Below, in pieces: positions 1 to 64,000 of a stretch of 64,000 nt of DNA. Source of the DNA: Spirochaetes bacterium GWE1_32_154 (GTDB lineage Bacteria > Spirochaetota > GWE2-31-10). The notes beneath the pieces were generated by a model that did not search any database, had not been told where the DNA came from, and saw only the letters and a list, made by a program, of their open reading frames with translations. The first letter of the stretch is position 1; each line of letters starts with the position of its first letter. Position numbers and translations under genes: made by a program. The stretch is taken from the NCBI GenBank assembly GCA_001829315.1, contig MIAY01000003.1, forward strand, positions 1-64,000. Direction: 5' to 3'.

Positions 1-53
1 TCATATTAACCCCTTTTGTTGTTTATACTATAAACATTTGTTTTGATAAAGTC

Positions 54-74
54 TCCGGACTATCATGTCCGGTT
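54..74 (-). terminator. Hairpin overlapping the lipoprotein stop codon
   Basis: Arms CCGGAC and GTCCGG flank a 6-nt loop that contains the TGA stop of the FIVAR lipoprotein gene. On the minus strand the stem is followed by only a short T-rich stretch (GACTTTATC). It may be a weak intrinsic terminator or a leftover of a truncation junction. Confidence 0.35.
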
Positions 75-764
75 CTTTATGGGGTCATTATATTCTGTTG
101 TTTCCAAAAGTGCTTTAGCAGAAGTTAAAGAAGTCTTAAATGAACTCCAGCTTGTTTGTGAGTAATCTGCCTCAATTTTTGTATCAGCCTCGCTTAGTGC
201 GGCGACAAGTAAATTCCGGCTTGCTTTTGTTATAAGCCCGCTCAGTGAAGCATTTATCGCTTCTGTTTTCTTAATCACTTCCGCCTCTGTTGTCTGCACC
301 ATTGCCTTTACAACAGTAAGGATTGTCTGAAATGTTTTCCAGCTATCTGCTGTGTAATCAGTTTCAATCTTACCATCTGCTGTGGCAAGTGCTACCTCAA
401 GTGCAGCCGTCACATCCGTATAAATTTGATACGACGCTGATGCTACTGCACTCATTTTCCATCCGCTTTTAATAGCCACTGCTTTTATCGTCATATCCTT
501 ATCGACTGTTATCGTACTGCCCGATGCAAGCACCAAAGATGTAGCACCGGGTTCTATACCGTCAGTTGTATAATATATTACCGCTTCTGCTGTCGTTGTT
601 GTTATACCAACCTGTTGAATTGAACCATACGCCCCAGCGGTAACACTGAACTCAGGCATCAAGGTGGTTTGCATCTCTTTATCACCCGTTTCAATTCCAA
701 CCTGCGTACAGCTTAGCATCAGCAAAGCTGATGCTACTGCAATAATCACTTGTTTAAGTTTCAT
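63..764 (-). CDS. FIVAR-repeat lipoprotein with chitobiase/beta-hexosaminidase C-terminal-like domain, probably truncated
   Basis: Residues 1-19 form a lipoprotein signal peptide with lipobox LMLSC, so the mature protein should be lipid-anchored. Residues about 40-110 (YYTTDG, then KAVAIKSGW) match the CHB_HEX_C_1 domain often found on surface and glycan-binding proteins. From about residue 118 there is one complete FIVAR-type helical repeat (ALATADGKIETDYTADSW) and a second (ALSEADTKIEADYSQTSW) that stops after LLETTE and ends in the unrelated tail YNDPIKNRT. The second repeat lacks its C-terminal helix, so the gene looks truncated compared with multi-FIVAR surface proteins. A GAGGAGAAAG Shine-Dalgarno precedes the ATG. 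Export and lipid anchoring are inferred; the binding target is unknown. Confidence 0.75.
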   Translation of the reverse strand: MKLKQVIIAVASALLMLSCTQVGIETGDKEMQTTLMPEFSVTAGAYGSIQQVGITTTTAEAVIYYTTDGIEPGATSLVLASGSTITVDKDMTIKAVAIKSGWKMSAVASASYQIYTDVTAALEVALATADGKIETDYTADSWKTFQTILTVVKAMVQTTEAEVIKKTEAINASLSGLITKASRNLLVAALSEADTKIEADYSQTSWSSFKTSLTSAKALLETTEYNDPIKNRT

Positions 765-882
765 TCTTTCTCCTCATGTAAAATAATTAATTATATAATC
801 AACAGCACTATGCCATTGTTTTAACCGTCTACGAATAAAGAATAGATTATGTTGAAATGATTTTTGTGAAGAATAATCTGTT

Positions 883-924
883 ATAGGAAATAGGAAATAG
901 GAAATAGGAAATAGGAAATAGGAA
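883..924. repeat. Six perfect tandem copies of heptamer ATAGGAA
   Basis: Six uninterrupted copies of the 7-bp unit ATAGGAA, followed by a broken seventh (ATAAATT). The unit is not a multiple of three and lies outside any gene, about 120 bp upstream of the start codon of the minus-strand lipoprotein gene. Copy number is likely to vary by slippage. Confidence 0.9.
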
Positions 925-1090
925 ATAAATTTAGTTTATTTACATTCATTTGATTATAATATACATTTATTGTTTTTCATGCAATACTTTTATACAAAAA
1001 TATATTTTTTTAGAGAAAAGATATAAATTAATAGGTAATAACCTTGATATTTGATTTAGTGTTATATTCAAAGCTCCTAAAATCTACAAA

Positions 1091-1142
1091 AAAACTCCGA
1101 ATCCGTGCTAATCATCCTGAATCAGTGTCATCCGTGTAAAAT
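1091..1142. repeat. Degenerate TCCGTG-type interspersed repeat
   Basis: Near-repeated words (ATCCGTGCTAATCATCC, AATCAGTGTCATCCGTGT) resemble a short interspersed repeat that I have seen in many environmental bacterial genomes. It directly abuts the 3' end of the nucleotidyltransferase-like gene. Family membership is from memory of the word pattern and is not verified. Confidence 0.4.
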
Positions 1143-1145
1143 TTC

Positions 1146-1919
1146 CTAACCCACAATCCTGTTCACAAGCTCAACAATCGCTTTTTTAATCCCCGGATTA
1201 ACACTGTATTTTGACTCTACATATTCTAAAATGGCAAGTGCTGATTGAGGAACTTTATCATACCCCTGCATCATACCGGGCATTTTTGATGCAAAGTGAG
1301 GATACCTGATCTCAAATCGTCTCTCATTTTGAAAATCATCTTTAAAAGATGAGACTTCCTGTTCAAAATAAGAAGCACAGGCAACAAGTATATCAAGTGC
1401 AAATGTCTGAACAAATTTAGCCGCAATCAATTTTTCACCACGGCCGAACCTGCATAAACCCACATACAAACAGGTTAATACTTCGCCCATTGCCCAATCA
1501 AGATTATCAGGTTTCCATGGCGTATTCTTCTTAGCCGGTGAACACAGTGATTCATCAAAATCGCTGGTTTTCCAAACTACTCTACCGGCAGAAAATGGTA
1601 TTTTTGCCAATTCATGTTCTTCAAATACAGCAAACTCACAATATATGCCATCTTCATACAGATATTTATAACCATCCGGACTGTTTAAAAAGTAAAAGGC
1701 AGGTGCACCACAATTGGTTAACCAGTCAAGATTATCTATATACCGTTTTTTCATACCATCTTTTACAATAACAAAAAAATCAAGATCACTCCATTCATCC
1801 AATCGTGCAAGCTCCGTACCAATAGACCCCAATCCCAATAATGCCTTCGCATCACCGGTTTGTTGTAATGAATCAGCAATGTTTGTTAATCTTTTCAAAA
1901 TTGAATCTTTTGTGTTCAT
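1146..1919 (-). CDS. Nucleotidyltransferase-like protein (ANT-type fold)
   Basis: A 257-residue protein. Residues about 28-52 carry the polymerase-beta nucleotidyltransferase signature: GLGSIGTEL followed by SDLDFFVIV, i.e. the GS motif and the D-x-D metal ligands. The rest looks like the helical C-terminal half of aminoglycoside or lincosamide nucleotidyltransferase-like proteins, but the substrate cannot be read from sequence and resistance should not be assumed. AGGAGA lies 6 nt before the ATG, which supports this start. It is a single gene, on the same strand as the kinase downstream but separated by a 58-bp gap. Confidence 0.7.
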   Translation of the reverse strand: MNTKDSILKRLTNIADSLQQTGDAKALLGLGSIGTELARLDEWSDLDFFVIVKDGMKKRYIDNLDWLTNCGAPAFYFLNSPDGYKYLYEDGIYCEFAVFEEHELAKIPFSAGRVVWKTSDFDESLCSPAKKNTPWKPDNLDWAMGEVLTCLYVGLCRFGRGEKLIAAKFVQTFALDILVACASYFEQEVSSFKDDFQNERRFEIRYPHFASKMPGMMQGYDKVPQSALAILEYVESKYSVNPGIKKAIVELVNRIVG

Positions 1920-1977
1920 AAAAATCTCCTGTTGAGATCAATATAACGTTTTTTTTCAGGTATATCTGTGATATACT

Positions 1978-3729
1978 TCACATATTGAGAGGTAATATGA
2001 CAGAAACGGTGGTGCCAACACCGGGTAGGCTTTTTAATTTTATTTCACCGCCATGCAGTAAAACAATGTGTTTTACAATTGACAAACCAAGACCTGTACC
2101 GCCGGTTTTTCGTGACCTCGATGAATCAACAACAAAAAACCTTTCAAACAGTCTGTCAGTGTCAATGACAGAAAGATTAATTCCTATACCGGTATCAATA
2201 CAATTAATAATAACAGAATTTCCATCCTGTATAAAACTAACGGTAATTGAACCACTATCGGTATATTTAATTGCATTATCAATGAGATTAATAAATAACT
2301 GCTCAATCCTATATGCATCTGCTTTTACAATAAAACTACCCGATCCGATCACCTTAAATACCAATGATTTATTTTTTAATTTTTCAGTAAACATAACCCC
2401 GATTGTTTCAGCAATTTTCATAAGATCAACTGATTCAAAAGTAACCCCACTATCTTTTTTCTCAACTTCAGATAAAATAAGCAGATCATTTACAATATTA
2501 ATCATTCTATCAGTATGCCGGGCAATTATTTGTAAATATGAAAAATCATCATCAGCCTCAGTTTTATCATCTAATAATGTTTCAATAAAACCTTTAATTG
2601 CAGTCAAAGGTGTTCTTAACTCATGACTTACATTAGCAACAAAATCTTTTTTTAGATTTTCAAGATTTTTCAACTTAGTCATATCTGAAATTATGAGAAC
2701 TTTTTCATTCTTGCTCGTTATAAAATTACAGCTGCAAATAAAAGATTTACCGCCGTATCCAATTTCTTCAACAAGATTTTTTTTTGACTCACTTGATTTT
2801 TTTATTAAAGAAATCAAATCCCTATTCCGTAACACTTCCCAGTAATATCTTCCTTTTAATTGGATAGTTGAACCGGATATTGTGTTAAAACTTTTATTGA
2901 CCTCTTTAATAAGACCGTCAACGCCAAGTAACATAATACCTTCATTAACCGATGAGAAAATACTCTGGGCCTGTTCTTTCTCTGATATAACCTGGCTAAA
3001 AAGATCATCCAGACGACTCGACATATAATTGAAGTTTTTAATCAGCTCACTGATTTCACTGTCACCCGGATTAAATAATCGAACACTAAAATCACCCGCA
3101 GCAACTTTTTTTGAAGCAAGCGAAATGGCATCAAGCGGTGCTGTAAATCGTATCAGCATGGTATGAGATACGAAAACAGTAATCAAAAAGAATATAATAT
3201 CAATAAAAATTATTTTTTTCATCATCGAATAAATATTCCTGGTCACTTCAGAAACCGGACTGCTGACGCGTATAAAACCAATTATCGATGACTCGTTAAA
3301 AACAGGAATCCCTAAATAAATCAGATTGCTATGTACCGTGTCTGAATAACGAATCGATTTCCCTACCCCGTCTTTTATTGCATTTTGGATTTCGACTCGA
3401 TGTAAATGATTTTCTAAAACGCGATAATCAGATTGATTATCTGCAATTACTGTTCCATTTTCCTGAATAATTGTGATTCGAAATGGTATTTTCTCAGAGA
3501 TTGCAGCAACTGTTTGTCGAACACTCTCATAATCCTTTAACAGCAATGACTCTCTGCAATTATAATCAATTAAATTGACACTATTACGCAGATTGCCCGA
3601 TAACTCGGAAATCCCCTGATGCCGTAATGTTGAATATGAAACAATAATAAACACCAGTGACAAACCAAATATAAGAATTAAATTCTGAACTATTAACTCA
3701 AAATGAATCGGCTTACTCTTTCGTGTCAA
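1978..3729 (-). CDS. PhoR-type sensor histidine kinase
   Basis: A 583-residue membrane kinase. TM1 is near residues 14-34, a periplasmic sensor region follows to about 165, TM2 is at about 168-190, then HAMP (about 195-245), PAS (about 255-335), and HisKA with phospho-acceptor His in NVSHELRTPLTAIKGF. The HATPase has N box NLIDNAIKYTDSG, G1 DTGIGI and G2 GTGLGLSIV, so all catalytic boxes are present. Its start overlaps the end of the upstream response-regulator gene by 17 bp, which indicates a translationally coupled pair. TM-HAMP-PAS-HisKA order matches PhoR and related kinases. The stimulus is unknown: no phosphate genes are nearby, so I give no symbol. Confidence 0.9.
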   Translation of the reverse strand: MTRKSKPIHFELIVQNLILIFGLSLVFIIVSYSTLRHQGISELSGNLRNSVNLIDYNCRESLLLKDYESVRQTVAAISEKIPFRITIIQENGTVIADNQSDYRVLENHLHRVEIQNAIKDGVGKSIRYSDTVHSNLIYLGIPVFNESSIIGFIRVSSPVSEVTRNIYSMMKKIIFIDIIFFLITVFVSHTMLIRFTAPLDAISLASKKVAAGDFSVRLFNPGDSEISELIKNFNYMSSRLDDLFSQVISEKEQAQSIFSSVNEGIMLLGVDGLIKEVNKSFNTISGSTIQLKGRYYWEVLRNRDLISLIKKSSESKKNLVEEIGYGGKSFICSCNFITSKNEKVLIISDMTKLKNLENLKKDFVANVSHELRTPLTAIKGFIETLLDDKTEADDDFSYLQIIARHTDRMINIVNDLLILSEVEKKDSGVTFESVDLMKIAETIGVMFTEKLKNKSLVFKVIGSGSFIVKADAYRIEQLFINLIDNAIKYTDSGSITVSFIQDGNSVIINCIDTGIGINLSVIDTDRLFERFFVVDSSRSRKTGGTGLGLSIVKHIVLLHGGEIKLKSLPGVGTTVSVILPLNM

Positions 3730-4414
3730 GTTTATACCCTACACCCCGCACATTTTTTATAAACCGGGCAGCATCTCCGATTTTCTCGCGCAAATGTTTG
3801 ATATGCACATCAATTGTCCGGTCAATAACATACCTGTCTTCGCCCCAAATACCTGCAATCAGTTTATCACGCGAATAAACCCAACCTTCATTGCCGGCTA
3901 ATATTGTTAAAATTTTAAATTCGGTTGTTGTTAATTGGATTTCTTTGTTTTCTTTGTTTCTAACAGAATATTTATCAGGATCAATGAATAATTCATCTGC
4001 AATATTAATAATTTTATTAGCACCTTCACTGCTACTCTCAGGTACAGCAACTCTTCTTAGAACAGCTTTTACCCGTGCAACGAGTTCTCTTGGAGAAAAA
4101 GGTTTCGTTACATAATCATCAGCACCTATTTCAAGGCCGACAACTTTATCAGTTTCATCCTGTTTGGCGGTTAAAATAATAACCGGTATATTTTTATATT
4201 CAGCGACACTTTTCAAATATTTGCATACATCCATTCCATCTAAATCAGGTAGCATTAAATCTAAAATCACTAAATCAGGAATTGAATTTTTTAAAGACTC
4301 TGTAAATGTCTTTGCATTATAAAATTGAAAAACAGCAAACGAATTCCTTTTTAAATGCAACGCAATAAGATCAGAGATATCTGTCTCATCTTCAACAATT
4401 GCAATTGTATCCAT
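3713..4414 (-). CDS. OmpR/PhoB-family response regulator
   Basis: A 233-residue protein with an N-terminal receiver domain (acidic pair EDE near residue 8, phospho-acceptor Asp in LVILDLMLPDLDG, conserved Lys in DDYVTKPF). The C-terminal winged helix is of OmpR type, with RTIDVHIKHLREKIG as recognition helix and VRGVGYKL as wing. It is the first gene of the two-gene unit with the PAS-HAMP histidine kinase that overlaps it. It should act as a cytoplasmic DNA-binding transcription factor phosphorylated by that kinase. Regulon unknown. Confidence 0.92.
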   Translation of the reverse strand: MDTIAIVEDETDISDLIALHLKRNSFAVFQFYNAKTFTESLKNSIPDLVILDLMLPDLDGMDVCKYLKSVAEYKNIPVIILTAKQDETDKVVGLEIGADDYVTKPFSPRELVARVKAVLRRVAVPESSSEGANKIINIADELFIDPDKYSVRNKENKEIQLTTTEFKILTILAGNEGWVYSRDKLIAGIWGEDRYVIDRTIDVHIKHLREKIGDAARFIKNVRGVGYKLDTKE

Positions 4415-4438
4415 GTTAACTCCTTAATACAAGGAGAA

Positions 4439-5479
4439 TCAGGATTCTCCTTTTTTCTTGTATAGTGCTCTACTGACTTTATTTCTGCCTGTTTCTTTTG
4501 AATGATATAATGCTTTATCAGTAATACTGATTAAATCTTCGTTGCACTTAATCAATTTTTTATGAAACTCCGCAACACCAAGACTGATCGTGACTTTATG
4601 TGCAATACCATCTCCGGGAAAATCGAAACTTTCGATTTTCTTTCTAAACCGTTCAGCAAACTCATAAGCCCCCTGGATAGAAGTATCGGGTAGAATTACC
4701 GCAAATTCTTCTCCGCCATAACGTGCCGGATAATCAACTTCCCTAACCGACCCAAGAAGCAGTCTTGCCAGTTCTTTAATGATAATATCACCTTGCAAAT
4801 GACCGAAACTATCATTAAATGATTTAAAATGATCTATATCAAACATTAACAATGAAAAAATCCCATCACTATTGCTATATCCTGCAATATTTTCTTCTAA
4901 AGTTTTTTGAAATTGATGATGATTATACAGTTTCGTCATTCGATCAATTGTTGCTCTACGATATAAATTAGCATTTTCCAATGCAATCGATACAAAACCT
5001 AATAATGTCACAATAAATTGTATTTCATCAGAAGTATAAACCTCACCGTTCTTCTTAGCACCCTGTAAATATATACCGGTAATACCTTTATCAGATTTAA
5101 GCGGTATGATGAACTCAGTTCCTTTCTCACCAATAATGTTGATAATTGACTGATCAGAAAAATCAGTAGAAAACTGTTTAAAAGTTATCTGATTACATTC
5201 TAAAACGGTGAAATATTCTATCAACGGATCAATTGCATCAAAATCCAAAATACTTTTATTTAAAGTCCCGGCACTATATAAATACTCAAGAGGTTTATCA
5301 TTATCAATATCAGAAGGAACAACAAAAGAACAAAATTGCGCATCAAATTTGGACCGTACAAAATAATTAATACTTTTAGTTATCCTTCGAATATCCAGAT
5401 CAGAAGTAATTTGCTTTGCAACTTCAATAATCTCTCGAAGACTCTGATTTTCCACTTTTAATGTGTTAATTTCTTCCAT
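4439..5479 (-). CDS. GAF-GGDEF diguanylate cyclase
   Basis: A 346-residue soluble protein that makes cyclic di-GMP from two GTP. A short N-terminal coiled coil (about 1-20) leads to a GAF-like sensor (about 20-170), then a GGDEF domain (about 175-340). The signature is GGEEF in YPARYGGEEFAVILP, an active variant. An RxxD product-inhibition site (REVD) sits exactly five residues before it, so feedback control by c-di-GMP is expected. It lies 24 bp upstream of the response-regulator gene on the same strand, so the three genes may be co-transcribed. No membrane segment is visible. Confidence 0.9.
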   Translation of the reverse strand: MEEINTLKVENQSLREIIEVAKQITSDLDIRRITKSINYFVRSKFDAQFCSFVVPSDIDNDKPLEYLYSAGTLNKSILDFDAIDPLIEYFTVLECNQITFKQFSTDFSDQSIINIIGEKGTEFIIPLKSDKGITGIYLQGAKKNGEVYTSDEIQFIVTLLGFVSIALENANLYRRATIDRMTKLYNHHQFQKTLEENIAGYSNSDGIFSLLMFDIDHFKSFNDSFGHLQGDIIIKELARLLLGSVREVDYPARYGGEEFAVILPDTSIQGAYEFAERFRKKIESFDFPGDGIAHKVTISLGVAEFHKKLIKCNEDLISITDKALYHSKETGRNKVSRALYKKKGES

Positions 5480-5623
5480 TTGTTTCCACCGGATAGATTA
5501 ATATTTCGTAATTTTATAATTTATAATATATAATTTAAAATATTTCAACACAATTGCTTTTTTTACACTATTAATGTTAAGATTTAGTTAAGATTACAAA
5601 TAAATATAAGGAAATATTTCGGT

Positions 5624-6265
5624 ATGACAGAAAAAAACATATTAAATAAAACTTTATCATCAATTACAAAAAAATCTCTCCAAAAAAATGGTTTTATAGT
5701 ACATGAAGCTGATGATAAAGCTGAAGCAATCACTATTTTAGAGGAATTAATCGATAAAAACGCAATAATCGGGTATGGTGGTTCAAGAACTCTTGATGAA
5801 ATCGGGTTTCATACAATTTTTACGATACGCGATTACCCCAATTTACTTGATAGAAATATTCCCGATATTTCGCGGGAGGTAAAACAATCAATTCAGAAAA
5901 GAACATTAAGCGCTGAAATTTTTATTTCATCAGCTAATGCACTGACCACAGAGGGTGATCTTATCTTAATCGACAAATGGGGTAACAGAAATGCAGCTGC
6001 CACCTATGGACCAGAAAAAAGAATATTTGTAGTTGGTACGAACAAAATCACCTCTTCACTTGACGAAGGTTTAAAAAGAGCACGTAATTACGCTGCTGTT
6101 CAGAATAATATCAGATTCAATACAGGCAATCCCTGCACAACAAAAGGTCATTGCGTACAATGTGATTCAAAAGAGCGGTTGTGTTCAGTTACAACTATTA
6201 TTTCAAAATGCCAACCGGTAAATTCTGCAATTATTCTACTAATTAATGAAGATTTAGGTTTTTAA
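5624..6265 (+). CDS. LUD-domain protein (LutC/YkgG-like)
   Basis: A 213-residue protein of the LUD family (formerly DUF162). The conserved core includes IGYGGSRTLDEIGF and SANALTTEGDLILID. The C-terminal part has a cluster of four cysteines (NPCTTKGHCVQCDSKERLC) seen in stand-alone LUD proteins of anaerobes. Family members take part in lactate utilisation as LutC-type subunits, but no lutA or lutB lies nearby, so lactate metabolism is only a possibility. AAGGAAAT precedes the ATG at somewhat long spacing. Divergent from the diguanylate cyclase gene. Confidence 0.8.
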   Translation: MTEKNILNKTLSSITKKSLQKNGFIVHEADDKAEAITILEELIDKNAIIGYGGSRTLDEIGFHTIFTIRDYPNLLDRNIPDISREVKQSIQKRTLSAEIFISSANALTTEGDLILIDKWGNRNAAATYGPEKRIFVVGTNKITSSLDEGLKRARNYAAVQNNIRFNTGNPCTTKGHCVQCDSKERLCSVTTIISKCQPVNSAIILLINEDLGF

Positions 6266-6274
6266 ATATCATTC

Positions 6275-6303
6275 TTGACTTATCATACAAATATATATTA
6301 AAT
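6275..6303 (+). promoter_or_regulatory. Candidate sigma-70 promoter upstream of the phosphorylase gene
   Basis: TTGACT (6275-6280), 17-bp spacer, TTAAAT (6298-6303), about 20 bp before the ATG. The -10 is weak, so this is a suggestion only. Confidence 0.35.
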
Positions 6304-6324
6304 TAGAAGATATTGGGGGATATA

Positions 6325-7140
6325 ATGTTATCAAATCTTAATACTATGGTTGAAGAATCATCAGATTTTATTAAAAACTATTTTAAACTTGATTCATTTG
6401 ATGTCGGACTTATAACAGGAACGGGCATTACAGAATTTACTGATGCATTAGATGGCAAAGAATTGCGATATGAACAAATTCCCAATTTCCCCTGCGTTGA
6501 CCACACCAAGCATAAAGGTTCAGTAATTCATGCAAAAATAGCAGATAAAGAAGTTTTGTTTTTTAATGAAAGACTTCATTATTATCAGGGACATCCAATA
6601 GAATATGTCGGGTATCCTGTACGGATTATGAGTCAGGTTGGTATAAAAAACCTGATTATGATTAATTCAGCAGCGACCCTGACAGAAAATATGATGCCCG
6701 GCGATCTGATGCTTATTAAAGATCACATCAATATGATGAATGTTAATCCTTTAGTCGGTTATTACAATACGAACAATGAAAATAAATTTGTAAATATGAA
6801 AGAACCCTATTCATTAAGATTAATGGATATGCTAAAACAAACTACTGATCTTAATTTAAAACAGGGTGTATATGTTGGAGTATCGGGGCCTAATTTTGAG
6901 ACTCCCGCTGAAGCAAATTATATGAGAATTATCGGAGGAGATGCTATTGGCATGTCAACTGTAGCAGAAACTATTGTTGCCCACCAATGCAATATTGAAA
7001 CTATAGCCATAAGCTGTATTTCAAACTATTCTTCTGCTATCAAAAATTCACGATTATCGAGAGAGAAATCGATTGAACTGGCAGAAATCGCTGAAGAAAA
7101 ACTTGTTACAGCAATACTGAACTTAATTGCATTAATATAA
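6325..7140 (+). CDS. Purine nucleoside phosphorylase, class I trimeric type
   Basis: A 271-residue enzyme predicted to split purine nucleosides with phosphate to the base and ribose-1-phosphate in the salvage pathway. Family motifs are visible: phosphate-binding TGTGI and RLHYYQGH, NSAAT, and the base-binding stretch GPNFETPAEANYMR followed by GGDAIGMSTV. I place the start at the ATG at 6325 because GGGGG sits 5 nt upstream. A TTG 12 bp earlier is in frame but would bury the ribosome site. The neighbours LUD and DinG-like genes do not point to a purine operon. Confidence 0.9.
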   Translation: MLSNLNTMVEESSDFIKNYFKLDSFDVGLITGTGITEFTDALDGKELRYEQIPNFPCVDHTKHKGSVIHAKIADKEVLFFNERLHYYQGHPIEYVGYPVRIMSQVGIKNLIMINSAATLTENMMPGDLMLIKDHINMMNVNPLVGYYNTNNENKFVNMKEPYSLRLMDMLKQTTDLNLKQGVYVGVSGPNFETPAEANYMRIIGGDAIGMSTVAETIVAHQCNIETIAISCISNYSSAIKNSRLSREKSIELAEIAEEKLVTAILNLIALI

Positions 7141-7181
7141 GCCTCTTAAGATCTGATTTTCAATATTCAGGATGAAATTCT

Positions 7182-9701
7182 ATGATATCACCGTATTTCT
7201 TTACCGATGAAACAAAACAAAATGTAAGTGATTTAATTAATACATATGAAGGCGGTGAAATTTTCTTTGGATGCGTCCTTGAAGAAGATGGAAGTATAAT
7301 CAGTGCTATTCCAATTTGTTACGGTAATGAAGAAGCGGTATTGGCACCTTTTGAAATAGCAGAAAAATATAATGCGGTTTTACACAATCATCCTTCCGGC
7401 AACACACAACCATCGGGTGCCGATTTACAATACGCTTCTGTTTTAAAAAATCAGGGTATCGGTTTTTTCATCACTAATAATAGTGCCGAAAAATTAACAA
7501 CGGTTATTCCGCCGGTTATAACCAGGAAAAGTTCAAAAATCAGAAATGAAGAACTCAATGATATATTTCACAACGAAGGAAGCATTTCAAAATTTAAAAA
7601 AGACTATGAATTTCGTGACGGTCAGCTAAAAATGTCCATGAAAGTTGCAGATTCATTTAATCATAAAAGTATTGCCGTAATCGAAGCGGGAACCGGTATC
7701 GGAAAATCATTAGCATATTTATTCCCTGCTTTTCTATACGCAGAAAAAAATAATGAACGGGTTGTTATATCAACCAACACAATTAATCTTCAATCACAAT
7801 TATTGAATAAAGATATTCCCTTTGTAAAAAAAATATTAAACTCTGAAATTGAGGCAGTTCTTGTAAAAGGCCGGAGAAACTATCTTTGCAAATTAAAAAT
7901 ATATCACGCAGACACCGAACTTGAATTTTCTGATGACCAGGAGGAATTTAACAACATCCTTGAATGGTCAAACACAACAAATACCGGCACAGTTGATGAA
8001 TTAAACTTTGTACCAAACCCGGCAGTCTGGGAAAAAGCATCCTCAGATGCTGATTTTTGCATGGGCAGTAATTGTATATTTTATCGGGAATGTTTTTTGC
8101 AGCTTGCCAGAAGAAGAGCAAGTGAAGCAAATGTTTTAATAGTAAATCATCACATTTTATTCGCCGATTTACAAATTAGAGCGCAGTCAGGAAATATGGA
8201 TGAAAATATACTATTGCCTCCGTATAAAAAAATAATTTTTGATGAAGCACACAATATTGAAAAAGCAGCCTCATCATACTTTACAGCAACATTTTCTAAA
8301 GCAGGTTTTTATAAATTTATCGCTTTATACCGCGGAAAAAAAAACAAAAGCTTTATTAAAACAATCATGACTAAAATGTTATCAGCCGGTGGTGCCGATC
8401 TTTACGCAATAGGTGAATATATTGAAAGAGAAGTATTGGGTACTCTTGATTCATTATATAACAACGCTTCCGATGTATTTCATCGTATTGACGGGTATCT
8501 TGAAAGAATCATCAAAACTGAAGGATATGGCGGACCAAAAGTAACCATTAATCACCGTATTTTAAAAGAAGAATGGGAGTCACCTGATTTCCAGACATCA
8601 GTTATTGAACCTCTCAAAAATCTCTCAGAACTCATTGAAAATTTCTCTTCAACCCTTGATAATACCGGAAATCTCTATGAAGGTTTGCCCGATGGATTAA
8701 AGTCTAAATATGAAATTGACTTTAAAACACTGAAAGGTTATTCCTCAAAACTAAACAGTTATTATAAAGAAATTACCGAAGTTTTAAACACTGAAATCGG
8801 ACGGAAAGTTGCCTGGCTTGAAATCTTCGGTGATAAAGATTCTCCACTATTTAATCTGGTTTCTTCTCCATTGTATATTAATATTTTTCTCTATGAGTCA
8901 CTTCACAGCGTTTTTGAATCAATCGTATTTGCATCAGCAACATTAACTATCAACAAATCATTTGATTTTTTTATGAGTACAATCGGTTTAAACCTCGTGA
9001 AAGAAAAAGAAATTGAAGTATCAACATTTGATTCTCCATTTCATTATGATGAAAAAGTGTTATTTGTCGTACCAACCGATATTCCTGAACCAAATAGTTC
9101 TGATTACAACGAAAAGCTAAATACCTTTATCGAACAAAGCATTAAAGTAACAAAAGGTTCTTCTTTTGTTTTATTCACCTCATACAGTCAGCTTCAAAAA
9201 TCATTTGATGTAGTAAACCCGCAATTACGGGAAGCAGGCTACCGCTCTTTTAAACAGGGTGACAAAAGTAAAGATGCTTTACTGCAACTGTTTATTGAAG
9301 AACAGGATTCAAATCTTTTTGCAACAGATTCATTCTGGGAGGGAGTAGACGCCCCGGGAGATACTCTGCGGTATGTTATTCTGACCAAATTACCATTTAG
9401 AATGCCGACAGAACCATTAGAGCAAGCCCGGGTTGAAGATTTGAAAAAGCGCGGTTTGGATCCTTTTATTTTTTATACAGTTCCAACTGCTGTGATTAAG
9501 TTTCGTCAGGGTTTCGGGCGGCTGATACGAACAAAATCAGATTATGGCATTGTAGCACTTCTTGATTCAAGAGCATTATCAAAATCATACGGGAAAACTT
9601 TTTTTCAATCACTGCCCCGATGTAAGTTTAAATCAGGAAAAACGCTTGATATATTACATGAGATTGGAAAACATATTGATTTGATGAAAAAAAATCGTTA
9701 G
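7182..9701 (+). CDS. DinG/XPD-like superfamily 2 helicase with N-terminal JAB (RadC-like) domain
   Basis: An 839-residue fusion. Residues about 20-115 look like a JAB/MPN+ domain: HNHPSGNTQPSGAD (67-80) has the H-x-H and distal Asp zinc ligands seen in RadC-type domains. From about 140 there is a DinG/XPD helicase: Walker A EAGTGIGKS (about 168), Fe-S cysteine candidates near 235 and 291-305 (CMGSNCIFYREC), DEAH box DEAHNIEK (about 353), and C-terminal helicase motifs including a GFGRLIRTKSDYG arginine-finger stretch. DinG proteins unwind DNA or R-loops using ATP. The JAB part could be catalytic since its ligands are intact. Ends 8 bp from the convergent sulfatase gene. Confidence 0.85.
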   Translation: MISPYFFTDETKQNVSDLINTYEGGEIFFGCVLEEDGSIISAIPICYGNEEAVLAPFEIAEKYNAVLHNHPSGNTQPSGADLQYASVLKNQGIGFFITNNSAEKLTTVIPPVITRKSSKIRNEELNDIFHNEGSISKFKKDYEFRDGQLKMSMKVADSFNHKSIAVIEAGTGIGKSLAYLFPAFLYAEKNNERVVISTNTINLQSQLLNKDIPFVKKILNSEIEAVLVKGRRNYLCKLKIYHADTELEFSDDQEEFNNILEWSNTTNTGTVDELNFVPNPAVWEKASSDADFCMGSNCIFYRECFLQLARRRASEANVLIVNHHILFADLQIRAQSGNMDENILLPPYKKIIFDEAHNIEKAASSYFTATFSKAGFYKFIALYRGKKNKSFIKTIMTKMLSAGGADLYAIGEYIEREVLGTLDSLYNNASDVFHRIDGYLERIIKTEGYGGPKVTINHRILKEEWESPDFQTSVIEPLKNLSELIENFSSTLDNTGNLYEGLPDGLKSKYEIDFKTLKGYSSKLNSYYKEITEVLNTEIGRKVAWLEIFGDKDSPLFNLVSSPLYINIFLYESLHSVFESIVFASATLTINKSFDFFMSTIGLNLVKEKEIEVSTFDSPFHYDEKVLFVVPTDIPEPNSSDYNEKLNTFIEQSIKVTKGSSFVLFTSYSQLQKSFDVVNPQLREAGYRSFKQGDKSKDALLQLFIEEQDSNLFATDSFWEGVDAPGDTLRYVILTKLPFRMPTEPLEQARVEDLKKRGLDPFIFYTVPTAVIKFRQGFGRLIRTKSDYGIVALLDSRALSKSYGKTFFQSLPRCKFKSGKTLDILHEIGKHIDLMKKNR

Positions 9702-9709
9702 AGCTTCTT

Positions 9710-11701
9710 TTATAAATCTTTATATCGAAGTTCTTGTTTATCAAGCAACTCAAGGGTTGAAATTTTCTTATTCTGAATAATAAAAAAGCCTTTATAGGCA
9801 TTAAAAATGATGTAAATCTTATTTTTAGGCGGTTTGATGTAATTTGCAGTATAATTAATAAATTGTGTCCGATTCTGTTTTCTAAGTGTTTCAGGATCCA
9901 TACTTATCGTAAAAACATCTTCAATCGATTCCTTCTCTACATTAAATTGAGCAATAAAAACACGATTTTTATACATTTTCCGGCCTTCAAAAGTAATTGG
10001 AATAATTTTGTTACCAATTTGTATTAACTGTTCTTTTGCATCAAAAATTAATGCACCTGATTTAATGTCGTATTTATCCGATAATTTTATTATATCAAAC
10101 CCTTTAAAATGGCTGTATGTGATTTTATTAGTATTTATAAACCCGCTGTCATGTCTTAAAAGAGATTGCCCAAGCGGAAATTTGCCGTAATTTAAAACAC
10201 CTGCAGCATTTAAAATAGTCGGACCAATATCAAAATGAGTGCCCGGTTTATTGATTATAACCGGTTTTAGCCAGGGTGCAGAAATCCCGAAAATTAAATA
10301 ACGATCATCTGTTTTATCTAAAATATCAGAAACAGTATTTCTCATTGCCAAATGATCTGAGAGTAAAACAATCATCAGATTTTTATCTAAATGAGAATCT
10401 TTAATTTTTTGTAACAAGTTTGAAATGATCTTATCGCTACCATTTACAGCATTTATTATATTATCATCTGAGACTTTTGAAATACTTTTTGACGGTGTTC
10501 CATTAGGATGATGAGTATCAACAGTTAATGTAGTTAATAAAAATGGTTTTTTTTCTTTTGTTAGCGTATCTAATTTAGCGTAAACCAAATCAAGTAAATC
10601 ATCATCATACAAACCCCATTCATTAATTTTTTTCTCATCAGGGATTTGAGTAATCAATTCAGTTCGTCCTAACACTTCATCATACCCGTTATGCATCAAG
10701 AAACTTTTTTTACCGCCAAAATTAGTATCCGCTCCACCCATGAAAACTGTATTATAACCATTTTTATTTAGAATAGAAGAAAAAGCCCCGGCACCTATAG
10801 AATTAGGATTAAAAGCTGCCAACGCCTGATTACCGGAAGTAGAAGTTAAAAGCGGAAAACCACAGTGACTTGAAAAAATGCCAGCAATTGTCCAGCCGGT
10901 TCCAAAGGTTTGACTTATTTTTGAAAACTGAATTGATTTGCCCAGTTGTTTTTTTAAATTTGCAGTAATATCACCGAATTTTTTCTCATCCAGATAGGTT
11001 TGCTCTAAACTTTCCATATATATTATAAGAATATTAGGAGGTTTTCTGGTAAAAATGATTTTATTACTTGTCATTCTACCAAAAAAATATTTATTCACCA
11101 GTTCAACAGGAGAGTAAGGCTCTGTAACTTTATCAGTTCTCAATACAGAAATTGTTTCCTGTAACGGGGTAAATAATGTTAAGGAAAATAATAATAAAAC
11201 CCATGAAAAAACTCTTTTTTTATTAAATTTATTTTGTATTGCCCAGAAAGGAATTGATATAACGAGATAGAAAATAGCAACAAAAAAGATAATTTTAAAT
11301 GTTTTAATAATTGTTGGTAAATTAGTAACGTCAAAATGCCACAAAACCTCTCTTGTAATACCTTGTCCCTGAAGCCAAAATGAAACAAATGACAAAGAGT
11401 TTAAAAAAGTAATAAGCACTGCAACAAAAATTGAAATAAGTACTGCAAATTTTGTTTGTGACAAGCGTAACCAGGGAAGAATTATCCCTAAAATAATTGA
11501 TGATATAATCCAATTAACCGGTATGTAAGAAGAATAATTGAGTGAAATTAATGAGGGTAATGCAAAAAGCACAAGAAATAGAGTAAAGTAAACTATCATA
11601 AAAACTCTATTTTTATTTTCCATTTCGATAAAATGAAAAAACTGCTCTTTTTTAATTTTTAGCCAATTCTTTAAATGTAATAATACATATTTCACATTCA
11701 T
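9710..11701 (-). CDS. LTA synthase/OpgB-family membrane sulfatase-fold enzyme
   Basis: A 663-residue protein with five N-terminal membrane segments (within about 1-190) and a large extracytoplasmic alkaline-phosphatase/sulfatase domain (about 215-530). The entry motif IYMESLEQTY and nucleophile region GTGWTIAGIFSSHCGFPL match OpgB (MdoB)-like phosphoglycerol transferases better than Gram-positive LtaS, and DTHHPNG and LLSDHLAM supply metal ligands. It probably moves a glycerol-phosphate-type headgroup onto an envelope glycan or lipid. The acceptor is unknown. A C-terminal tail of about 130 residues follows the catalytic domain. The gene stands alone and divergent from the chemoreceptor gene. 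Confidence 0.85.
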   Translation of the reverse strand: MNVKYVLLHLKNWLKIKKEQFFHFIEMENKNRVFMIVYFTLFLVLFALPSLISLNYSSYIPVNWIISSIILGIILPWLRLSQTKFAVLISIFVAVLITFLNSLSFVSFWLQGQGITREVLWHFDVTNLPTIIKTFKIIFFVAIFYLVISIPFWAIQNKFNKKRVFSWVLLLFSLTLFTPLQETISVLRTDKVTEPYSPVELVNKYFFGRMTSNKIIFTRKPPNILIIYMESLEQTYLDEKKFGDITANLKKQLGKSIQFSKISQTFGTGWTIAGIFSSHCGFPLLTSTSGNQALAAFNPNSIGAGAFSSILNKNGYNTVFMGGADTNFGGKKSFLMHNGYDEVLGRTELITQIPDEKKINEWGLYDDDLLDLVYAKLDTLTKEKKPFLLTTLTVDTHHPNGTPSKSISKVSDDNIINAVNGSDKIISNLLQKIKDSHLDKNLMIVLLSDHLAMRNTVSDILDKTDDRYLIFGISAPWLKPVIINKPGTHFDIGPTILNAAGVLNYGKFPLGQSLLRHDSGFINTNKITYSHFKGFDIIKLSDKYDIKSGALIFDAKEQLIQIGNKIIPITFEGRKMYKNRVFIAQFNVEKESIEDVFTISMDPETLRKQNRTQFINYTANYIKPPKNKIYIIFNAYKGFFIIQNKKISTLELLDKQELRYKDL

Positions 11702-11818
11702 AACCTGTTGTTAAATTAATTAGTTAACAGTATCATAATTAATATGAAATACAACTACTTATTTAATAAAATAAATTTGAATTTTACAAATTTGTAATAT
11801 AAAGTTTCTGAATACTAT

Positions 11819-11847
11819 TTGACAAAATTAGAATATGCTACTACAAT
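11819..11847 (+). promoter_or_regulatory. Sigma-70-type promoter of the chemoreceptor gene
   Basis: Consensus -35 TTGACA (11819-11824), exactly 17 bp spacer, and TACAAT -10 (11842-11847). The ATG of the chemoreceptor lies about 22 bp downstream with GGAGAT between. The TTG of the -35 box opens a longer reading frame that should not be taken as the start codon. Confidence 0.8.
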
Positions 11848-11869
11848 AAATAACATAACGGGAGATATT

Positions 11870-13702
11870 ATGTTTCAATATTTTATACCTATTGTTTTAC
11901 TCATTTTATCAAATATTTTTTTCATTACTTTATGGTTAATCAATCGAAAAGAAATTAAAAAAATACAATTATCACAAAAATCTGAAAAATCATACGCTAT
12001 TGATCTTAAAGTTAATACCAACAACAATAATAATGAACTGGAAATAGCACATGTAATTCAGGAATTAATCCTGTCATCATCATCTTCAAGCGAACACTCA
12101 CACTTTGTTTCAACTATATCAAATGATTTTCATGATAAAATTATAGAAGCATCTGATTTTTTCGATACAGTAAATAAAGAAATTCAGGCATTACAATATG
12201 GTATAGAGCAAAATACTGTTGATATGACCCAAACAAGTGCTGCAATAGAAGAAATTACCGCATCAATAGGTTCTATCAGTACTGAAAGTCAAAAAAGATA
12301 CAAAGATTTATCATCAATAGTGTTCCTGATGAATCAGGGTAAAAATGAAATGGAAATTACTAAAAAGATTATTAACCAGACAACTGCCGGTATCGGGGCA
12401 TTGTTGGACTTTATTAAAATGATTGATGAAATTGCTTCTAGAACATCCATTTTATCGATGAATGCTGCAATCCAGGCAGCTCATGCGGGTGAGGCGGGAA
12501 AGGGTTTTGCTGTTGTTGCCCATGAAGTTAGAAGACTTGCTGAAACAACATCTCAAAATGCTTCAGGTATATCCCAAAAACTAAAATCACTCATCGAAAG
12601 CATTACATTAGCAGAACAATCATCCGAAAAAACAGTTCAAATTTTATCAACAACCGGTGAAAAATTAAAAGCAACTGCTGATAGTTTCTTAATCATTGAT
12701 GAGGGAACCAAAGAATTATTTATCGGCAGTCAGGATATTATGAAATCAACTATTTCACTTAATGAAACGGGAAGAAAAATATTAAATAACAGTGAATCTA
12801 TTGTAAAATCATCCGATTCTGTGTTAGCGAAACTTGATTTGATAAAAAACCGGTCAATTGAGTTAAAAAAACAGGAAGAAAAAAATCACACAATGATAAG
12901 TGATCTTAATTTTAATGTACTATCATTAGCTCAGCTTCAATCATCACGATTATCAACTAATAGTAATGACGATAATGCTGCATTATTTTCATTACAACTA
13001 TTCACTTGGATTACAAAATTAAGAGCTTTAATTGATAAGAAAATCAGATTAGACAGAAAATCTGTTCACGAAAATGATATGATAAAAGTATGGTTAGATA
13101 AAAACAGTAAAAACATTGCAGCAGACTCAAAACAATTTAAACAAATTCTCAACAGTCATACAGAAATACAATCAATAATCACAAATATCATTGAATCAAC
13201 TAATTCCTCAGAAGAAAAAATTAGAAAAGAACTGTTCGATAAATTGATTGATTTATCAAAAGTTGAAGTTAATATGATAAAAAATGTTTTGATCGACAGC
13301 AAAAAAAATACAGATGTTTTATCGTGGTCTGATTCACTTTCAGTTGGTAATAAAACTATTGATGACCAACACAAACGACTTGTACAATTAGTTAATTCAT
13401 TAAACAAAGCAGTTGTTACAGGAACTGCACGTAACATCCTTGGTGAAATTTTACTGGAACTGGTTCAATATACGGTTAAACACTTTACCGATGAAGAGAA
13501 AATTTTCATGAGTACCCAATATCCTCATAAAACAAAACATCTTGAAGAACATAAAAAACTAACGCAAACAGCTTCTGATCTTGTTAAATCATTTTCTGAA
13601 GGGAATGTTCTAATCGGTTCAGATACAATAGATTTTTTAAAAAACTGGCTTGTAAATCATATTATGGGAACTGATAAAGGATACAGTGACTTTATACATT
13701 AA
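11870..13702 (+). CDS. Methyl-accepting chemotaxis protein with C-terminal hemerythrin domain
   Basis: A 610-residue chemoreceptor. One N-terminal membrane anchor (about 3-24) and no periplasmic sensor domain, then coiled coils and the conserved signalling tip (about 186-224: [20 protein letters not shown]). Residues about 370-475 resemble a CZB domain in layout but lack the usual His/Cys zinc ligands. The C-terminus (about 485-608) is a bacteriohemerythrin with di-iron ligands in DDQHKRL, KHFTDEE, HLEEH and HIMGTD. Such domains bind O2, so the receptor probably steers movement relative to oxygen from the cytoplasmic side. The start is set by GGAGAT and a strong promoter. No che genes are adjacent. 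Confidence 0.88.
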
Positions 13703-13779
13703 TACGTCAATAGACCTGCTACTTTTAATCAAGTTTCCACTTTATTGACTTTTTACATAAAAAGTGTTATTTGTTTCAG

Positions 13780-15153
13780 ATGAAATTACCTGATACAATA
13801 CTTAAGTTTGCTACAATATTCAAAAATAATAATTTTTCTCTGTTTCTTGTCGGTGGTGCAGTCCGGGATGCATTACTCGGGGAAGAGCAATTTGATTATG
13901 ATTTCACAACTGATGCAACACCTGAGCAGGTAATGAGCATATTTAAAAAAGTTATTCCTGTCGGTATTGACCATGGAACTGTTCTTGTTTTATTTGGCAA
14001 CAGTGAATTTGAAGTAACGACATTTAGAACTGAAGGAAAATATTCCGATAACAGAAGACCTGATTCTGTTTCATTTGTAAATACCATTGATGAAGATTTA
14101 AAACGAAGAGATTTTACAATAAATGCTATTGCATATGATATTTTTGAAGAAAAGTTTATTGATTTATTCAATGGGGCCGGTGATATACAATCAAAAATCA
14201 TTAAAGCAATCGGCAATCCCGCTGAGCGTTTCCAGGAAGATGCCTTACGAATGTTAAGAGCATGTCGATTTGCATCAAAGTTAGAGTTTACAATTGAACA
14301 TGAAACACTTCAAGCAATTACATCACATTGTGAGTTAATAAAAAATATATCCTCAGAACGGATTCGTGATGAATTAATCAAATTAATGGGAACAAAAAAA
14401 CCCTCAATAGGGCTTGAAATCATGCGAATCACCGGTTTAATGAATATAATAATGCCTGAACTTTTAGCAGGGTATGGTATCGAACAAAATCGTTTTCATG
14501 CGTTTGACGTGTATTATCACAACCTTTATAGTTGCGATGCAGCACCTGCGAATAATTATCAGGTTCGGTTGGCTGCTTTATTTCATGATATTGCAAAACC
14601 TCAAACGAGTCACGGAAAACCCGATGATGAAGGAAATTCATTTTATAACCATGAAATAATCGGCAGTAAAATGACCTATCGAATTATGAGAAGATTGAAA
14701 TTTTCAAAGTCAGACCTTGACACTGTTTCTCATTTAATACGTTATCATATGTTCTATTATACAGCAGAATGGACTGATGGTGCTGTCAGACGATTTCTAA
14801 GAAATGTAGGTGTTGAAAACCTTGATAATTTATTTCTTTTACGGGATGCAGACAGAGTAGGAAACGGAACAAAACATGGAATACCAAAAACATTTTTAGA
14901 TTTTAAAGAAAAAATTGTAGCAATTATCGCCGATGATAATGCGTTAAAAGTAACTGATCTTGCTATTAACGGAAATGATTTAATTTCTGCACTTGGTTTA
15001 AAGCCCGGAAAAATTATTGGAGAAATATTAAACTACCTTCTTGAACTTGTACTGGATACTCCTGATTTAAACACCAATAAAAAACTGATAGAGTCTGCAA
15101 AAGAGTATTATAACAATAAAGAAAGTCATTCTACAAATGAGGAAAAAAATTGA
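13780..15153 (+). CDS. CCA-adding enzyme / poly(A) polymerase family protein with HD domain
   Basis: About 457 residues. The N-terminal nucleotidyltransferase head has LVGGAVRDALLG and FDYDFTTDA (catalytic Asp pair), then RRDFTINAIAYD and a neck domain with ERFQEDALRMLRACRFA. A central HD domain carries AALFHDIAKPQ. This is the class II CCA-adding enzyme / PcnB layout, which repairs tRNA 3' ends or adds A tails; sequence alone does not separate the two. No clear Shine-Dalgarno is visible; the ATG at 13780 is chosen over a TTG at 13771. The stop overlaps the TTG start of engB (ATTGA), so the two are coupled. Confidence 0.88.
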   Translation: MKLPDTILKFATIFKNNNFSLFLVGGAVRDALLGEEQFDYDFTTDATPEQVMSIFKKVIPVGIDHGTVLVLFGNSEFEVTTFRTEGKYSDNRRPDSVSFVNTIDEDLKRRDFTINAIAYDIFEEKFIDLFNGAGDIQSKIIKAIGNPAERFQEDALRMLRACRFASKLEFTIEHETLQAITSHCELIKNISSERIRDELIKLMGTKKPSIGLEIMRITGLMNIIMPELLAGYGIEQNRFHAFDVYYHNLYSCDAAPANNYQVRLAALFHDIAKPQTSHGKPDDEGNSFYNHEIIGSKMTYRIMRRLKFSKSDLDTVSHLIRYHMFYYTAEWTDGAVRRFLRNVGVENLDNLFLLRDADRVGNGTKHGIPKTFLDFKEKIVAIIADDNALKVTDLAINGNDLISALGLKPGKIIGEILNYLLELVLDTPDLNTNKKLIESAKEYYNNKESHSTNEEKN

Positions 15154-15800
15154 AATTTAAAGAAATTGAATTTATTGGAAGTTACAAATCACTTGACAAA
15201 ATGCCTGCAGATAACCTTCCAGAAGTTGCTTTTATCGGACGAAGTAATGTAGGTAAATCAAGCATTATCAATAATGTTCTTAACGCAAAAGTAGCTAAAA
15301 CATCATCAACACCTGGAAAAACGCAACTTATTAATTTTTTTAAAATTAATAAAAAATTTTATATAGTTGACTTGCCGGGTTACGGATATGCACAAGTTGC
15401 TATTGCAATTAAAAAAGAATGGGAAAAATTTATTGAAACCTATTTACGGGAAAGATCTTCACTTAAAATAATCGTATTATTACTTGATATCAGAAGAGAG
15501 CCAAATGCCCACGACCGAATGCTATCAGAATGGATTAAATCATTACCAACCATTTCACCGATTATTGTTTTAACAAAATCTGACAAAGTATCCAGAAATG
15601 ACATATTCAAAAATAAAGTTAGAATTGCTAAAGATCTGTATATAAGCCAGCATGATATATTAATTCACTCATCACTCTCGGGAGATGGACGATTTGATCT
15701 GATTAAAAAGATAAACTCGTTACTTGAACCACGAGAAATGCCTGCTATTGAAGAAGGCGAAAGTGATGAAACTAATGACTCTGATGAAGCGTTATTATAG
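15150..15800 (+). CDS. engB: Ribosome-biogenesis GTP-binding protein EngB/YsxC
   Basis: A 216-residue GTPase of the TrmE-Era-EngA-EngB-Septin family needed for large ribosomal subunit assembly. G1 is GRSNVGKSS, G2 the TPGKTQ loop, G3 DLPGYGYA, and G4 TKSDK, all intact. The TTG start is supported by GAGGA upstream and by its overlap with the stop of the CCA-adding gene. The C-terminal about 20 residues are an acidic tail (EEGESDETNDSDEALL), slightly longer than usual. Converges with flbB. Confidence 0.93.
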   Translation: MKFKEIEFIGSYKSLDKMPADNLPEVAFIGRSNVGKSSIINNVLNAKVAKTSSTPGKTQLINFFKINKKFYIVDLPGYGYAQVAIAIKKEWEKFIETYLRERSSLKIIVLLLDIRREPNAHDRMLSEWIKSLPTISPIIVLTKSDKVSRNDIFKNKVRIAKDLYISQHDILIHSSLSGDGRFDLIKKINSLLEPREMPAIEEGESDETNDSDEALL

Positions 15801-15828
15801 AAAAGTTATTACACAATTAACATAAACA

Positions 15829-16518
15829 TTAAGGTGCAGGCGGTACTTCAACATTAGGATCATCAAGAAATTCGACTCCGGTATATTTTTCGCCTGATTC
15901 ATATTTTAATTTTGATAAAATATCAGCAGCTTTTACTTTATTCATATCATTAATAAGTTTTAACAAATAAGGTGCTGTTGAGGCAGCCCCGATTTCTTCC
16001 GAATAGCTGTCAACTGCTCTTAATATGTCCACAACATCGGTTTCTTTCAATTGTTCTAATATTGTAGCAGCATCTTTAGGAGGCATCTGATATAACTTTG
16101 AAGCCTGTTCTCTGATATTTTTTGTTCTATCCTGAAATTGTCTGTCCCGATCATCCAGCATCGTTGTTCTAATGCCTAATTCCCTCTCTCTTTCTTTAAC
16201 CGATTCCATTTTTTTAGTTAATTCATTTTCTTTGGAAACAACTTCAGATTCCCGATTAACAACGATTTCTTCTAAAAGTTTTATTCTATCCATTTTCTTA
16301 TCAAGTTCTTCTCTTTCTAATAAATAAATATTTTCACTTCTTTTAACAGACTTTAAGACAGCTCTTTCTTTAAATCGATTATAAATTGGAATATCAACAT
16401 TAACACCAACCAGCCGGCTTACAATATCAATTAATAATACACCACCAATAACCAGTGCAATTATAAGAAGTAATAGCAAAACAATTTTTTTTGACTCGTA
16501 TTTTGACTTAATCCCCAT
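15829..16518 (-). CDS. flbB: Spirochaete periplasmic-flagellar collar protein FlbB
   Basis: A 229-residue protein with one N-terminal membrane segment (about 10-32), a coiled coil (about 60-140: ELDKKMDRIKLLEEIV and following), and a MgtE-N/MotE-like helical domain (about 145-215: MPPKDAATILEQLKETDVVDILR). This architecture and its place as last gene of the fliE-to-fliJ string match FlbB of Borrelia (BB0286) and Treponema, part of the collar that surrounds the spirochaete motor and links to the stators. It starts 1 bp after the lytic transglycosylase stop with the ribosome site inside that gene. Ends in a short Pro-rich tail (VPPAP). Confidence 0.85.
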   Translation of the reverse strand: MGIKSKYESKKIVLLLLLIIALVIGGVLLIDIVSRLVGVNVDIPIYNRFKERAVLKSVKRSENIYLLEREELDKKMDRIKLLEEIVVNRESEVVSKENELTKKMESVKERERELGIRTTMLDDRDRQFQDRTKNIREQASKLYQMPPKDAATILEQLKETDVVDILRAVDSYSEEIGAASTAPYLLKLINDMNKVKAADILSKLKYESGEKYTGVEFLDDPNVEVPPAP

Positions 16519-16519
16519 A

Positions 16520-17176
16520 TTATTCCCTGTTAAAAATTTCTTTATTTATCATTGCGCCAATTTTCTTAACATAATCCTGTGTTTCTTTGATATCAGGAAT
16601 GCCATTTGCACTATCTACCCGATTCGGGCCTGCATTATAAGCAGCAAGTGACAATGTTAAATCTCCATTATATTTATCCAGCATTTTCTTAAGATATTTT
16701 ACACCGCCATTGATATTTTCTTCAATATCAAACGGTTTTGACACACCCATCTCAAGAGCAGTTTTTGGCATCAATTGCATTAAACCCATAGCTCCGGCTT
16801 TTGAGACTGCGAATTGGTCAAAAGCAGATTCCTGTTTAATGACAGATTTAATTATATGTTCTTCAATTCCATATCTTTCTGAAGCAGCTGTAATTGTTTT
16901 ATTAATCAATTCTTTTTTTTCTGAATTACTCATATCAAAAGATGTATCGGATAAAACATCTTCCTTCGGCAATTCAAGAACTTCTTTTTGTAAAAAAGGG
17001 TGATAGGATGTATTCTTTGCATGTGCAGTTTTATCAGTTGTTTTTTCCTGTAATGAACTTTGCAGTTTCTGTTCAAAATTAGTAACGAACTCAGGCTTAA
17101 TAGAATTTTTTAATGATTTACTATAATTCCTGATTTCACTTATGCGGGAATTGACATTATTAATTTTATCGAACAT
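16520..17176 (-). CDS. Lytic transglycosylase (SLT domain) in flagellar operon
   Basis: A 218-residue protein with a goose-type lysozyme/SLT domain in its C-terminal half: catalytic Glu in VIKQESAFDQFAVSK, then GAMGLMQLMP and AYNAGP. The N-terminal about 80 residues are charged and polar; no signal peptide is evident, so export may go through the flagellar secretion system, as for other flagellum-linked muralytic enzymes (inference). It sits between fliJ and flbB with gaps of 1 bp each. Treponema has a gene at this operon position too. Likely job: local opening of peptidoglycan for the flagellar rod. Confidence 0.85.
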   Translation of the reverse strand: MFDKINNVNSRISEIRNYSKSLKNSIKPEFVTNFEQKLQSSLQEKTTDKTAHAKNTSYHPFLQKEVLELPKEDVLSDTSFDMSNSEKKELINKTITAASERYGIEEHIIKSVIKQESAFDQFAVSKAGAMGLMQLMPKTALEMGVSKPFDIEENINGGVKYLKKMLDKYNGDLTLSLAAYNAGPNRVDSANGIPDIKETQDYVKKIGAMINKEIFNRE

Positions 17177-17177
17177 A

Positions 17178-17633
17178 CTACCTCCATGCTCTTATAAACA
17201 TATTTGATGAAACTTCATCAAGCATTTCAGTTTCTTCTAATTCACATTCTTCAAGATATTCAGTATATTTTTTATCCTTAATTTTTTCAAGCATTTTCCG
17301 TTCTCTCATACATTCTTTAAATACCATTTCTTTTTTTTCAAGTTCCGGTCTGAATGACTCAATTTCATTGTTATTTTCAATAATTCTTTTTCTTAATGAT
17401 TGAATATATCTGTCATTCATATCAATTAAAGCATAATCAACATGTTGTTGTTTTGATTCCATATATGAGAAACTGACTGTCTCTGCTCTTATAATATTAC
17501 CTGAACAAGCATCATTCTCAAGCTCTTTTGCAACTTTCTTTTGCAATATCTTGGCATAATCGATTTTTGCCAGTTCCTCATTATGAAGTTTTAAAGACAA
17601 GACTTTTTCTAAATTAAATTTAAAACTTTTCAA
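17178..17633 (-). CDS. fliJ: Flagellar export chaperone FliJ (spirochaete FlbA position)
   Basis: A 151-residue, almost wholly helical and charged protein, predicted coiled coil, with the N-terminus FKFNLEKVLSLKLHNEE typical of FliJ (F-x-L-x-x-V-L-x-x-R/K). It follows fliI by 15 bp. FliJ forms the central stalk of the FliI hexamer in the export gate. The TTG start (17633) is supported by GGGAG 9 nt upstream. The symbol is given by position and N-terminal signature, since overall sequence conservation in this family is low. Confidence 0.8.
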   Translation of the reverse strand: MKSFKFNLEKVLSLKLHNEELAKIDYAKILQKKVAKELENDACSGNIIRAETVSFSYMESKQQHVDYALIDMNDRYIQSLRKRIIENNNEIESFRPELEKKEMVFKECMRERKMLEKIKDKKYTEYLEECELEETEMLDEVSSNMFIRAWR

Positions 17634-17648
17634 AATGGTAACTCCCTT

Positions 17649-19034
17649 TTAAAAAATGCTCTCTTCATAATTCTCGGTATTTTCTTTCGGATTATTAGCA
17701 TTCAGTATCGGGGACAAAATATCACTTAACTCATCAAGAGTTTCCTGAAAACTATAACCTTCTTCAACCGTTTGTTTTAAAAAATCATCCATTTTATCTT
17801 TTAATAGTATCGCAGCATCAACTTTAGGATTAGACCCCTTTGCATACGCCCCGAAACTGATCAGGTCTTCATTTTTTTTATATTCAGCCATAAGCTCTCT
17901 AAATAACGCAGCCTTAGCCTGATGATCTTTACCGGTTACTTTAACCATTAATCGTGAAACACTTCCTAACACATCAATTGCCGGATAATGATTTTTATGT
18001 GCCAGCTGTCTGTCTAAAACAATATGTCCATCAAGAATACCTCGAGTAGCATCACCAATCGGATCATTAAGATTATCTGCCTCAACTAATACCGTATAAA
18101 AACCGGTTATTGTTCCAACTTCTCCGGTACCGGCACGTTCTAATAACTTTGGTAACTGAGTAAATACAGATGGTGTATACCCTTTTGTAGCAGGCGGATC
18201 ACCAAGTGAGAGACCTATTTCTCTTTGTGCCATAGCAAAACGGGTAACAGAATCCATCATTAATATTACATCTTTTCCCTGATCCCTAAAATATTCTGCT
18301 ATAGTCGTTGCAACATAAGCACCTCGAACTCTACATAAAGCATTTTTATTGGAACTGGCAAAAATGATAATTGATTTTTTCATTCCTTCTTCGCCTAATT
18401 CATAATGCATAAACTCATTTAATTCACGACTTCGCTCACCAATTAAACCAATAACATTAATATCTGCAACGGTATTCCGGGCAATCATACCTAACAACGT
18501 TGATTTACCGACACCTGTTCCGGCAAAAATACCAATTCTCTGACCTTTACCCACTGTTATCAATGCGTCAATTGCTTTGATTCCTGTTTCTAAAGGCTGC
18601 CTGATAGGCTGTCTTTTTAATGCGTCACTCGGTTGATTAAATATACTCCGTATTTGTGATGAACCAATAAGACCTTTTCCATCATAATCTTTACCAACTC
18701 CATCCAATACTCTACCTAATAAATGCTCACCTACATACACAGACAATTCTTCACCGGTTGCAATTACCGTATCACCAACCTGAATACCTTCCATTTCATC
18801 ATAAGTCATAAGAGTTGTTTTATCTTTATCAACACCAATAACTTCACCGGATATTACCTTACCATTTGAAAGTAATATCTTGCATACCTCACCAACGACA
18901 GCAGTCGGGCCGTGACACTCTACTGATAAACCTTTTACCCGTATTACTTCACCGGTAAACTTAATAGGTTCTATATGATCGACAAGATTACGATATTTTC
19001 CAATGTCAAAAAAGAGATCTTCTTTATTGTCCAT
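17649..19034 (-). CDS. fliI: Flagellum-specific export ATPase FliI
   Basis: A 461-residue F1-beta-like ATPase. Walker A is GIFAGTGVGKST, Walker B is VILMMDSVTRFAMAQREIG, and the family stretch GDPPATKGYTPSVF is intact. It energises and orders secretion of flagellar subunits at the export gate. A long purine-rich ribosome site (GGGGGAGGGGGGAA) precedes the ATG. Length is normal for the family. Lies between fliH and fliJ in the flagellar operon. Confidence 0.96.
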   Translation of the reverse strand: MDNKEDLFFDIGKYRNLVDHIEPIKFTGEVIRVKGLSVECHGPTAVVGEVCKILLSNGKVISGEVIGVDKDKTTLMTYDEMEGIQVGDTVIATGEELSVYVGEHLLGRVLDGVGKDYDGKGLIGSSQIRSIFNQPSDALKRQPIRQPLETGIKAIDALITVGKGQRIGIFAGTGVGKSTLLGMIARNTVADINVIGLIGERSRELNEFMHYELGEEGMKKSIIIFASSNKNALCRVRGAYVATTIAEYFRDQGKDVILMMDSVTRFAMAQREIGLSLGDPPATKGYTPSVFTQLPKLLERAGTGEVGTITGFYTVLVEADNLNDPIGDATRGILDGHIVLDRQLAHKNHYPAIDVLGSVSRLMVKVTGKDHQAKAALFRELMAEYKKNEDLISFGAYAKGSNPKVDAAILLKDKMDDFLKQTVEEGYSFQETLDELSDILSPILNANNPKENTENYEESIF

Positions 19035-19060
19035 TTCCCCCCTCCCCCGATTGAGAAAAT

Positions 19061-19981
19061 TTAAACAGGATTAGCCTGTTCCTTACCTTTAGCCTGAATA
19101 GGTATAAGCTCAAGAATCCTTTCTTCTATTTCATGTAATTGACTTGAAATTCGTGCATCTAATGAACCAAAATCTGTTTCAATAATACAACCACCTCGAT
19201 CAACTGTTGAATCTTCTAATATTTTAATAGATTTCACACCTTCTACCATTTCTATAAAATCCCGTTTATGCTGACTGGTTAATTCAAGATCTGCAAGATT
19301 AACCCGGATTGCAACTTCACCTCGTGATTTAAGTTTTCGTAATGCCTGAACAACATTATTAATAACAACATTTTTTTGATTATCAGAAATAACCTTGATT
19401 ACTTTTTTGGCAATAAGTAAAACTAAACCAATAATCTGTTGTTCAGTTTCAACAAAGACATCATTTCTTTTTTCAATTGTTGCATCTAAAACTACATGAA
19501 TTCGTTCAATTAATCGCTTAACCTCATCTTCACCCTTTTTAATGCCGTCCTGCCAACCGTCCTGATATCCTCTTTTTCTTGCATCAGTCAGAATTTTCTG
19601 TTCTTTATCTGCAATATCATTTTCTATCTGTTTTGCCTGATTTTTTGAATTTGAAACAATTTCCTGAGCTTCATCCTCTGCTTTTTGTTTTATTTCCTGT
19701 GCTTCATTATTTTTCTTTTTTAATATTTCAAATGCTTCGCTCTTAGCTTTTTCTATAATTTCTTTAGCAGCGGCTTCTGCTTCAAGTGCTTTTTCTTTTT
19801 TGTATTCTTCTAATTCAGCTTCATACGCATCCCGTTCCTGACGAAGATCATCTAAACTTTTACCTTCAAGTTCTTCATCAAGAATTTCTTCAACAATCAA
19901 ATGTTTAAAATCAGGTGCATTTATACGATACCGGTCTTCATTTTGCTGAATTTCACCATATTTAAATAAATTTTTAGACAT
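19061..19981 (-). CDS. fliH: Flagellar assembly protein FliH
   Basis: A 306-residue protein. Residues about 45-150 are a long charged coiled coil rich in Glu, Ala and Lys; the C-terminal part (about 170-300) matches the FliH/V-ATPase E subunit fold (LLIAKKVIKVISDNQKNVV, RVNLADLELTSQHKRDFIE, GGCIIETDFGSLDARISSQL). FliH binds FliI and restrains its ATPase while docking it at the C-ring and FlhA. GGAGT lies upstream of the ATG. Spaced 11 bp from fliG and 26 bp from fliI. Confidence 0.92.
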   Translation of the reverse strand: MSKNLFKYGEIQQNEDRYRINAPDFKHLIVEEILDEELEGKSLDDLRQERDAYEAELEEYKKEKALEAEAAAKEIIEKAKSEAFEILKKKNNEAQEIKQKAEDEAQEIVSNSKNQAKQIENDIADKEQKILTDARKRGYQDGWQDGIKKGEDEVKRLIERIHVVLDATIEKRNDVFVETEQQIIGLVLLIAKKVIKVISDNQKNVVINNVVQALRKLKSRGEVAIRVNLADLELTSQHKRDFIEMVEGVKSIKILEDSTVDRGGCIIETDFGSLDARISSQLHEIEERILELIPIQAKGKEQANPV

Positions 19982-19992
19982 ACGAGTACTCC

Positions 19993-21066
19993 TTAAACAA
20001 CAAGTTCATCTTCCCCGGCTCTGGCAACGGTAATATCACCATTATCTTCAAGTTTCCTGATTATACCTACTATTTTTTGCTGGGATTCCTCAACATCTTT
20101 TAATCGTACCGGCCCCATGAAATCCATATCTTCTTTTAATACCGATGCTGCTCGTTTTGACATATTTCTATATATTTTATCCTGAACTTCTGAATTAACA
20201 CCTTTTAATGCTTTTGCGAGCTCAGTAGAATCAACCTCACGTAATACACGCTGAATATCTTTATCAGATAACAATACAATATCTTCAAATACGAACATTT
20301 TCTTTTTAATTTCTTCGGCTAAATCCGGATCCTCTTCTTCAAGAGTTTCAAGAATTGTTCGTTCTGTTGTTCTGTCAACAAGATTTAAAATCTCTACAAT
20401 TGTATCAATACCACCTGCCGTAGTAAAATCTTCTGATGTCAATGTTGATAATTTCTTCTCTAGTACCCTTTCGATTTCACGTAAAACATCGGGTGTAGTT
20501 CTATCCATTTTAGCAATTCGTCGTGCAACTTCAGCTTGTTTTTCATGCTCCAATGCTGATAGAATGCTCGATGCCTTATTTGAATCAAGATATGCCAGAA
20601 TCAATGCGATTGTCTGCGGATGCTCATTCTGAATAAAATTCAATAAATGTGACGGGTCTGTTTTTCTGACAACTTCAAATGGTCTGACCTGAAGACTTGA
20701 TGTTAATTTATTGATAATTTCTGTGGCTCTTTGAGAACCAAGTGATTTCTCCAATAAATCTTTAGCGTAATCAATACCACCGGAGGTGATAAAATCTTTA
20801 GCCATCATAAGTTCCTGGAATTCCATAAGAACTTTATCTCTTTCCTCTGGTTCAACAATATCAACACGGGCAATTTCAAATGTCAATGTTTCAATCTCAT
20901 CTTCCCGAAGATGTTTAAAAATTTCCGAAGAAACATCAGCTCCGAGAGTTACAAGAAATATTGCTGCTTTTTGCTTACCTGTTAAAGTCTTTTTATGTGA
21001 CGCTCCACCTTTTCCGCGACGATGTCCACCGCCACCAGCATCCCCATCTACTACTTCATCTGACAT
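19993..21066 (-). CDS. fliG: Flagellar motor switch protein FliG
   Basis: A 357-residue FliG with N, middle and C domains: KAAIFLVTLGADVSSEIFKHL at the N-terminus, EHPQTIALILAYLD in the middle (EHPQ motif), and a C-terminal torque domain with charged residues in KKKMFVFEDIVLLSDKDIQRVLREVD. I choose ATG 21066 because GGGGAG sits 4 nt before it; an in-frame ATG at 21078 overlaps that site. The 15 residues before the FliG fold are Gly- and His-rich (GDAGGGGHRRGKGG), an unusual extension. Spirochaetes often carry two FliG copies; only this one is in the window. Confidence 0.95.
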   Translation of the reverse strand: MSDEVVDGDAGGGGHRRGKGGASHKKTLTGKQKAAIFLVTLGADVSSEIFKHLREDEIETLTFEIARVDIVEPEERDKVLMEFQELMMAKDFITSGGIDYAKDLLEKSLGSQRATEIINKLTSSLQVRPFEVVRKTDPSHLLNFIQNEHPQTIALILAYLDSNKASSILSALEHEKQAEVARRIAKMDRTTPDVLREIERVLEKKLSTLTSEDFTTAGGIDTIVEILNLVDRTTERTILETLEEEDPDLAEEIKKKMFVFEDIVLLSDKDIQRVLREVDSTELAKALKGVNSEVQDKIYRNMSKRAASVLKEDMDFMGPVRLKDVEESQQKIVGIIRKLEDNGDITVARAGEDELVV

Positions 21067-21227
21067 ATTACTCCCCATAATAAAATTAAAATCGGGCGGA
21101 TTTCAACAAGAAACCCTGATATCAATTATATTTATAAAACCTCTAAAAACAATCTTTAGCCTTTCTACTTAGTTAAAAAAAACAGTTTTTATACTCAAAA
21201 TATAAAAACATTAATCTCGTATACAGC

Positions 21228-21310
21228 TCCTCTCAGTGCTTTCCGTGACTCTGTGGTTAAAAATTCCTAAAATTTTCCACCACAGAGATTCAGAGGACAC
21301 AGAGTTTTTA
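21228..21310. repeat. MITE-like palindromic repeat (CTCTGTGGT...ACCACAGAG) between fliG and fliF
   Basis: Arms CTCTGTGGT (21249-21257) and ACCACAGAG (21279-21287) flank an AT-rich 21-bp centre, and the outer words CTCAGTGCTTTCCGTGA and TCAGAGGACACAGAG extend the imperfect palindrome. The pattern matches a palindromic repeat I know from many environmental bacterial genomes, by memory only. It lies inside the flagellar operon between the fliF stop and the fliG start, so it would form a hairpin in the mRNA. Confidence 0.65.
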
Positions 21311-21344
21311 ACAAGGGTTCTCAGAAATATCTTTTTATTATACA

Positions 21345-23051
21345 TTATTCATCTGATAACCATGTTCGAATAAGCTGCGCAACATCTTCCGGATGTTCTC
21401 TTGCCAGATTGACAGCGTTTTCCTGCATTTCAAGTCTTGCTTTATCTTCAAGTGACATTTCAATTTGAGAACCTTCCTCTTCCGCATTTTTAAGTGCCAT
21501 TTCTCTCGCAAGCTGATGTTGACGTGCCATCTCTTCTTCTCTAAGCCGTCTTCTTCGTTCAACTTCCTTCATGATTACTCTATATACAATTGAACCTATT
21601 ATCAAGAATAACAAACCACCGAGAATAGATAATAATATCCAGAATGTTTGTTGTTGTCGTTTCCATTTATCATCTTCTTCTTTAAATTGAGACGCTCTGT
21701 CTTTCATAAAACCATAGACAGAAACTTTATCACCTCTGGCAATTTGAAAACCAATACCATTTTCAACGAACCCTCTGATATTTTTTAATACAGTTTCATC
21801 AACAGGAGTAAATTTTCTTTTCCGCGTACCATCCGGGTTTAATAAAACTTTACCTTTTGCATCATACTCAATTTCCCAATTACCATCAACCTGGACTGAA
21901 GCTGTTATCTGAGTAATATCCCACGGATCTCTAATTATTTCTCTATTTGACTCACCATATATCTGATTATCAATATCTTCACTTTTTACATACTTTGTTA
22001 TTTGTTCCAAAGCCCCCTGATATCCAGGAGGGACATTTGTATCAAACCCCGGAGGACCTTCAGGAATCCAATTTGGACCAACAAATTCTTCTTTTGTTTG
22101 CTTACTTGAAACAGTAATTGAATATTTTCGCTCTCCATCATCATACGGTGTGGTAGGGTCATCATTTTTTAAGACGACAGGCAAAATATCTTTTCTTGTT
22201 TCTTTTTCCTGATCAAAGTTCATTTTAACATCAACAACAATACTTAAACGGTCATCAGGTATCATTCTTGAAATTGCACCATAAAGTTTTGATTTATATT
22301 TAGAAATTTCATCTTCTCTAATTTTAAGATTTTCTTTTGTCGTTTTTAACCTGATATCGTCACTTTCATTGGTGAAATCGTTAAGTTTTTCACCTCGATT
22401 GTTCGTTATTACTATATTTTCTGCGGTAGCTCTATCAATTGAATTAACAATTAACTCCTGATACCCTTTTATTACACTTCTATATTCTTTTAATTCAACA
22501 CCATATTTTGGTGTTAACAAAACGGCTACTTTTACCGGGTCTTCGTTCCGCGTAAAAACACTTTTTTCCGGCATCGTGAATGACACATCGGCTTCCTCAA
22601 TAATATCTGAAGCGCGAAGCATTTCTTCAAGTTTGCTTTCAACAGCAGCTCTGATTTTCACATCATTTTCGAATTTTGAACTTGTAATATTTTTTGATTG
22701 AATAATATCAAGAAAACCATACTTTGATCGTGGCATAAAACCGGTTTCTGCAAGTTGCATAATAACACGATTTTTAATTGCAGTACTTGGTACACGAATT
22801 TCAGATTTACCCTTTGTGGTAAATCCTACATTTAACTCAACTAATTTTGTTGTTATCCTGTCAAAATCTGCTTCTGCTAATTGATTTGTAAAAAGCGGAA
22901 CCCCGTCACCGGAAGTACTAAATGACATTACGACAATAATACCGATCACTGCAAGAGCTAAAACACTTCCTGCAATTAGTTTTTGTTTCGTCGATATCTT
23001 TTGCCAGACAGCAGTAAAGTTATCCATAAATCTCGTAAGAAATTCAGGCAC
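21345..23051 (-). CDS. fliF: Flagellar MS-ring protein FliF
   Basis: A 568-residue protein with TM1 at about 24-45, YscJ/FliF ring-building domains (about 50-220; GDGVPLFTNQLAEADFDRI, then ADVSFTMPEKSVF), an internal variable region, TM2 at about 470-492 (FWILLSILGGLLFLIIGSIV), and a cytoplasmic tail that binds FliG (LAREHPEDVAQLIRTWLSDE at the extreme end). It forms the MS ring that templates the motor and houses the export gate. The start codon is GTG (23051), preceded by a run of eight G bases 5 nt upstream. Confidence 0.95.
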   Translation of the reverse strand: MPEFLTRFMDNFTAVWQKISTKQKLIAGSVLALAVIGIIVVMSFSTSGDGVPLFTNQLAEADFDRITTKLVELNVGFTTKGKSEIRVPSTAIKNRVIMQLAETGFMPRSKYGFLDIIQSKNITSSKFENDVKIRAAVESKLEEMLRASDIIEEADVSFTMPEKSVFTRNEDPVKVAVLLTPKYGVELKEYRSVIKGYQELIVNSIDRATAENIVITNNRGEKLNDFTNESDDIRLKTTKENLKIREDEISKYKSKLYGAISRMIPDDRLSIVVDVKMNFDQEKETRKDILPVVLKNDDPTTPYDDGERKYSITVSSKQTKEEFVGPNWIPEGPPGFDTNVPPGYQGALEQITKYVKSEDIDNQIYGESNREIIRDPWDITQITASVQVDGNWEIEYDAKGKVLLNPDGTRKRKFTPVDETVLKNIRGFVENGIGFQIARGDKVSVYGFMKDRASQFKEEDDKWKRQQQTFWILLSILGGLLFLIIGSIVYRVIMKEVERRRRLREEEMARQHQLAREMALKNAEEEGSQIEMSLEDKARLEMQENAVNLAREHPEDVAQLIRTWLSDE

Positions 23052-23097
23052 AATTCCCCCCCCAGGAAATTAATCCTTAATATATATTTTAATATGA

Positions 23098-23137
23098 TTA
23101 TTATTTAACGAGCCTGTAAAGGCACTTTAAATAATAA
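23098..23137 (-). other. Stem-loop in the fliE-fliF spacer
   Basis: Perfect 11-bp arms TTATTATTTAA (23098-23108) and TTAAATAATAA (23127-23137), with an inner GCCT/AGGC stem and a small loop. No U tract follows directly, so it is more likely an RNA-stability or processing element than a full terminator. It lies about 47 bp before the fliF start codon. Confidence 0.55.
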
Positions 23138-23219
23138 ACACATAATTATTTTTTTCTGCATCATCCTCCATTACAATACAGAACAGTGCGGAAGGACACA
23201 TTAGGGCACTTCTCAAAAA

Positions 23220-23546
23220 CTATTGTAAATTCGTAATTTCTTTGTATGCTTTTATAACTCTATCAACAACACCTTTAGTCATAAGAATAGCCATTTCAGC
23301 TTCTTCTGATGCAATTTGAACATCATGAATATCGACACTTTGCGGGTCAATTGCCATTCTATTTGCAAGTTCTGTTGATTTTAATTCTAATTGATTAACA
23401 TCACCAATTGCACTATTAAACATTTTTGCAAATTCTGAAATAACTTTTTCACCTTTTGCAACAGGTGCATTACCATCAGTAATATGGTTACTGAAAACAG
23501 CTTTCATATTCACAACATCACCTTGTGAAATTCCCTGAATTTTCAT
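23220..23546 (-). CDS. fliE: Flagellar hook-basal body protein FliE
   Basis: A 108-residue protein, the usual FliE length. The C-terminal helix-rich part with VDIHDVQIASEEAEMAILMT and VDRVIKAYKEI is the family hallmark. FliE joins the MS ring to the proximal rod. It is preceded by a GGGGTTA ribosome site and separated from flgC by a 229-bp spacer that carries a repeat element, an unusually long gap for this operon. Confidence 0.92.
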   Translation of the reverse strand: MKIQGISQGDVVNMKAVFSNHITDGNAPVAKGEKVISEFAKMFNSAIGDVNQLELKSTELANRMAIDPQSVDIHDVQIASEEAEMAILMTKGVVDRVIKAYKEITNLQ

Positions 23547-23630
23547 ATAGTTAACCCCTTTTATAATATATATAACAGTTTATTATTATATGCAACTGAT
23601 TAATCAAAAATTTCACCGGAATTCAATTAA

Positions 23631-23775
23631 AGCTCTCGCAAAAATCATGAGTTATGGGATTTGGTACCCCAAATAGCCTTAATTATTTTTACTTCCGCTA
23701 TACGCAATATAATTGCGTTATAGGTAGCCTCATGCAAAAATTCGAGACAAAAAGAGTATTTTTGCAAGAGGCTCA
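23631..23775 (-). repeat. Inverted-repeat element, copy 1 (flgC-fliE spacer)
   Basis: About 145 bp, read on the minus strand. It opens with GAGCCTCTTGCAAAAATAC, continues with CTCGAATTTTTGCATGAGGC, then a small hairpin with arms AACGCAA/TTGCGT and GCGGAAG, and ends with ATTTTTGCGAGAGCTTT. The first half is nearly identical to the element at 32214-32362. The first two arms pair with each other and the last arm repeats the second, so alternative hairpins are possible. It begins immediately after the flgC stop codon. Confidence 0.85.
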
Positions 23776-24231
23776 TTATTTTCCGATTTCCAGCGCTTTA
23801 AAAAACATTGTTTTTTCATTTTGAATTGCTGATATATTTGCTTCGTATGCTTTGGAAGCACTAATCATATCAACCATTTCAGTTACCATATTCACATTCG
23901 GATATTCTACATATCCTTTTTTCGGTCCCGACTTCACCGCATCAGGATGTGACGGATCATACACCAAACGCAAAGGTGCGGTATCTTCTTTAATTTCTAT
24001 AACTTTTACTCCGGACACATCAGTTGCCTTTAGGCTATCCGGCAACAATGGTGATCTATATACTTTCTCATCATTTCGAGGACGCAATACAGCTAATGAC
24101 CTTCTAAAAGCAGTTCCCTGGGGGGTTCTTGTTGTATTGGCATTTGCTATATTATTACTGATTACATCCATTCTTACTCTCTGAGCTGAAAGCCCTGAGC
24201 TTGCTATATCCATTGATGAAAATATTCCCAT
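23776..24231 (-). CDS. flgC: Flagellar basal-body rod protein FlgC
   Basis: A 151-residue rod protein. N-terminal MDIASSGLSAQRVRMDVIS followed by NNIANANTTRT is the flagellar rod/hook helix signature, and the C-terminal PNVNMVTEMVDMISASKAYEA is the matching FlgC C-terminal helix. GGAGG lies 6 nt before the ATG at 24231; a second ATG 3 bp upstream is possible but crowds the ribosome site. Part of the proximal rod with FlgB and FliE. Confidence 0.94.
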   Translation of the reverse strand: MGIFSSMDIASSGLSAQRVRMDVISNNIANANTTRTPQGTAFRRSLAVLRPRNDEKVYRSPLLPDSLKATDVSGVKVIEIKEDTAPLRLVYDPSHPDAVKSGPKKGYVEYPNVNMVTEMVDMISASKAYEANISAIQNEKTMFFKALEIGK

Positions 24232-24256
24232 CATAAACCTCCGTAATTACCTATAA

Positions 24257-24682
24257 TTAATTTTTCATGATATATTTTAATTTATTGAATTCTTTAGCTG
24301 TTCTTTGCGCTAAAGCATTATAATACATAGTGTTTTTTGATTGTTCAATCATTTCTTTATCAATATCCACCGAATTTCCATCGTTATTCTGAAATGTATT
24401 AAACTCTGTGATTTTTTTTGCTTTTACTTCACGGTAATCCTGCATTCTCATAGCAGGAATATGTTTTTCATTGGTCAAAGTCATTGGAACGCCCGGATAA
24501 TTCTTCTCATTATCCAAAACCCTTTTTAATTCGGATTGAAATGTAATATCCTGTCTTTTATAATTAGGTGTTGTTGCATTTGCTATATTATTATTTAAAA
24601 CCTGTGATCGTAATGAAGAAGCCCCCATTGATCGCTGCATAATATCAATTGATTTAAATGAATTACCACCAAGTAAAACCAT
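24257..24682 (-). CDS. flgB: Flagellar basal-body rod protein FlgB
   Basis: A 141-residue protein and the first gene of the flagellar operon. It shows the rod signature LRSQVLNNNIANATTPNYKR and the C-terminal helix NSVDIDKEMIEQSKNTMYYNALAQ typical of FlgB. GGGAG lies upstream of the ATG. It leads flgC by 25 bp. The promoter of the whole operon should lie in 24683-24799, but I could not define it with confidence. Confidence 0.94.
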   Translation of the reverse strand: MVLLGGNSFKSIDIMQRSMGASSLRSQVLNNNIANATTPNYKRQDITFQSELKRVLDNEKNYPGVPMTLTNEKHIPAMRMQDYREVKAKKITEFNTFQNNDGNSVDIDKEMIEQSKNTMYYNALAQRTAKEFNKLKYIMKN

Positions 24683-24799
24683 ATTTTAACTCCCTGTAAA
24701 CCCATGAAAATTATACCAATTTTATTCAATACAATATTCTTATTACAATTATCGACTGATGAATTTTTTACTTTAGAGGCTCTTTACTATTAAATTATT

Positions 24800-25525
24800 T
24801 TATCGTGACTTACTCGTACTGCCAACCCGATAAAGGTATTTTAAAGAATCCAGTTTACTTTCTAATTCTAAATTAACCATAAGACCTGCAACATTTAGAA
24901 TGGTAAGAGCATTTTTTGTAGCATCGCCCTCATTAACATTTTCAATTCTTCTGCAGATTCCATGATTAACAGAATCAACTGCTTCATTTTTTTTCTTTAA
25001 TTCTTCAAATAAGAAATCACCTTTATTATTATCCATAAAATCATAATACTGACCAAGAAGATAATTTGATGCATGACGGTACACTGTCTCTTCGATTGAA
25101 GCAAATGGAAGGTGAAAACGAACCATCGGTTTTAGAACTGTCATATGAGGACACCCGCTGGCTGCCATATAAATACCAAAAATAGAACGAAGCCCCTGCT
25201 GAATTGTATCATGTTTAAAATATGACCGGTCTATTGTATTTACGGTAATATCTGCCTTTTCAATTGAAAAAACATCTTTAAACGCAATAAATAACCCGGA
25301 TAAATTATATGCAATCGGACAATTACGAACCTTTTTCTCATCTAACGGACAAATATCACATTTACTAAATGCTAATTGCGTCCACTCTGATTCACGACTG
25401 CCTTCAGGAGCATATGCAATAAGAGAGTCCTTATCAAGTATAACAGCAAATTTAAAATCGCTATTTTCAGTTCTATCGACTAATTTAAATGCATATTCAA
25501 TCCAAAGAGAATTTTTAGGGTACAT
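24800..25525 (-). CDS. Conserved-looking cysteine-containing protein of unknown function
   Basis: A 241-residue soluble protein with no family I can name. Visible features: a cluster KCDICPLDEKKVRNCP (three to four Cys in about 16 residues), a later SGCPHMTVLKPMVRFHLPFAS stretch that looks like a conserved core, and a helical C-terminal half. The Cys pattern could hold a metal or Fe-S centre (inference). It lies 117 bp upstream of flgB on the same strand, so it might be co-expressed with the flagellar operon. AGGA precedes the ATG. Confidence 0.6.
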   Translation of the reverse strand: MYPKNSLWIEYAFKLVDRTENSDFKFAVILDKDSLIAYAPEGSRESEWTQLAFSKCDICPLDEKKVRNCPIAYNLSGLFIAFKDVFSIEKADITVNTIDRSYFKHDTIQQGLRSIFGIYMAASGCPHMTVLKPMVRFHLPFASIEETVYRHASNYLLGQYYDFMDNNKGDFLFEELKKKNEAVDSVNHGICRRIENVNEGDATKNALTILNVAGLMVNLELESKLDSLKYLYRVGSTSKSR

Positions 25526-25700
25526 ATTTCATCCTGATAATAACTGATAGTATAATCTGCTTGTAAAAATTACGAATAACTTTAAATAACAAAACAAACC
25601 TTACATTTAGTACTTTACAATTAGCTTATAATATACCAATAAAAGGTTTTTTTCAATATAGTTTATAAAGTTTTTGCATTTATATTTATTCAATATTAAT

Positions 25701-25751
25701 GCGCATGCAAGAATTCGAGATAAAGAAAGTTTTTTTTTGCAAAAGGCTCTA
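25701..25751 (-). repeat. Half copy of the inverted-repeat element (degenerate)
   Basis: On the minus strand: AGAGCCTTTTGCAAAAA, a spacer with CTTTCTTTATCTCG, and AATTCTTGCATGCGC. This corresponds to the first hairpin of the elements at 23631-23775 and 32214-32362 with several mismatches; the second half is missing. It lies just upstream of the beta-barrel candidate gene on the opposite strand. Confidence 0.6.
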
Positions 25752-25791
25752 TTGTTTTTTTTTTCGAATAGTATTATAACATTTTTTAATT

Positions 25792-26481
25792 ATGAAAAAA
25801 ATTATATTATTTTTGATATATACACTATTTTCTATTCACCTTTATTCACTTGGGAACCCGCTTTACAGCCCTCAAAAAATTGATATTTTTTCAAACATTC
25901 AAATCGGAATGTATGGTTCAAAAGATTTTTTGTATGAAGACCTGACATTTAATTACACTTTTAAATCAGGTAATTTAAACAGATTTACCTTGCGTTTTAA
26001 AGAACTTGTGCTATTTCCCGGGTTATTCACAAGTAATCTGTATCGAACCGGTGCTATATTCGCTTTAAGTTCCGGATTTGAATATTGTATTAAAATATTT
26101 TCACCTGAAAACGGCATTTCATTCTTTTTTGACACAGGGTTTGGTTATAATACAGTATATTTTGCAACAGGTGCAGGTGTTGGCAATCGCTTTTCAAATG
26201 GCATTTTCATAACAGTTGAATATCTGCACACCATTTTTCTTTCTTCTGATATTGATCTTTATGTGAGAATACTAAAATACCTATCAATACGAGGTAATGT
26301 TGGTTTTTACATGAGTTTTTATGATAACAATCCATTTCCATATATCAAAACCGGTCTTTTCCCCGGATTTCATATTTCAGAATATTTTAAACTTAATTGT
26401 GGCGGAGGATTCACTGTAAGTGAATCCTTTGTATTCGGGTTTTACACATCCCTTTATATAACAACCACCTTTCCGCTTTAA
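25792..26481 (+). CDS. Predicted exported beta-barrel-like protein
   Basis: A 229-residue protein with a signal peptide (MKKIILFLIYTLFSIHLYSLG; cleavage around residue 20) and a mature part of alternating hydrophobic/aromatic and polar stretches ending in an aromatic-hydrophobic residue pattern (FYTSLYITTTFPL), the pattern expected of an outer-membrane beta-barrel. No family recognised. No Shine-Dalgarno is visible before the ATG; the start is chosen because it opens the signal peptide. Converges with the PASTA gene with a 9-bp gap. Confidence 0.6.
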   Translation: MKKIILFLIYTLFSIHLYSLGNPLYSPQKIDIFSNIQIGMYGSKDFLYEDLTFNYTFKSGNLNRFTLRFKELVLFPGLFTSNLYRTGAIFALSSGFEYCIKIFSPENGISFFFDTGFGYNTVYFATGAGVGNRFSNGIFITVEYLHTIFLSSDIDLYVRILKYLSIRGNVGFYMSFYDNNPFPYIKTGLFPGFHISEYFKLNCGGGFTVSESFVFGFYTSLYITTTFPL

Positions 26482-26490
26482 AATCACAAA

Positions 26491-27540
26491 CTATTCAACC
26501 TGTAATTCTTTCAAATCTTTATCATTCATCTTTGCTCTAAGTTTTATATATTTTTTTACAGAATACGGTAATGTAAAAGAAAAACCACCCTTTGTTTTCA
26601 TAGCAAATATTTCTTCAGCAACTTCCTCCTGCTCTTCTTTAACAATTGAAAATAAATAAGGTAAATTACTTTTTGGCAAATCAACAATAAAATCGCCTTT
26701 TACAAAATCATTTTTATTATCAAGATATATCATTGATGACAACATTAGTACGTCATCCTGCTTTACAAGATCTTCAGCAAGAATGCCAGGTATAATGCTT
26801 TGAGATATTACCATATAATGTTCATTTCGTTTCGATGTTGCTGTAAATTGCACTGAAACATTAATTTCTTTTGAAGCAATATCTTTTAATGCTGTATATA
26901 ATTTCTCGTTTACATACGTTCCGACTGTTTTTGAAGCCAATGTTTCCATACCATTTGATATCCAAACCTTTACTGACCTGCAACTTTTAACGGGGGTCCC
27001 TTCTGCGGGTTCCTGTTTTATAATTCGTCCTTTTTCAATTTTCTCACTGAATTCATATATTTTCTCATCTATTGTATATGGAATATCTCCATTCGGATAT
27101 AATTCATCAAGTAAAATTGCGATATCAAATAATGTCATTTGAGTAAAATCAGGCAAAGAATTTTCTTTTTGCCCCATTGAAACAGAAAGAGCAATTTTCC
27201 TTCCCGGTCTTACATATGCCCCCTGAGACGGAGATTGACTCATTATTATACCTTCTGGGCTTGTATCAGAATATCTGGGTGATACTCTCACCGACAAATC
27301 TTTATCTGCAATTTTTCGTAATCCGACATATATATTATCACCCTCAACATAAGGAACTTTAACTCCTTTTCCTGAAAATGAAAATACAACAAAAATAACA
27401 TATGATATAATACAAATCATAATAATTGAGCCGAAAAACGTATACCATAAAACTTTTTTTGCTCTATCTTCATCTGAATCTGAATCTGAAAGAAATATTG
27501 CATTTTTAATAGTATCCAAAAATTCGATAAAATAATTCAT
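26491..27540 (-). CDS. Membrane-anchored PASTA-domain protein
   Basis: A 349-residue protein: short cytoplasmic N-terminus, one membrane segment (about 29-53), then three PASTA-like repeats (about 56-120 with QSPSQGAYVRPGRKIALSVS; 125-195 with KQEPAEGTPVKSCRSVKVWIS; 200-270, more diverged). PASTA modules bind peptidoglycan or muropeptides. Unlike PknB-type proteins there is no kinase domain. It is 11 bp downstream of fmt on the same strand; the def-fmt-PASTA order is also found in treponemes. Probable role: cell-wall sensing or organisation in the periplasm. Confidence 0.85.
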   Translation of the reverse strand: MNYFIEFLDTIKNAIFLSDSDSDEDRAKKVLWYTFFGSIIMICIISYVIFVVFSFSGKGVKVPYVEGDNIYVGLRKIADKDLSVRVSPRYSDTSPEGIIMSQSPSQGAYVRPGRKIALSVSMGQKENSLPDFTQMTLFDIAILLDELYPNGDIPYTIDEKIYEFSEKIEKGRIIKQEPAEGTPVKSCRSVKVWISNGMETLASKTVGTYVNEKLYTALKDIASKEINVSVQFTATSKRNEHYMVISQSIIPGILAEDLVKQDDVLMLSSMIYLDNKNDFVKGDFIVDLPKSNLPYLFSIVKEEQEEVAEEIFAMKTKGGFSFTLPYSVKKYIKLRAKMNDKDLKELQVE

Positions 27541-27551
27541 AGTTAGCTCCT

Positions 27552-28487
27552 TTAACCTAAAACCCTGCCCTGTAAATCACGAAAACCATTAATAAAATCT
27601 TTAGCATCCAGAATATTTTTCCCCTGCAACTGCAATCGAACAATTTTCAATGCACTTAATTCACCACACTGAACAACGATACCATGCTGTTTATCCGCAT
27701 ACAACACTGTCCCCGGCTTAGCCCTGCCTGTATCTTCCAGTTTAATTACCGATGCCTTAACAATATTTAACTTTTTTCCATCAACAACTGTCGAACAGAC
27801 AGGCCATGAAGTATATGCTCTGACGGCATTAAAAATAGTATATGCCGAATCAGACCAATCGATTACACCGTCAGCCTTTTCAATTTTTCTACAATATACA
27901 GCTTTACTCTCATCCTGTTTTACACCGCAAATATCTGCTGCTTGCATAGCTTTTAAAACCTTAACAATCAATTCAGACGCTAACTCAGAAACTAATTTTT
28001 CAACTGAAACAATATCATCATCGTCATTTATATCAAAATTAACAGTATCTAAAACATCACCACTATCAACTTCTAATACAATTTTTTGAACGGTTATACC
28101 CGACTTTTTTTTACCATCAGCAATAGCCTGCTGCATGGGAGATGCGCCTCTATATTCAGGAAGAAGCGAAGGATGAATATTTATGCCACCTGATTTTGCT
28201 ATTGTCAAAAACTCCGGTTTAAATATTTTGCCATAAGCAAAAGTCACAAAATAGTCAGCATCAAGCGACTTTAAATATGTTACTACACTATGATCAAGTT
28301 TTTCAGGTTTAATACAGTTTAAACCTAATGACAATGCTTTTTCAGAAACCGGTGAAGGCTCTAACGCACCTGAACGTCCGACAGGTTTATCTGTTGCTGT
28401 AATTACGCAAACGATATCAAAATGCGATGCTAACGCATCAAGTGTTTTAACAGCAATTTGAGGAGTTCCTAAAAAAATTAATTTCAT
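27552..28487 (-). CDS. fmt: Methionyl-tRNA formyltransferase
   Basis: A 311-residue enzyme that formylates initiator Met-tRNA using 10-formyl-THF. The N-terminal catalytic domain has FLGTPQIAV, the active-site region GGINIHPSLLPEYRGASPMQQAI, and Asp in VLEVDSGDVLDT. The C-terminal OB-fold part starts near residue 205. ATG overlaps the def stop by ATGA, so translation is coupled to def, the next enzyme acting on the same formyl group. Confidence 0.96.
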   Translation of the reverse strand: MKLIFLGTPQIAVKTLDALASHFDIVCVITATDKPVGRSGALEPSPVSEKALSLGLNCIKPEKLDHSVVTYLKSLDADYFVTFAYGKIFKPEFLTIAKSGGINIHPSLLPEYRGASPMQQAIADGKKKSGITVQKIVLEVDSGDVLDTVNFDINDDDDIVSVEKLVSELASELIVKVLKAMQAADICGVKQDESKAVYCRKIEKADGVIDWSDSAYTIFNAVRAYTSWPVCSTVVDGKKLNIVKASVIKLEDTGRAKPGTVLYADKQHGIVVQCGELSALKIVRLQLQGKNILDAKDFINGFRDLQGRVLG

Positions 28488-28975
28488 AAATTATTAAACT
28501 TCCTGTATTCCATTAATTTCTTAAGTTTCTCATCAGCCTTTAATCTGTCAACAAATAATTTTCCGTCAAGGTGATCGTATTCATGTTGAATACACGTTGC
28601 AAGTAACCCCGATGCTTTTAAAACAGCGGGTTTTCCCTCAACATCAGTATACTCAAGTTTAACTTTTTTCGGTCTTGTAATATCGGCTGATATGCCGGGA
28701 AGAGATAAGCAACCTTCTTCGTATGTTGAAGTTTCTTTTGAAACCTCCGAAATTTTCGGGTTTATCACCGCCATCTTACCTTTACCGGGTACATCCATTA
28801 CAAAAAGTCTTTTATGAATACCGATCTGAACAGCAGAAAGCCCGATACCGTCAGTTGCATACATAACCTCGAACATATCAACAATCAATTCCTTTAACTC
28901 ATCATTTATTATATCTATAGAAGACGAAGGTAATTTCAACCTTTCATCAGGATATTTAACAACATTATATTTCAT
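28484..28975 (-). CDS. def: Peptide deformylase
   Basis: A 163-residue metalloenzyme removing the N-formyl group from new proteins. All three motifs are present: GIGLSAVQIG, EGCLSLP (metal Cys) and QHEYDHLDG (two metal His and catalytic Glu). I place the start at 28975 (MKYNVVKYPD) because GGAG lies 7 nt upstream and family members begin here; an upstream in-frame ATG would add an unlikely hydrophobic tail. Coupled to fmt by the ATGA overlap. Confidence 0.96.
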   Translation of the reverse strand: MKYNVVKYPDERLKLPSSSIDIINDELKELIVDMFEVMYATDGIGLSAVQIGIHKRLFVMDVPGKGKMAVINPKISEVSKETSTYEEGCLSLPGISADITRPKKVKLEYTDVEGKPAVLKASGLLATCIQHEYDHLDGKLFVDRLKADEKLKKLMEYRKFNNL

Positions 28976-29129
28976 AAAAACTCCACAAAAAAACACTATA
29001 GATAACTTTATCATACTATATAATAAAAAGCAAACCGCATGTCAAGAAAAAGCCCTTTATTCAACAAATCATTACGGAATATTAAGAACATGACGATAAA
29101 TAATTTACAAGTAATACAGAGGATAAAAA

Positions 29130-30986
29130 ATGTTTGACAGTCGCATTATATTTATACTATTTACATCATCGATTACAATACCGGTACTGTTTTATCACAT
29201 TATAGCCCTAATTAAAACAAGTGAACAAATAAATTTACAAATTTGTATTGTAGCAATAGGCTTTACGTTATATTCTCTATTTTTTTCAGTATTTCCTGAG
29301 TTATATTTTACGCCATCAATTCTTTATTATGGCATAATTTTTGAAATAATAACCACGATGATCTTACTATATGGTTTTCATTACCTCTGTAGTAAAGAAA
29401 AAAAAGAACGAAAAGTACTCATTGGTTTAGAAATATCCGGTGCACTTTCAGTTTTATTTGCATTGTTTATATTAACTATTGGGAAAGATTCATTTTTTTC
29501 GGGAACAGAAAGACTTTCACTTGCATTTTTTCTTCAAATAATAATAACACTTTACCTCATCTATTTATTTGTTAAAAATCGAAATTATATTTCATTTTTC
29601 ATTGCGTTCACGTTGATAATTTTTTCTTTTTTCTCTTGTATGTCTATAATCGGTCATATCATACCGGTATTATCAATCTTCAAAAATCAGATTATACATT
29701 TACCTATTATTCTTTACGCACTCTCACTATCTGTTATTGCACGTTACATCCCCTACACAATAAACGATAACTATAAACTACTCGTTGACAATACGACAGA
29801 AAAAAAGCCGGATATTGCCCCGGCTATTATACCGCCTGAAGTAAAAAGAGAAACGCCGATTATCAAAAAAGCAATTATTGAAGAGCAAATTGAAGATATT
29901 GATTTCAGTAAAATACTGAAAAATAAAATAAACATATACAACGAACTTCCTGATACATTCTTAAAAATTGAAAAAGCAATAAAACCGGGTGTAATAATAA
30001 CGGCAAAAAAATCTGAAATCGAATCATTTATTCATACAACACTATCATTTATCAGAAAATGTAAAAACTCAGGGAAAACTCCATTTATTACATTAACTGC
30101 CAATGACAATGTATTTTATATGACAAGCGGTGATTTTATAATGGATCCGACAGACAGATCACTCAATATGGATAAAGTCAGACTTACAGAAATAAAAAAA
30201 TCCGCTGAAGTGCTGGAAGGAAAACTAACCATTAATAAAAGTGCGGAAAAAGACTCACTGATTATCAGAATAAAATTTGAAAATAAAATAGAACTTATTG
30301 AAAACAATATAACTAATGACGTAAGTAATAACAAAGCAGAATCTATAATTATCGCAACTGACAACAAAGACACGTATAATTATATTTTTGAAATGTATAA
30401 AGACCGGTTTAATACAATACAAGTTGAGTCCCATATAGAACTTATAGAGAAACTTGTCAACCGTGACAAACCAAGCATAATTGTAGCCGCCATGAATGAA
30501 GATAACAGCAATGAAGAACTTTTTTATAAACTTGAAAAAATTAAAGAGTTCTCAAATGTCCCGATAATTATCATATCCAATAAAACACCCAAATACATAG
30601 ACTTAAAAAACTATCGCCTTATTCAGCCGGAATTTATACTACGCCCGATTGACAGAATGGAATTAATGGAAATAACAGAAAAAATATTCAGTAAACTTAA
30701 CAAACATAAAGAAAGAAATATTCAAAAAATTGAGAATAAAATAGAAAAAACTGATGCTGATGACAACGTAATATTTTCTGCTCAATTTGACGAAAAATGC
30801 AGTTTTTTCCTAATGAATGAAAGGGAAAAAAAGATAGTGTTACTTCTCTTAAAAGGAATGGAATACAAAGATATTGCGGTAAAAATAAATCAGAACAATG
30901 ATGCACTTGTTAAAGAAATCGACACTATTTTTATGAAAACAGGGGTTTCAAGCCGGATTGAACTAATTGACCTTTTTATTAAATAG
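29130..30986 (+). CDS. Seven-TM membrane protein with C-terminal LuxR-type helix-turn-helix
   Basis: A 618-residue protein: seven hydrophobic segments (about 5-210), a linker, a region about 255-400 of unclear fold, a receiver-like alpha/beta segment (about 405-530: IIIATDNKDTYNYIFEMYKDRF, KPSIIVAAMNED, VPIIIISNKTP, FILRPIDRMELMEI), and a LuxR/GerE HTH (about 560-615: LLLKGMEYKDIAVKINQN, KTGVSSRIELIDLF). The receiver-like part lacks a clear phospho-acceptor Asp. This would be a membrane-tethered transcription factor that senses through its TM part. No cognate kinase nearby. Ends next to the convergent M15 gene. Confidence 0.7.
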   Translation: MFDSRIIFILFTSSITIPVLFYHIIALIKTSEQINLQICIVAIGFTLYSLFFSVFPELYFTPSILYYGIIFEIITTMILLYGFHYLCSKEKKERKVLIGLEISGALSVLFALFILTIGKDSFFSGTERLSLAFFLQIIITLYLIYLFVKNRNYISFFIAFTLIIFSFFSCMSIIGHIIPVLSIFKNQIIHLPIILYALSLSVIARYIPYTINDNYKLLVDNTTEKKPDIAPAIIPPEVKRETPIIKKAIIEEQIEDIDFSKILKNKINIYNELPDTFLKIEKAIKPGVIITAKKSEIESFIHTTLSFIRKCKNSGKTPFITLTANDNVFYMTSGDFIMDPTDRSLNMDKVRLTEIKKSAEVLEGKLTINKSAEKDSLIIRIKFENKIELIENNITNDVSNNKAESIIIATDNKDTYNYIFEMYKDRFNTIQVESHIELIEKLVNRDKPSIIVAAMNEDNSNEELFYKLEKIKEFSNVPIIIISNKTPKYIDLKNYRLIQPEFILRPIDRMELMEITEKIFSKLNKHKERNIQKIENKIEKTDADDNVIFSAQFDEKCSFFLMNEREKKIVLLLLKGMEYKDIAVKINQNNDALVKEIDTIFMKTGVSSRIELIDLFIK

Positions 30987-31001
30987 CATGGCTCAAAAGA
31001 T

Positions 31002-31925
31002 TTAAAAACGGACTTTATTCCAGAGTATAATTTCAGGCCGGTACTCAAAATGCATTGTATCGAATTTCCGCCACTTTCCGCCCCAGACAAAACCGTTGGA
31101 TTCAAATATTGAAACAACTTTTTCAGGCATTCTGTATCGTTTTTCCATAGGAATATCCCACCATTCAGGGACAAAGGTGGAACTCCAAAGCCAATAAACA
31201 TATCCCTTTTCACGATAGAATCTGATATCCAATGCAATCCCGTAGGAATGCATTGATTTCACTTCAGTCTCAGCGATATTTCGTGGCGTATATGTGTACG
31301 CTGTTCGTATTGATTTAATCCAACCGGCAATTTCTTTATCCTGTTTTGCAACTTCAACGATTTGATTAACCGCATTTTCCATATTGGCAGCCGCGTTATT
31401 TTGTCTGTTAAAATTTAACCTGCGATTAAAAATTGAAATTTTTTTTAAATTAGCTTCAACCTCAGCTCTACTTTTACCGTATATGCAGTCATAAAAAACA
31501 AAGGACTTTGGTCTTATGCGGGAATTATGTCTATACACTCCCTGTGTTGAAGGATATGTATAAAAAAATGAACTTCGATCTGAATCAGAAAAAAAAACTC
31601 GATCTCCTGAGTAAAGCAGAATATACACTTCAAAAGGATCTGAATGTAATTCTACGGCTTTAATATATATTCGATATGTCTGAATTAATAATGATAAGGA
31701 GTTATATAACGATATAGTTTTATAATATTCATACCCGGCTTTTTTATGAAAATAATAAAAATGATCTTTTAAAAAATTTGAATAGGGGGAAAATGTAATA
31801 ACCGGAATTACAACTGTATCATCAATAGTGTGAACTACACTTTTAAACGGTAATACTTCAGCTGACTGACTGCAAGAAACCATAGATAGCGATAAAAAAA
31901 GAATGCTCCAAACAATATGGAACAT
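31002..31925 (-). CDS. M15-type D,D-carboxypeptidase-like lipoprotein
   Basis: A 307-residue protein. Signal peptide with lipobox LSMVSC (residues about 13-18) indicates a lipoprotein. The C-terminal domain has the VanY/M15 zinc-peptidase signature: MHSYGIALDIRF (H-x-x-G-x-A-x-D) and, later, FVWGGKWRKFDTMHFEYRPEI with the third ligand His. It should cut D-Ala-D-Ala-type or stem peptides in the periplasm. I chose the ATG at 31925 since it opens the signal peptide; the longer reading frame overlaps the ferredoxin gene. The start codon lies inside the stem of a terminator-like hairpin. Confidence 0.8.
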   Translation of the reverse strand: MFHIVWSILFLSLSMVSCSQSAEVLPFKSVVHTIDDTVVIPVITFSPYSNFLKDHFYYFHKKAGYEYYKTISLYNSLSLLIQTYRIYIKAVELHSDPFEVYILLYSGDRVFFSDSDRSSFFYTYPSTQGVYRHNSRIRPKSFVFYDCIYGKSRAEVEANLKKISIFNRRLNFNRQNNAAANMENAVNQIVEVAKQDKEIAGWIKSIRTAYTYTPRNIAETEVKSMHSYGIALDIRFYREKGYVYWLWSSTFVPEWWDIPMEKRYRMPEKVVSIFESNGFVWGGKWRKFDTMHFEYRPEIILWNKVRF

Positions 31926-31934
31926 TCTTTTTAT
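31894..31934 (-). terminator. Bidirectional hairpin overlapping the M15 lipoprotein start codon
   Basis: On the minus strand the arms AAAAAGAATGTTCC and GGAGCATTCTTTTT, with one mismatch in the stem, are followed by further T bases. This has the form of an intrinsic terminator 17 bp after the ferredoxin stop. The ATG start of the M15 gene is part of the left arm, so the same hairpin could block both transcription read-through and ribosome loading. It also reads as a terminator on the plus strand. Confidence 0.65.
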
Positions 31935-31950
31935 TTTTCCTGAAATATAA

Positions 31951-32118
31951 TTACTGTGCACTAATTGCGTCGACAGGACATACTGATGCACAAGCACCAC
32001 AATCTGTACATGTAGCAGCATCAATTTTATATGGGCTGCCATCTGTTATCGCATTAACAGGACACTCAGAAACACATGAACCACATTCAATACAATCGTT
32101 AGAAATTTTATAAGCCAT
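31951..32118 (-). CDS. 2[4Fe-4S] ferredoxin
   Basis: A 55-residue protein that I read directly from sequence. Two full clusters are visible: CIECGSCVSECPVNA and CTDCGACASVCPVDA, each C-x2-C-x2-C-x3-C-P. Length and spacing are those of clostridial-type low-potential ferredoxins, electron carriers for oxidoreductases of anaerobes. GGAGGTTAGGAG before the ATG is a strong ribosome site. The gene is flanked by a repeat element upstream and a terminator-like hairpin downstream, so it is probably its own transcript. Confidence 0.95.
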   Translation of the reverse strand: MAYKISNDCIECGSCVSECPVNAITDGSPYKIDAATCTDCGACASVCPVDAISAQ

Positions 32119-32213
32119 AACTCCTAACCTCCTTATAAATTTAACTATGGTATTTAACTTACTATTTTTTTATAAAAAAGAAAAGATAAAATTTCTTTTT
32201 TATCGTGCTTTTA

Positions 32214-32362
32214 CTATAGAGCCTCTTGCAAAAATACTTTTCTTTTCTCGAATTTTTGCATGAGGCTACCTCTAACGCAACTTTATTGCGTATTGGCGGA
32301 AGCATAAAAAAAGTACTCTTTTTTTTATCAAGTACTCTTGATTTTTGCAAGAGCCTCTATAG
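32214..32362 (+). repeat. Inverted-repeat element, copy 2, with 22-bp terminal inverted repeats
   Basis: 149 bp bounded by terminal inverted repeats that differ at one position: CTATAGAG-C/G-CTCTTGCAAAAAT at both ends. Inside are a second copy of the arm (ATTTTTGCATGAGGCT, 32252-32267), a small hairpin with AACGCAA/TTGCGT, GGCGGAAGC, and a partly palindromic AAGTACTC stretch. The left two thirds match the element in the flgC-fliE spacer. The right terminal repeat supplies the stop codon of the LOG-family gene (32357-32359). Confidence 0.88.
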
Positions 32363-32923
32363 AAAACCATTTTTATTAAACGGCTCATACTCTGAAACAT
32401 ATCGAACAATATGCTGCGGATTAGCCGATACAAGATATAAATCTCTAAATTCCGGCTTAGCAAATTTCTCAGTAAATATCCGTTCAAATGCGACTACCAG
32501 GTCATCAAAATACCCATTAATATTTGCAATTACAATCGGCTGATCTATATAGCCTAATTGTTTGAGAGTTATAACTTCCAGTAATTCTTCAAAAGTGCCA
32601 AAACCACCGGGAAGTGCCATAAAACAATCAGACATTTCTCTCATTTTCAATTTTCTTTCGTGCATTGAATTAACAACAAAACAATCTTCAACAAAATCAG
32701 GATTCCCGACAGCTTTAAAAATTTTCTCAGGTATAATACTTGTCACTTTTCTCTTGTTTTCATGAAATATCTTCGCTGTAAAGCCCATTAAACCAAGATT
32801 AGAACCGCCATACACAAGATCATATTCTAACTCAATAAATTTAAGAATTATATTATTAGCTGCCGTAAAATATGTTTCATCTATTTCATCACTTGCCGAA
32901 CAAAAAATACAAATTTTATTCAC
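32357..32923 (-). CDS. LOG-family protein (putative nucleoside-5'-monophosphate phosphoribohydrolase)
   Basis: A 188-residue Rossmann-fold protein of the TIGR00730/LOG family. The two signatures are visible: YGGSNLGLMG and the catalytic PGGFGTFEE with upstream MHERKLKM. Plant and actinobacterial members release cytokinin bases from their nucleotides; bacterial members act on AMP-like substrates, and some function with nucleotide clean-up. Its start overlaps the stop of the upstream diguanylate cyclase gene by 8 bp. Its last codons and stop are built from the end of a repeat element, so the native C-terminus may have been changed. Confidence 0.85.
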   Translation of the reverse strand: MNKICIFCSASDEIDETYFTAANNIILKFIELEYDLVYGGSNLGLMGFTAKIFHENKRKVTSIIPEKIFKAVGNPDFVEDCFVVNSMHERKLKMREMSDCFMALPGGFGTFEELLEVITLKQLGYIDQPIVIANINGYFDDLVVAFERIFTEKFAKPEFRDLYLVSANPQHIVRYVSEYEPFNKNGFL

Positions 32924-34052
32924 TCACGCCCCCTTGAGGATTTTCTAAATTTTCACTATATAATTTCGAGCAATTTCTACCATGCTCTTTACAAAAGTAA
33001 AGTGCTTTATCTATCTTTTTTAATATATTTTCAGGAATATCAATAGTATTTCGGGTAATATGAATACCACCGACACTAATCGATAATTTCACTCTTTCAT
33101 TATTATATATTATTTTATATTTCTCAATTTTAGTTCTAATTCTCTCTGCGACTTCCATCACAAATTCATACTCACACGCTGTTAACAGAACAACAAACTC
33201 TTCACCGCCAAATCTTGCGGCAATATCATCTGTTCTAATTGCCTGTCTTATAGTATCTGCAACTAATTTAATAATTTTATCCCCTGCAACATGCCCATAT
33301 GTATCATTAACGTTCTTAAAATGATCAATATCCATTATTAAAACACCAAATTCGGTTCCATGTCGCTTTAATCGTGCTAATTCTCTGGATAAACTTTGCA
33401 TAAAATAATCATGATTATACAAACGTGTTTTCAAATCAGTAATTGCTCTTTTATAATGTATAATATTTTGCAAACTTATTGAAACAAATTTCATTATTTC
33501 ATCGATAAAAACGATCTCATCAGACTCAAACGGTTGACAAGCAAGTTTTTTACCAAATATTATAAAACCATACACACCATCTAAACCCATTATCGGCACC
33601 AGCAATTCCGGATTCAAACTTTCAAATAACGCGGTGTCTTTTTCAGAGTCCATCATTACTTCAAAAGCCTCAAAAGTTATCGATGTGGGAGACAGCAGAA
33701 AAAAATCTTTATAAATAGAAAAATTATCAATTTCCAAGGAGCTTTTTACCGGTTGTAAATTCATAAATTTCATAATATTTACTGTATCAGGATTTACTTC
33801 ATCCTGAATTATAAATGTTAATGTTTCCGGAACAAATTTATTTAAAAATTTGGATGTAATATAATTAACAAGTTCAACCACTGTTTTTTTATTAAATATT
33901 TCAACTGCTTCATTCAGCAACTCATTCTGATCAACAATTGTATGATTTAAGACTTCAATATATTGCAACAGACCTGTATTTGAAAGTAATTCATAATTTG
34001 CAAGAATATTGGAATTAAGTGTTTCACTAAGTTTTATACTGCCTATGTTCAT
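32916..34052 (-). CDS. GAF-GGDEF diguanylate cyclase (second copy)
   Basis: A 378-residue soluble protein: helical N-terminus (about 1-50), GAF-like domain (about 60-205), GGDEF domain (about 210-365). Signature AARFGGEEFVVLL is active type, and RTDD five residues before it is an intact RxxD inhibition site. The layout is very like the other cyclase at 4439-5479 but the sensor parts differ, so the two are paralogues with separate inputs. Overlaps the LOG gene start, forming a two-gene unit. Divergent from clpP and the HD-GYP gene. Confidence 0.9.
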   Translation of the reverse strand: MNIGSIKLSETLNSNILANYELLSNTGLLQYIEVLNHTIVDQNELLNEAVEIFNKKTVVELVNYITSKFLNKFVPETLTFIIQDEVNPDTVNIMKFMNLQPVKSSLEIDNFSIYKDFFLLSPTSITFEAFEVMMDSEKDTALFESLNPELLVPIMGLDGVYGFIIFGKKLACQPFESDEIVFIDEIMKFVSISLQNIIHYKRAITDLKTRLYNHDYFMQSLSRELARLKRHGTEFGVLIMDIDHFKNVNDTYGHVAGDKIIKLVADTIRQAIRTDDIAARFGGEEFVVLLTACEYEFVMEVAERIRTKIEKYKIIYNNERVKLSISVGGIHITRNTIDIPENILKKIDKALYFCKEHGRNCSKLYSENLENPQGGVSE

Positions 34053-34240
34053 TTTTTTTATTTATTTCCTTTAAAAGTATTATACTATAAAATAACTATA
34101 AATTATAATAAAGAAGAATTTATTTTTTATATCTGATAAAACATCATGCAAAAAACAGATAAAAGAATTATCTTTTAATTGATTATTTTTTAAATAATAT
34201 ATATATTTGTATTTTTAATATTATATAGTCAGGAGTAAAT

Positions 34241-34852
34241 ATGCAATATCAATTTGAAAATAATTGTGACGAAGATGAAAATAAAGACACAGGTCCGATA
34301 GATTCATTTTATGAAAAGAAATTTCTTGAACAGAGAAAAATTATTATATCCAGTCAAGTAGATAGTAAACTCACAGAAAGAGTACTGAAGGCTCTCTTTT
34401 TATTGGATGCTTTAGATCCGGTAAAACCAATCACAGTTATTATCAATTCTCCCGGCGGTGAAGTTTTTTCAGGTTTTGCAATCTACGACATAATGAAAGC
34501 AATCAACGCGCCAATTATCACCCTTGTTACCGGTTTTGCCGCGAGTATGGGTTCGATCATTATGTTAGGTTCAAAAAAAGGCAAGCGATATGCTACTAAA
34601 AATGCAAAAGTTCTTATTCACCAGCCATTAATTAGTGGAATGTTTCAAGGTAGAGCCACAGAGATTGAAATACAGGCTAAAGAAATACAGGAAACAAGAG
34701 ATAAAATAATTAATTTGTATGTTGAGGAAACAGGACAATCAAGAGAGAAAATTGCAAAAGACATTGAACTTGATTACTGGATGACGGCAGAGCAGGCATT
34801 GGAATATAAGTTAATAGATAAAATCATTACAAAAATGGACGAGGTTATCTAA
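34241..34852 (+). CDS. clpP: ClpP-family serine protease
   Basis: A 203-residue ClpP. The catalytic triad is readable: Ser in GFAASMGSII, His in VLIHQPL, Asp in IELDYWMTAEQALEYKLID. INSPGGEV is the oxyanion-region motif. It needs an AAA+ partner such as ClpX or ClpA, but none is encoded in the window. The N-terminus has an acidic stretch (NNCDEDENKD) that is unusual for ClpP and might be a propeptide or a mark of a secondary ClpP paralogue, as many spirochaetes carry two. AGGAG precedes the ATG. Followed after 4 bp by the HD-GYP gene. Confidence 0.92.
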   Translation: MQYQFENNCDEDENKDTGPIDSFYEKKFLEQRKIIISSQVDSKLTERVLKALFLLDALDPVKPITVIINSPGGEVFSGFAIYDIMKAINAPIITLVTGFAASMGSIIMLGSKKGKRYATKNAKVLIHQPLISGMFQGRATEIEIQAKEIQETRDKIINLYVEETGQSREKIAKDIELDYWMTAEQALEYKLIDKIITKMDEVI

Positions 34853-34856
34853 TAGA

Positions 34857-36707
34857 ATGAATATCCTTTACTATGGTACAAACAATACAATAAAAAAAGA
34901 GCTTTTATCTACAATTGGCTCAACGTATCAGGTAAAGGATATTCAATCACATGATGACATAATCGATGACTCAATACTTTTTGTGGATGTATCTTCAATT
35001 GAAAACTCTAATTGGGGATCGGCATGGGCGGATTTTCTTCCAAGCCCGTTAAAATTATTAATCAATAATGTCCGGGTTATTGCTATAACCGGAAACAACA
35101 CCGATTCTATTGCATTACAATTATTGAATGATGATTTTTTTGACTATGTACGATATCCTTTTAACAGTCCCCGACTGCAAGCATCGATTATAAATGCGCA
35201 ACGAACAATCAACAATGAGATTGAACTAAAAAGCCTTTATACAATAGGGATTAATCTTTCTTCAGAATCAAACCTTGATACTTTATTACGAAATATTTTA
35301 AATGCCGCTATGGATTTAACTAATTCTGATGGCGGTTCAATTTATCTTTTAACCGATGACATTAATCCTGAAACGGATGAAAGAATGATGCAATTTGAAC
35401 ATTCAATAAGTGATACCCTTGGAGAAATCTACAGCAAATTCAAAATGCCTATTAATGATAAATCATTAGCCGGTTTTGTTGTTCATACCGGTAAAAGTTT
35501 GAACATTGAAGATGTATATACAATACCTGAAAATCTGCCTTATGGCTTTAATTCATCATTTGACATTAAAAATGGATATCGAACAAAATCAATGCTTGTT
35601 GTTCCTATGATTAATCATAAACAGAAAATTATCGGAGCCCTTCAACTAATCAATCGAAAAAAAGATCGTGAAATAAAACTTGATTCACTTGAAAAAATCA
35701 ATACCAGTGTAATAGATTTCGATCATAAATGTGAATTACTCATTCGCTCACTGGGAAGCCAGGCAACAATCAGTATTGAAACATCCGGTTTATATCGTGA
35801 ACTTCACATGCTCTTTGAATCATTTATGACCGCTTCAGTAAACGCTGTAGAAAGCAGAGATCCATCAACTGCCGGTCACTCAAGACGAGTCAGTAAACTT
35901 TCGGTTGCAATAGCAAATCATATAAATATGTCGGATAGTCCTGCATTTCAAAATATTCACTTTTCGATTGAGGATTTGTTAGCAATAAAATATGCCGGGC
36001 TTCTTCATGACTTTGGAAAAATAGGGATTAACGAAAAGATTTTACTGAAAGCTAAAAAACTATTTGATGAAGAAATTCACATAATCAATTCAAGGCTTGA
36101 AATTTTTCAATATACACTTTATTTCGAGGGAAATAAAACACTTAACAATATATTCGATACGGTACATGAATATAGAGATGCAATTATGATTGCAAACGAA
36201 CCAGGAAAACTTACAGAAAAAATAATAGATATACTGGAAACAGAACATAAAACATTCATTAAAACTCTTGATGAACGGGAAGAAAAAATCATTAATGATT
36301 TAGAATATAATAAACTTGTTAATTCACGAGGCAGTTTATCCGCCGAGGAATACAAAATCATTCAATCCCATGTTGAACATTCATACAACTTCTTAAAACT
36401 CATACAATGGCCCACCGGTCTTGAAAAAGTACCTGATATTGCACGATATCATCACGAAAAACTGGATGGTTCGGGGTATCCGACAGGTATTAAAAGTGAT
36501 AAGATACCTTTTGAATCACAAATAATGTGTATTGCAGATATTTTTGACGCACTCATCGCAAGCGATAGACCATACAAAACAAAAATGACAATCGAAAAAG
36601 CATTTGACATACTGGATGACGAAGCAAAACAAGGCAAAATAAATCAGAATATTCTTGATTTGTTTTTTGAAGAAAAAATCTATGAAATTATTATGGAACA
36701 AATATAG
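34857..36707 (+). CDS. GAF-HD-GYP cyclic di-GMP phosphodiesterase with an insertion in the HD-GYP domain
   Basis: A 616-residue protein. Residues 1-120 look like a degenerate receiver; 130-310 is a GAF domain; 325-610 is HD-GYP with HSRRVSKLS, LLHDFGKIG (about 382) and the GYP-type motif YHHEKLDGSGYPTG. HD-GYP enzymes degrade c-di-GMP. Between LLHDFGKIG and the next conserved block (LSAEEYKIIQSHV, about 494) lie about 100 extra helical residues that normal HD-GYP domains do not have. Starts 4 bp after clpP with a ribosome site inside that gene, so the two are co-translated. Confidence 0.88.
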   Translation: MNILYYGTNNTIKKELLSTIGSTYQVKDIQSHDDIIDDSILFVDVSSIENSNWGSAWADFLPSPLKLLINNVRVIAITGNNTDSIALQLLNDDFFDYVRYPFNSPRLQASIINAQRTINNEIELKSLYTIGINLSSESNLDTLLRNILNAAMDLTNSDGGSIYLLTDDINPETDERMMQFEHSISDTLGEIYSKFKMPINDKSLAGFVVHTGKSLNIEDVYTIPENLPYGFNSSFDIKNGYRTKSMLVVPMINHKQKIIGALQLINRKKDREIKLDSLEKINTSVIDFDHKCELLIRSLGSQATISIETSGLYRELHMLFESFMTASVNAVESRDPSTAGHSRRVSKLSVAIANHINMSDSPAFQNIHFSIEDLLAIKYAGLLHDFGKIGINEKILLKAKKLFDEEIHIINSRLEIFQYTLYFEGNKTLNNIFDTVHEYRDAIMIANEPGKLTEKIIDILETEHKTFIKTLDEREEKIINDLEYNKLVNSRGSLSAEEYKIIQSHVEHSYNFLKLIQWPTGLEKVPDIARYHHEKLDGSGYPTGIKSDKIPFESQIMCIADIFDALIASDRPYKTKMTIEKAFDILDDEAKQGKINQNILDLFFEEKIYEIIMEQI

Positions 36708-36772
36708 CAACTATCGTATTTACCATAGAGATGTTTTAGCAAACTCACTTTTTCGCTCAACCGGAGGGATAT

Positions 36773-37543
36773 ATGCTTCAAAGTATTGAAAGACTTTCTC
36801 AACTGATTGCAAAGAAAAATAAAATCCTTTTTTTTACCGGAGCAGGTCTTAGTACTTCATCCGGTATTAAAGATTTCAGAGGAACAAACGGCATTTACCA
36901 GACGATTGGCGACAAATACAAACTTCCCTATCCCGAATCTCTTTTTGAAATAAATTTTTTTACTAATAATCCGCTACCGTTTTATGATTTCTCAAAAGAA
37001 TTATTCAATCATGAAATTAAACCGTCATATACCCATAATTTTATTTCCACATTAGAAAAAATGTCTAAAATTTCATTAATTGCAACTCAGAATATTGATA
37101 TGCTCCATGAAAAATCAGGGAGTAAGAAAATATTAAACTGTCACGGCAGTTATAACACTGCACATTGTTTAAAATGCAAAAACCACTTCAAATTTAATCA
37201 GTTTGAAACAAATTTAAAAAATGGAAAACCAAAAAACTGTAAATGTGGCGGTATCGTAAAACCGGATATTATTTTCTTTGGTGAGCAACTTCCCGAAAAA
37301 TTCTATCATACAATTGAAAATCCGCCTGATACTGATTTACTGATTGTATTGGGTAGTTCTTTGACCGTACAACCCGCCGCGATGCTTCCGATTTTAATAA
37401 AAAAAAAATTTAATGTCGAAATGGTGATAATTAATAAACAATCTACCGAATTTGATGCTCTTTTTGATATAGTTATTCATCAAGATATTGACACAGTTTT
37501 TAAAAATGTTAACAGTATAGTAAATTATTATTATCAGGAATAA
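36773..37543 (+). CDS. Sir2-family NAD-dependent protein deacylase
   Basis: A 256-residue sirtuin. NAD-binding motifs FFTGAGLSTSSGIKDFRG and ATQNIDMLHEKSG, catalytic His in LNCHGS, and four zinc cysteines (CLKC and CKC-containing KNCKCGG) are present; GSSLTVQPAA completes the fold. It removes acyl groups from lysines using NAD. Located 66 bp after the HD-GYP gene and 6 bp before aroA on the same strand, but with no functional link I can defend. GGAGG precedes the ATG. Confidence 0.93.
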   Translation: MLQSIERLSQLIAKKNKILFFTGAGLSTSSGIKDFRGTNGIYQTIGDKYKLPYPESLFEINFFTNNPLPFYDFSKELFNHEIKPSYTHNFISTLEKMSKISLIATQNIDMLHEKSGSKKILNCHGSYNTAHCLKCKNHFKFNQFETNLKNGKPKNCKCGGIVKPDIIFFGEQLPEKFYHTIENPPDTDLLIVLGSSLTVQPAAMLPILIKKKFNVEMVIINKQSTEFDALFDIVIHQDIDTVFKNVNSIVNYYYQE

Positions 37544-37548
37544 ACAAC

Positions 37549-38817
37549 ATGAAATTTACAGTAACCAGATCAGCAATATCAGGAACCGTAGAAATACCGG
37601 GTTCAAAATCACATTCAATCAGATCATTTATTTTTGCTTCACTTGCAAGCGGTAAAAGTATTATTAGAAAACCTCTTTTATCTGATGACACCGATTCTGC
37701 TATTAAAGCATGTGAACTATTTGGTGCAAAAGTCACAAAGGATATGGATACGTATACAATCGAAGGGTTTGCCGGTAAACCCAAAGTTCCTGACAATATT
37801 ATCGATGTTGGTAATTCAGGCACAACACTTCGAATTGCATTATCAACTGCCGCATTAGTTGATGGCTACACCGTATTTACCGGTGATTCCCAAATCAGAT
37901 CAAGACCTATCGGACCGGTTATTGATGCACTTAACAATCTCGGAGCACAAGCATTTACGACAAAAAATAATGCCAAAGCACCTGCAGTTGTGAAGGGTCC
38001 GGCAAAAGGCGGTTTTACCAAACTTGATGGTTTAAGTTCACAGTTTCTCACATCAATCCTTGTTAATGCACCACTTTTTGAAAACGACACCGAAATCGAA
38101 ATGACCCGGCTTAATGAAATACCGTATGTTGATATTACCACATGGTGGCTTGATAAACTTGGCATACAATACAAAAACGACAATTACAAAAAGTTTTACA
38201 TTAAGGGTAAACAAAAATACGAAGCATTTGATATGACAATACCTGCAGATTTCTCTAGTGCAACTTTTTTTATCGTTTTAGCAGCAATCAGCGGTGGTAC
38301 TATTAAACTTAAAAATCTTGACATGACTGATCCGCAGGGTGATAAAAGAGTCGTTCAGCTTGCAAAAGATATGGGATGTAAAGTTGACATTTCAGATGAA
38401 TTTATTGTGGTTACGGGCGGAAAATTAAAAGGGATTTCAATTGATATGAATGACATTCCCGATGCACTTCCGGCATTATCAGTTGCAGGTTGTTTTGCCG
38501 AAGGTGAAACAAAATTATACAATGTCATACAAGCTCGTTATAAAGAAACTGACCGTATTAAAGTAATGTGCCAGGAATTAAAAAAAATGGGTGCTGATAT
38601 TGAAGAACTTGAAGATGGTTTAATTATCAGACAAAGTAAATTAACCGGTTGTGCAGTTCACGGACACCACGATCATCGTATAGTTATGTCATTAACACTT
38701 GCCGGTTTATGCTCTGACGGGCAAACCATTATTGATACGGCCGAGTCTGCATCAGTAACATTTCCCAATTTTTATGATTTAATCAAAAATTGCGGTGGCT
38801 CAATTACTAAAGAATAA
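37549..38817 (+). CDS. aroA: 3-phosphoshikimate 1-carboxyvinyltransferase (EPSP synthase)
   Basis: A 422-residue EPSP synthase, sixth step of the shikimate pathway. Signatures: GSKSHSIRSF at the N-terminus, NSGTTLRIALSTAAL (PEP/S3P binding), RSRPIGPVIDAL, and RYKETDRIKVMCQEL. HGHHDHRIVMSLTLAG near the end holds the late catalytic residues. The residue order does not tell the glyphosate class with confidence. It sits 6 bp after the sirtuin gene and is followed by a strong terminator, so it ends the clpP-HD-GYP-sir2-aroA unit. Confidence 0.95.
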   Translation: MKFTVTRSAISGTVEIPGSKSHSIRSFIFASLASGKSIIRKPLLSDDTDSAIKACELFGAKVTKDMDTYTIEGFAGKPKVPDNIIDVGNSGTTLRIALSTAALVDGYTVFTGDSQIRSRPIGPVIDALNNLGAQAFTTKNNAKAPAVVKGPAKGGFTKLDGLSSQFLTSILVNAPLFENDTEIEMTRLNEIPYVDITTWWLDKLGIQYKNDNYKKFYIKGKQKYEAFDMTIPADFSSATFFIVLAAISGGTIKLKNLDMTDPQGDKRVVQLAKDMGCKVDISDEFIVVTGGKLKGISIDMNDIPDALPALSVAGCFAEGETKLYNVIQARYKETDRIKVMCQELKKMGADIEELEDGLIIRQSKLTGCAVHGHHDHRIVMSLTLAGLCSDGQTIIDTAESASVTFPNFYDLIKNCGGSITKE

Positions 38818-38841
38818 TTGAGTTTTCCCTTATTTACATAC

Positions 38842-38878
38842 AAAAAAAGTCAGACACATATGTGCCTGACTTTTTTTT
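38842..38878. terminator. Strong intrinsic terminator after aroA
   Basis: A-tract, stem GTCAG...CTGAC with inner CACATATGTG palindrome, and a run of eight T bases. It is symmetric and could stop transcription from both sides. It separates aroA from the topoisomerase gene. Confidence 0.9.
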
Positions 38879-38973
38879 CAATCCTCTCTCTCTCTATATC
38901 CACTTTAAAAGAAAAAAACACTTGATTTTTTTTCACTTAAAATATAAAGTCCAATTTTACAGGAGCTTTATTA

Positions 38974-40881
38974 ATGTCCAATTTAAAGGATCTTTTTGAT
39001 CGTAATTTTCTTGAATATGCATCGTATGTTATAAAAGACCGGGCAATACCCGATATTGCAGATGGATTAAAACCTGTACAACGACGAATCTTACATTCCA
39101 TGTATGAAATGGATGATGGAAAATACAATAAAGTTGCTAATATTGTTGGTAATACGATGAAATACCATCCGCATGGTGATGCATCAATTTATTCATCACT
39201 TGTGGTAGTTGCAAATAAAGAATTTTTTATCGATAAACAGGGTAATTTTGGTAATATATTAACAGGCGATGAAGCGTCTGCTGCTCGATATATAGAATGC
39301 CGGTTAAACGGCCTGGCAAAAGAAGTATTGTACAATCCTGATGTTACCGAATATACAGACAGTTATGACGGTAGAAATAAAGAACCTGTTGTTTTACCGG
39401 CAAAAGTTCCGGTATTGCTTATGATGGGCGCTGAAGGTATCGCAGTTGGTATGTCAACAAAGATTCTCCCGCATAATTTTTGCGAGTTGCTTGACGCACA
39501 GGTTGCTATTCTTGAAAATAAACCATACGAAATATACCCTGATTTCCAGCAGTATGGAACGGTTGATGTTTCTGAATACAAACAGGGGAACGGTAAAGTC
39601 CGTGTACGAGGCAGAATAGAAAAGAGAAATGATAAAACCCTTGTTATCAAAGAAATACCTTTTGGTACTACAACAGAATCTGTTATCGCATCAATAGAAA
39701 ATGCATCCAAAAAGAATCAGATAAAAATCAGTTCAATAAACGATTTCACTACAGAATTTGTGGAAATAGAAGTTAAAACGTCACGAGGCGAATCAGCTGA
39801 TGATTTAATAAATGCGTTGTATGCTTTTACCGATTGTGAAATATCAATCAGTGTCAATATGCTTGCTTTAATTGATAACAAACCTAAAATCATGACGGTT
39901 AATGAGGTTCTTGAGTATAACACGTTCAGATTAAAGGACTTACTTGAAAAAGAACTTCAAATTGAGGAAGGTAAACTGACTGATCGATTGCATGATCTGA
40001 CTCTTGAACAACTATTCATTGAAAATCGTGTTTATAAAAAAATAGAAGAACTCGATGATTACAATCTCATAATTGATACGATTAAAAGAACATTATACAC
40101 ATACAAACAATTATTTATCCGGGCATTGACTGATGAGGATATTGAGAAATTATTAGAAATCAAAATCAAACGGATATCACGATATGATATCAATAAAAAC
40201 CGGAAAACAATTGACGATATTTTAAAATCACTTGAGAAAGTAAGATACAATCTTGCACATATCAAAACATTCACTATTTCGTATATAAAAGCCATTCATA
40301 AAAAATACGCTTCATTATATCCGCGAAGAACTAAAATAGCCGAAATGAAAACGCTTTCTGTTAAAGAGATAAAGCAGCCGGATATTAAAATTTTCTTCAA
40401 TAAAGAAACCGGTTTTATCGGAACTGATGTGAAAGGTGACATTCAATTAAGTATGTGTCCGCAGGATAAAATAATTGCATTTACCAAAAACGGAATATTT
40501 AAAATCTTTCCGCCGGAAAGCAAAGTTTTTGTTGATTCAGGAGCACTTTTTGTTGATGTATTTAACAAAGAAAGGATTTACTGTGCAATTTATACTGACG
40601 TTAAAGAACAGGTTTCATATATCAAAAAGTTCCAGGTTCAGCAGTTTATCCAGAATAAAGAATATCCGTTCACCAAGGGTAATGAGTGCGTAGTCAATTA
40701 TTTCAGTACCGTTGAAAAAGAAAAAATTAAAATATCCTATATAAAAAAACCCAAACAAAAGGTTAATGAAGAGATTTTCAACACAGCTGATATTGCAGTA
40801 AAAGGTTATAGTGTACTGGGTAATAAACTGACAACAAAAGAAATAAAAGGTATTGAAGTTATAACAAAGGCAACTAAATAA
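38974..40881 (+). CDS. Type IIA topoisomerase A subunit (ParC/topoisomerase IV-like, short form)
   Basis: A 635-residue subunit that cuts and rejoins DNA. Signatures: IADGLKPVQRRIL, KYHPHGDASIY, and active-site Tyr in AARYIECRL (about residue 107; most relatives have RYTE). The C-terminal region after about 480 is short and does not show the six-bladed GyrA beta-pinwheel or a GyrA box, which favours ParC-type over GyrA. The B subunit gene (parE) is not adjacent. In treponemes a short second A subunit also exists. Exact assignment to topoisomerase IV is inferred, so no symbol is given. Confidence 0.85.
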   Translation: MSNLKDLFDRNFLEYASYVIKDRAIPDIADGLKPVQRRILHSMYEMDDGKYNKVANIVGNTMKYHPHGDASIYSSLVVVANKEFFIDKQGNFGNILTGDEASAARYIECRLNGLAKEVLYNPDVTEYTDSYDGRNKEPVVLPAKVPVLLMMGAEGIAVGMSTKILPHNFCELLDAQVAILENKPYEIYPDFQQYGTVDVSEYKQGNGKVRVRGRIEKRNDKTLVIKEIPFGTTTESVIASIENASKKNQIKISSINDFTTEFVEIEVKTSRGESADDLINALYAFTDCEISISVNMLALIDNKPKIMTVNEVLEYNTFRLKDLLEKELQIEEGKLTDRLHDLTLEQLFIENRVYKKIEELDDYNLIIDTIKRTLYTYKQLFIRALTDEDIEKLLEIKIKRISRYDINKNRKTIDDILKSLEKVRYNLAHIKTFTISYIKAIHKKYASLYPRRTKIAEMKTLSVKEIKQPDIKIFFNKETGFIGTDVKGDIQLSMCPQDKIIAFTKNGIFKIFPPESKVFVDSGALFVDVFNKERIYCAIYTDVKEQVSYIKKFQVQQFIQNKEYPFTKGNECVVNYFSTVEKEKIKISYIKKPKQKVNEEIFNTADIAVKGYSVLGNKLTTKEIKGIEVITKATK

Positions 40882-40960
40882 GTTTTGTATGAGCCTCTTT
40901 AATTTTCTTTTATTATTCCGATAGGTATTATGAGAATCTTATGAATTCATGGAGATTACT

Positions 40961-42259
40961 GTGGGGCTTCAACTTGGTGTTGTTACAGAAAATAGAGCGT
41001 TACTTCAGCAAATTCTGACTATTTTAAATAATGTCTATATTGAAAATAAAAAGCATATTGATCCTATTTCTGTCGTTCATTTAAAATCACATAGCATGGT
41101 TAATGATTATGTTAAATATGAATTTCCTGACTATTTACTTATTTGTATTGAGAAAAAAGATTCTGCCTTAATCGATATTTTAAGGCAAATTAATCAGGAT
41201 CCATGGTTACATTCGACAGGTATAATAATAATTTATCCGGATGATAATAATGAATACAAAATCCAATTTGAAAACCTTTCTGTTTTATCGTATTTGAATA
41301 TTAATGAAATAAATTATCAGTTAAGTAAGATTTTAAAAATTGTTATGATTAATAAATCATCGTTCGGGAAAAAAAGCATACTACAAAGCCTGATGAAACA
41401 CAAAACCGGTGAATTTATACTTGAGAATGATCCGTCGGTTGTGACATCCTATGTAAATATTATCACAACATCACTTCTTAATGAGAAAGACATAAACCCG
41501 AATACAGAAAATTCGATTAGAATTACACTAACTGAATTACTGATGAATGCAATTGAACATGGAAATTGTGATATTTCATTTGATGAGAAAAGCACTTTTC
41601 TCAATAACGGCGGTAATATTAATGAATTGATTAAACAAAAAGCGTCACACGAAAATAACCTGCATAAAAAGATCTATTTCAGTTATAAATATACCGATAC
41701 TGAAATCTCTTTTACCATTCGGGATTGCGGAAAAGGGTTTAATCATAAAAAACTGAATTATAACCCTGAAAGTGAGGATGATTTAAGCAGACTTCACGGA
41801 AGAGGTATTTTTCTGTCTAAACACTTTGCAGCTGATATAAGTTACAATGACATAGGTAATGAAGTTACGGCACGATTTATCAAAGACACAAACAGCAGTA
41901 AAAAACCGATAGGTTTTGAAAAATTGCAGCCAAAGCATATAGAAGCCGGGGAAGTCGTTTTTAATCAGAATGATAAATCCAATCATTTATACTACATACA
42001 AAAAGGTATTTACTCTGTTCTGGTAAACAACAAAGTTGTTGCTGAATTAAATGCGTCTGACACTTTCCTCGGGGAGATGTCGTTTTTACTCAATAACAAA
42101 CGGGTTGCAACGATTAAAGCAAAAACAAGCGGTACTTTAATAGAAATACCGAAGAGTATCTTTATTGATATAATCAAGAAGTATCCTAATTACGGTTTGT
42201 TTTTGTCAAAACTTCTGGCGATCAGACTTGAGAAGATGAATGAGTTGAAGACGAGTTGA
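40961..42259 (+). CDS. Anti-sigma-kinase-like ATPase with receiver-like and cyclic-nucleotide-binding domains
   Basis: About 432 residues. The N-terminal 120 residues resemble a receiver fold with a weak acidic site. Residues about 155-305 are a HATPase_c_2 (RsbW-like) domain with ELLMNAIEHGN and RDCGKGF, GRGIFLSKHFAADI. Residues about 315-425 are a cyclic-nucleotide-binding domain whose phosphate cassette LGEMSFLLNNKRVATI keeps the key Glu and Arg. I prefer the GTG at 40961, with GGAG 5 nt upstream, to an in-frame ATG at 40949 that lacks a ribosome site. It probably switches a partner protein in response to cAMP or a similar ligand. Tail-to-tail with the nucleotide cyclase gene. Confidence 0.78.
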   Translation: MGLQLGVVTENRALLQQILTILNNVYIENKKHIDPISVVHLKSHSMVNDYVKYEFPDYLLICIEKKDSALIDILRQINQDPWLHSTGIIIIYPDDNNEYKIQFENLSVLSYLNINEINYQLSKILKIVMINKSSFGKKSILQSLMKHKTGEFILENDPSVVTSYVNIITTSLLNEKDINPNTENSIRITLTELLMNAIEHGNCDISFDEKSTFLNNGGNINELIKQKASHENNLHKKIYFSYKYTDTEISFTIRDCGKGFNHKKLNYNPESEDDLSRLHGRGIFLSKHFAADISYNDIGNEVTARFIKDTNSSKKPIGFEKLQPKHIEAGEVVFNQNDKSNHLYYIQKGIYSVLVNNKVVAELNASDTFLGEMSFLLNNKRVATIKAKTSGTLIEIPKSIFIDIIKKYPNYGLFLSKLLAIRLEKMNELKTS

Positions 42260-42651
42260 GATGTGTTATTTACTCAGATATTTCTGATACAGTCTGATAG
42301 TACTCACACCGGTGCATCCGGAAAGTCAAACCGGTTTTTTTTCTATAATTTCAACATCGATGTCCATAATCCATCACTTACAAAAATACTATTTTGACTA
42401 CTTTTGATGCTAAATTCTATCATTTCCGGTAGTAAAAATGCTATGTTTTTTAATGATATTTGAGCAGAAAGTAGCGAGAATAATACATAATCGCTACCGG
42501 TAAAACTAAGTGAATAATTTTGAAAATCAACTATTATTCACATTTTATCTTTAACATTGGTATTGTCGGATCTAAACTCAAAACTCAGTCATGTTGCTGA
42601 ATTCTACTCGAATCGTTGCCACATACCAAAATGTATGTTTAAATATAAAAA
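42260..42651. other. Convergent spacer with a terminator
   Basis: This 392-bp spacer between the convergent cNMP-binding-protein and cyclase genes has one clear element, the hairpin with T-run at 42308-42342. TTTCCGGTAG (near 42424) and CTACCGGTAAA (near 42495) form a loose inverted repeat about 60 bp apart. I see no further gene. Confidence 0.6.
42308..42342 (+). terminator. Intrinsic terminator after the cNMP-binding gene
   Basis: Arms ACCGGT (42308-42313) and ACCGGT (42330-42335, self-complementary) enclose a loop with CCGG, followed by a run of eight T bases. Oriented for the plus strand gene that ends at 42259. Confidence 0.75.
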
Positions 42652-45600
42652 TTAATAAGATTTCATTTTCTTAAGAAAATTTATTACGATCAGATTATCA
42701 CATTCTAATAAGTTATTCGAGATTTCAATATCTTCATGTTTAGTCTTATCTGGAGAGTTTATTCGATTCAAGGAAATTGTTTTAATATAAATGCACAAAT
42801 CTTTGAATGCTTTATTCCTGTTGATATTGTCAAGTATTAAAATATTTTCGACTTCATTTAATACAAGTTCATATTGATTAGAAAAAAAATATGATACTGC
42901 CAGTAGAGTTTTAGGAAACATGATGGAAGTCCAGTCTTCGGTTGTGTAGGTTTGAGGGAAATCTTTTTTTATTTCAATTGATTTGAGCGTAAACTGTATT
43001 GTTTGGGTGTAGTCATTTAAAAGATAATATGCTGTTCCCATATTATAATAAGCCATTGATAACTCATGTTGATATCCGGCTTTTATACAAATATCAACTG
43101 CTGAAAAGAAATATTGTAAAGCGGTATCATATTCTGAAGAAATCAGATAGTTATAGCCGATTTGACTATTTAAACAACTCTGACTATATATATTTCCAAT
43201 TTTAATTGCAAGAGTAAGACTTTTTAAATTGTACCCGAGCATTATATTATTATCTACAATTATATATGTAGTAGCGTAGGTAATATATGATAAAACATCA
43301 ATATCAGATTTTATGAATTGCAATCCATATTCTAGTGTTTCAATAATTAAATCAGTATTATTCTGACCTTGTATTAATCCGGAAACATGGTAAAAATGTG
43401 CTTTATTTAAATAATAAACTGCAGTCAAAACAAAATAGTTTTGTTCTAACTCTATTTTTTCTTTTACCAATTCCGAATAATATTTGCTTGTTTTTAAAAA
43501 AGCCTCTTCAATGTCAGATATAAGTGATTCATAAGAACCAGTGAAAATATAATAAAGCCTCAAATAAGAAGAAAGAATAGTTGTCCAATAATCGAATTTC
43601 ATGAAGTTAGAATTCATATCATTATTCATAGCACTATATGAAGATTTTAAATCCTCGTATGTAATAGTTTTAAAATAATATTGTGTCTGGAGTTTTCTCT
43701 GTATTGTTCTTTGTTTGATAAAATCATTTTTAAATCCGCAATTTATTGTTTTATCAATGCCATCAAGATATTGCTTTTCAATTCCACTAAAACATAGAAA
43801 ATAATACATAAAAAGAACAGTTCTATCCAATTCAGTTTGTAAGTATATACCAAAAAAAGTAAAATAATAATCAGAATCTCTCACTAAAACATTACCATAG
43901 GTTTTATCGATTTCAAATCGCATGGAAATATGAATTGCTTTTTCAAGATTCTTTTGAGCTGAATTAATTTCAAATTTATTTTTATATGCCACTGCTGATA
44001 AAAAATAATACAGCACCGCCTTATCGGGCAAATTACCTTCTTCGTAGTGATACGCAATCATTTCATATGCGTCACCTGTTTCGTATTTTAAAATTAAAAG
44101 TGATTTATCTGCTATTTTTAAATGAATATTCTGTTGAGTTTTATCAAGAATACTTCTGCTTATTGCTTCCTGAGCTGTCTGATGAGTAAATTTAAAAAAT
44201 GACCTTCCGGATTCGTCAAAAATAGTTGCGATATTTAAAAGACTTATTTTGTTATAAAATGTAATTAAATCTGTTTCAGATAAATTTGTTAACTGTTTTA
44301 ATAAACTTATTTCAACTTTCAATCCGCATAATGAAGCGTAACGCAATATTTTTTTTTCTTCATAATCAAGTTTATCAATCTTTTGAAGAATAATATTAAC
44401 AAGACTAACCGGAATAGAACGATAATCATTATTAACAAAATCGTAATGATCAATAATATCTATCGTTTTATTTTCATAAAAGTCATTGATTAATTCATAA
44501 ATGTAATATGGATTACCCATTGTCAGCTGATGAACATATTGTATAACGCTCACTGCTATTTTATTTTTCAAAAATCTTTCACAAAGTATTCCAGTGGTAT
44601 ATTCATCAAGCCCATCTAATTTAATGGTTATCTCTGTATCAACTTTTATTTGATTAATATCTCTTTGAGTAATAATTACAATAATTTTGTAGTCCGTTAA
44701 TATTGTTTGCAACCCGGTTATTATATCGATTGAATCATCATCAAAATTATGAATATCATCAATAAATAGTACTATTGATTTTTTATTATCAAATAATTTT
44801 ATTATAAAATTGATAAAAGCTACTTTAATACTATCTTTATTTATAGTGCCTTCGATTGTGCTATTTTGATTAATGATATCTTTTAATAATTGCTTTATCG
44901 GGTAACAGGATGAATCGGAGTAATACTTGTCACCTGTTAAATAGACTACACCAATGCTTTTATTTTCTGAAGATTTCTCACAAAAATAATGAACTAGAGT
45001 TGTCTTACCAACACCTGAATCACCGTAAATAGTAACTGAATGAAATGTATTTTCTTCTTTTTCAAGTAATTCATTTAATATATCAAGTTCCTGATTTCTT
45101 CCAAATAAATCAATTTCGTTATGTAAATCTGTCTGACTATGTAAATGATCAGATAATTTATATATATGAACGAGGTCTTTTTTATTTTTTAATTTTCTTA
45201 AACCAACTGATTCTATATAAAAAAATGATTTTGTTCTTTTATAGACACTATCAGATATATAAATATCACCGGGATTAGCTTCATGTTGAATTCTTGATGC
45301 AGTATTGACCGTATCTCCAATAACCGTAAATTCCATTCGATTTGAATATCCGATATTGCCAATAACCAACTCGCCGGCATTGATGCCGATTGACATATCA
45401 ATTTCAATATCATGCTTCTTTTTTATCTCAATATTTATTCCATCAATTGATTCCATTATTTCTAAAGCACATAAACAAGCATCTTTTTCAGGTTCATTTC
45501 CATCTATTATTCCAAAAATACATAGAATGCAGTCACCAAGAAATTTATCAATCATTCCATTATATTTTTCTACTTTAGAACCAAGAATTGAAAAAATATG

Positions 45601-45798
45601 ATTCATAACATAAGTAACTTCTTCTGCGTTGAGAAATTCTGACATTGAAGTAAATCCTGAAATATCTGCAAACATGACAACAGCATATCTTTTTTCATTT
45701 ATATCAAAAGGGTCGTTTTGTGATGCAATAATTTTTTCTAATGTAAAATCAGGAAAGAATTTTTGTAGATAATGTATAAGGTTTTCTATTTTTTGCAT
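42652..45798 (-). CDS. Class III nucleotide cyclase with AAA ATPase and TPR-like region
   Basis: A 1048-residue protein. The N-terminal cyclase homology domain (about 15-195) has both metal aspartates (VMFADISGFTSM and DKFLGDCILCIFG) and the VIGDTVNTASR stretch; Lys in the DKFLGD motif and Thr before VIG fit an adenylate cyclase of the bacterial type. An AAA16-like ATPase follows (about 220-520; GDSGVGKTT at about 258, IVLFIDDIHNFDDDS), then helical repeats of TPR type to the end. The architecture equals soluble CyaA-like signalling cyclases. Substrate (ATP or GTP) is inferred. The convergent neighbour gene encodes a cyclic-nucleotide-binding domain. Confidence 0.88.
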   Translation of the reverse strand: MQKIENLIHYLQKFFPDFTLEKIIASQNDPFDINEKRYAVVMFADISGFTSMSEFLNAEEVTYVMNHIFSILGSKVEKYNGMIDKFLGDCILCIFGIIDGNEPEKDACLCALEIMESIDGINIEIKKKHDIEIDMSIGINAGELVIGNIGYSNRMEFTVIGDTVNTASRIQHEANPGDIYISDSVYKRTKSFFYIESVGLRKLKNKKDLVHIYKLSDHLHSQTDLHNEIDLFGRNQELDILNELLEKEENTFHSVTIYGDSGVGKTTLVHYFCEKSSENKSIGVVYLTGDKYYSDSSCYPIKQLLKDIINQNSTIEGTINKDSIKVAFINFIIKLFDNKKSIVLFIDDIHNFDDDSIDIITGLQTILTDYKIIVIITQRDINQIKVDTEITIKLDGLDEYTTGILCERFLKNKIAVSVIQYVHQLTMGNPYYIYELINDFYENKTIDIIDHYDFVNNDYRSIPVSLVNIILQKIDKLDYEEKKILRYASLCGLKVEISLLKQLTNLSETDLITFYNKISLLNIATIFDESGRSFFKFTHQTAQEAISRSILDKTQQNIHLKIADKSLLILKYETGDAYEMIAYHYEEGNLPDKAVLYYFLSAVAYKNKFEINSAQKNLEKAIHISMRFEIDKTYGNVLVRDSDYYFTFFGIYLQTELDRTVLFMYYFLCFSGIEKQYLDGIDKTINCGFKNDFIKQRTIQRKLQTQYYFKTITYEDLKSSYSAMNNDMNSNFMKFDYWTTILSSYLRLYYIFTGSYESLISDIEEAFLKTSKYYSELVKEKIELEQNYFVLTAVYYLNKAHFYHVSGLIQGQNNTDLIIETLEYGLQFIKSDIDVLSYITYATTYIIVDNNIMLGYNLKSLTLAIKIGNIYSQSCLNSQIGYNYLISSEYDTALQYFFSAVDICIKAGYQHELSMAYYNMGTAYYLLNDYTQTIQFTLKSIEIKKDFPQTYTTEDWTSIMFPKTLLAVSYFFSNQYELVLNEVENILILDNINRNKAFKDLCIYIKTISLNRINSPDKTKHEDIEISNNLLECDNLIVINFLKKMKSY

Positions 45799-46068
45799 TA
45801 AAGTATTTTAACACAATTATTTAATATTTAAAGAGAATTAAATGTTTTTCACTATTTGTAAAAATAAAATATACTTTTTTAAGTAATCTTAATAGGTACA
45901 TAAACCTTGGGAATTATTTTACTTGAAATACTCTATATAATCAATGCAATAATAAATATTCATTTAAAAAAAATATGTTTGGAAATTAATTGGCCTTTAA
46001 TTATTTTCTTCTATTATTAATCAATATAAATTTGCTTTACGTATTCCACTAAATACCGAAACGTATCC

Positions 46069-49000
46069 TCACGCCAGCAACAATCTTTTTATAGTATCCT
46101 GCATTGCAGTTTTAAACCCCTCATCTTGAGATATCAAACGATACAAGTCAAGTTCATTTTTGCGTTGTTTGCCCATTACGTCATCAAATATTTTACTAAA
46201 GGCAATTTCTCTGTTTTGAGGATCTGCATTGTCGGCATATTTTTCTTTGAAATCAGTATGTTCTTTCATTTTTTGAGCAAGGTTCACAAATTTTTCTCTT
46301 TGTTCATCCGGTGTAGCTTCCCAACCTTGAAACCATCTTTCGTTAAAACTTTTGATAATTAAATCCAATTCATCTTTTTCAGAATCACCGCCGTGTGCAC
46401 CTCGCGGATTTGAGTTTTGCGGGTCAACTTCTGTTTCTGATGGATCAAGACCAATTGATATGTTTAGTTTTACCCTCTCTAATCCATACGTTGAAAGATC
46501 GATTGAATTTAATAAACCATCTAAGGCATCTTGTTCTTTATCTATAATAATGAGTTTTGGTATCAGAAATTTTAAGAACCAGAAGAGTTTTTCCCATACT
46601 AATACCTCATAAGGCATGATGGAAGACATTTGACCATATATTTTCACAAAATGTTTTGCTTTAATTTTATAATCGGCTTTTGCCTTATCTTCTAATTCTA
46701 ATGTTGTATTAAACCTTTCTGCAGCTATATCAATAATAGGACTTAATTCTTGAGCATTAACTCCTTTAAAATATTTCTCAACAAAATCCTCAACTTCGCT
46801 CCACTCATAAACACCGACATCATCTAAAATAGATTTTAATTCGTGTAGCACATTTATATCCGTTGCTTTACTTAATGAGGTTGCCGTATAAAAAGGATCG
46901 AATGATTTTTTTATGTCTTCTGTTGTATTGTAAAAATCAAGAATAAACAAATCTTCGGTTTTTTTACCGAGTTTATCGGATGAACGATTTAATCTTGATA
47001 AGGCCTGAACAGCTATAACCCCTTGCAGTTTTTTATCAACATACATGGCTGTTAATTTTGGTTGGTCATAACCTGTGAGGTATTTATTAGCAACCACTAA
47101 AATTCGATATTCATCCATATCAAGATAACGGGCAATTTTATCGCTGATGTAACCGGGGTCAGATGAATTTGCAGTATCTAAATTGTCAGAAAAGTCATTT
47201 ATACTCTCCTCTGTATATTCAATACCTTTTATTTTTTTTATTCCTGAAAAAGCAATTGCGATTCTGAAAGGATTGTCTCTTTCATCTAACAACGTTTTTA
47301 GTGCAAAATAATAACTGATGGCTGATTCTATGCTTTGTGTTGCAACAATTGCTTTTGCCTTTCCTTTAAGTTTCTTTGTATTTACCAGTTTTGTTACAAA
47401 GTGCTCAAGCATTATATCTGCTTTTGTTGCAATGGTTTGTTTATTCTGCTCAACATAGGTTCTTAATTTCTTTTGTGCTTTAACAGTATCAAATAATGGA
47501 TTTGCCTGTATCGACTTTTCGATTTCGTAATAACTTTTATAGGTTGTATAATTGGCTAATACATCTAAAATAAATCCTTCTTCTATGGCTTGTTTCATTG
47601 AGTATAAGTGAAACGGTTTAAACTTACCATCTTCCTGTTTAATACCGAAACGTTCAAGAGTATTATTTTTAGGTGTTGCGGTAAATGCCAAATAAGAAGC
47701 ATTACCACGCATTTTTCGTGATTCCATGACTTCTACTATTTTATCCTGTGGGTCTTCTTCCTCATCATTCTCATCGGAAGCATTTCCCATTGCCTGATTC
47801 ATTTTGCCGGCTGCGGTTCCACTCTGACTGCTATGTGCTTCATCTATGATTACAGCAAATCGCTTATCGCTTAAATCAGCAATACCATCCACTATAAATG
47901 GAAATTTCTGAATGGTAGTAATAATAATTTTCTTTCCACTTTCTAAACTGTTTTTCAACTCGGCAGATGAAAAAGCAGGAGCAACAATATTTTTTACTTC
48001 TGAAAACTCTTTGATGTTTTCCCGTAACTGCTTATCTAACAACCGTCTATCCGTTACAACAATCACAGAATCAAACAAAGGGTTTGAAATACCTTTGCTA
48101 CCCGGAATCGTATCAGTTTCAGGATAGGTTTCTATTAATTGATATGCTGCCCAGGTAATTGAATTGGATTTACCCGAACCGGCTGAATGTTGAATCAAAT
48201 AGGTTTGACCCACACCTTTTTTACCGGCATCATTAATAATTTTACGAACTACATCCAATTGATGATAACGAGGAAAATACAAAGTCTTTTTATTTAATGG
48301 GTCGGTATCTTTACCATCAAAGCGGACAAAATGCTGAATAATATTGGCAACACTTCTTCTCGTAAATATCTCATCCCATAAATAAGATGTTTTATGTCCG
48401 AATGGATTAGGCGGATTACCTTTACCAAATAAGGGTTCTTTCTGACCCAGATTGAACGGTAGAAAGTAAGTGTTTACGCCATCCAGCTTAGTTGTCATAT
48501 ACGCTTCATCAGTATCAACTGCGAAGTGAACAATACAACGCCCGAAATTCAATAAGGGCTGTGTTATATCCCGTTTAAATTTGTATTGATTTTGCCCATG
48601 AACTTTTGCATTTTGTCCTGTCCAATGATTTTTTAACTCCATCGTGGCAAATGGTAATCCATTCACAAAAAGCACCATGTCAATTTCTTCACCTGTATTG
48701 GCAAGTGAATAGCGAAGCTGCCGGGTTGCACTAAATTGATTGCTTTCAAAATTATCTTTTACGTTCTCGCTCGAACTTGCTAACGGTAATGGATAGAGTA
48801 AAGTAAAATGTGCATCATCAACATCTAATCCTTTTCGAAACGAACGAAGTATTCCATATTTTTTAATCATACGATCTAATCGTTCAAGAATCTTTAATTT
48901 CCAATCATTTTGTTTCTGCAGTTTAGCTAACTCATCTTTTTGGGTAGCTTGTAAAAAATCCCAAAAACGAAGTTCGTCAATGGCATATTTTGCATTAAAA

Positions 49001-49167
49001 TCTTCGGGCATTCCAATGTAATAACCATTACCGGCACGATAAGTGTAAGCTTTATCGCTTATTGTATAATTAGAAATGTTTTGTTTTTTCAACTCTTCAA
49101 GAGATGTGCCAGTTAGTCTTGTTTCTATGGCTGCTTCAAGAGCTTGTTCGTTAGTTTTAGATGTCAT
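46069..49167 (-). CDS. hsdR: Type I restriction enzyme R subunit HsdR
   Basis: A 1032-residue motor-nuclease subunit. The N-terminal nuclease core is at about 155-178 (EEIDMVLFVNGLPFATMELKN: D...E-x-K). Helicase motifs follow: Walker A QHSAGSGKSN (about 323), DEAH box IDEAHSSQSG (about 439), LAFTATPKN, and late motif VVANKYLTGYDQPKLTAMYVDK. It cleaves DNA after translocation when the HsdM-HsdS complex meets unmodified sites. I use ATG 49167 with AAGGA upstream; an in-frame start at 49185 would overlap the ATPase gene. Last gene of the RM operon; no terminator seen within the 270-bp spacer after it. Confidence 0.94.
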   Translation of the reverse strand: MTSKTNEQALEAAIETRLTGTSLEELKKQNISNYTISDKAYTYRAGNGYYIGMPEDFNAKYAIDELRFWDFLQATQKDELAKLQKQNDWKLKILERLDRMIKKYGILRSFRKGLDVDDAHFTLLYPLPLASSSENVKDNFESNQFSATRQLRYSLANTGEEIDMVLFVNGLPFATMELKNHWTGQNAKVHGQNQYKFKRDITQPLLNFGRCIVHFAVDTDEAYMTTKLDGVNTYFLPFNLGQKEPLFGKGNPPNPFGHKTSYLWDEIFTRRSVANIIQHFVRFDGKDTDPLNKKTLYFPRYHQLDVVRKIINDAGKKGVGQTYLIQHSAGSGKSNSITWAAYQLIETYPETDTIPGSKGISNPLFDSVIVVTDRRLLDKQLRENIKEFSEVKNIVAPAFSSAELKNSLESGKKIIITTIQKFPFIVDGIADLSDKRFAVIIDEAHSSQSGTAAGKMNQAMGNASDENDEEEDPQDKIVEVMESRKMRGNASYLAFTATPKNNTLERFGIKQEDGKFKPFHLYSMKQAIEEGFILDVLANYTTYKSYYEIEKSIQANPLFDTVKAQKKLRTYVEQNKQTIATKADIMLEHFVTKLVNTKKLKGKAKAIVATQSIESAISYYFALKTLLDERDNPFRIAIAFSGIKKIKGIEYTEESINDFSDNLDTANSSDPGYISDKIARYLDMDEYRILVVANKYLTGYDQPKLTAMYVDKKLQGVIAVQALSRLNRSSDKLGKKTEDLFILDFYNTTEDIKKSFDPFYTATSLSKATDINVLHELKSILDDVGVYEWSEVEDFVEKYFKGVNAQELSPIIDIAAERFNTTLELEDKAKADYKIKAKHFVKIYGQMSSIMPYEVLVWEKLFWFLKFLIPKLIIIDKEQDALDGLLNSIDLSTYGLERVKLNISIGLDPSETEVDPQNSNPRGAHGGDSEKDELDLIIKSFNERWFQGWEATPDEQREKFVNLAQKMKEHTDFKEKYADNADPQNREIAFSKIFDDVMGKQRKNELDLYRLISQDEGFKTAMQDTIKRLLLA

Positions 49168-49171
49168 AAAA

Positions 49172-52100
49172 TTAATTCCTTGCATTAAATTCGTAATTTC
49201 TTGGTATTAATGAAAAAGTGTCTGCCTTGATTGCAGTAATTTTATCTTCTACCATTTTTATTGGATTACCAATAAAATGTATGCTACTTGGTGTAACTCT
49301 TACTATTTCGTAATCGATATTTCCAGTTGCAATATTTACTTCAGCTATTGAAATAAAAAAATTATTATTGTTTTCCGAATGAGTTGTTTTAACCTCAACT
49401 AATATTGGTTTACTGTCTTTATAACCAATCAAATCAAAGCTTGAAAATTTATAATGCATGGTTATATAGAAAAATGGAATTAATGATTTTTGTAATTTCT
49501 CGTTATCTTCAATAACTGAAATACAATTTTCTTTATATTTTAAAAGAGAATCGTTTCCAATTTTACTTTTAATTACTTCATATATTTCATCAATCCCTTT
49601 CTTTTTATCTTCACTTGAATAAGCCAAAAAAATATTGATGTAATAATTTAAAACTTCGATTTCTCCTGTTGCCCCTATCTCTTCATAATCTATTTCTGTA
49701 GTTTTACCATCTATACCTGTTTTAAATATCTTTTTAGTAGAATTATGATTTATTATTTCTTGGCGAGAAGAGCCCCCAAGATATGATGTTTCTTTAATTA
49801 CTTTTGTGTTAGCACTTTCCATTTGTTGAAAGATGTTATCTATTTTATCATTTACAATCAATTCTCTTTTATTTATTTCAACTTTTTCAGGGTTATCAAA
49901 TGATTTATAATCTGAAAATTTAAGTTCGATTTGAGATTCAATACTTTTGATAAAATCATCAATTCCTAATTTGTACTTATTGCCTCTTATTTGCTCTAAA
50001 ATTTGACGGGCGTCTTCATTGTTTTTTGATATTAAAAAAGTTTCAAATAAGGCAATTTGATCAAAATATATGTTTTCATCTATCTCTAATTTAAAATTAT
50101 CAAAATATCCTTCAAATATTATTTTTGCTCTTTCTATAATTTCGTTAAATTTTGAAAAACCACACTCCCTTTCTATTTTAACTAAAATATCGCTTTGAGT
50201 CTGTTTATTATAATAATACCAATTATTTGATAATTGACTATAATCTTCAACAATATTTTTTAAAATAATTTTTTGAAATTCAAACCATTTTGTTTGATAA
50301 TCTAGTTTCCACTTTTTACTTATTATATCCAAATCTAAAACATTAAAACTCTTCTCTAATTCAAAAATGTCTTTATGAAAAATCAAAAGTTCTACTAAAT
50401 CTTTTATTGAAGTATTACCAAACAAATATTCTGCAATACCTTCTGCTTTATGAGTAAAGTTTGAATCGGTGCTTAAGTATAATTTACTTTTATTTGAATC
50501 AATTGCATAAACTTTTGATAGAATTGTTGATTTTTCATTAAATAAGATCTCTTGTTGTAAATTATCAACATCTATAATTTCAAGGGATGTTAATCGCTTC
50601 TGTAATTCAGATAAATCAACATTATCATCTAAATAGTTTTTATCTGAATTCTTCGAATAGCTTATGCTTATTAATAAATATATGATTTTTTGCTCAATCA
50701 TTCTTTTTAAGTCATCGTTTATAATTTGATTAGTATAATTAATTTTACCATTTTTAGGAGTAATTATATTCTTTTCAAGATATTCTGGTATATCACTACC
50801 AGAATAGTAGCAAAGTAATTTTATTGCATGGAATTGAGTAAATAAATCAAAATCAAATTTGTTTTTTAGTATTATAAAATCTGTTGTAGATGACCATGAT
50901 AAAATATCATTTTCAATTATCAAATACTGCTTAGAATCATCAAACAAAGAAAATACACTTTGATACAATCTGATTATTTCGTTTTTATTTGAAAAATTAG
51001 TTGCCATTCTCTCAAATAAAATATCTCTATAAGAAGTTGGAAAATCATTATATTTTTTAACTTTTAGGTTTTCAAGTTCATCTTTAATATATTGATTACT
51101 TAGGGTTTCTAAAAATCTATAATTATTATCATTTACAAGTGCTGGATGTATCTGCTTCCCTTCTGGTGTAATAATATAAAAGTTTTTGATTAAACTCTCA
51201 TCAATTTTTTCTTCTTTTCTATCAGATAAAGCTGGAATAAAATCAATTCCAGATTTTAATTTATTGAAAAGTCGTATATCAGTAAATATGTATTTTGATC
51301 TTGTGGAAACTCCTAAAAATCGTAAAAAATCATTTTCTTTATTTTTAGGTATTATTTCAACAAAGAAATCTAAATCAAGCTCATCAAATGTGCATAATTG
51401 AGCTGGTTTATATTTTTGATTATTCGTTTTAAGGAATATTGTAGAAATATTAAAATTTGCCTGATTTATAATGGAGTTATTTTCACGTAAAGTTGAGTTA
51501 TAAGCACGATTAAATCTGTGTGTTATAAAAAATGTTTGATCTTTTTTTGTTTCAAATATTTGGTACAAGCTTTTTATTAGTTCTTTCTGCTGATCTTCTG
51601 AATAAGCCTGTTTTTTATAGTCACCAGAAAAAGAGCATTGTTTATAATATTTCAATAATTCGTTAAAATCATTAAAATCCTTTATTTTTAACCCTTCTTT
51701 TCTAAAATATTCATCAGATATTTCAAATTCAGTTATATTGATACCAAGGAAATTTGGTAATGTAATGGAAGAATCAATTTTGTCACTTTTTTTTCTAAAT
51801 ATTAATTCCGTATCATGTTCAAACCTTAAATTAGGTATAATACATGCACCTAATTTAAGTAGTTCTTCTCCTAATGTTCTTTTAAATATTTCAGATCTTT
51901 TATATTGTTTATATGAATCATCAGTTAACCTATTTATAAGATCACATATATTATTAAAAAATAAATCATGCTCATCTATGTTTTTTTCTTCTCTAAAATA
52001 TTTATCTGCAATTTTAGAAAAAAAAATGGATGCGTTTCCAAAACACCATTCGCTTATTCCAAGAATTTGTCTTGAACAATCATAAATTGGTTTTGAATCT

Positions 52101-53338
52101 TTTAATTCAATTATATTCCAATTAAATTGATTCAATTTAATTTTTTTGATATTTTTGTTTATATATATACAATTTATTTTAGTAAAGTCGTCTATGTATG
52201 AGTTTAATACAAAGAAATATAATTCTACACAAGCTCTCAATAAAACAGTGTTATATTTACCAATAGTTGTGTTTTTATCAAAATTCACATCTGTTCTATC
52301 AACCTTTGTATGAAAGTCTGCATGAAAGTCAACATATTTAAAAGGAGATGGTACTTTTGTTGGCAGATAATTATATAATTTGCCTTCAGGAGTATCTTTA
52401 ATATAAATGGCTACTTTGGGCTTATCAATTGTTATTCCAGCTAATTTTGCTAGATTAATTATTTCTGCATTCGCATTAGCAGAAAAAAAATTACTATCGA
52501 AATCTTCAACTTTTTTAATATAAATTACTCCATTAAAATCGAATTTAATTTCGAAATTCTTATTGTGTTTTAGTTGAACAAATTGAAAGTGAATATTTTT
52601 GATTTCGTCAAACAATTGCCTCACTTTATCGATATCAGAAAATGGAATTTCAATGATAGTTACATATCCGTCCTTAAGCAGTTTACTAACATACAATTCT
52701 CCTTCATTGGTAATATGCAATGGGTAATAGTATCCAGGAACTCCTCTGTTTTTTAAATTATCTTCCTTTTGAATTGCTATTAGATTTTCTTTGATCTTAA
52801 TTCTAATTGATTCCTCAAATTCAATGGGAATTTTTTCTAAATCTTTAAATGAATCATAAAGTCTAAAGCTTATTGTTTCATCAATATTCTCTCTATTGTT
52901 TATGAGTTTCCCTTTAGTGTAAATATTTGTATAATCTGCAATAGAAAAAACCGACTTGAAACCAACACCTTTGTTACCAATACTTTCACTTACATTTTTT
53001 GTTGAAGTTGAAATCGAACAAATTGATTGAAAATCATAACGCTTGAAAATACCAATTTCAGAAGAACCATTTTTATAATCATGATTTGCATTAAAAGTAA
53101 ATTTTTCACCATCATTGGCTACATACAGAGAATTGTCCTTTACTTGAACAAGAATATTCTTATCTGCTTTATCAAATGCATTTTGCAATAATTCATACAA
53201 AACTCTTCCTTGATAATCTGCACTAACTTGATCTATCTGTCCTGAGTTGATTTTAATAGTTTCAATTCCAACATTTTTATAATAGTTGTAATGATTTTCA
53301 AATATCTGATCTTCTAAAGATAGAATATTCTCTTTCAT
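49172..53338 (-). CDS. Sacsin/HSP90-like ATPase with DUF3883-like C-terminal nuclease domain, embedded in RM operon
   Basis: A 1388-residue protein. The N-terminus has a GHKL ATP-binding fold of sacsin type: N box VLYELLQNAFDKADK (about 45), G1 LYVANDGEKF, and G2 IGNKGVGFKSVFSIAD (about 118). A long helical middle has no family I know. The end (about 1220-1370) resembles DUF3883: GATGEIEVLNYY, then SFDLIGYKD and LVEVKTT (about 1300-1312), a D...E-x-K pattern of PD-(D/E)XK nucleases. It overlaps the hsdS stop by ATGA and ends 4 bp before hsdR, so it is an integral operon member. A defence role is inferred from context; the activity is untested. Confidence 0.75.
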   Translation of the reverse strand: MKENILSLEDQIFENHYNYYKNVGIETIKINSGQIDQVSADYQGRVLYELLQNAFDKADKNILVQVKDNSLYVANDGEKFTFNANHDYKNGSSEIGIFKRYDFQSICSISTSTKNVSESIGNKGVGFKSVFSIADYTNIYTKGKLINNRENIDETISFRLYDSFKDLEKIPIEFEESIRIKIKENLIAIQKEDNLKNRGVPGYYYPLHITNEGELYVSKLLKDGYVTIIEIPFSDIDKVRQLFDEIKNIHFQFVQLKHNKNFEIKFDFNGVIYIKKVEDFDSNFFSANANAEIINLAKLAGITIDKPKVAIYIKDTPEGKLYNYLPTKVPSPFKYVDFHADFHTKVDRTDVNFDKNTTIGKYNTVLLRACVELYFFVLNSYIDDFTKINCIYINKNIKKIKLNQFNWNIIELKDSKPIYDCSRQILGISEWCFGNASIFFSKIADKYFREEKNIDEHDLFFNNICDLINRLTDDSYKQYKRSEIFKRTLGEELLKLGACIIPNLRFEHDTELIFRKKSDKIDSSITLPNFLGINITEFEISDEYFRKEGLKIKDFNDFNELLKYYKQCSFSGDYKKQAYSEDQQKELIKSLYQIFETKKDQTFFITHRFNRAYNSTLRENNSIINQANFNISTIFLKTNNQKYKPAQLCTFDELDLDFFVEIIPKNKENDFLRFLGVSTRSKYIFTDIRLFNKLKSGIDFIPALSDRKEEKIDESLIKNFYIITPEGKQIHPALVNDNNYRFLETLSNQYIKDELENLKVKKYNDFPTSYRDILFERMATNFSNKNEIIRLYQSVFSLFDDSKQYLIIENDILSWSSTTDFIILKNKFDFDLFTQFHAIKLLCYYSGSDIPEYLEKNIITPKNGKINYTNQIINDDLKRMIEQKIIYLLISISYSKNSDKNYLDDNVDLSELQKRLTSLEIIDVDNLQQEILFNEKSTILSKVYAIDSNKSKLYLSTDSNFTHKAEGIAEYLFGNTSIKDLVELLIFHKDIFELEKSFNVLDLDIISKKWKLDYQTKWFEFQKIILKNIVEDYSQLSNNWYYYNKQTQSDILVKIERECGFSKFNEIIERAKIIFEGYFDNFKLEIDENIYFDQIALFETFLISKNNEDARQILEQIRGNKYKLGIDDFIKSIESQIELKFSDYKSFDNPEKVEINKRELIVNDKIDNIFQQMESANTKVIKETSYLGGSSRQEIINHNSTKKIFKTGIDGKTTEIDYEEIGATGEIEVLNYYINIFLAYSSEDKKKGIDEIYEVIKSKIGNDSLLKYKENCISVIEDNEKLQKSLIPFFYITMHYKFSSFDLIGYKDSKPILVEVKTTHSENNNNFFISIAEVNIATGNIDYEIVRVTPSSIHFIGNPIKMVEDKITAIKADTFSLIPRNYEFNARN

Positions 53339-54627
53339 ACTTCACTCACTTTTATTTTACCTGTAACCGCACTATTTATTAATGTGGCTTTGTATTCTTT
53401 TAGTTTTTCATTTTCCTGCTCTTTGAGACTGATGGCTGTGGCGATTTTGGTGGTTGCGATTTCGATATAATTAACTATTTCATTTTGTTCATTTATAGGG
53501 GGCACTATTATAGGAAGCCTTTTAAAATCACTATAATTTAGATTTTGTCTTAATCCAGTACCAAATTTATATATGACTTTCGTAGTATCAAGAGAATGAA
53601 TAAAATTGTAAACATAGTTTGAATTATTTCCATTAATTATATTTAAATTCAAGTAAGCGCTTGTAATAATTCCATTATTTATTGCAATTCCGGTTCTTAA
53701 ACTAGTCTTATCATTCTGTAAATCCATACATCGAATTATTATATCACCAGGTTTAATTATTTGGTATGTTTCAAATGATTCAGGAACTAACCCTGTTAAT
53801 TTTTCTTCAGGTTTAATAACAATTTTACCATAACTAAGAGATAGAACAACATCCTCCTTCATTCCAGTATTTTTTGTTTTATTTTCTTTATAAACCCTAA
53901 AACCTGGTAAAATTTCCCACCCTTCCGGCACTTCCCCAATCCATTCCACACCGCTGTCTTTCATTTTCACATTAGGATTCAGCCCTCGTGTAACTGCCTT
54001 GTGAATGAGTATTTGCCTGCGTTCTTTGAGTAGTTCTATTTGCTTTTGTTTGATGCTGATGGCTTTGTCAATCAATGCTGTTTTGCGGTCGAGAAAGGCG
54101 GCGATGGCGGATTGTTCTTCTTTGGGAGGAAGTATTGACGTGATTCTAAAAAAGTCATCAGTATACAATCTCAATCGGCTTTCAATTACACCTGAAGAAT
54201 TTCTTTTAAATTCAGTCTTATATAAATCTATTCTCAATAAGTAATGAAAATACCTACTAACATCGATTGTCTTGAGTCTATAAATTGAATATGCTGGACT
54301 TGTAATGCCATTGAAATTAGAGAAACCCAAACTTCCATTCCATGCCAACATAATATTACTTACTAAATCTCCTTCACATACTTTTTTATATCCTTCTAAA
54401 GTTGTAGCATTAGTAAGCATTCCACCATCGTCTAATCGTTCGGTTTTATTAGTTACACCTGTGTATTGAGAAACAGAAAGTAAATCTTCAGTGCCATCAC
54501 AACTTTTTTCATTTATTTCTTTGAATAAATGTTTTATTCGTGTAGTAGCCCAACCACTCGGAATCTCCCCAAGCCATTCAACTCCAGAATCTTTATAAGC
54601 AGGATATTTGTTATTTTCAGTTTTCAT
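53335..54627 (-). CDS. hsdS: Type I restriction enzyme specificity subunit HsdS
   Basis: A 430-residue specificity subunit with two target-recognition domains (about 15-185 and 230-395), each opened by the conserved DSGVEW-L/I-GE-I/V-P-x-GW stretch, and each followed by a helical spacer (QSAIAAFLDRKTALIDKAI; NEIVNYIEIATTKIATAISL). The two halves are arranged as in standard HsdS, so the target should be bipartite. It separates hsdM from hsdR together with a toxin-antitoxin pair and the ATPase gene. Stop codon overlaps the next start by ATGA. Confidence 0.93.
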   Translation of the reverse strand: MKTENNKYPAYKDSGVEWLGEIPSGWATTRIKHLFKEINEKSCDGTEDLLSVSQYTGVTNKTERLDDGGMLTNATTLEGYKKVCEGDLVSNIMLAWNGSLGFSNFNGITSPAYSIYRLKTIDVSRYFHYLLRIDLYKTEFKRNSSGVIESRLRLYTDDFFRITSILPPKEEQSAIAAFLDRKTALIDKAISIKQKQIELLKERRQILIHKAVTRGLNPNVKMKDSGVEWIGEVPEGWEILPGFRVYKENKTKNTGMKEDVVLSLSYGKIVIKPEEKLTGLVPESFETYQIIKPGDIIIRCMDLQNDKTSLRTGIAINNGIITSAYLNLNIINGNNSNYVYNFIHSLDTTKVIYKFGTGLRQNLNYSDFKRLPIIVPPINEQNEIVNYIEIATTKIATAISLKEQENEKLKEYKATLINSAVTGKIKVSEV

Positions 54628-54722
54628 CTTTTAGTCCAATAGTTTTTTTAAGTTTCAGCATCCGGTAATGCTTTTTGCAATTAGTTCGTTGCTGACGAGC
54701 CAATTATAAATTGTCCTGCACC

Positions 54723-55826
54723 TTACCCTCTCACATATTTTGTATCAATATCATTAAGAACAGTTTTTTTATACTTAACCAATGTTCTATAATCAATTAC
54801 TTTATTAAACTGTAATATCCCAAGAACTACAGAAGAATTAATGTGTAGAGACTCTGCAATCTCAAGTAGACGTTGCTCTGTAAAATAGTTCTTATATGCA
54901 AAGGCTTTTTCTTTTATGTCTGCAACTTTAAGAAGTTCTGCAGCATACTCATCTGCTTCCATCTCCTGATTATTATCAGACTTCTCATCGAGATTATCCA
55001 TGAAACACTCTGTTCCCGAGTGAAGGTGTTTTATTATATGCCCGAGCTCATGTGCTACAGTCCACCAGAAGTTATCAACTCTATCATGTCTGCAAGTAAA
55101 GACAAGTACAGGGTTAGTACAGTCCATAAATGCAGCACCATCAAGAAATGTTTTTTGCAAATGAGAAACCACCAGAAATTTTACACCACATTTAATAATA
55201 TCTTCGATAAAGATATTTATACCGTTTTCTATAACTGTATAATTCGAATAAGACTGTAACAGATGAAGAAGTGCTTCCCGGTTATAATTAGGGACAGAAA
55301 TTTTTGATGATTCTATCTGCACTTTTTTTAGCCATGCTTTCGTATAATATTTAGTATAGTTTTCATCAACTTTTGATTGTCGGGTTAATAATAATTCGGA
55401 GGATGTAAACTGAGAAAAATCAAGTAAATCCTGTCTCCAAAAACCTTTATATGCTTCAATTTGAGACTCTGTAGTTCTATCAAAAAAAAGCCAGCCTTTT
55501 TTTTTCATTTCAAGCATCGGCATATACTTTCTGATCTCTGCTTTTTGCTGTGCATCTTCTTCAGCTTTCCCTTCTTCCTGATTTCGTAAGCGATAATTCT
55601 GATCGAGGTTCAACCAGAACTCAGGGGTTGTATCAAATGCTTTGGCTAACAGTCGTGCAGTTTCAACTGTTATTGATTGTTTATTATTGATTAAAAGACT
55701 AATAGATTTGTCTGACATATTAATAATATCTGCAAGATCTTTATTCGTCCAATTTAATGCTTCAAGGTTTCTTCTGATTATCTGTCCGGGTCCAATATTG
55801 ATATATGGTTTTAATTTTGTACTCAT
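54723..55826 (-). CDS. HigA-like antitoxin fused to ImmA/IrrE-type metallopeptidase
   Basis: A 367-residue fusion. Residues about 10-80 are an XRE/HigA helix-turn-helix (GPGQIIRRNLEALNWTNKDLADIINMSDK, cut here in description) with the antitoxin tail AFDTTPEFWLNLDQNYRL. Residues about 225-330 are a COG2856/ImmA-IrrE zinc peptidase with WTVAHELGHIIKH (HExxH type, about 260) and distal EADEYAAELL. It starts 3 bp after the stop of the higB-like toxin gene, with the ribosome site GGAGG at that stop. It should bind the operator upstream of higB. The peptidase half could cleave its own repressor domain on a signal (inference from ImmA/IrrE). Confidence 0.85.
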   Translation of the reverse strand: MSTKLKPYINIGPGQIIRRNLEALNWTNKDLADIINMSDKSISLLINNKQSITVETARLLAKAFDTTPEFWLNLDQNYRLRNQEEGKAEEDAQQKAEIRKYMPMLEMKKKGWLFFDRTTESQIEAYKGFWRQDLLDFSQFTSSELLLTRQSKVDENYTKYYTKAWLKKVQIESSKISVPNYNREALLHLLQSYSNYTVIENGINIFIEDIIKCGVKFLVVSHLQKTFLDGAAFMDCTNPVLVFTCRHDRVDNFWWTVAHELGHIIKHLHSGTECFMDNLDEKSDNNQEMEADEYAAELLKVADIKEKAFAYKNYFTEQRLLEIAESLHINSSVVLGILQFNKVIDYRTLVKYKKTVLNDIDTKYVRG

Positions 55827-55828
55827 GT

Positions 55829-56140
55829 TTAACCTCCGTAGTGATTGGTTATATCTTCAATTCCTATTATACCGACAATCATTTTTTCATCCTGCCAATC
55901 GATTGTTAATTCAAGTCTCCACTTCCTGTCAAGTCTGACAGAGTAGCGGTTTTCAGTATTTATCAGTTTCTCAAAGTTCAATGACGGTTGTTTCCATAAA
56001 TCATAGATATTTATAGCAGCCTCAAGTATGGCTACAACTTCAAAAAAAGAATAAACTACCTTTTTATCAAGTTTTAGTTTTGTGCTTTTACCGGTAACAT
56101 ATAAATCTTCTATTTTTTTACTATTAAAAATTACTTCCAA
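55829..56140 (-). CDS. higB: HigB-like toxin (RelE superfamily)
   Basis: A 103-residue RelE-fold protein of the plasmid-maintenance-killer type: short N-terminal region, LEKLINTENRYSVRLDRKWRL core (here FEKLINTENRYSVRLDRKW) and C-terminal VGIIGIEDITNHYGG. HigB proteins cut mRNA on the ribosome. The start codon is TTG (56140), preceded at 5 nt by GGAG. Toxin before antitoxin is the higBA order. It lies 117 bp downstream of hsdM with its own promoter and operator. Confidence 0.85.
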   Translation of the reverse strand: MEVIFNSKKIEDLYVTGKSTKLKLDKKVVYSFFEVVAILEAAINIYDLWKQPSLNFEKLINTENRYSVRLDRKWRLELTIDWQDEKMIVGIIGIEDITNHYGG

Positions 56141-56165
56141 AGGAACTCCAAACTTGTATAATAGG

Positions 56166-56212
56166 TATTACCTGCATGGTAATAGTATATAATCAAAAAA
56201 ATTAAATGTCAA
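56166..56212 (-). promoter_or_regulatory. higBA promoter with palindromic operator
   Basis: On the minus strand: TTGACA (56212-56207), exact 17-bp spacer, TATACT (56189-56184). Directly after the -10 lies the palindrome ATTACC-N5-GGTAAT (56167-56183), positioned to block initiation when bound by the HigA HTH. Promoter quality is close to consensus. It would allow the toxin-antitoxin pair, and possibly hsdS, the ATPase gene and hsdR, to be transcribed apart from hsdM. Confidence 0.8.
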
Positions 56213-56257
56213 CACAATATTACATGTGAAGTAAATACCAGTTCACAATTTAATCTC

Positions 56258-58621
56258 TTAAAGTCCCAAAATTTCACGGATTAATCCATCACTTTCTTTT
56301 TCCAATGCCAAAATATCAGCCGATACATCTTCGATACTTCGCAATGGTTTATGGCGATAGAAGTATTTATTAAAACTTATTTCGTAGCCAATTTTGGTCG
56401 CATCTATATTTATCCAGGCTTCCGCAACATGCGGTTTTACTTCCCGTAAAAAGTAGTCAAATATATTTTCTTTCAGCGGTACATTTTCAGTATCCCGTAA
56501 ATCGCTTTCAGTTTCATATTCAATATATTCACCTTTTTTATCAGTAGCAAAATATCCGTAATGAGACAGTTGATCTTCTTTGCAGTCTAAATGGGATAGT
56601 AATTTCTCTAGTTTATCACCGGTTAGTTTAGTTATACCTTTTATTATTTTTTCGGCTGAAGCATCGTACCAACTCACTGCATTTAATATGGCATTTTTTT
56701 CGGATGAAGTGAGTTTTACCTTTTTAACTTTTAATACTTCATCTACCTTTTCTTTAAAAATATTAAAATCGTTGTATTCATCATTGCCAATAGTTTGCAT
56801 CAACTCAGTTGCAATATGTAACAATTCCAAATGTTTTGTCCAAAGTGCTTCGCTCAGTAAAATTTTACTTTGTTTTGCATTGAGATTCAGTTCATTTTTT
56901 TCGCACCATTCAGTAATTTCTTTTTCGTGTTGAGTAATGTCAGTATAAACTTTTTCCCCATAAGTTTCAAAAGCCCAAGCCATCGGTTCCCGCAAGCTTT
57001 TATCAAATCGAAGGTCAGCAATTTTTTCAGCTGTAAACTGTGCCTTTAATCGTTTTGGTCGTTCAATGGTTACTTTATAATATCCAAAATCAGTATTATC
57101 AAAAAGTTTTGAAGCAATACCTTCTTCCTCTTTCGTTTCAGGATTGATAACACGATCAACGGTTTGCATATTTTCATATACCGATACAATTTCTCGAATA
57201 TGCTCTGGCGCAAACTCACAATTTTTATTGCCTAAGTTTTTACGAAGTTTACGAAATAATAAACCGGCATCAATCAATTGCACTTTTCCTTTTCGATGTT
57301 CAGCTTTGCTGTTACTCAAAACCCAGATATATGTAGTAATGCCTGTATTATAAAATAAGTTATTTGGCATTTGCACAATAGTTTCCAGCCAATCGTTTTC
57401 AATAATGTATCTTCGTATATTACTTTCACCACCACCGGCATCACCTGTAAATAAGCTACTGCCATTATGAACCGAAGCAATACGGGAACCTAACGGACTT
57501 TGACTAAGCGGTTTCATTTTGTTTACCATTTCCATCAGGAAAAGTAATTGACCGTCAGATGATCGCGGAGTAGCATCTGCATCTTCTTCAATACCCCAAT
57601 AGTTTTTCAGTTTTATCTGAAAACGAGAATCTATAATATCTTTACCATCTTTAATGTATTTTAATTCACTTGCCCATGACTTACCATAAGGCGGATTTGA
57701 AAGCATATAATCAAATTTAGTTCCGGAAAACTCATCGGTTGAAAGTGTCGAACCCACACGAATATTCTCAGGATTATTCCCCTTAATCATCATATCCGAT
57801 TTACAAATGGCGTATGTTTCATCGTTTATTTCCTTACCATACAAATACACATCACCTTTTGCTTTTATTTCGCCTTCTTCATCCTTTATAAAGTTCTGAG
57901 CTTCCGTAAGCATACCGCCACTGCCACAAGCCGGGTCATAAATGGTCATTACAGGAGGAAGTTTATCTTTTACCGGTTCAAAAATAATATGTGTCATTAA
58001 ATCAATAACTTCTCGTGGTGTAAAATGCTCTCCTGCTTCTTCATTATTGTCTTCATTGAATTTTCGAATCAATTCTTCAAACACATACCCCATTCCCAAG
58101 TTTGTTAATGGAGGAAGCTTTCTACCATCAGGATCATTTTTTTCAAATGGAGTAAGATTTATATAAGGTGAAGTGAATTTTTCCAGTACATTTAATAAAA
58201 CATCTTTCGATGCCATGTGCCTGACTTGGCTTTTGAGTTTAAATTTTTCTATAATCTCTTTCACATTTCCGCTAAACCCATTCAAATAATCTTCGAAATT
58301 GGCCTGCAGGATTTGTTGATTATTAGTTGCTGTATCATGCAATCGTTGTAAAGTCCATTCACTGGTATTGTAAAAAACATAGCCACTTGCTTGTCTTAAT
58401 CCGTTTTCATCCCATTCAGTAAACTTAGCTACTTGCTTTTGGAAAACCAATTCTTCCAACACTGCTGCTTTAGTAGGTTCAAGCAAAGCATCGAGCCGGC
58501 GAAGTACTACCATTGGTAAAATCACATCCCGGTATTTTCCTCTTACATAAATATCTCGCAAACAATCGTCTGCAATTGCCCAAATGAAGGATATTGATTT
58601 GTTGTGTACTGCTTGATTCAT
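56258..58621 (-). CDS. hsdM: Type I restriction enzyme methylase subunit HsdM
   Basis: A 787-residue N6-adenine methyltransferase. The HsdM N-terminal helical domain is at about 10-140; SAM motif I is DPACGSGGM (about 232), and catalytic motif IV is NPPYGKSW (about 310). Helical C-terminus of about 300 residues is longer than in the 500-residue HsdM proteins, as in a known subgroup. It methylates adenine at the site chosen by HsdS and protects host DNA. First gene of the RM operon. Confidence 0.94.
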   Translation of the reverse strand: MNQAVHNKSISFIWAIADDCLRDIYVRGKYRDVILPMVVLRRLDALLEPTKAAVLEELVFQKQVAKFTEWDENGLRQASGYVFYNTSEWTLQRLHDTATNNQQILQANFEDYLNGFSGNVKEIIEKFKLKSQVRHMASKDVLLNVLEKFTSPYINLTPFEKNDPDGRKLPPLTNLGMGYVFEELIRKFNEDNNEEAGEHFTPREVIDLMTHIIFEPVKDKLPPVMTIYDPACGSGGMLTEAQNFIKDEEGEIKAKGDVYLYGKEINDETYAICKSDMMIKGNNPENIRVGSTLSTDEFSGTKFDYMLSNPPYGKSWASELKYIKDGKDIIDSRFQIKLKNYWGIEEDADATPRSSDGQLLFLMEMVNKMKPLSQSPLGSRIASVHNGSSLFTGDAGGGESNIRRYIIENDWLETIVQMPNNLFYNTGITTYIWVLSNSKAEHRKGKVQLIDAGLLFRKLRKNLGNKNCEFAPEHIREIVSVYENMQTVDRVINPETKEEEGIASKLFDNTDFGYYKVTIERPKRLKAQFTAEKIADLRFDKSLREPMAWAFETYGEKVYTDITQHEKEITEWCEKNELNLNAKQSKILLSEALWTKHLELLHIATELMQTIGNDEYNDFNIFKEKVDEVLKVKKVKLTSSEKNAILNAVSWYDASAEKIIKGITKLTGDKLEKLLSHLDCKEDQLSHYGYFATDKKGEYIEYETESDLRDTENVPLKENIFDYFLREVKPHVAEAWINIDATKIGYEISFNKYFYRHKPLRSIEDVSADILALEKESDGLIREILGL

Positions 58622-58657
58622 TTTAACTCTTTATTTCTAGTATTTTATTGAATATAA

Positions 58658-58686
58658 ATGATATGTAAAATTACACACTATGTCAA
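58658..58686 (-). promoter_or_regulatory. Promoter of hsdM
   Basis: On the minus strand: TTGACA (58686-58681), 17-bp spacer, TATCAT (58663-58658), 37 bp before the hsdM ATG. Good consensus match and correct distance, so a likely start for the RM operon. Confidence 0.65.
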
Positions 58687-58830
58687 TACATAAAACTCAA
58701 ATAAAAACAAAACGCTAATAATTTCCTTTTTTTCAATTCTCGTTACTTTGGAAATAGTAAGGTAATAATACTTGTATTTTTAAATAGCCTTTAAACTGGA
58801 TTAAATGAAATTATATGATAATGGGTTAAT

Positions 58831-59448
58831 TTAAAAATCCGTAGCGGGTTTTCTACTATTTTTATTCTTCTTTATCCATCTATGAAGATTTACTTCGGTT
58901 GTACCATACCGTTCCACAATAAATTTTTGAGTTGACCCGTTCGATAGTAACGCAAATATTTCCGGTTTATACTTATCTAATTTACTCTTACCACTACCCT
59001 TTGGCCTGCCTAATTTAATTCCCATAGCTTTCTTCGCTTGTAAGGCTTCTTTCGTTCTTTTGGAAATTAAATCTTTCTCTATTTCAGCTGCCATCGAAAA
59101 TGCGATTGCAATAATTTTACTCTGAATACTATCATCTAATTGCCAATTACCTTTAACAGAATAAATATTTATACCTTTCTGAGAAGAAACCGACAGAATC
59201 TCCATACAATCGAGCATGCTTCTGCCTAACCTTGATAATTCACTTACGAGTATATTATCGCCTCTTTGTAATTCATCAATAATTTCACATATTTTTCGTT
59301 TCTTCCACGGTACTTTCCCTGATATTTTTTCTTCAACAAAATGCACCTGCCCCAACTCTTTACTTTGAGCAAGTTTTAAGATCTCTGCTTTATTTTTTTC
59401 GAGATCCTGATCGACAGTTGAAACTCTGAGATAAGCCATGGTTTTCAT
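58831..59448 (-). CDS. Serine recombinase (resolvase/invertase family)
   Basis: A 205-residue recombinase. N-terminal catalytic domain: nucleophile Ser in YLRVSTVDQ, SRLGRSMLD and arginine-rich LISKRTKEAL; C-terminal HTH in residues about 155-195 (SNGSTQKFIVERYGTTEVNLHRWIKK). The layout matches the Pin/Mpi-type invertases and Tn3 resolvases (about 190-210 residues). It sits upstream of hsdM on the same strand, separated by 209 bp. Targets cannot be read from the sequence; a palindrome overlapping its promoter region suggests autoregulation. Alternative: remnant of a mobile element, though the protein is intact. Confidence 0.88.
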   Translation of the reverse strand: MKTMAYLRVSTVDQDLEKNKAEILKLAQSKELGQVHFVEEKISGKVPWKKRKICEIIDELQRGDNILVSELSRLGRSMLDCMEILSVSSQKGINIYSVKGNWQLDDSIQSKIIAIAFSMAAEIEKDLISKRTKEALQAKKAMGIKLGRPKGSGKSKLDKYKPEIFALLSNGSTQKFIVERYGTTEVNLHRWIKKNKNSRKPATDF

Positions 59449-59839
59449 ACATTTTCATCCTGTTACACTATAATAGTAATAACAGGCATTATAATATAAT
59501 ATTTCTTATATTAATATCAACCGTTTATAGTTAATAAATCTTATACTTAAAACGTTCGTTTATTGTATAAGTTATGTCAAAATATAATACTGCCTATCTT
59601 ATTTACCAAATTAGATAACTAAAATAGTCAATTTATGCATACATTCCACAACTTCTCCAATTCCATATTTATGTAAAGAGAATCTCTTATCACTGATTAC
59701 TTACAAACCACAAAAACCCCGATGTAATTAACTTATAGATAATGTACTAAGTCGGACAAACTCCGCTACGAAGAATTCTATAATCACCTAATGCAGCACC
59801 ATTCGACAAACCTAACAATAAACCATTAATTAATATTTA
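59449..59839. other. Gene-poor stretch next to the recombinase gene
   Basis: This 391-bp stretch holds the palindrome at 59459-59486 and otherwise AT-rich sequence. On the minus strand just below 59832, a short open stretch reads INGLLLGLSNGAALGDY, then RILRSGVCPT and a stop. It may be the tail of a decayed gene after the pseudogene, but it is too short to call. Confidence 0.5.
59459..59486 (-). promoter_or_regulatory. 28-bp palindrome before the recombinase gene
   Basis: Arms CCTGTTA and TAACAGG with a second inner palindrome ACTAT-A-ATAGT, ending 10 bp from the ATG. Candidate binding site of the recombinase (res/operator) or of another dimeric regulator. Confidence 0.65.
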
Positions 59840-60234
59840 TTACCTTGAGTATTTATTTCTTATTTCTTCTGTCTTTTTTTTAAGACCAACATTATGAATC
59901 CAACCTACAAAACCTCCAGAAACAAATTCACCCTTGCTATTTTGTAAAAAACATGTTCAAACCCGGCAGGATTAAGGTATCGTGTAATTATTGAACCTTC
60001 TTCTAATTTAAATAAATTTACTGAATCTTTTAAATCTCTACTATTAGCCGGTGTAATTCCAGGAACTTTCTCAAATTCTGCAATTACAATTTATTGAATG
60101 TTTGATAAAGTCGTTGACCTTTTCTCATCTTCCATTCTATAAGCCATTCTATTTTTTAAATCATCTGGAACTAACTTTTCAATTCCTTGTTTCAGAATTT
60201 CACTCCCGTTTTCAATAATTTTTGTAACAGCCAT
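59840..60234 (-). pseudogene. Decayed small gene of unknown function
   Basis: A ribosome site GGAG and ATG (60234) open a frame MAVTKIIENGSEILKQGIEK that continues with LVPDDLKNRMAYRMEDEKRS. It is broken by an in-frame TAA at 60091-60093, resumes as IVIAEFEKVPGITPANSRDL and LFKLEEGSIITRYLNPAGFE, then needs a frame change near 59945 to give NSKGEFVSGGFVGWIHNVGL and KKKTEEIRNKYSR before a stop. Together about 130 codons. The coherent amino-acid sequence on both sides of the lesions argues for a former gene. No family recognised. Confidence 0.7.
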
Positions 60235-60655
60235 AAAATCTCCTTTTTTCTATTGAAGACAAATCAAAGTGCAGGTATTTCACAAATATAATAATAATAA
60301 TAATATCTTTTCCAATTGTCAAACATTAGAATATTTTATCATAAATCAACGCCATAGAGTTATTTGTTCTTGACACGCATTCAATATATGACTATATGTA
60401 TATTGAACTCCATCTTATGCGAAGCCCTGCGTTTTACGCGGGAGGTTTATGTAGCATCTGTGGGGTTTTTGTCATTAATAACCTATTCCTTATTATTAAA
60501 GCATCATTATTTTTCATAGTATTCTTTTTATCACTTTTAAGGTGAATAATCAATTAGTCAATAGGGTTTTATACTACCACCCCCAATATCTTTAACTTTA
60601 TAAACTATAACATCACATTGCCTGATAAACCACTCTCTCCTTCAGACAATTAACC
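60235..60655. other. Spacer with candidate small-RNA unit
   Basis: This 421-bp stretch has no gene I can support. It holds the promoter, palindrome and hairpin at 60370-60475; the remainder (60476-60655) is AT-rich with no visible signal. Confidence 0.5.
60370..60475 (+). ncRNA. Candidate small RNA with operator-like palindrome
   Basis: TTGACA (60370-60375), 17 bp, TATATG (60393-60398); the palindrome TTCAATATA-N10-TATATTGAA (60380-60407) covers the -10. Downstream is a compact hairpin CCCTGCG-TTTTA-CGCGGG, then GGGAGG and ATG directly followed by TAG (60449-60454), then TGTGGGGTTTTTG. This could be a short regulated RNA ending near 60471, but no homologue is known to me and the start-stop codon pair may be chance. 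Confidence 0.35.
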
Positions 60656-60928
60656 TTAGTCAACAAATATCGCTTCATCATTTGCAATATCATTTCCAAC
60701 AAAATACGCCTCGATACGCCCCGTATCATTAAAAAACGCTTCAATCCTTATAGCTGAACCGGAGAGTACTCCAGAATCTATCGTTTTCTCGTAATAAAAT
60801 AAAACTTCCTCATCATTCTTCCTGATGATTTTAACTAATTTCTTACCTTTACTAACCTGAATACTCTTAACAACTCCCCCGTCATGAGTATTACCGTCTT
60901 TGTCAAAATAATTATATGAATACAACAT
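60656..60928 (-). CDS. Small protein of unknown function with WYL-type upstream palindrome
   Basis: A 90-residue protein starting MLYSYNYFDKDGNTHDGG. GAGGTGAG lies 5 nt before the ATG at 60928; a longer in-frame start would run over this site. The sequence is rich in beta-prone stretches and charged residues (KLVKIIRKNDEEVLFYYEK, GRIEAYFVGND), suggesting a small all-beta fold. No signal peptide or family recognised. A 22-bp palindrome at 60974-60995, nearly identical to one in front of the gene at 62441-62968, suggests joint control. Confidence 0.6.
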   Translation of the reverse strand: MLYSYNYFDKDGNTHDGGVVKSIQVSKGKKLVKIIRKNDEEVLFYYEKTIDSGVLSGSAIRIEAFFNDTGRIEAYFVGNDIANDEAIFVD

Positions 60929-60973
60929 ACACTCACCTCTTTGTTTGTTTCTGGTAGTATAATAAAACACTAT

Positions 60974-60995
60974 GTGTGAAGTATAACTTCATAGT
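60974..60995. promoter_or_regulatory. Operator candidate, copy 1
   Basis: GTGTGAAG-TATAA-CTTCATAGT, a near-perfect palindrome. It is 46 bp upstream of the small-protein start codon. The same two arms with the same 5-bp gap occur at 63009-63030. Confidence 0.75.
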
Positions 60996-61074
60996 GAAAT
61001 GATATTTTGAAGAATATTTGGAAAATACATCCATTTCATTCATCCCGATTATAAATAATACTATAACGCCTTAG

Positions 61075-61135
61075 TTTTGCGGTTGAAACCGTAAAACTAA
61101 ACATTAAAAACATTTTTACGGTTACAACCGTAAAA
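61075..61135. promoter_or_regulatory. Pair of matching palindromes upstream of the Rpn gene
   Basis: Two copies of TTTT-R-CGGTT-N2-AACCGTAAAA at 61075-61096 and 61114-61135, 39 bp apart (about four helical turns). Such spacing fits cooperative binding of a dimeric regulator, but each can also form an RNA hairpin. Confidence 0.7.
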
Positions 61136-61291
61136 GTATTGACTCACCAACAAAATCTCCAGATTCAACTGATCGAATATGCAATTATGAAAACATCATA
61201 CAAAATTGAATTTTTATAAAAAAGATCTTAAATCTTAATTTAATACTGATGAAAAATCACTTTTTTTGAATAAATAATACCGGAGGCTGGT

Positions 61292-62185
61292 ATGAAAAAT
61301 CAAAATGATATCCCGCTAATGAGTCCGAAAGTCGATTTTGTGTTCAAACGTATATTTGGAAACCCTGAAATGCCGGAGATTTTAATAAGTTTTTTAAACG
61401 CTGTTTTTGATTGCTCCGGCAACGATAAAATCGTTACCGTTAGCATCCAAAACCCGAATATTGACAAAAAATGCATTAATGATAAATATTCAATACTTGA
61501 TGTCCGGGCAAAAGCAAATGATAACACGATAGTCGATATTGAAATTCAGATCGCCAATAACAGTGACATGGTAAAACGGACGGTCTATTATCTGTCAAAA
61601 CTGATTGAAGAGCAGATTTTCGAGGGTGATGACTATACAAAACTGATAAAATCAGTTACAATTAATATAGTGAATTTCGTAGTAGTTCAAAATGACCGGG
61701 TGCATAATTCATTTATGTTCAAAGAAATCGATACAAACGAAATATTGACTGATGTTGCCCAAATTCATTTCCTTGAACTGCCGAAACTCAATAAAAACGG
61801 AAAAATCGGTAATGAATTACTGAAAGACTGGCTTTTATTTATTGAAAATCCTGAGGGTAAGGAGGTTTCTATGATTGCAGAAAAAATCCCTGAAATTAAT
61901 ATGGCAGCAGAACAACTTAAGGTTTTAAGTCATGATTCCCAGGCACGTATAGAATATGAACAGCGTCAGAAATCGCTTCATGAAAAAGTGAGTTCACTGA
62001 ATTTTGCCCGAAAAGAAGGCGAAAAAAAGTCTCTTCTCAGACAGATGAAAAGAAAATTCAATATTGGTCAGTCTGAAGAAAATATAATTGTCCTATGCGT
62101 TGATAATGATCTTATCGAACAGGCTCTTGATATGATAATAGATAATGCAGAAAAAGATGAAATACTGAATCTTTTCCGGCATTAA
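61292..62185 (+). CDS. Rpn-family PD-(D/E)XK nuclease (putative recombination-promoting nuclease/transposase)
   Basis: A 297-residue protein of the Rpn/TIGR01784 family. The N-terminus MSPKVDFVFKRIFGNPEMPE is the family start, and the nuclease core YSILDVRAKANDNTIVDIEIQI supplies D...E-x-Q, the variant PD-(D/E)XK pattern of this group. The C-terminal 90 residues are helical and charged, with a REGEKKSLLRQMKRKF-like stretch. Rpn proteins cut DNA and promote RecA-independent recombination; they are abundant in genomes with many repeats, including spirochaetes. GGAGG precedes the ATG. Confidence 0.9.
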   Translation: MKNQNDIPLMSPKVDFVFKRIFGNPEMPEILISFLNAVFDCSGNDKIVTVSIQNPNIDKKCINDKYSILDVRAKANDNTIVDIEIQIANNSDMVKRTVYYLSKLIEEQIFEGDDYTKLIKSVTINIVNFVVVQNDRVHNSFMFKEIDTNEILTDVAQIHFLELPKLNKNGKIGNELLKDWLLFIENPEGKEVSMIAEKIPEINMAAEQLKVLSHDSQARIEYEQRQKSLHEKVSSLNFARKEGEKKSLLRQMKRKFNIGQSEENIIVLCVDNDLIEQALDMIIDNAEKDEILNLFRH

Positions 62186-62318
62186 TATTAAAAAAATCAG
62201 AAGGGTTAATTAATCGCCGATAAACCCAATCATACTATAAAAAGAGACTCGGAGCCGTTTTATAAAGTTTAATCAATAATTTTAATACTATAATTAAAAT
62301 CATAAAACTAATCATGAC

Positions 62319-62432
62319 CATTTAGCATCTGTTATGCTAAAAATACATTATCGATGTATCCTCGCTTCTTTATGGTATGAAGAAACCGGCTAACCTCAAT
62401 CACTTGAGTTTCGCACTTGCTCCATTGTCTCT
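62319..62432. other. Cluster of hairpins between the Rpn gene and the coiled-coil gene
   Basis: Consecutive stems are visible: TTTAGCAT/ATGCTAAA, ATACAT/ATGTAT, CTTC/GAAG, and CTCAA/TTGAG, with an outer AAACC/GGTTT pairing. The row of stems suggests a structured RNA or a mobile-element end, but I do not recognise a family. Confidence 0.35.
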
Positions 62433-62440
62433 GGTTTTAA

Positions 62441-62968
62441 TTATTCATCTTTGAAATTCACCACTTCGCTGTGGTTTAACCTGTGTATCAGGTTTGATAT
62501 GTCTTTATAATCATCAAGAATTTGCATATATTTGTCATGGGATTTTCTATAATCAATACCTGATGGTATCACAATATCTCTTTCTTCTTTTCTAATAACC
62601 CGGTCAAATGCACTTGCCCGAAGATTCTCATACAAATCATCATTCTCAGTCTTCAAAGAAAATCTTGTTTCTATCGCTTCTGCAATCGAAATCTCACTAC
62701 CTTTAAACAACCCTTTCTTTGTAAAATTGGCTTCTTTCAGTGCATGACTTAATTTTATTTTTCTTTTGGATAATCTATCATATTTTGTCTCAAGTGCTTC
62801 TTTATCAACATCTTTTGACAACTGTAATTCATCTGTTCCAAAAAGCTGACTGTCCTTTTTTCGTTTGGCTACTTCTAAAATGCCTTTGATCATACCCATT
62901 TCATCTGAAATGCGCTTAATTTCAGCTATCGTTTCATAAATATACAAATTACCTTTAGAATCCGGCAT
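62441..62968 (-). CDS. Charged helical protein of unknown function
   Basis: A 175-residue, almost all-helical charged protein with coiled-coil stretches (about 10-75 and 120-170). The motif KLSHALKEANFTKK, then SIAEAIETRFSLKTENDDLYENLR faintly resembles septicolysin/DIP1984-like proteins, but not enough for a name. GGAGG precedes the ATG. It follows the WYL-domain regulator by 73 bp on the same strand, with a 22-bp palindrome between them. Confidence 0.6.
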   Translation of the reverse strand: MPDSKGNLYIYETIAEIKRISDEMGMIKGILEVAKRKKDSQLFGTDELQLSKDVDKEALETKYDRLSKRKIKLSHALKEANFTKKGLFKGSEISIAEAIETRFSLKTENDDLYENLRASAFDRVIRKEERDIVIPSGIDYRKSHDKYMQILDDYKDISNLIHRLNHSEVVNFKDE

Positions 62969-63008
62969 AGTAGTTCCTCCTGCTTTATATTAATACTATA
63001 ACACAGCT

Positions 63009-63030
63009 ACTATGAAGTATAGCTTCACAC
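63009..63030. promoter_or_regulatory. Operator candidate, copy 2
   Basis: On the minus strand GTGTGAAG-CTATA-CTTCATAGT, matching copy 1 (60974-60995) in both arms and spacing. It lies 41 bp before the start codon of the charged helical protein and right after the WYL-domain gene. Confidence 0.75.
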
Positions 63031-63041
63031 TAACAAAAGAA

Positions 63042-64000
63042 TTAATTCCCATTGAGATAAATATCCGCCATTTCTTTTATAGCAGTAAGCCATTTCTCTT
63101 TAAATTTCGGAGGAGAGATAACTTCACCATGTACACCATACTGTAATACACGCCCAAGCAACTCATCATAATGTCTTACTGACAGTTTAAATTCTATATA
63201 TTCACCCCGTTTTGCATCAACTCCGTTTGTGATTTCCTGTTTTGGATGAAAAACCTGATTTTTAGTTATCGTTCTTGCAATGCCATAAAAACGGATAACA
63301 ACAAATTCACTCCGTCCGCTTTCATTAGCACCTTTAAAAATCCCGAAATTATTACCGAGTGTCTGTTTTAAAGAAACAGCATCTATTTTATTCTCAAAAT
63401 CATACTCTGTTAGTAAAATATCTGTTATCCTGGAGAAGTTAAATACACTAAGAGTATCAAGATGAGTCATATGTGCAATGAGATACCAGTTTCCAAGATA
63501 ATTAACCAGTTTTAAAGGCTCTACCACTAACCTCCTGGTTTCATCCTGCTGATTAGTGTATTCGATAGAAATCTTTTTAGACGTCTTAAAACTCTCAAAA
63601 ACAAACATCATTTTATCAGGACTGATTTTCTCAAACTGCGAGAGTTCATATTCCACCTTATCAAATAAATTCTTGTACCCCGTTGGAAGATACTGCATGA
63701 ATGCCTTTTCAAGTTCTTCTGAAATAAACGGTACATAATTCATTGTATGAATTATTGCTTTTAAAAATGTGAATGTTAATACAAGTTTTTCATTAGTATA
63801 AATTATAAACTCATATTTAGAGAAGTAATGATACCCGCCCTTTTCCCGTGAATATTCCACAGGAATATTACGCATTTCCTTCATATAAGCAATATCGTTT
63901 CTCACTGTTCTTTCAGATACACCAAACTCATCTATTATCTGCTTTGTTGTTACCTTACCGTTATATCTTATTTTTCTATCAATAAATAAAAGACGGTCTA
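63042..64000 (-). CDS. WYL-domain transcriptional regulator, 5' end outside the window
   Basis: At least 319 residues, truncated by the right edge. The frame stays open to the edge: upstream of a GTG at 63905 it reads LLFIDRKIRYNGKVTTKQII and DEFGVSERTVRNDI, a complete DeoR-type winged HTH. The WYL part (about residues 130-290) has VVEPLKLVNYLGNWYLIAHM and ends in the WCX-like C-terminal extension (GVHGEVISPPKFKEKWLTAI). Such proteins regulate many defence and DNA-damage loci. It may bind the two 22-bp palindromes at 60974 and 63009 (inference). Confidence 0.88.
   Translation of the reverse strand, partial: DRLLFIDRKIRYNGKVTTKQIIDEFGVSERTVRNDIAYMKEMRNIPVEYSREKGGYHYFSKYEFIIYTNEKLVLTFTFLKAIIHTMNYVPFISEELEKAFMQYLPTGYKNLFDKVEYELSQFEKISPDKMMFVFESFKTSKKISIEYTNQQDETRRLVVEPLKLVNYLGNWYLIAHMTHLDTLSVFNFSRITDILLTEYDFENKIDAVSLKQTLGNNFGIFKGANESGRSEFVVIRFYGIARTITKNQVFHPKQEITNGVDAKRGEYIEFKLSVRHYDELLGRVLQYGVHGEVISPPKFKEKWLTAIKEMADIYLNGN

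Follow-up and report, generated by a model that had tools for sequence, protein, structure and literature searches.

The window, that is, the whole stretch of 64,000 nucleotides analysed here, contains on its minus strand a type I restriction-modification (RM) operon in which a large additional gene lies between the genes for the specificity subunit (hsdS) and the restriction subunit (hsdR). In the direction of transcription, the order is hsdM, HigB-like toxin gene, HigA/M78 gene, hsdS, tmtA, hsdR, with the following coordinates and supporting matches.

56258-58621, minus strand: hsdM, type I N6-adenine methyltransferase, 787 aa (Pfam N6_Mtase, 1.2e-59, and HsdM_N, 3.5e-23; PADLOC MTase_I, 2.4e-264)
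55829-56140, minus strand: HigB-like toxin, cargo of the hsdM-hsdS gap (Pfam HigB-like_toxin, 9e-4, below the curated cut-off; PHROG 'toxin of TA system', 2.7e-7)
54723-55826, minus strand: HigA-like antitoxin with a C-terminal M78 peptidase domain (HTH_3, 1.8e-10; Peptidase_M78, 4.9e-6; TIGR02607 above its cut-off)
53335-54627, minus strand: hsdS, specificity subunit, 430 aa (Pfam Methylase_S, 3.4e-13, in two stretches; PADLOC Specificity_I, 2.2e-111)
49172-53338, minus strand: predicted tmtA (Tiamat) gene, 1388 aa (PADLOC TmtA PDLC03970; SACS and NOV_C on sub-regions; motifs)
46069-49185, likely start 49167, minus strand: hsdR, restriction/translocase subunit (SWI2_SNF2, 3.4e-26; HSDR_N, 7.9e-14; NCBIfam hsdR, 2.8e-58; PADLOC, 1.8e-36)

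The RM operon around tmtA appears to be intact: hsdM, hsdS and hsdR all score highly against the profiles of their families, the motif check found both DPACGSG and NPPY in the hsdM product, and the hsdR product contains the nuclease motif (DMVLFVN at residue 169 and MELKN at residue 182) as well as the Walker A and DEAH motifs. The product of the HigA-like/M78 gene resembles PD-Lambda-2_B (PADLOC, 4.9e-48). Phase variation by an Mpi-family invertase upstream of hsdM was considered as well, and no convincing inverted repeats were found around hsdS or in the promoter region.

The original prediction described an open reading frame of 1388 residues that lies between hsdS and hsdR, starts within the hsdS stop codon and ends 4 bp before the start of hsdR, and the coordinates agree with this description. 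On the minus strand, the gene begins with an ATG (53338-53336) that overlaps the TGA stop of hsdS (53337-53335) as ATGA, and ends with a TAA at 49174-49172. The distance of 4 bp applies to the hsdR start that is supported by homologues, the ATG at 49167 (MTSKTNEQALE, as in the relative L152), upstream of which an AAGGA is located within the 3' end of tmtA; the longest hsdR open reading frame starts at an in-frame ATG at 49185, inside tmtA. Given these gene overlaps, tmtA would share a transcript with hsdS and hsdR, and its translation would probably be coupled to theirs, so that its product would be made whenever the RM system is. The gene is present in a single copy in its genome and has a GC content of 24.8% compared with 33-35% in the hsd genes, which suggests a different history for tmtA.

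Identity and domains of the 1388-residue protein

The 1388-residue protein matches the PADLOC TmtA profile PDLC03970 with an E-value of 1.1e-258, the alignment extending over residues 10-1380 of the protein and positions 34-1537 of the 1552 in the profile. The protein is thus a full-length homologue of TmtA, which places a hitherto unassigned gene in a named anti-phage family. We take the TmtA of PADLOC to be Tiamat (TmtA), reportedly named as a single-gene anti-phage system by Millman et al. 2022.

The two terminal domains initially recognised, a sacsin/HSP90-like ATPase and a DUF3883-like domain, are both recovered by profile searches. The N-terminus is of the sacsin type, with scores above the cut-offs for SACS PF25794 (38 bits, cut-off 32.8) and NF047352 (66.3 bits, cut-off 50), and the boxes of the GHKL ATPase are intact (N box ELLQNAFD at residue 49, G2 box GNKGVGFKS at residue 121). 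At the C-terminus, a scan restricted to the last 189 residues recovers NOV_C PF13020, presumably the former DUF3883, with 26.8 bits (cut-off 22.1); the Pfam scan of the full-length protein does not report it. The motifs in this region are GATGE at residue 1222, FDLIGY at residue 1301 and VEVKTT at residue 1314, of which FDLIGY...VEVKTT is a candidate for the D...(D/E)xK active site of PD-(D/E)XK nucleases. DUF3883 has been described as a novel REase domain (PMC3710099). The middle of about 1000 residues, originally said to match no family, is indeed covered by no Pfam family but is spanned by the TmtA profile. The AlphaFold2 (AF2) models were built on an alignment of two usable sequences and have a pLDDT of 37.7 for the C-terminal 259 residues and of 30 for residues 1-1199, both too poor to show a fold.

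Close kin of this TmtA type are rare. A single close relative, 51% identical, was found, in a contig of a Bacteroidales metagenome-assembled genome (L002). A search of viral contigs for TmtA relatives yielded none, a tblastn search of plasmids yielded only N-terminal matches of less than 30% identity, and the only match in a sequence search of the PDB was lizard sacsin (E-value 0.08). Matches to PDLC03970 in three further genomes (G329, G670 and G594) were rejected as true orthologues and not counted: these proteins are longer, have no RM genes nearby and align with the window TmtA only around the ATPase.

The likeness to Tiamat, therefore, consists of the full-length profile match, the N-terminal HSP90/sacsin-like ATPase and the C-terminal DUF3883/NOV_C domain, whereas the difference is that the window gene lies within a type I RM operon and belongs to the sparsely represented subtype PDLC03970. 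Here the protein is known from its sequence alone, which leaves room for the reading that tmtA is decayed or otherwise non-functional cargo; we regard this as highly improbable, given that all 1388 codons are read without a stop, that the ATPase and DUF3883 motifs are all intact, and that the protein is conserved in the Bacteroidales contig.

Cargo of the hsdS-hsdR gap in related operons

That defence genes occur between hsdS and hsdR is already known, from TgvAB, DarTG2 and RloF, as is TmtA as a named family. TgvAB, a GmrSD-like pair encoded between hsdS and hsdR in VPI-2 of Vibrio cholerae, protects also when HsdR is inactivated; for Campylobacter jejuni, the same paper cites RloF, whose gene is an accessory one between the hsdR and hsdS genes of a type I RM locus (PMC11411939). 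In EPEC, DarTG2 occupies this gap in a type I RM operon of the RptR island, and the authors propose that the site may be a hotspot at which defence systems recombine (PMC12255303). The window gene has its position in common with all three, and with DarTG2 also the logic of embedding, but differs from them in content. TgvAB belongs to an unrelated protein family, and neither the whole TmtA protein nor its sub-regions have a Pfam match to GmrSD, that is, to the GmrSD_N (DUF262) domain; RloF, too, is a member of the DUF262 family, in contrast to the GHKL-DUF3883 architecture of TmtA; and DarTG2 is a toxin-antitoxin cargo in an island controlled by the repressor RptR, with no such repressor recognised in the window.

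A 2024 preprint by Payne et al. (10.1101/2024.01.29.577857, cited in PMC12255303) reportedly deals with embedded defence genes and the principle of 'guilt by embedding', and it is this general principle that tmtA shares with the genes described there. In the searchable literature, which does not extend to that preprint and to what it may contain on the matter, we found no TmtA in an hsdS-hsdR gap, nor three separate TmtA insertions, nor an exact comparison with an empty site; none of the matches listed for the name 'TmtA' uses it.

We surveyed the gap with the window HsdR as the query in 396 genomes of the phylum of L002 and 393 of its order, plus plasmids, so that the sample consists of two taxonomic groups and plasmids. 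The search yielded 59 usable operons including the window, some of them cut by contig ends. The gap holds at least one open reading frame in 33 of the 59 and is empty or nearly so (-11 to 406 bp) in the other 26. Mapped onto the HsdR tree of the 59 operons, from which L109 was omitted as a near-copy of L108, the content of the slot changes at least 23 times, with classes that were assigned by hand from HMM results or, for much of the class 'other', the RhuM rows, one AlbA row and partly L159 and L163, from the length and sequence of the open reading frames. In this RM subfamily, the hsdS-hsdR gap is an interchangeable cargo slot.

The cargo identified by HMM includes GmrSD pairs (L107, L112, L113 and L153), a DUF4268 gene that corresponds to the PADLOC candidate PDC-S11 (L108), SIR2 with HerA (L138) and AlbA/HATPase genes; SIR2 is also found with a neighbouring gene in L163. 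For several occupants, among them the open reading frames of 210 and 221 aa in L117 and L118, there is no matching PADLOC model, and the slot can be used to find new defence genes. Other open reading frames do not look like defence genes when judged by eye, among them REP-type transposase-like (L115), GxxExxY-like and unassigned ones. This heterogeneity, together with the many empty slots, fits passive hitchhiking, whereby the gap would be a tolerated insertion point that offers expression without a promoter and transfer along with a selfish RM system, with no functional complementarity between cargo and host operon. Much of the identified cargo, namely, GmrSD, SIR2-HerA, TmtA and PDC-S11, consists of defence genes, which argues against this scenario, and we consider it unlikely; it is, moreover, compatible with TmtA being an active defence protein and differs only on why tmtA sits where it does.

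The nearest relatives of the window operon show the same turnover at short distances. L112, the closest RM relative (91% identical in HsdR and 88% in HsdM), carries a GmrSD pair in the slot, in the manner of TgvAB; in L152 (89% and 87%) the slot is empty, and hsdS and hsdR overlap by 11 bp; L153 (83% and 85%) has a GmrSD pair plus other genes. Comparison of the window with L152, by blastn of the operons and inspection of the junction sequences, delimits the insert exactly.

49168-53347, minus strand: insert relative to the empty-slot operon L152

Homology at the DNA level ends at 53348 and resumes at 49167, and L152 has 8 bp between these positions. The difference thus amounts to tmtA and a few bases, with hsdS and hsdR both whole.

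TmtA beside hsdS in three further operons

The arrangement is not confined to one genome but recurs in L002, L116 and L117. The order in L002 is hsdM, AbiD, hsdS, TmtA, and the contig ends before hsdR. The gaps of L116 and L117, which belong to the same HsdR subfamily as the window (HsdR 72-74% and 62-63% identical, respectively), contain different TmtA types, PDLC03964 (1.5e-281) and PDLC03967 (1.3e-286). Both of these types end like the window TmtA, with the motifs VEVKTF and IEVKSR; the NOV_C match has an E-value of 4e-10 in L116, whereas that in L117 (7e-4) is below the cut-off. The TmtA proteins of the window, L116 and L117 resemble each other weakly, around the ATPase only, so that they most likely represent separate insertions, and TmtA requires three separate gains on the HsdR tree of the 59 operons.

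Three TmtA insertions into one gap of one RM subfamily could reflect some functional preference for RM. The recurrence of three different types in the same gap and the tight overlaps on both sides of tmtA are also what one would expect if TmtA worked together with the RM complex, as its loader, its restrainer, or a guard whose nuclease fires once inhibition of HsdR or HsdM (by DNA mimics, for instance) is sensed. The sister operons whose HsdR is 89-91% and whose HsdM is 87-88% identical speak against such a partnership, as their gap contains either a GmrSD pair or no gene at all, and so do TmtA relatives without RM genes nearby (L065, L173 and L174); other gene types share the slot, so that the adjacency is not specific to TmtA. 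Accordingly, the helper that loads or restrains HsdR, one of the roles in the original prediction, is not borne out, and a partnership with the RM complex appears improbable. Somewhat more doubtful still is the specific proposal that the position itself is functional, with TmtA guarding the RM complex or its DNA products and firing the DUF3883 nuclease in response to phages that block restriction or escape it; if true, it would mean that three widely diverged TmtA types converged on the hsdS-hsdR gap for that reason.

Proposed role of TmtA and arrival of new cargo

The other roles that had been envisaged, a second effector or a back-up defence, are favoured because the protein is a full-length TmtA homologue and because other defence genes occupy the slot in sister operons. 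We consider it likely that the locus represents a Tiamat-family anti-phage gene in the cargo slot between hsdS and hsdR, an autonomous second defence that is co-expressed with the RM system rather than a helper of HsdR. TmtA would act alone as a second line of defence, as suggested by the sister RM operons that lack tmtA and by the TmtA kin that lack nearby RM genes; for the present subtype, with L002 as its one close relative, the argument for independence from RM is an indirect one. The mechanism of Tiamat has been described as unknown (PMC10482375). From the logic of the domains, the HSP90/sacsin-like ATPase part may sense or clamp a signal or nucleic acid derived from the phage; its closure, driven by ATP, would then switch on the C-terminal DUF3883 PD-(D/E)XK-like domain, which would cut DNA (or RNA). 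The resulting division of labour would be one in which the RM system takes unmodified DNA, and TmtA takes the phages that evade or inhibit RM.

Closely related RM operons differ mainly in their cargo and specificity subunit, and therefore provide near-matched sets, with GmrSD, TmtA or nothing in the slot, in which embedded defences can be tested as independent, complementary or RM-coupled.

The most likely route by which the slot acquires new cargo is homologous recombination via the conserved 3' end of hsdS and 5' end of hsdR. The E. coli plasmids L107 and L108 are ~99% identical in hsdM and most of hsdR and differ in the first ~150 bp of hsdR; of the DUF4268 gene, L107 retains no more than the first part, behind which the GmrSD pair is located. 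This pattern of exchange points to homologous recombination through shared flanks. The gap between hsdM and hsdS is variable too, with HigBA/M78 in the window, AbiD in L002, a DUF1016 nuclease in L106, PDC-S02 in L152 and RhuM in L118.

Cargo between hsdS and hsdR

Two type I RM operons on E. coli plasmids (L107 and L108) are nearly identical and differ in that the end of a DUF4268 gene is replaced by a GmrSD pair; these loci are a natural record of cargo exchange. Among further relatives, two slot ORFs are candidates for undescribed embedded genes, and another locus (L158) holds a single operon with both gaps filled; among its cargo are a SIR2 gene of ThsA-like type and pairs of genes resembling RloA/RloB when judged by eye.

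L118:13170-13835, slot ORF of 221 aa, without match in PADLOC or Pfam
L117:10464-11096, slot ORF of 210 aa, without PADLOC match
L158:2785-13166, single type I RM operon, both gaps filled with cargo

The hsdM-hsdS gap and the flanking genes

The operon that carries tmtA also contains genes in its hsdM-hsdS gap, and the HigA/M78 gene resembles PD-Lambda-2_B (4.9e-48). This gap is a second variable cargo slot, occupied in relatives by AbiD, a DUF1016 nuclease, RhuM and a kinase-helicase.

54723-56140, minus strand, HigB-like toxin and HigA/M78 genes
58831-59448, Mpi-family serine invertase, immediately upstream of hsdM
42652-45798, minus strand, as hsdR, fusion of a class III nucleotide cyclase with an AAA_16 ATPase and TPRs

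No convincing inverted repeats were found around hsdS or at the operon start. The cyclase fusion gene lies 270 bp downstream of hsdR, and its cyclase part is matched by the PADLOC models for Pycsar cyclases, although its STAND-like layout differs from the known Pycsar architecture.

Tiamat matches in plant metagenomes

The NOV_C domain is common to TmtA (Tiamat) and the plant protein NO VEIN. Because of this common domain, the 'Tiamat' matches reported from plant metagenomes, every one of which fell on plant contigs (PMC12409356), are probably false positives.
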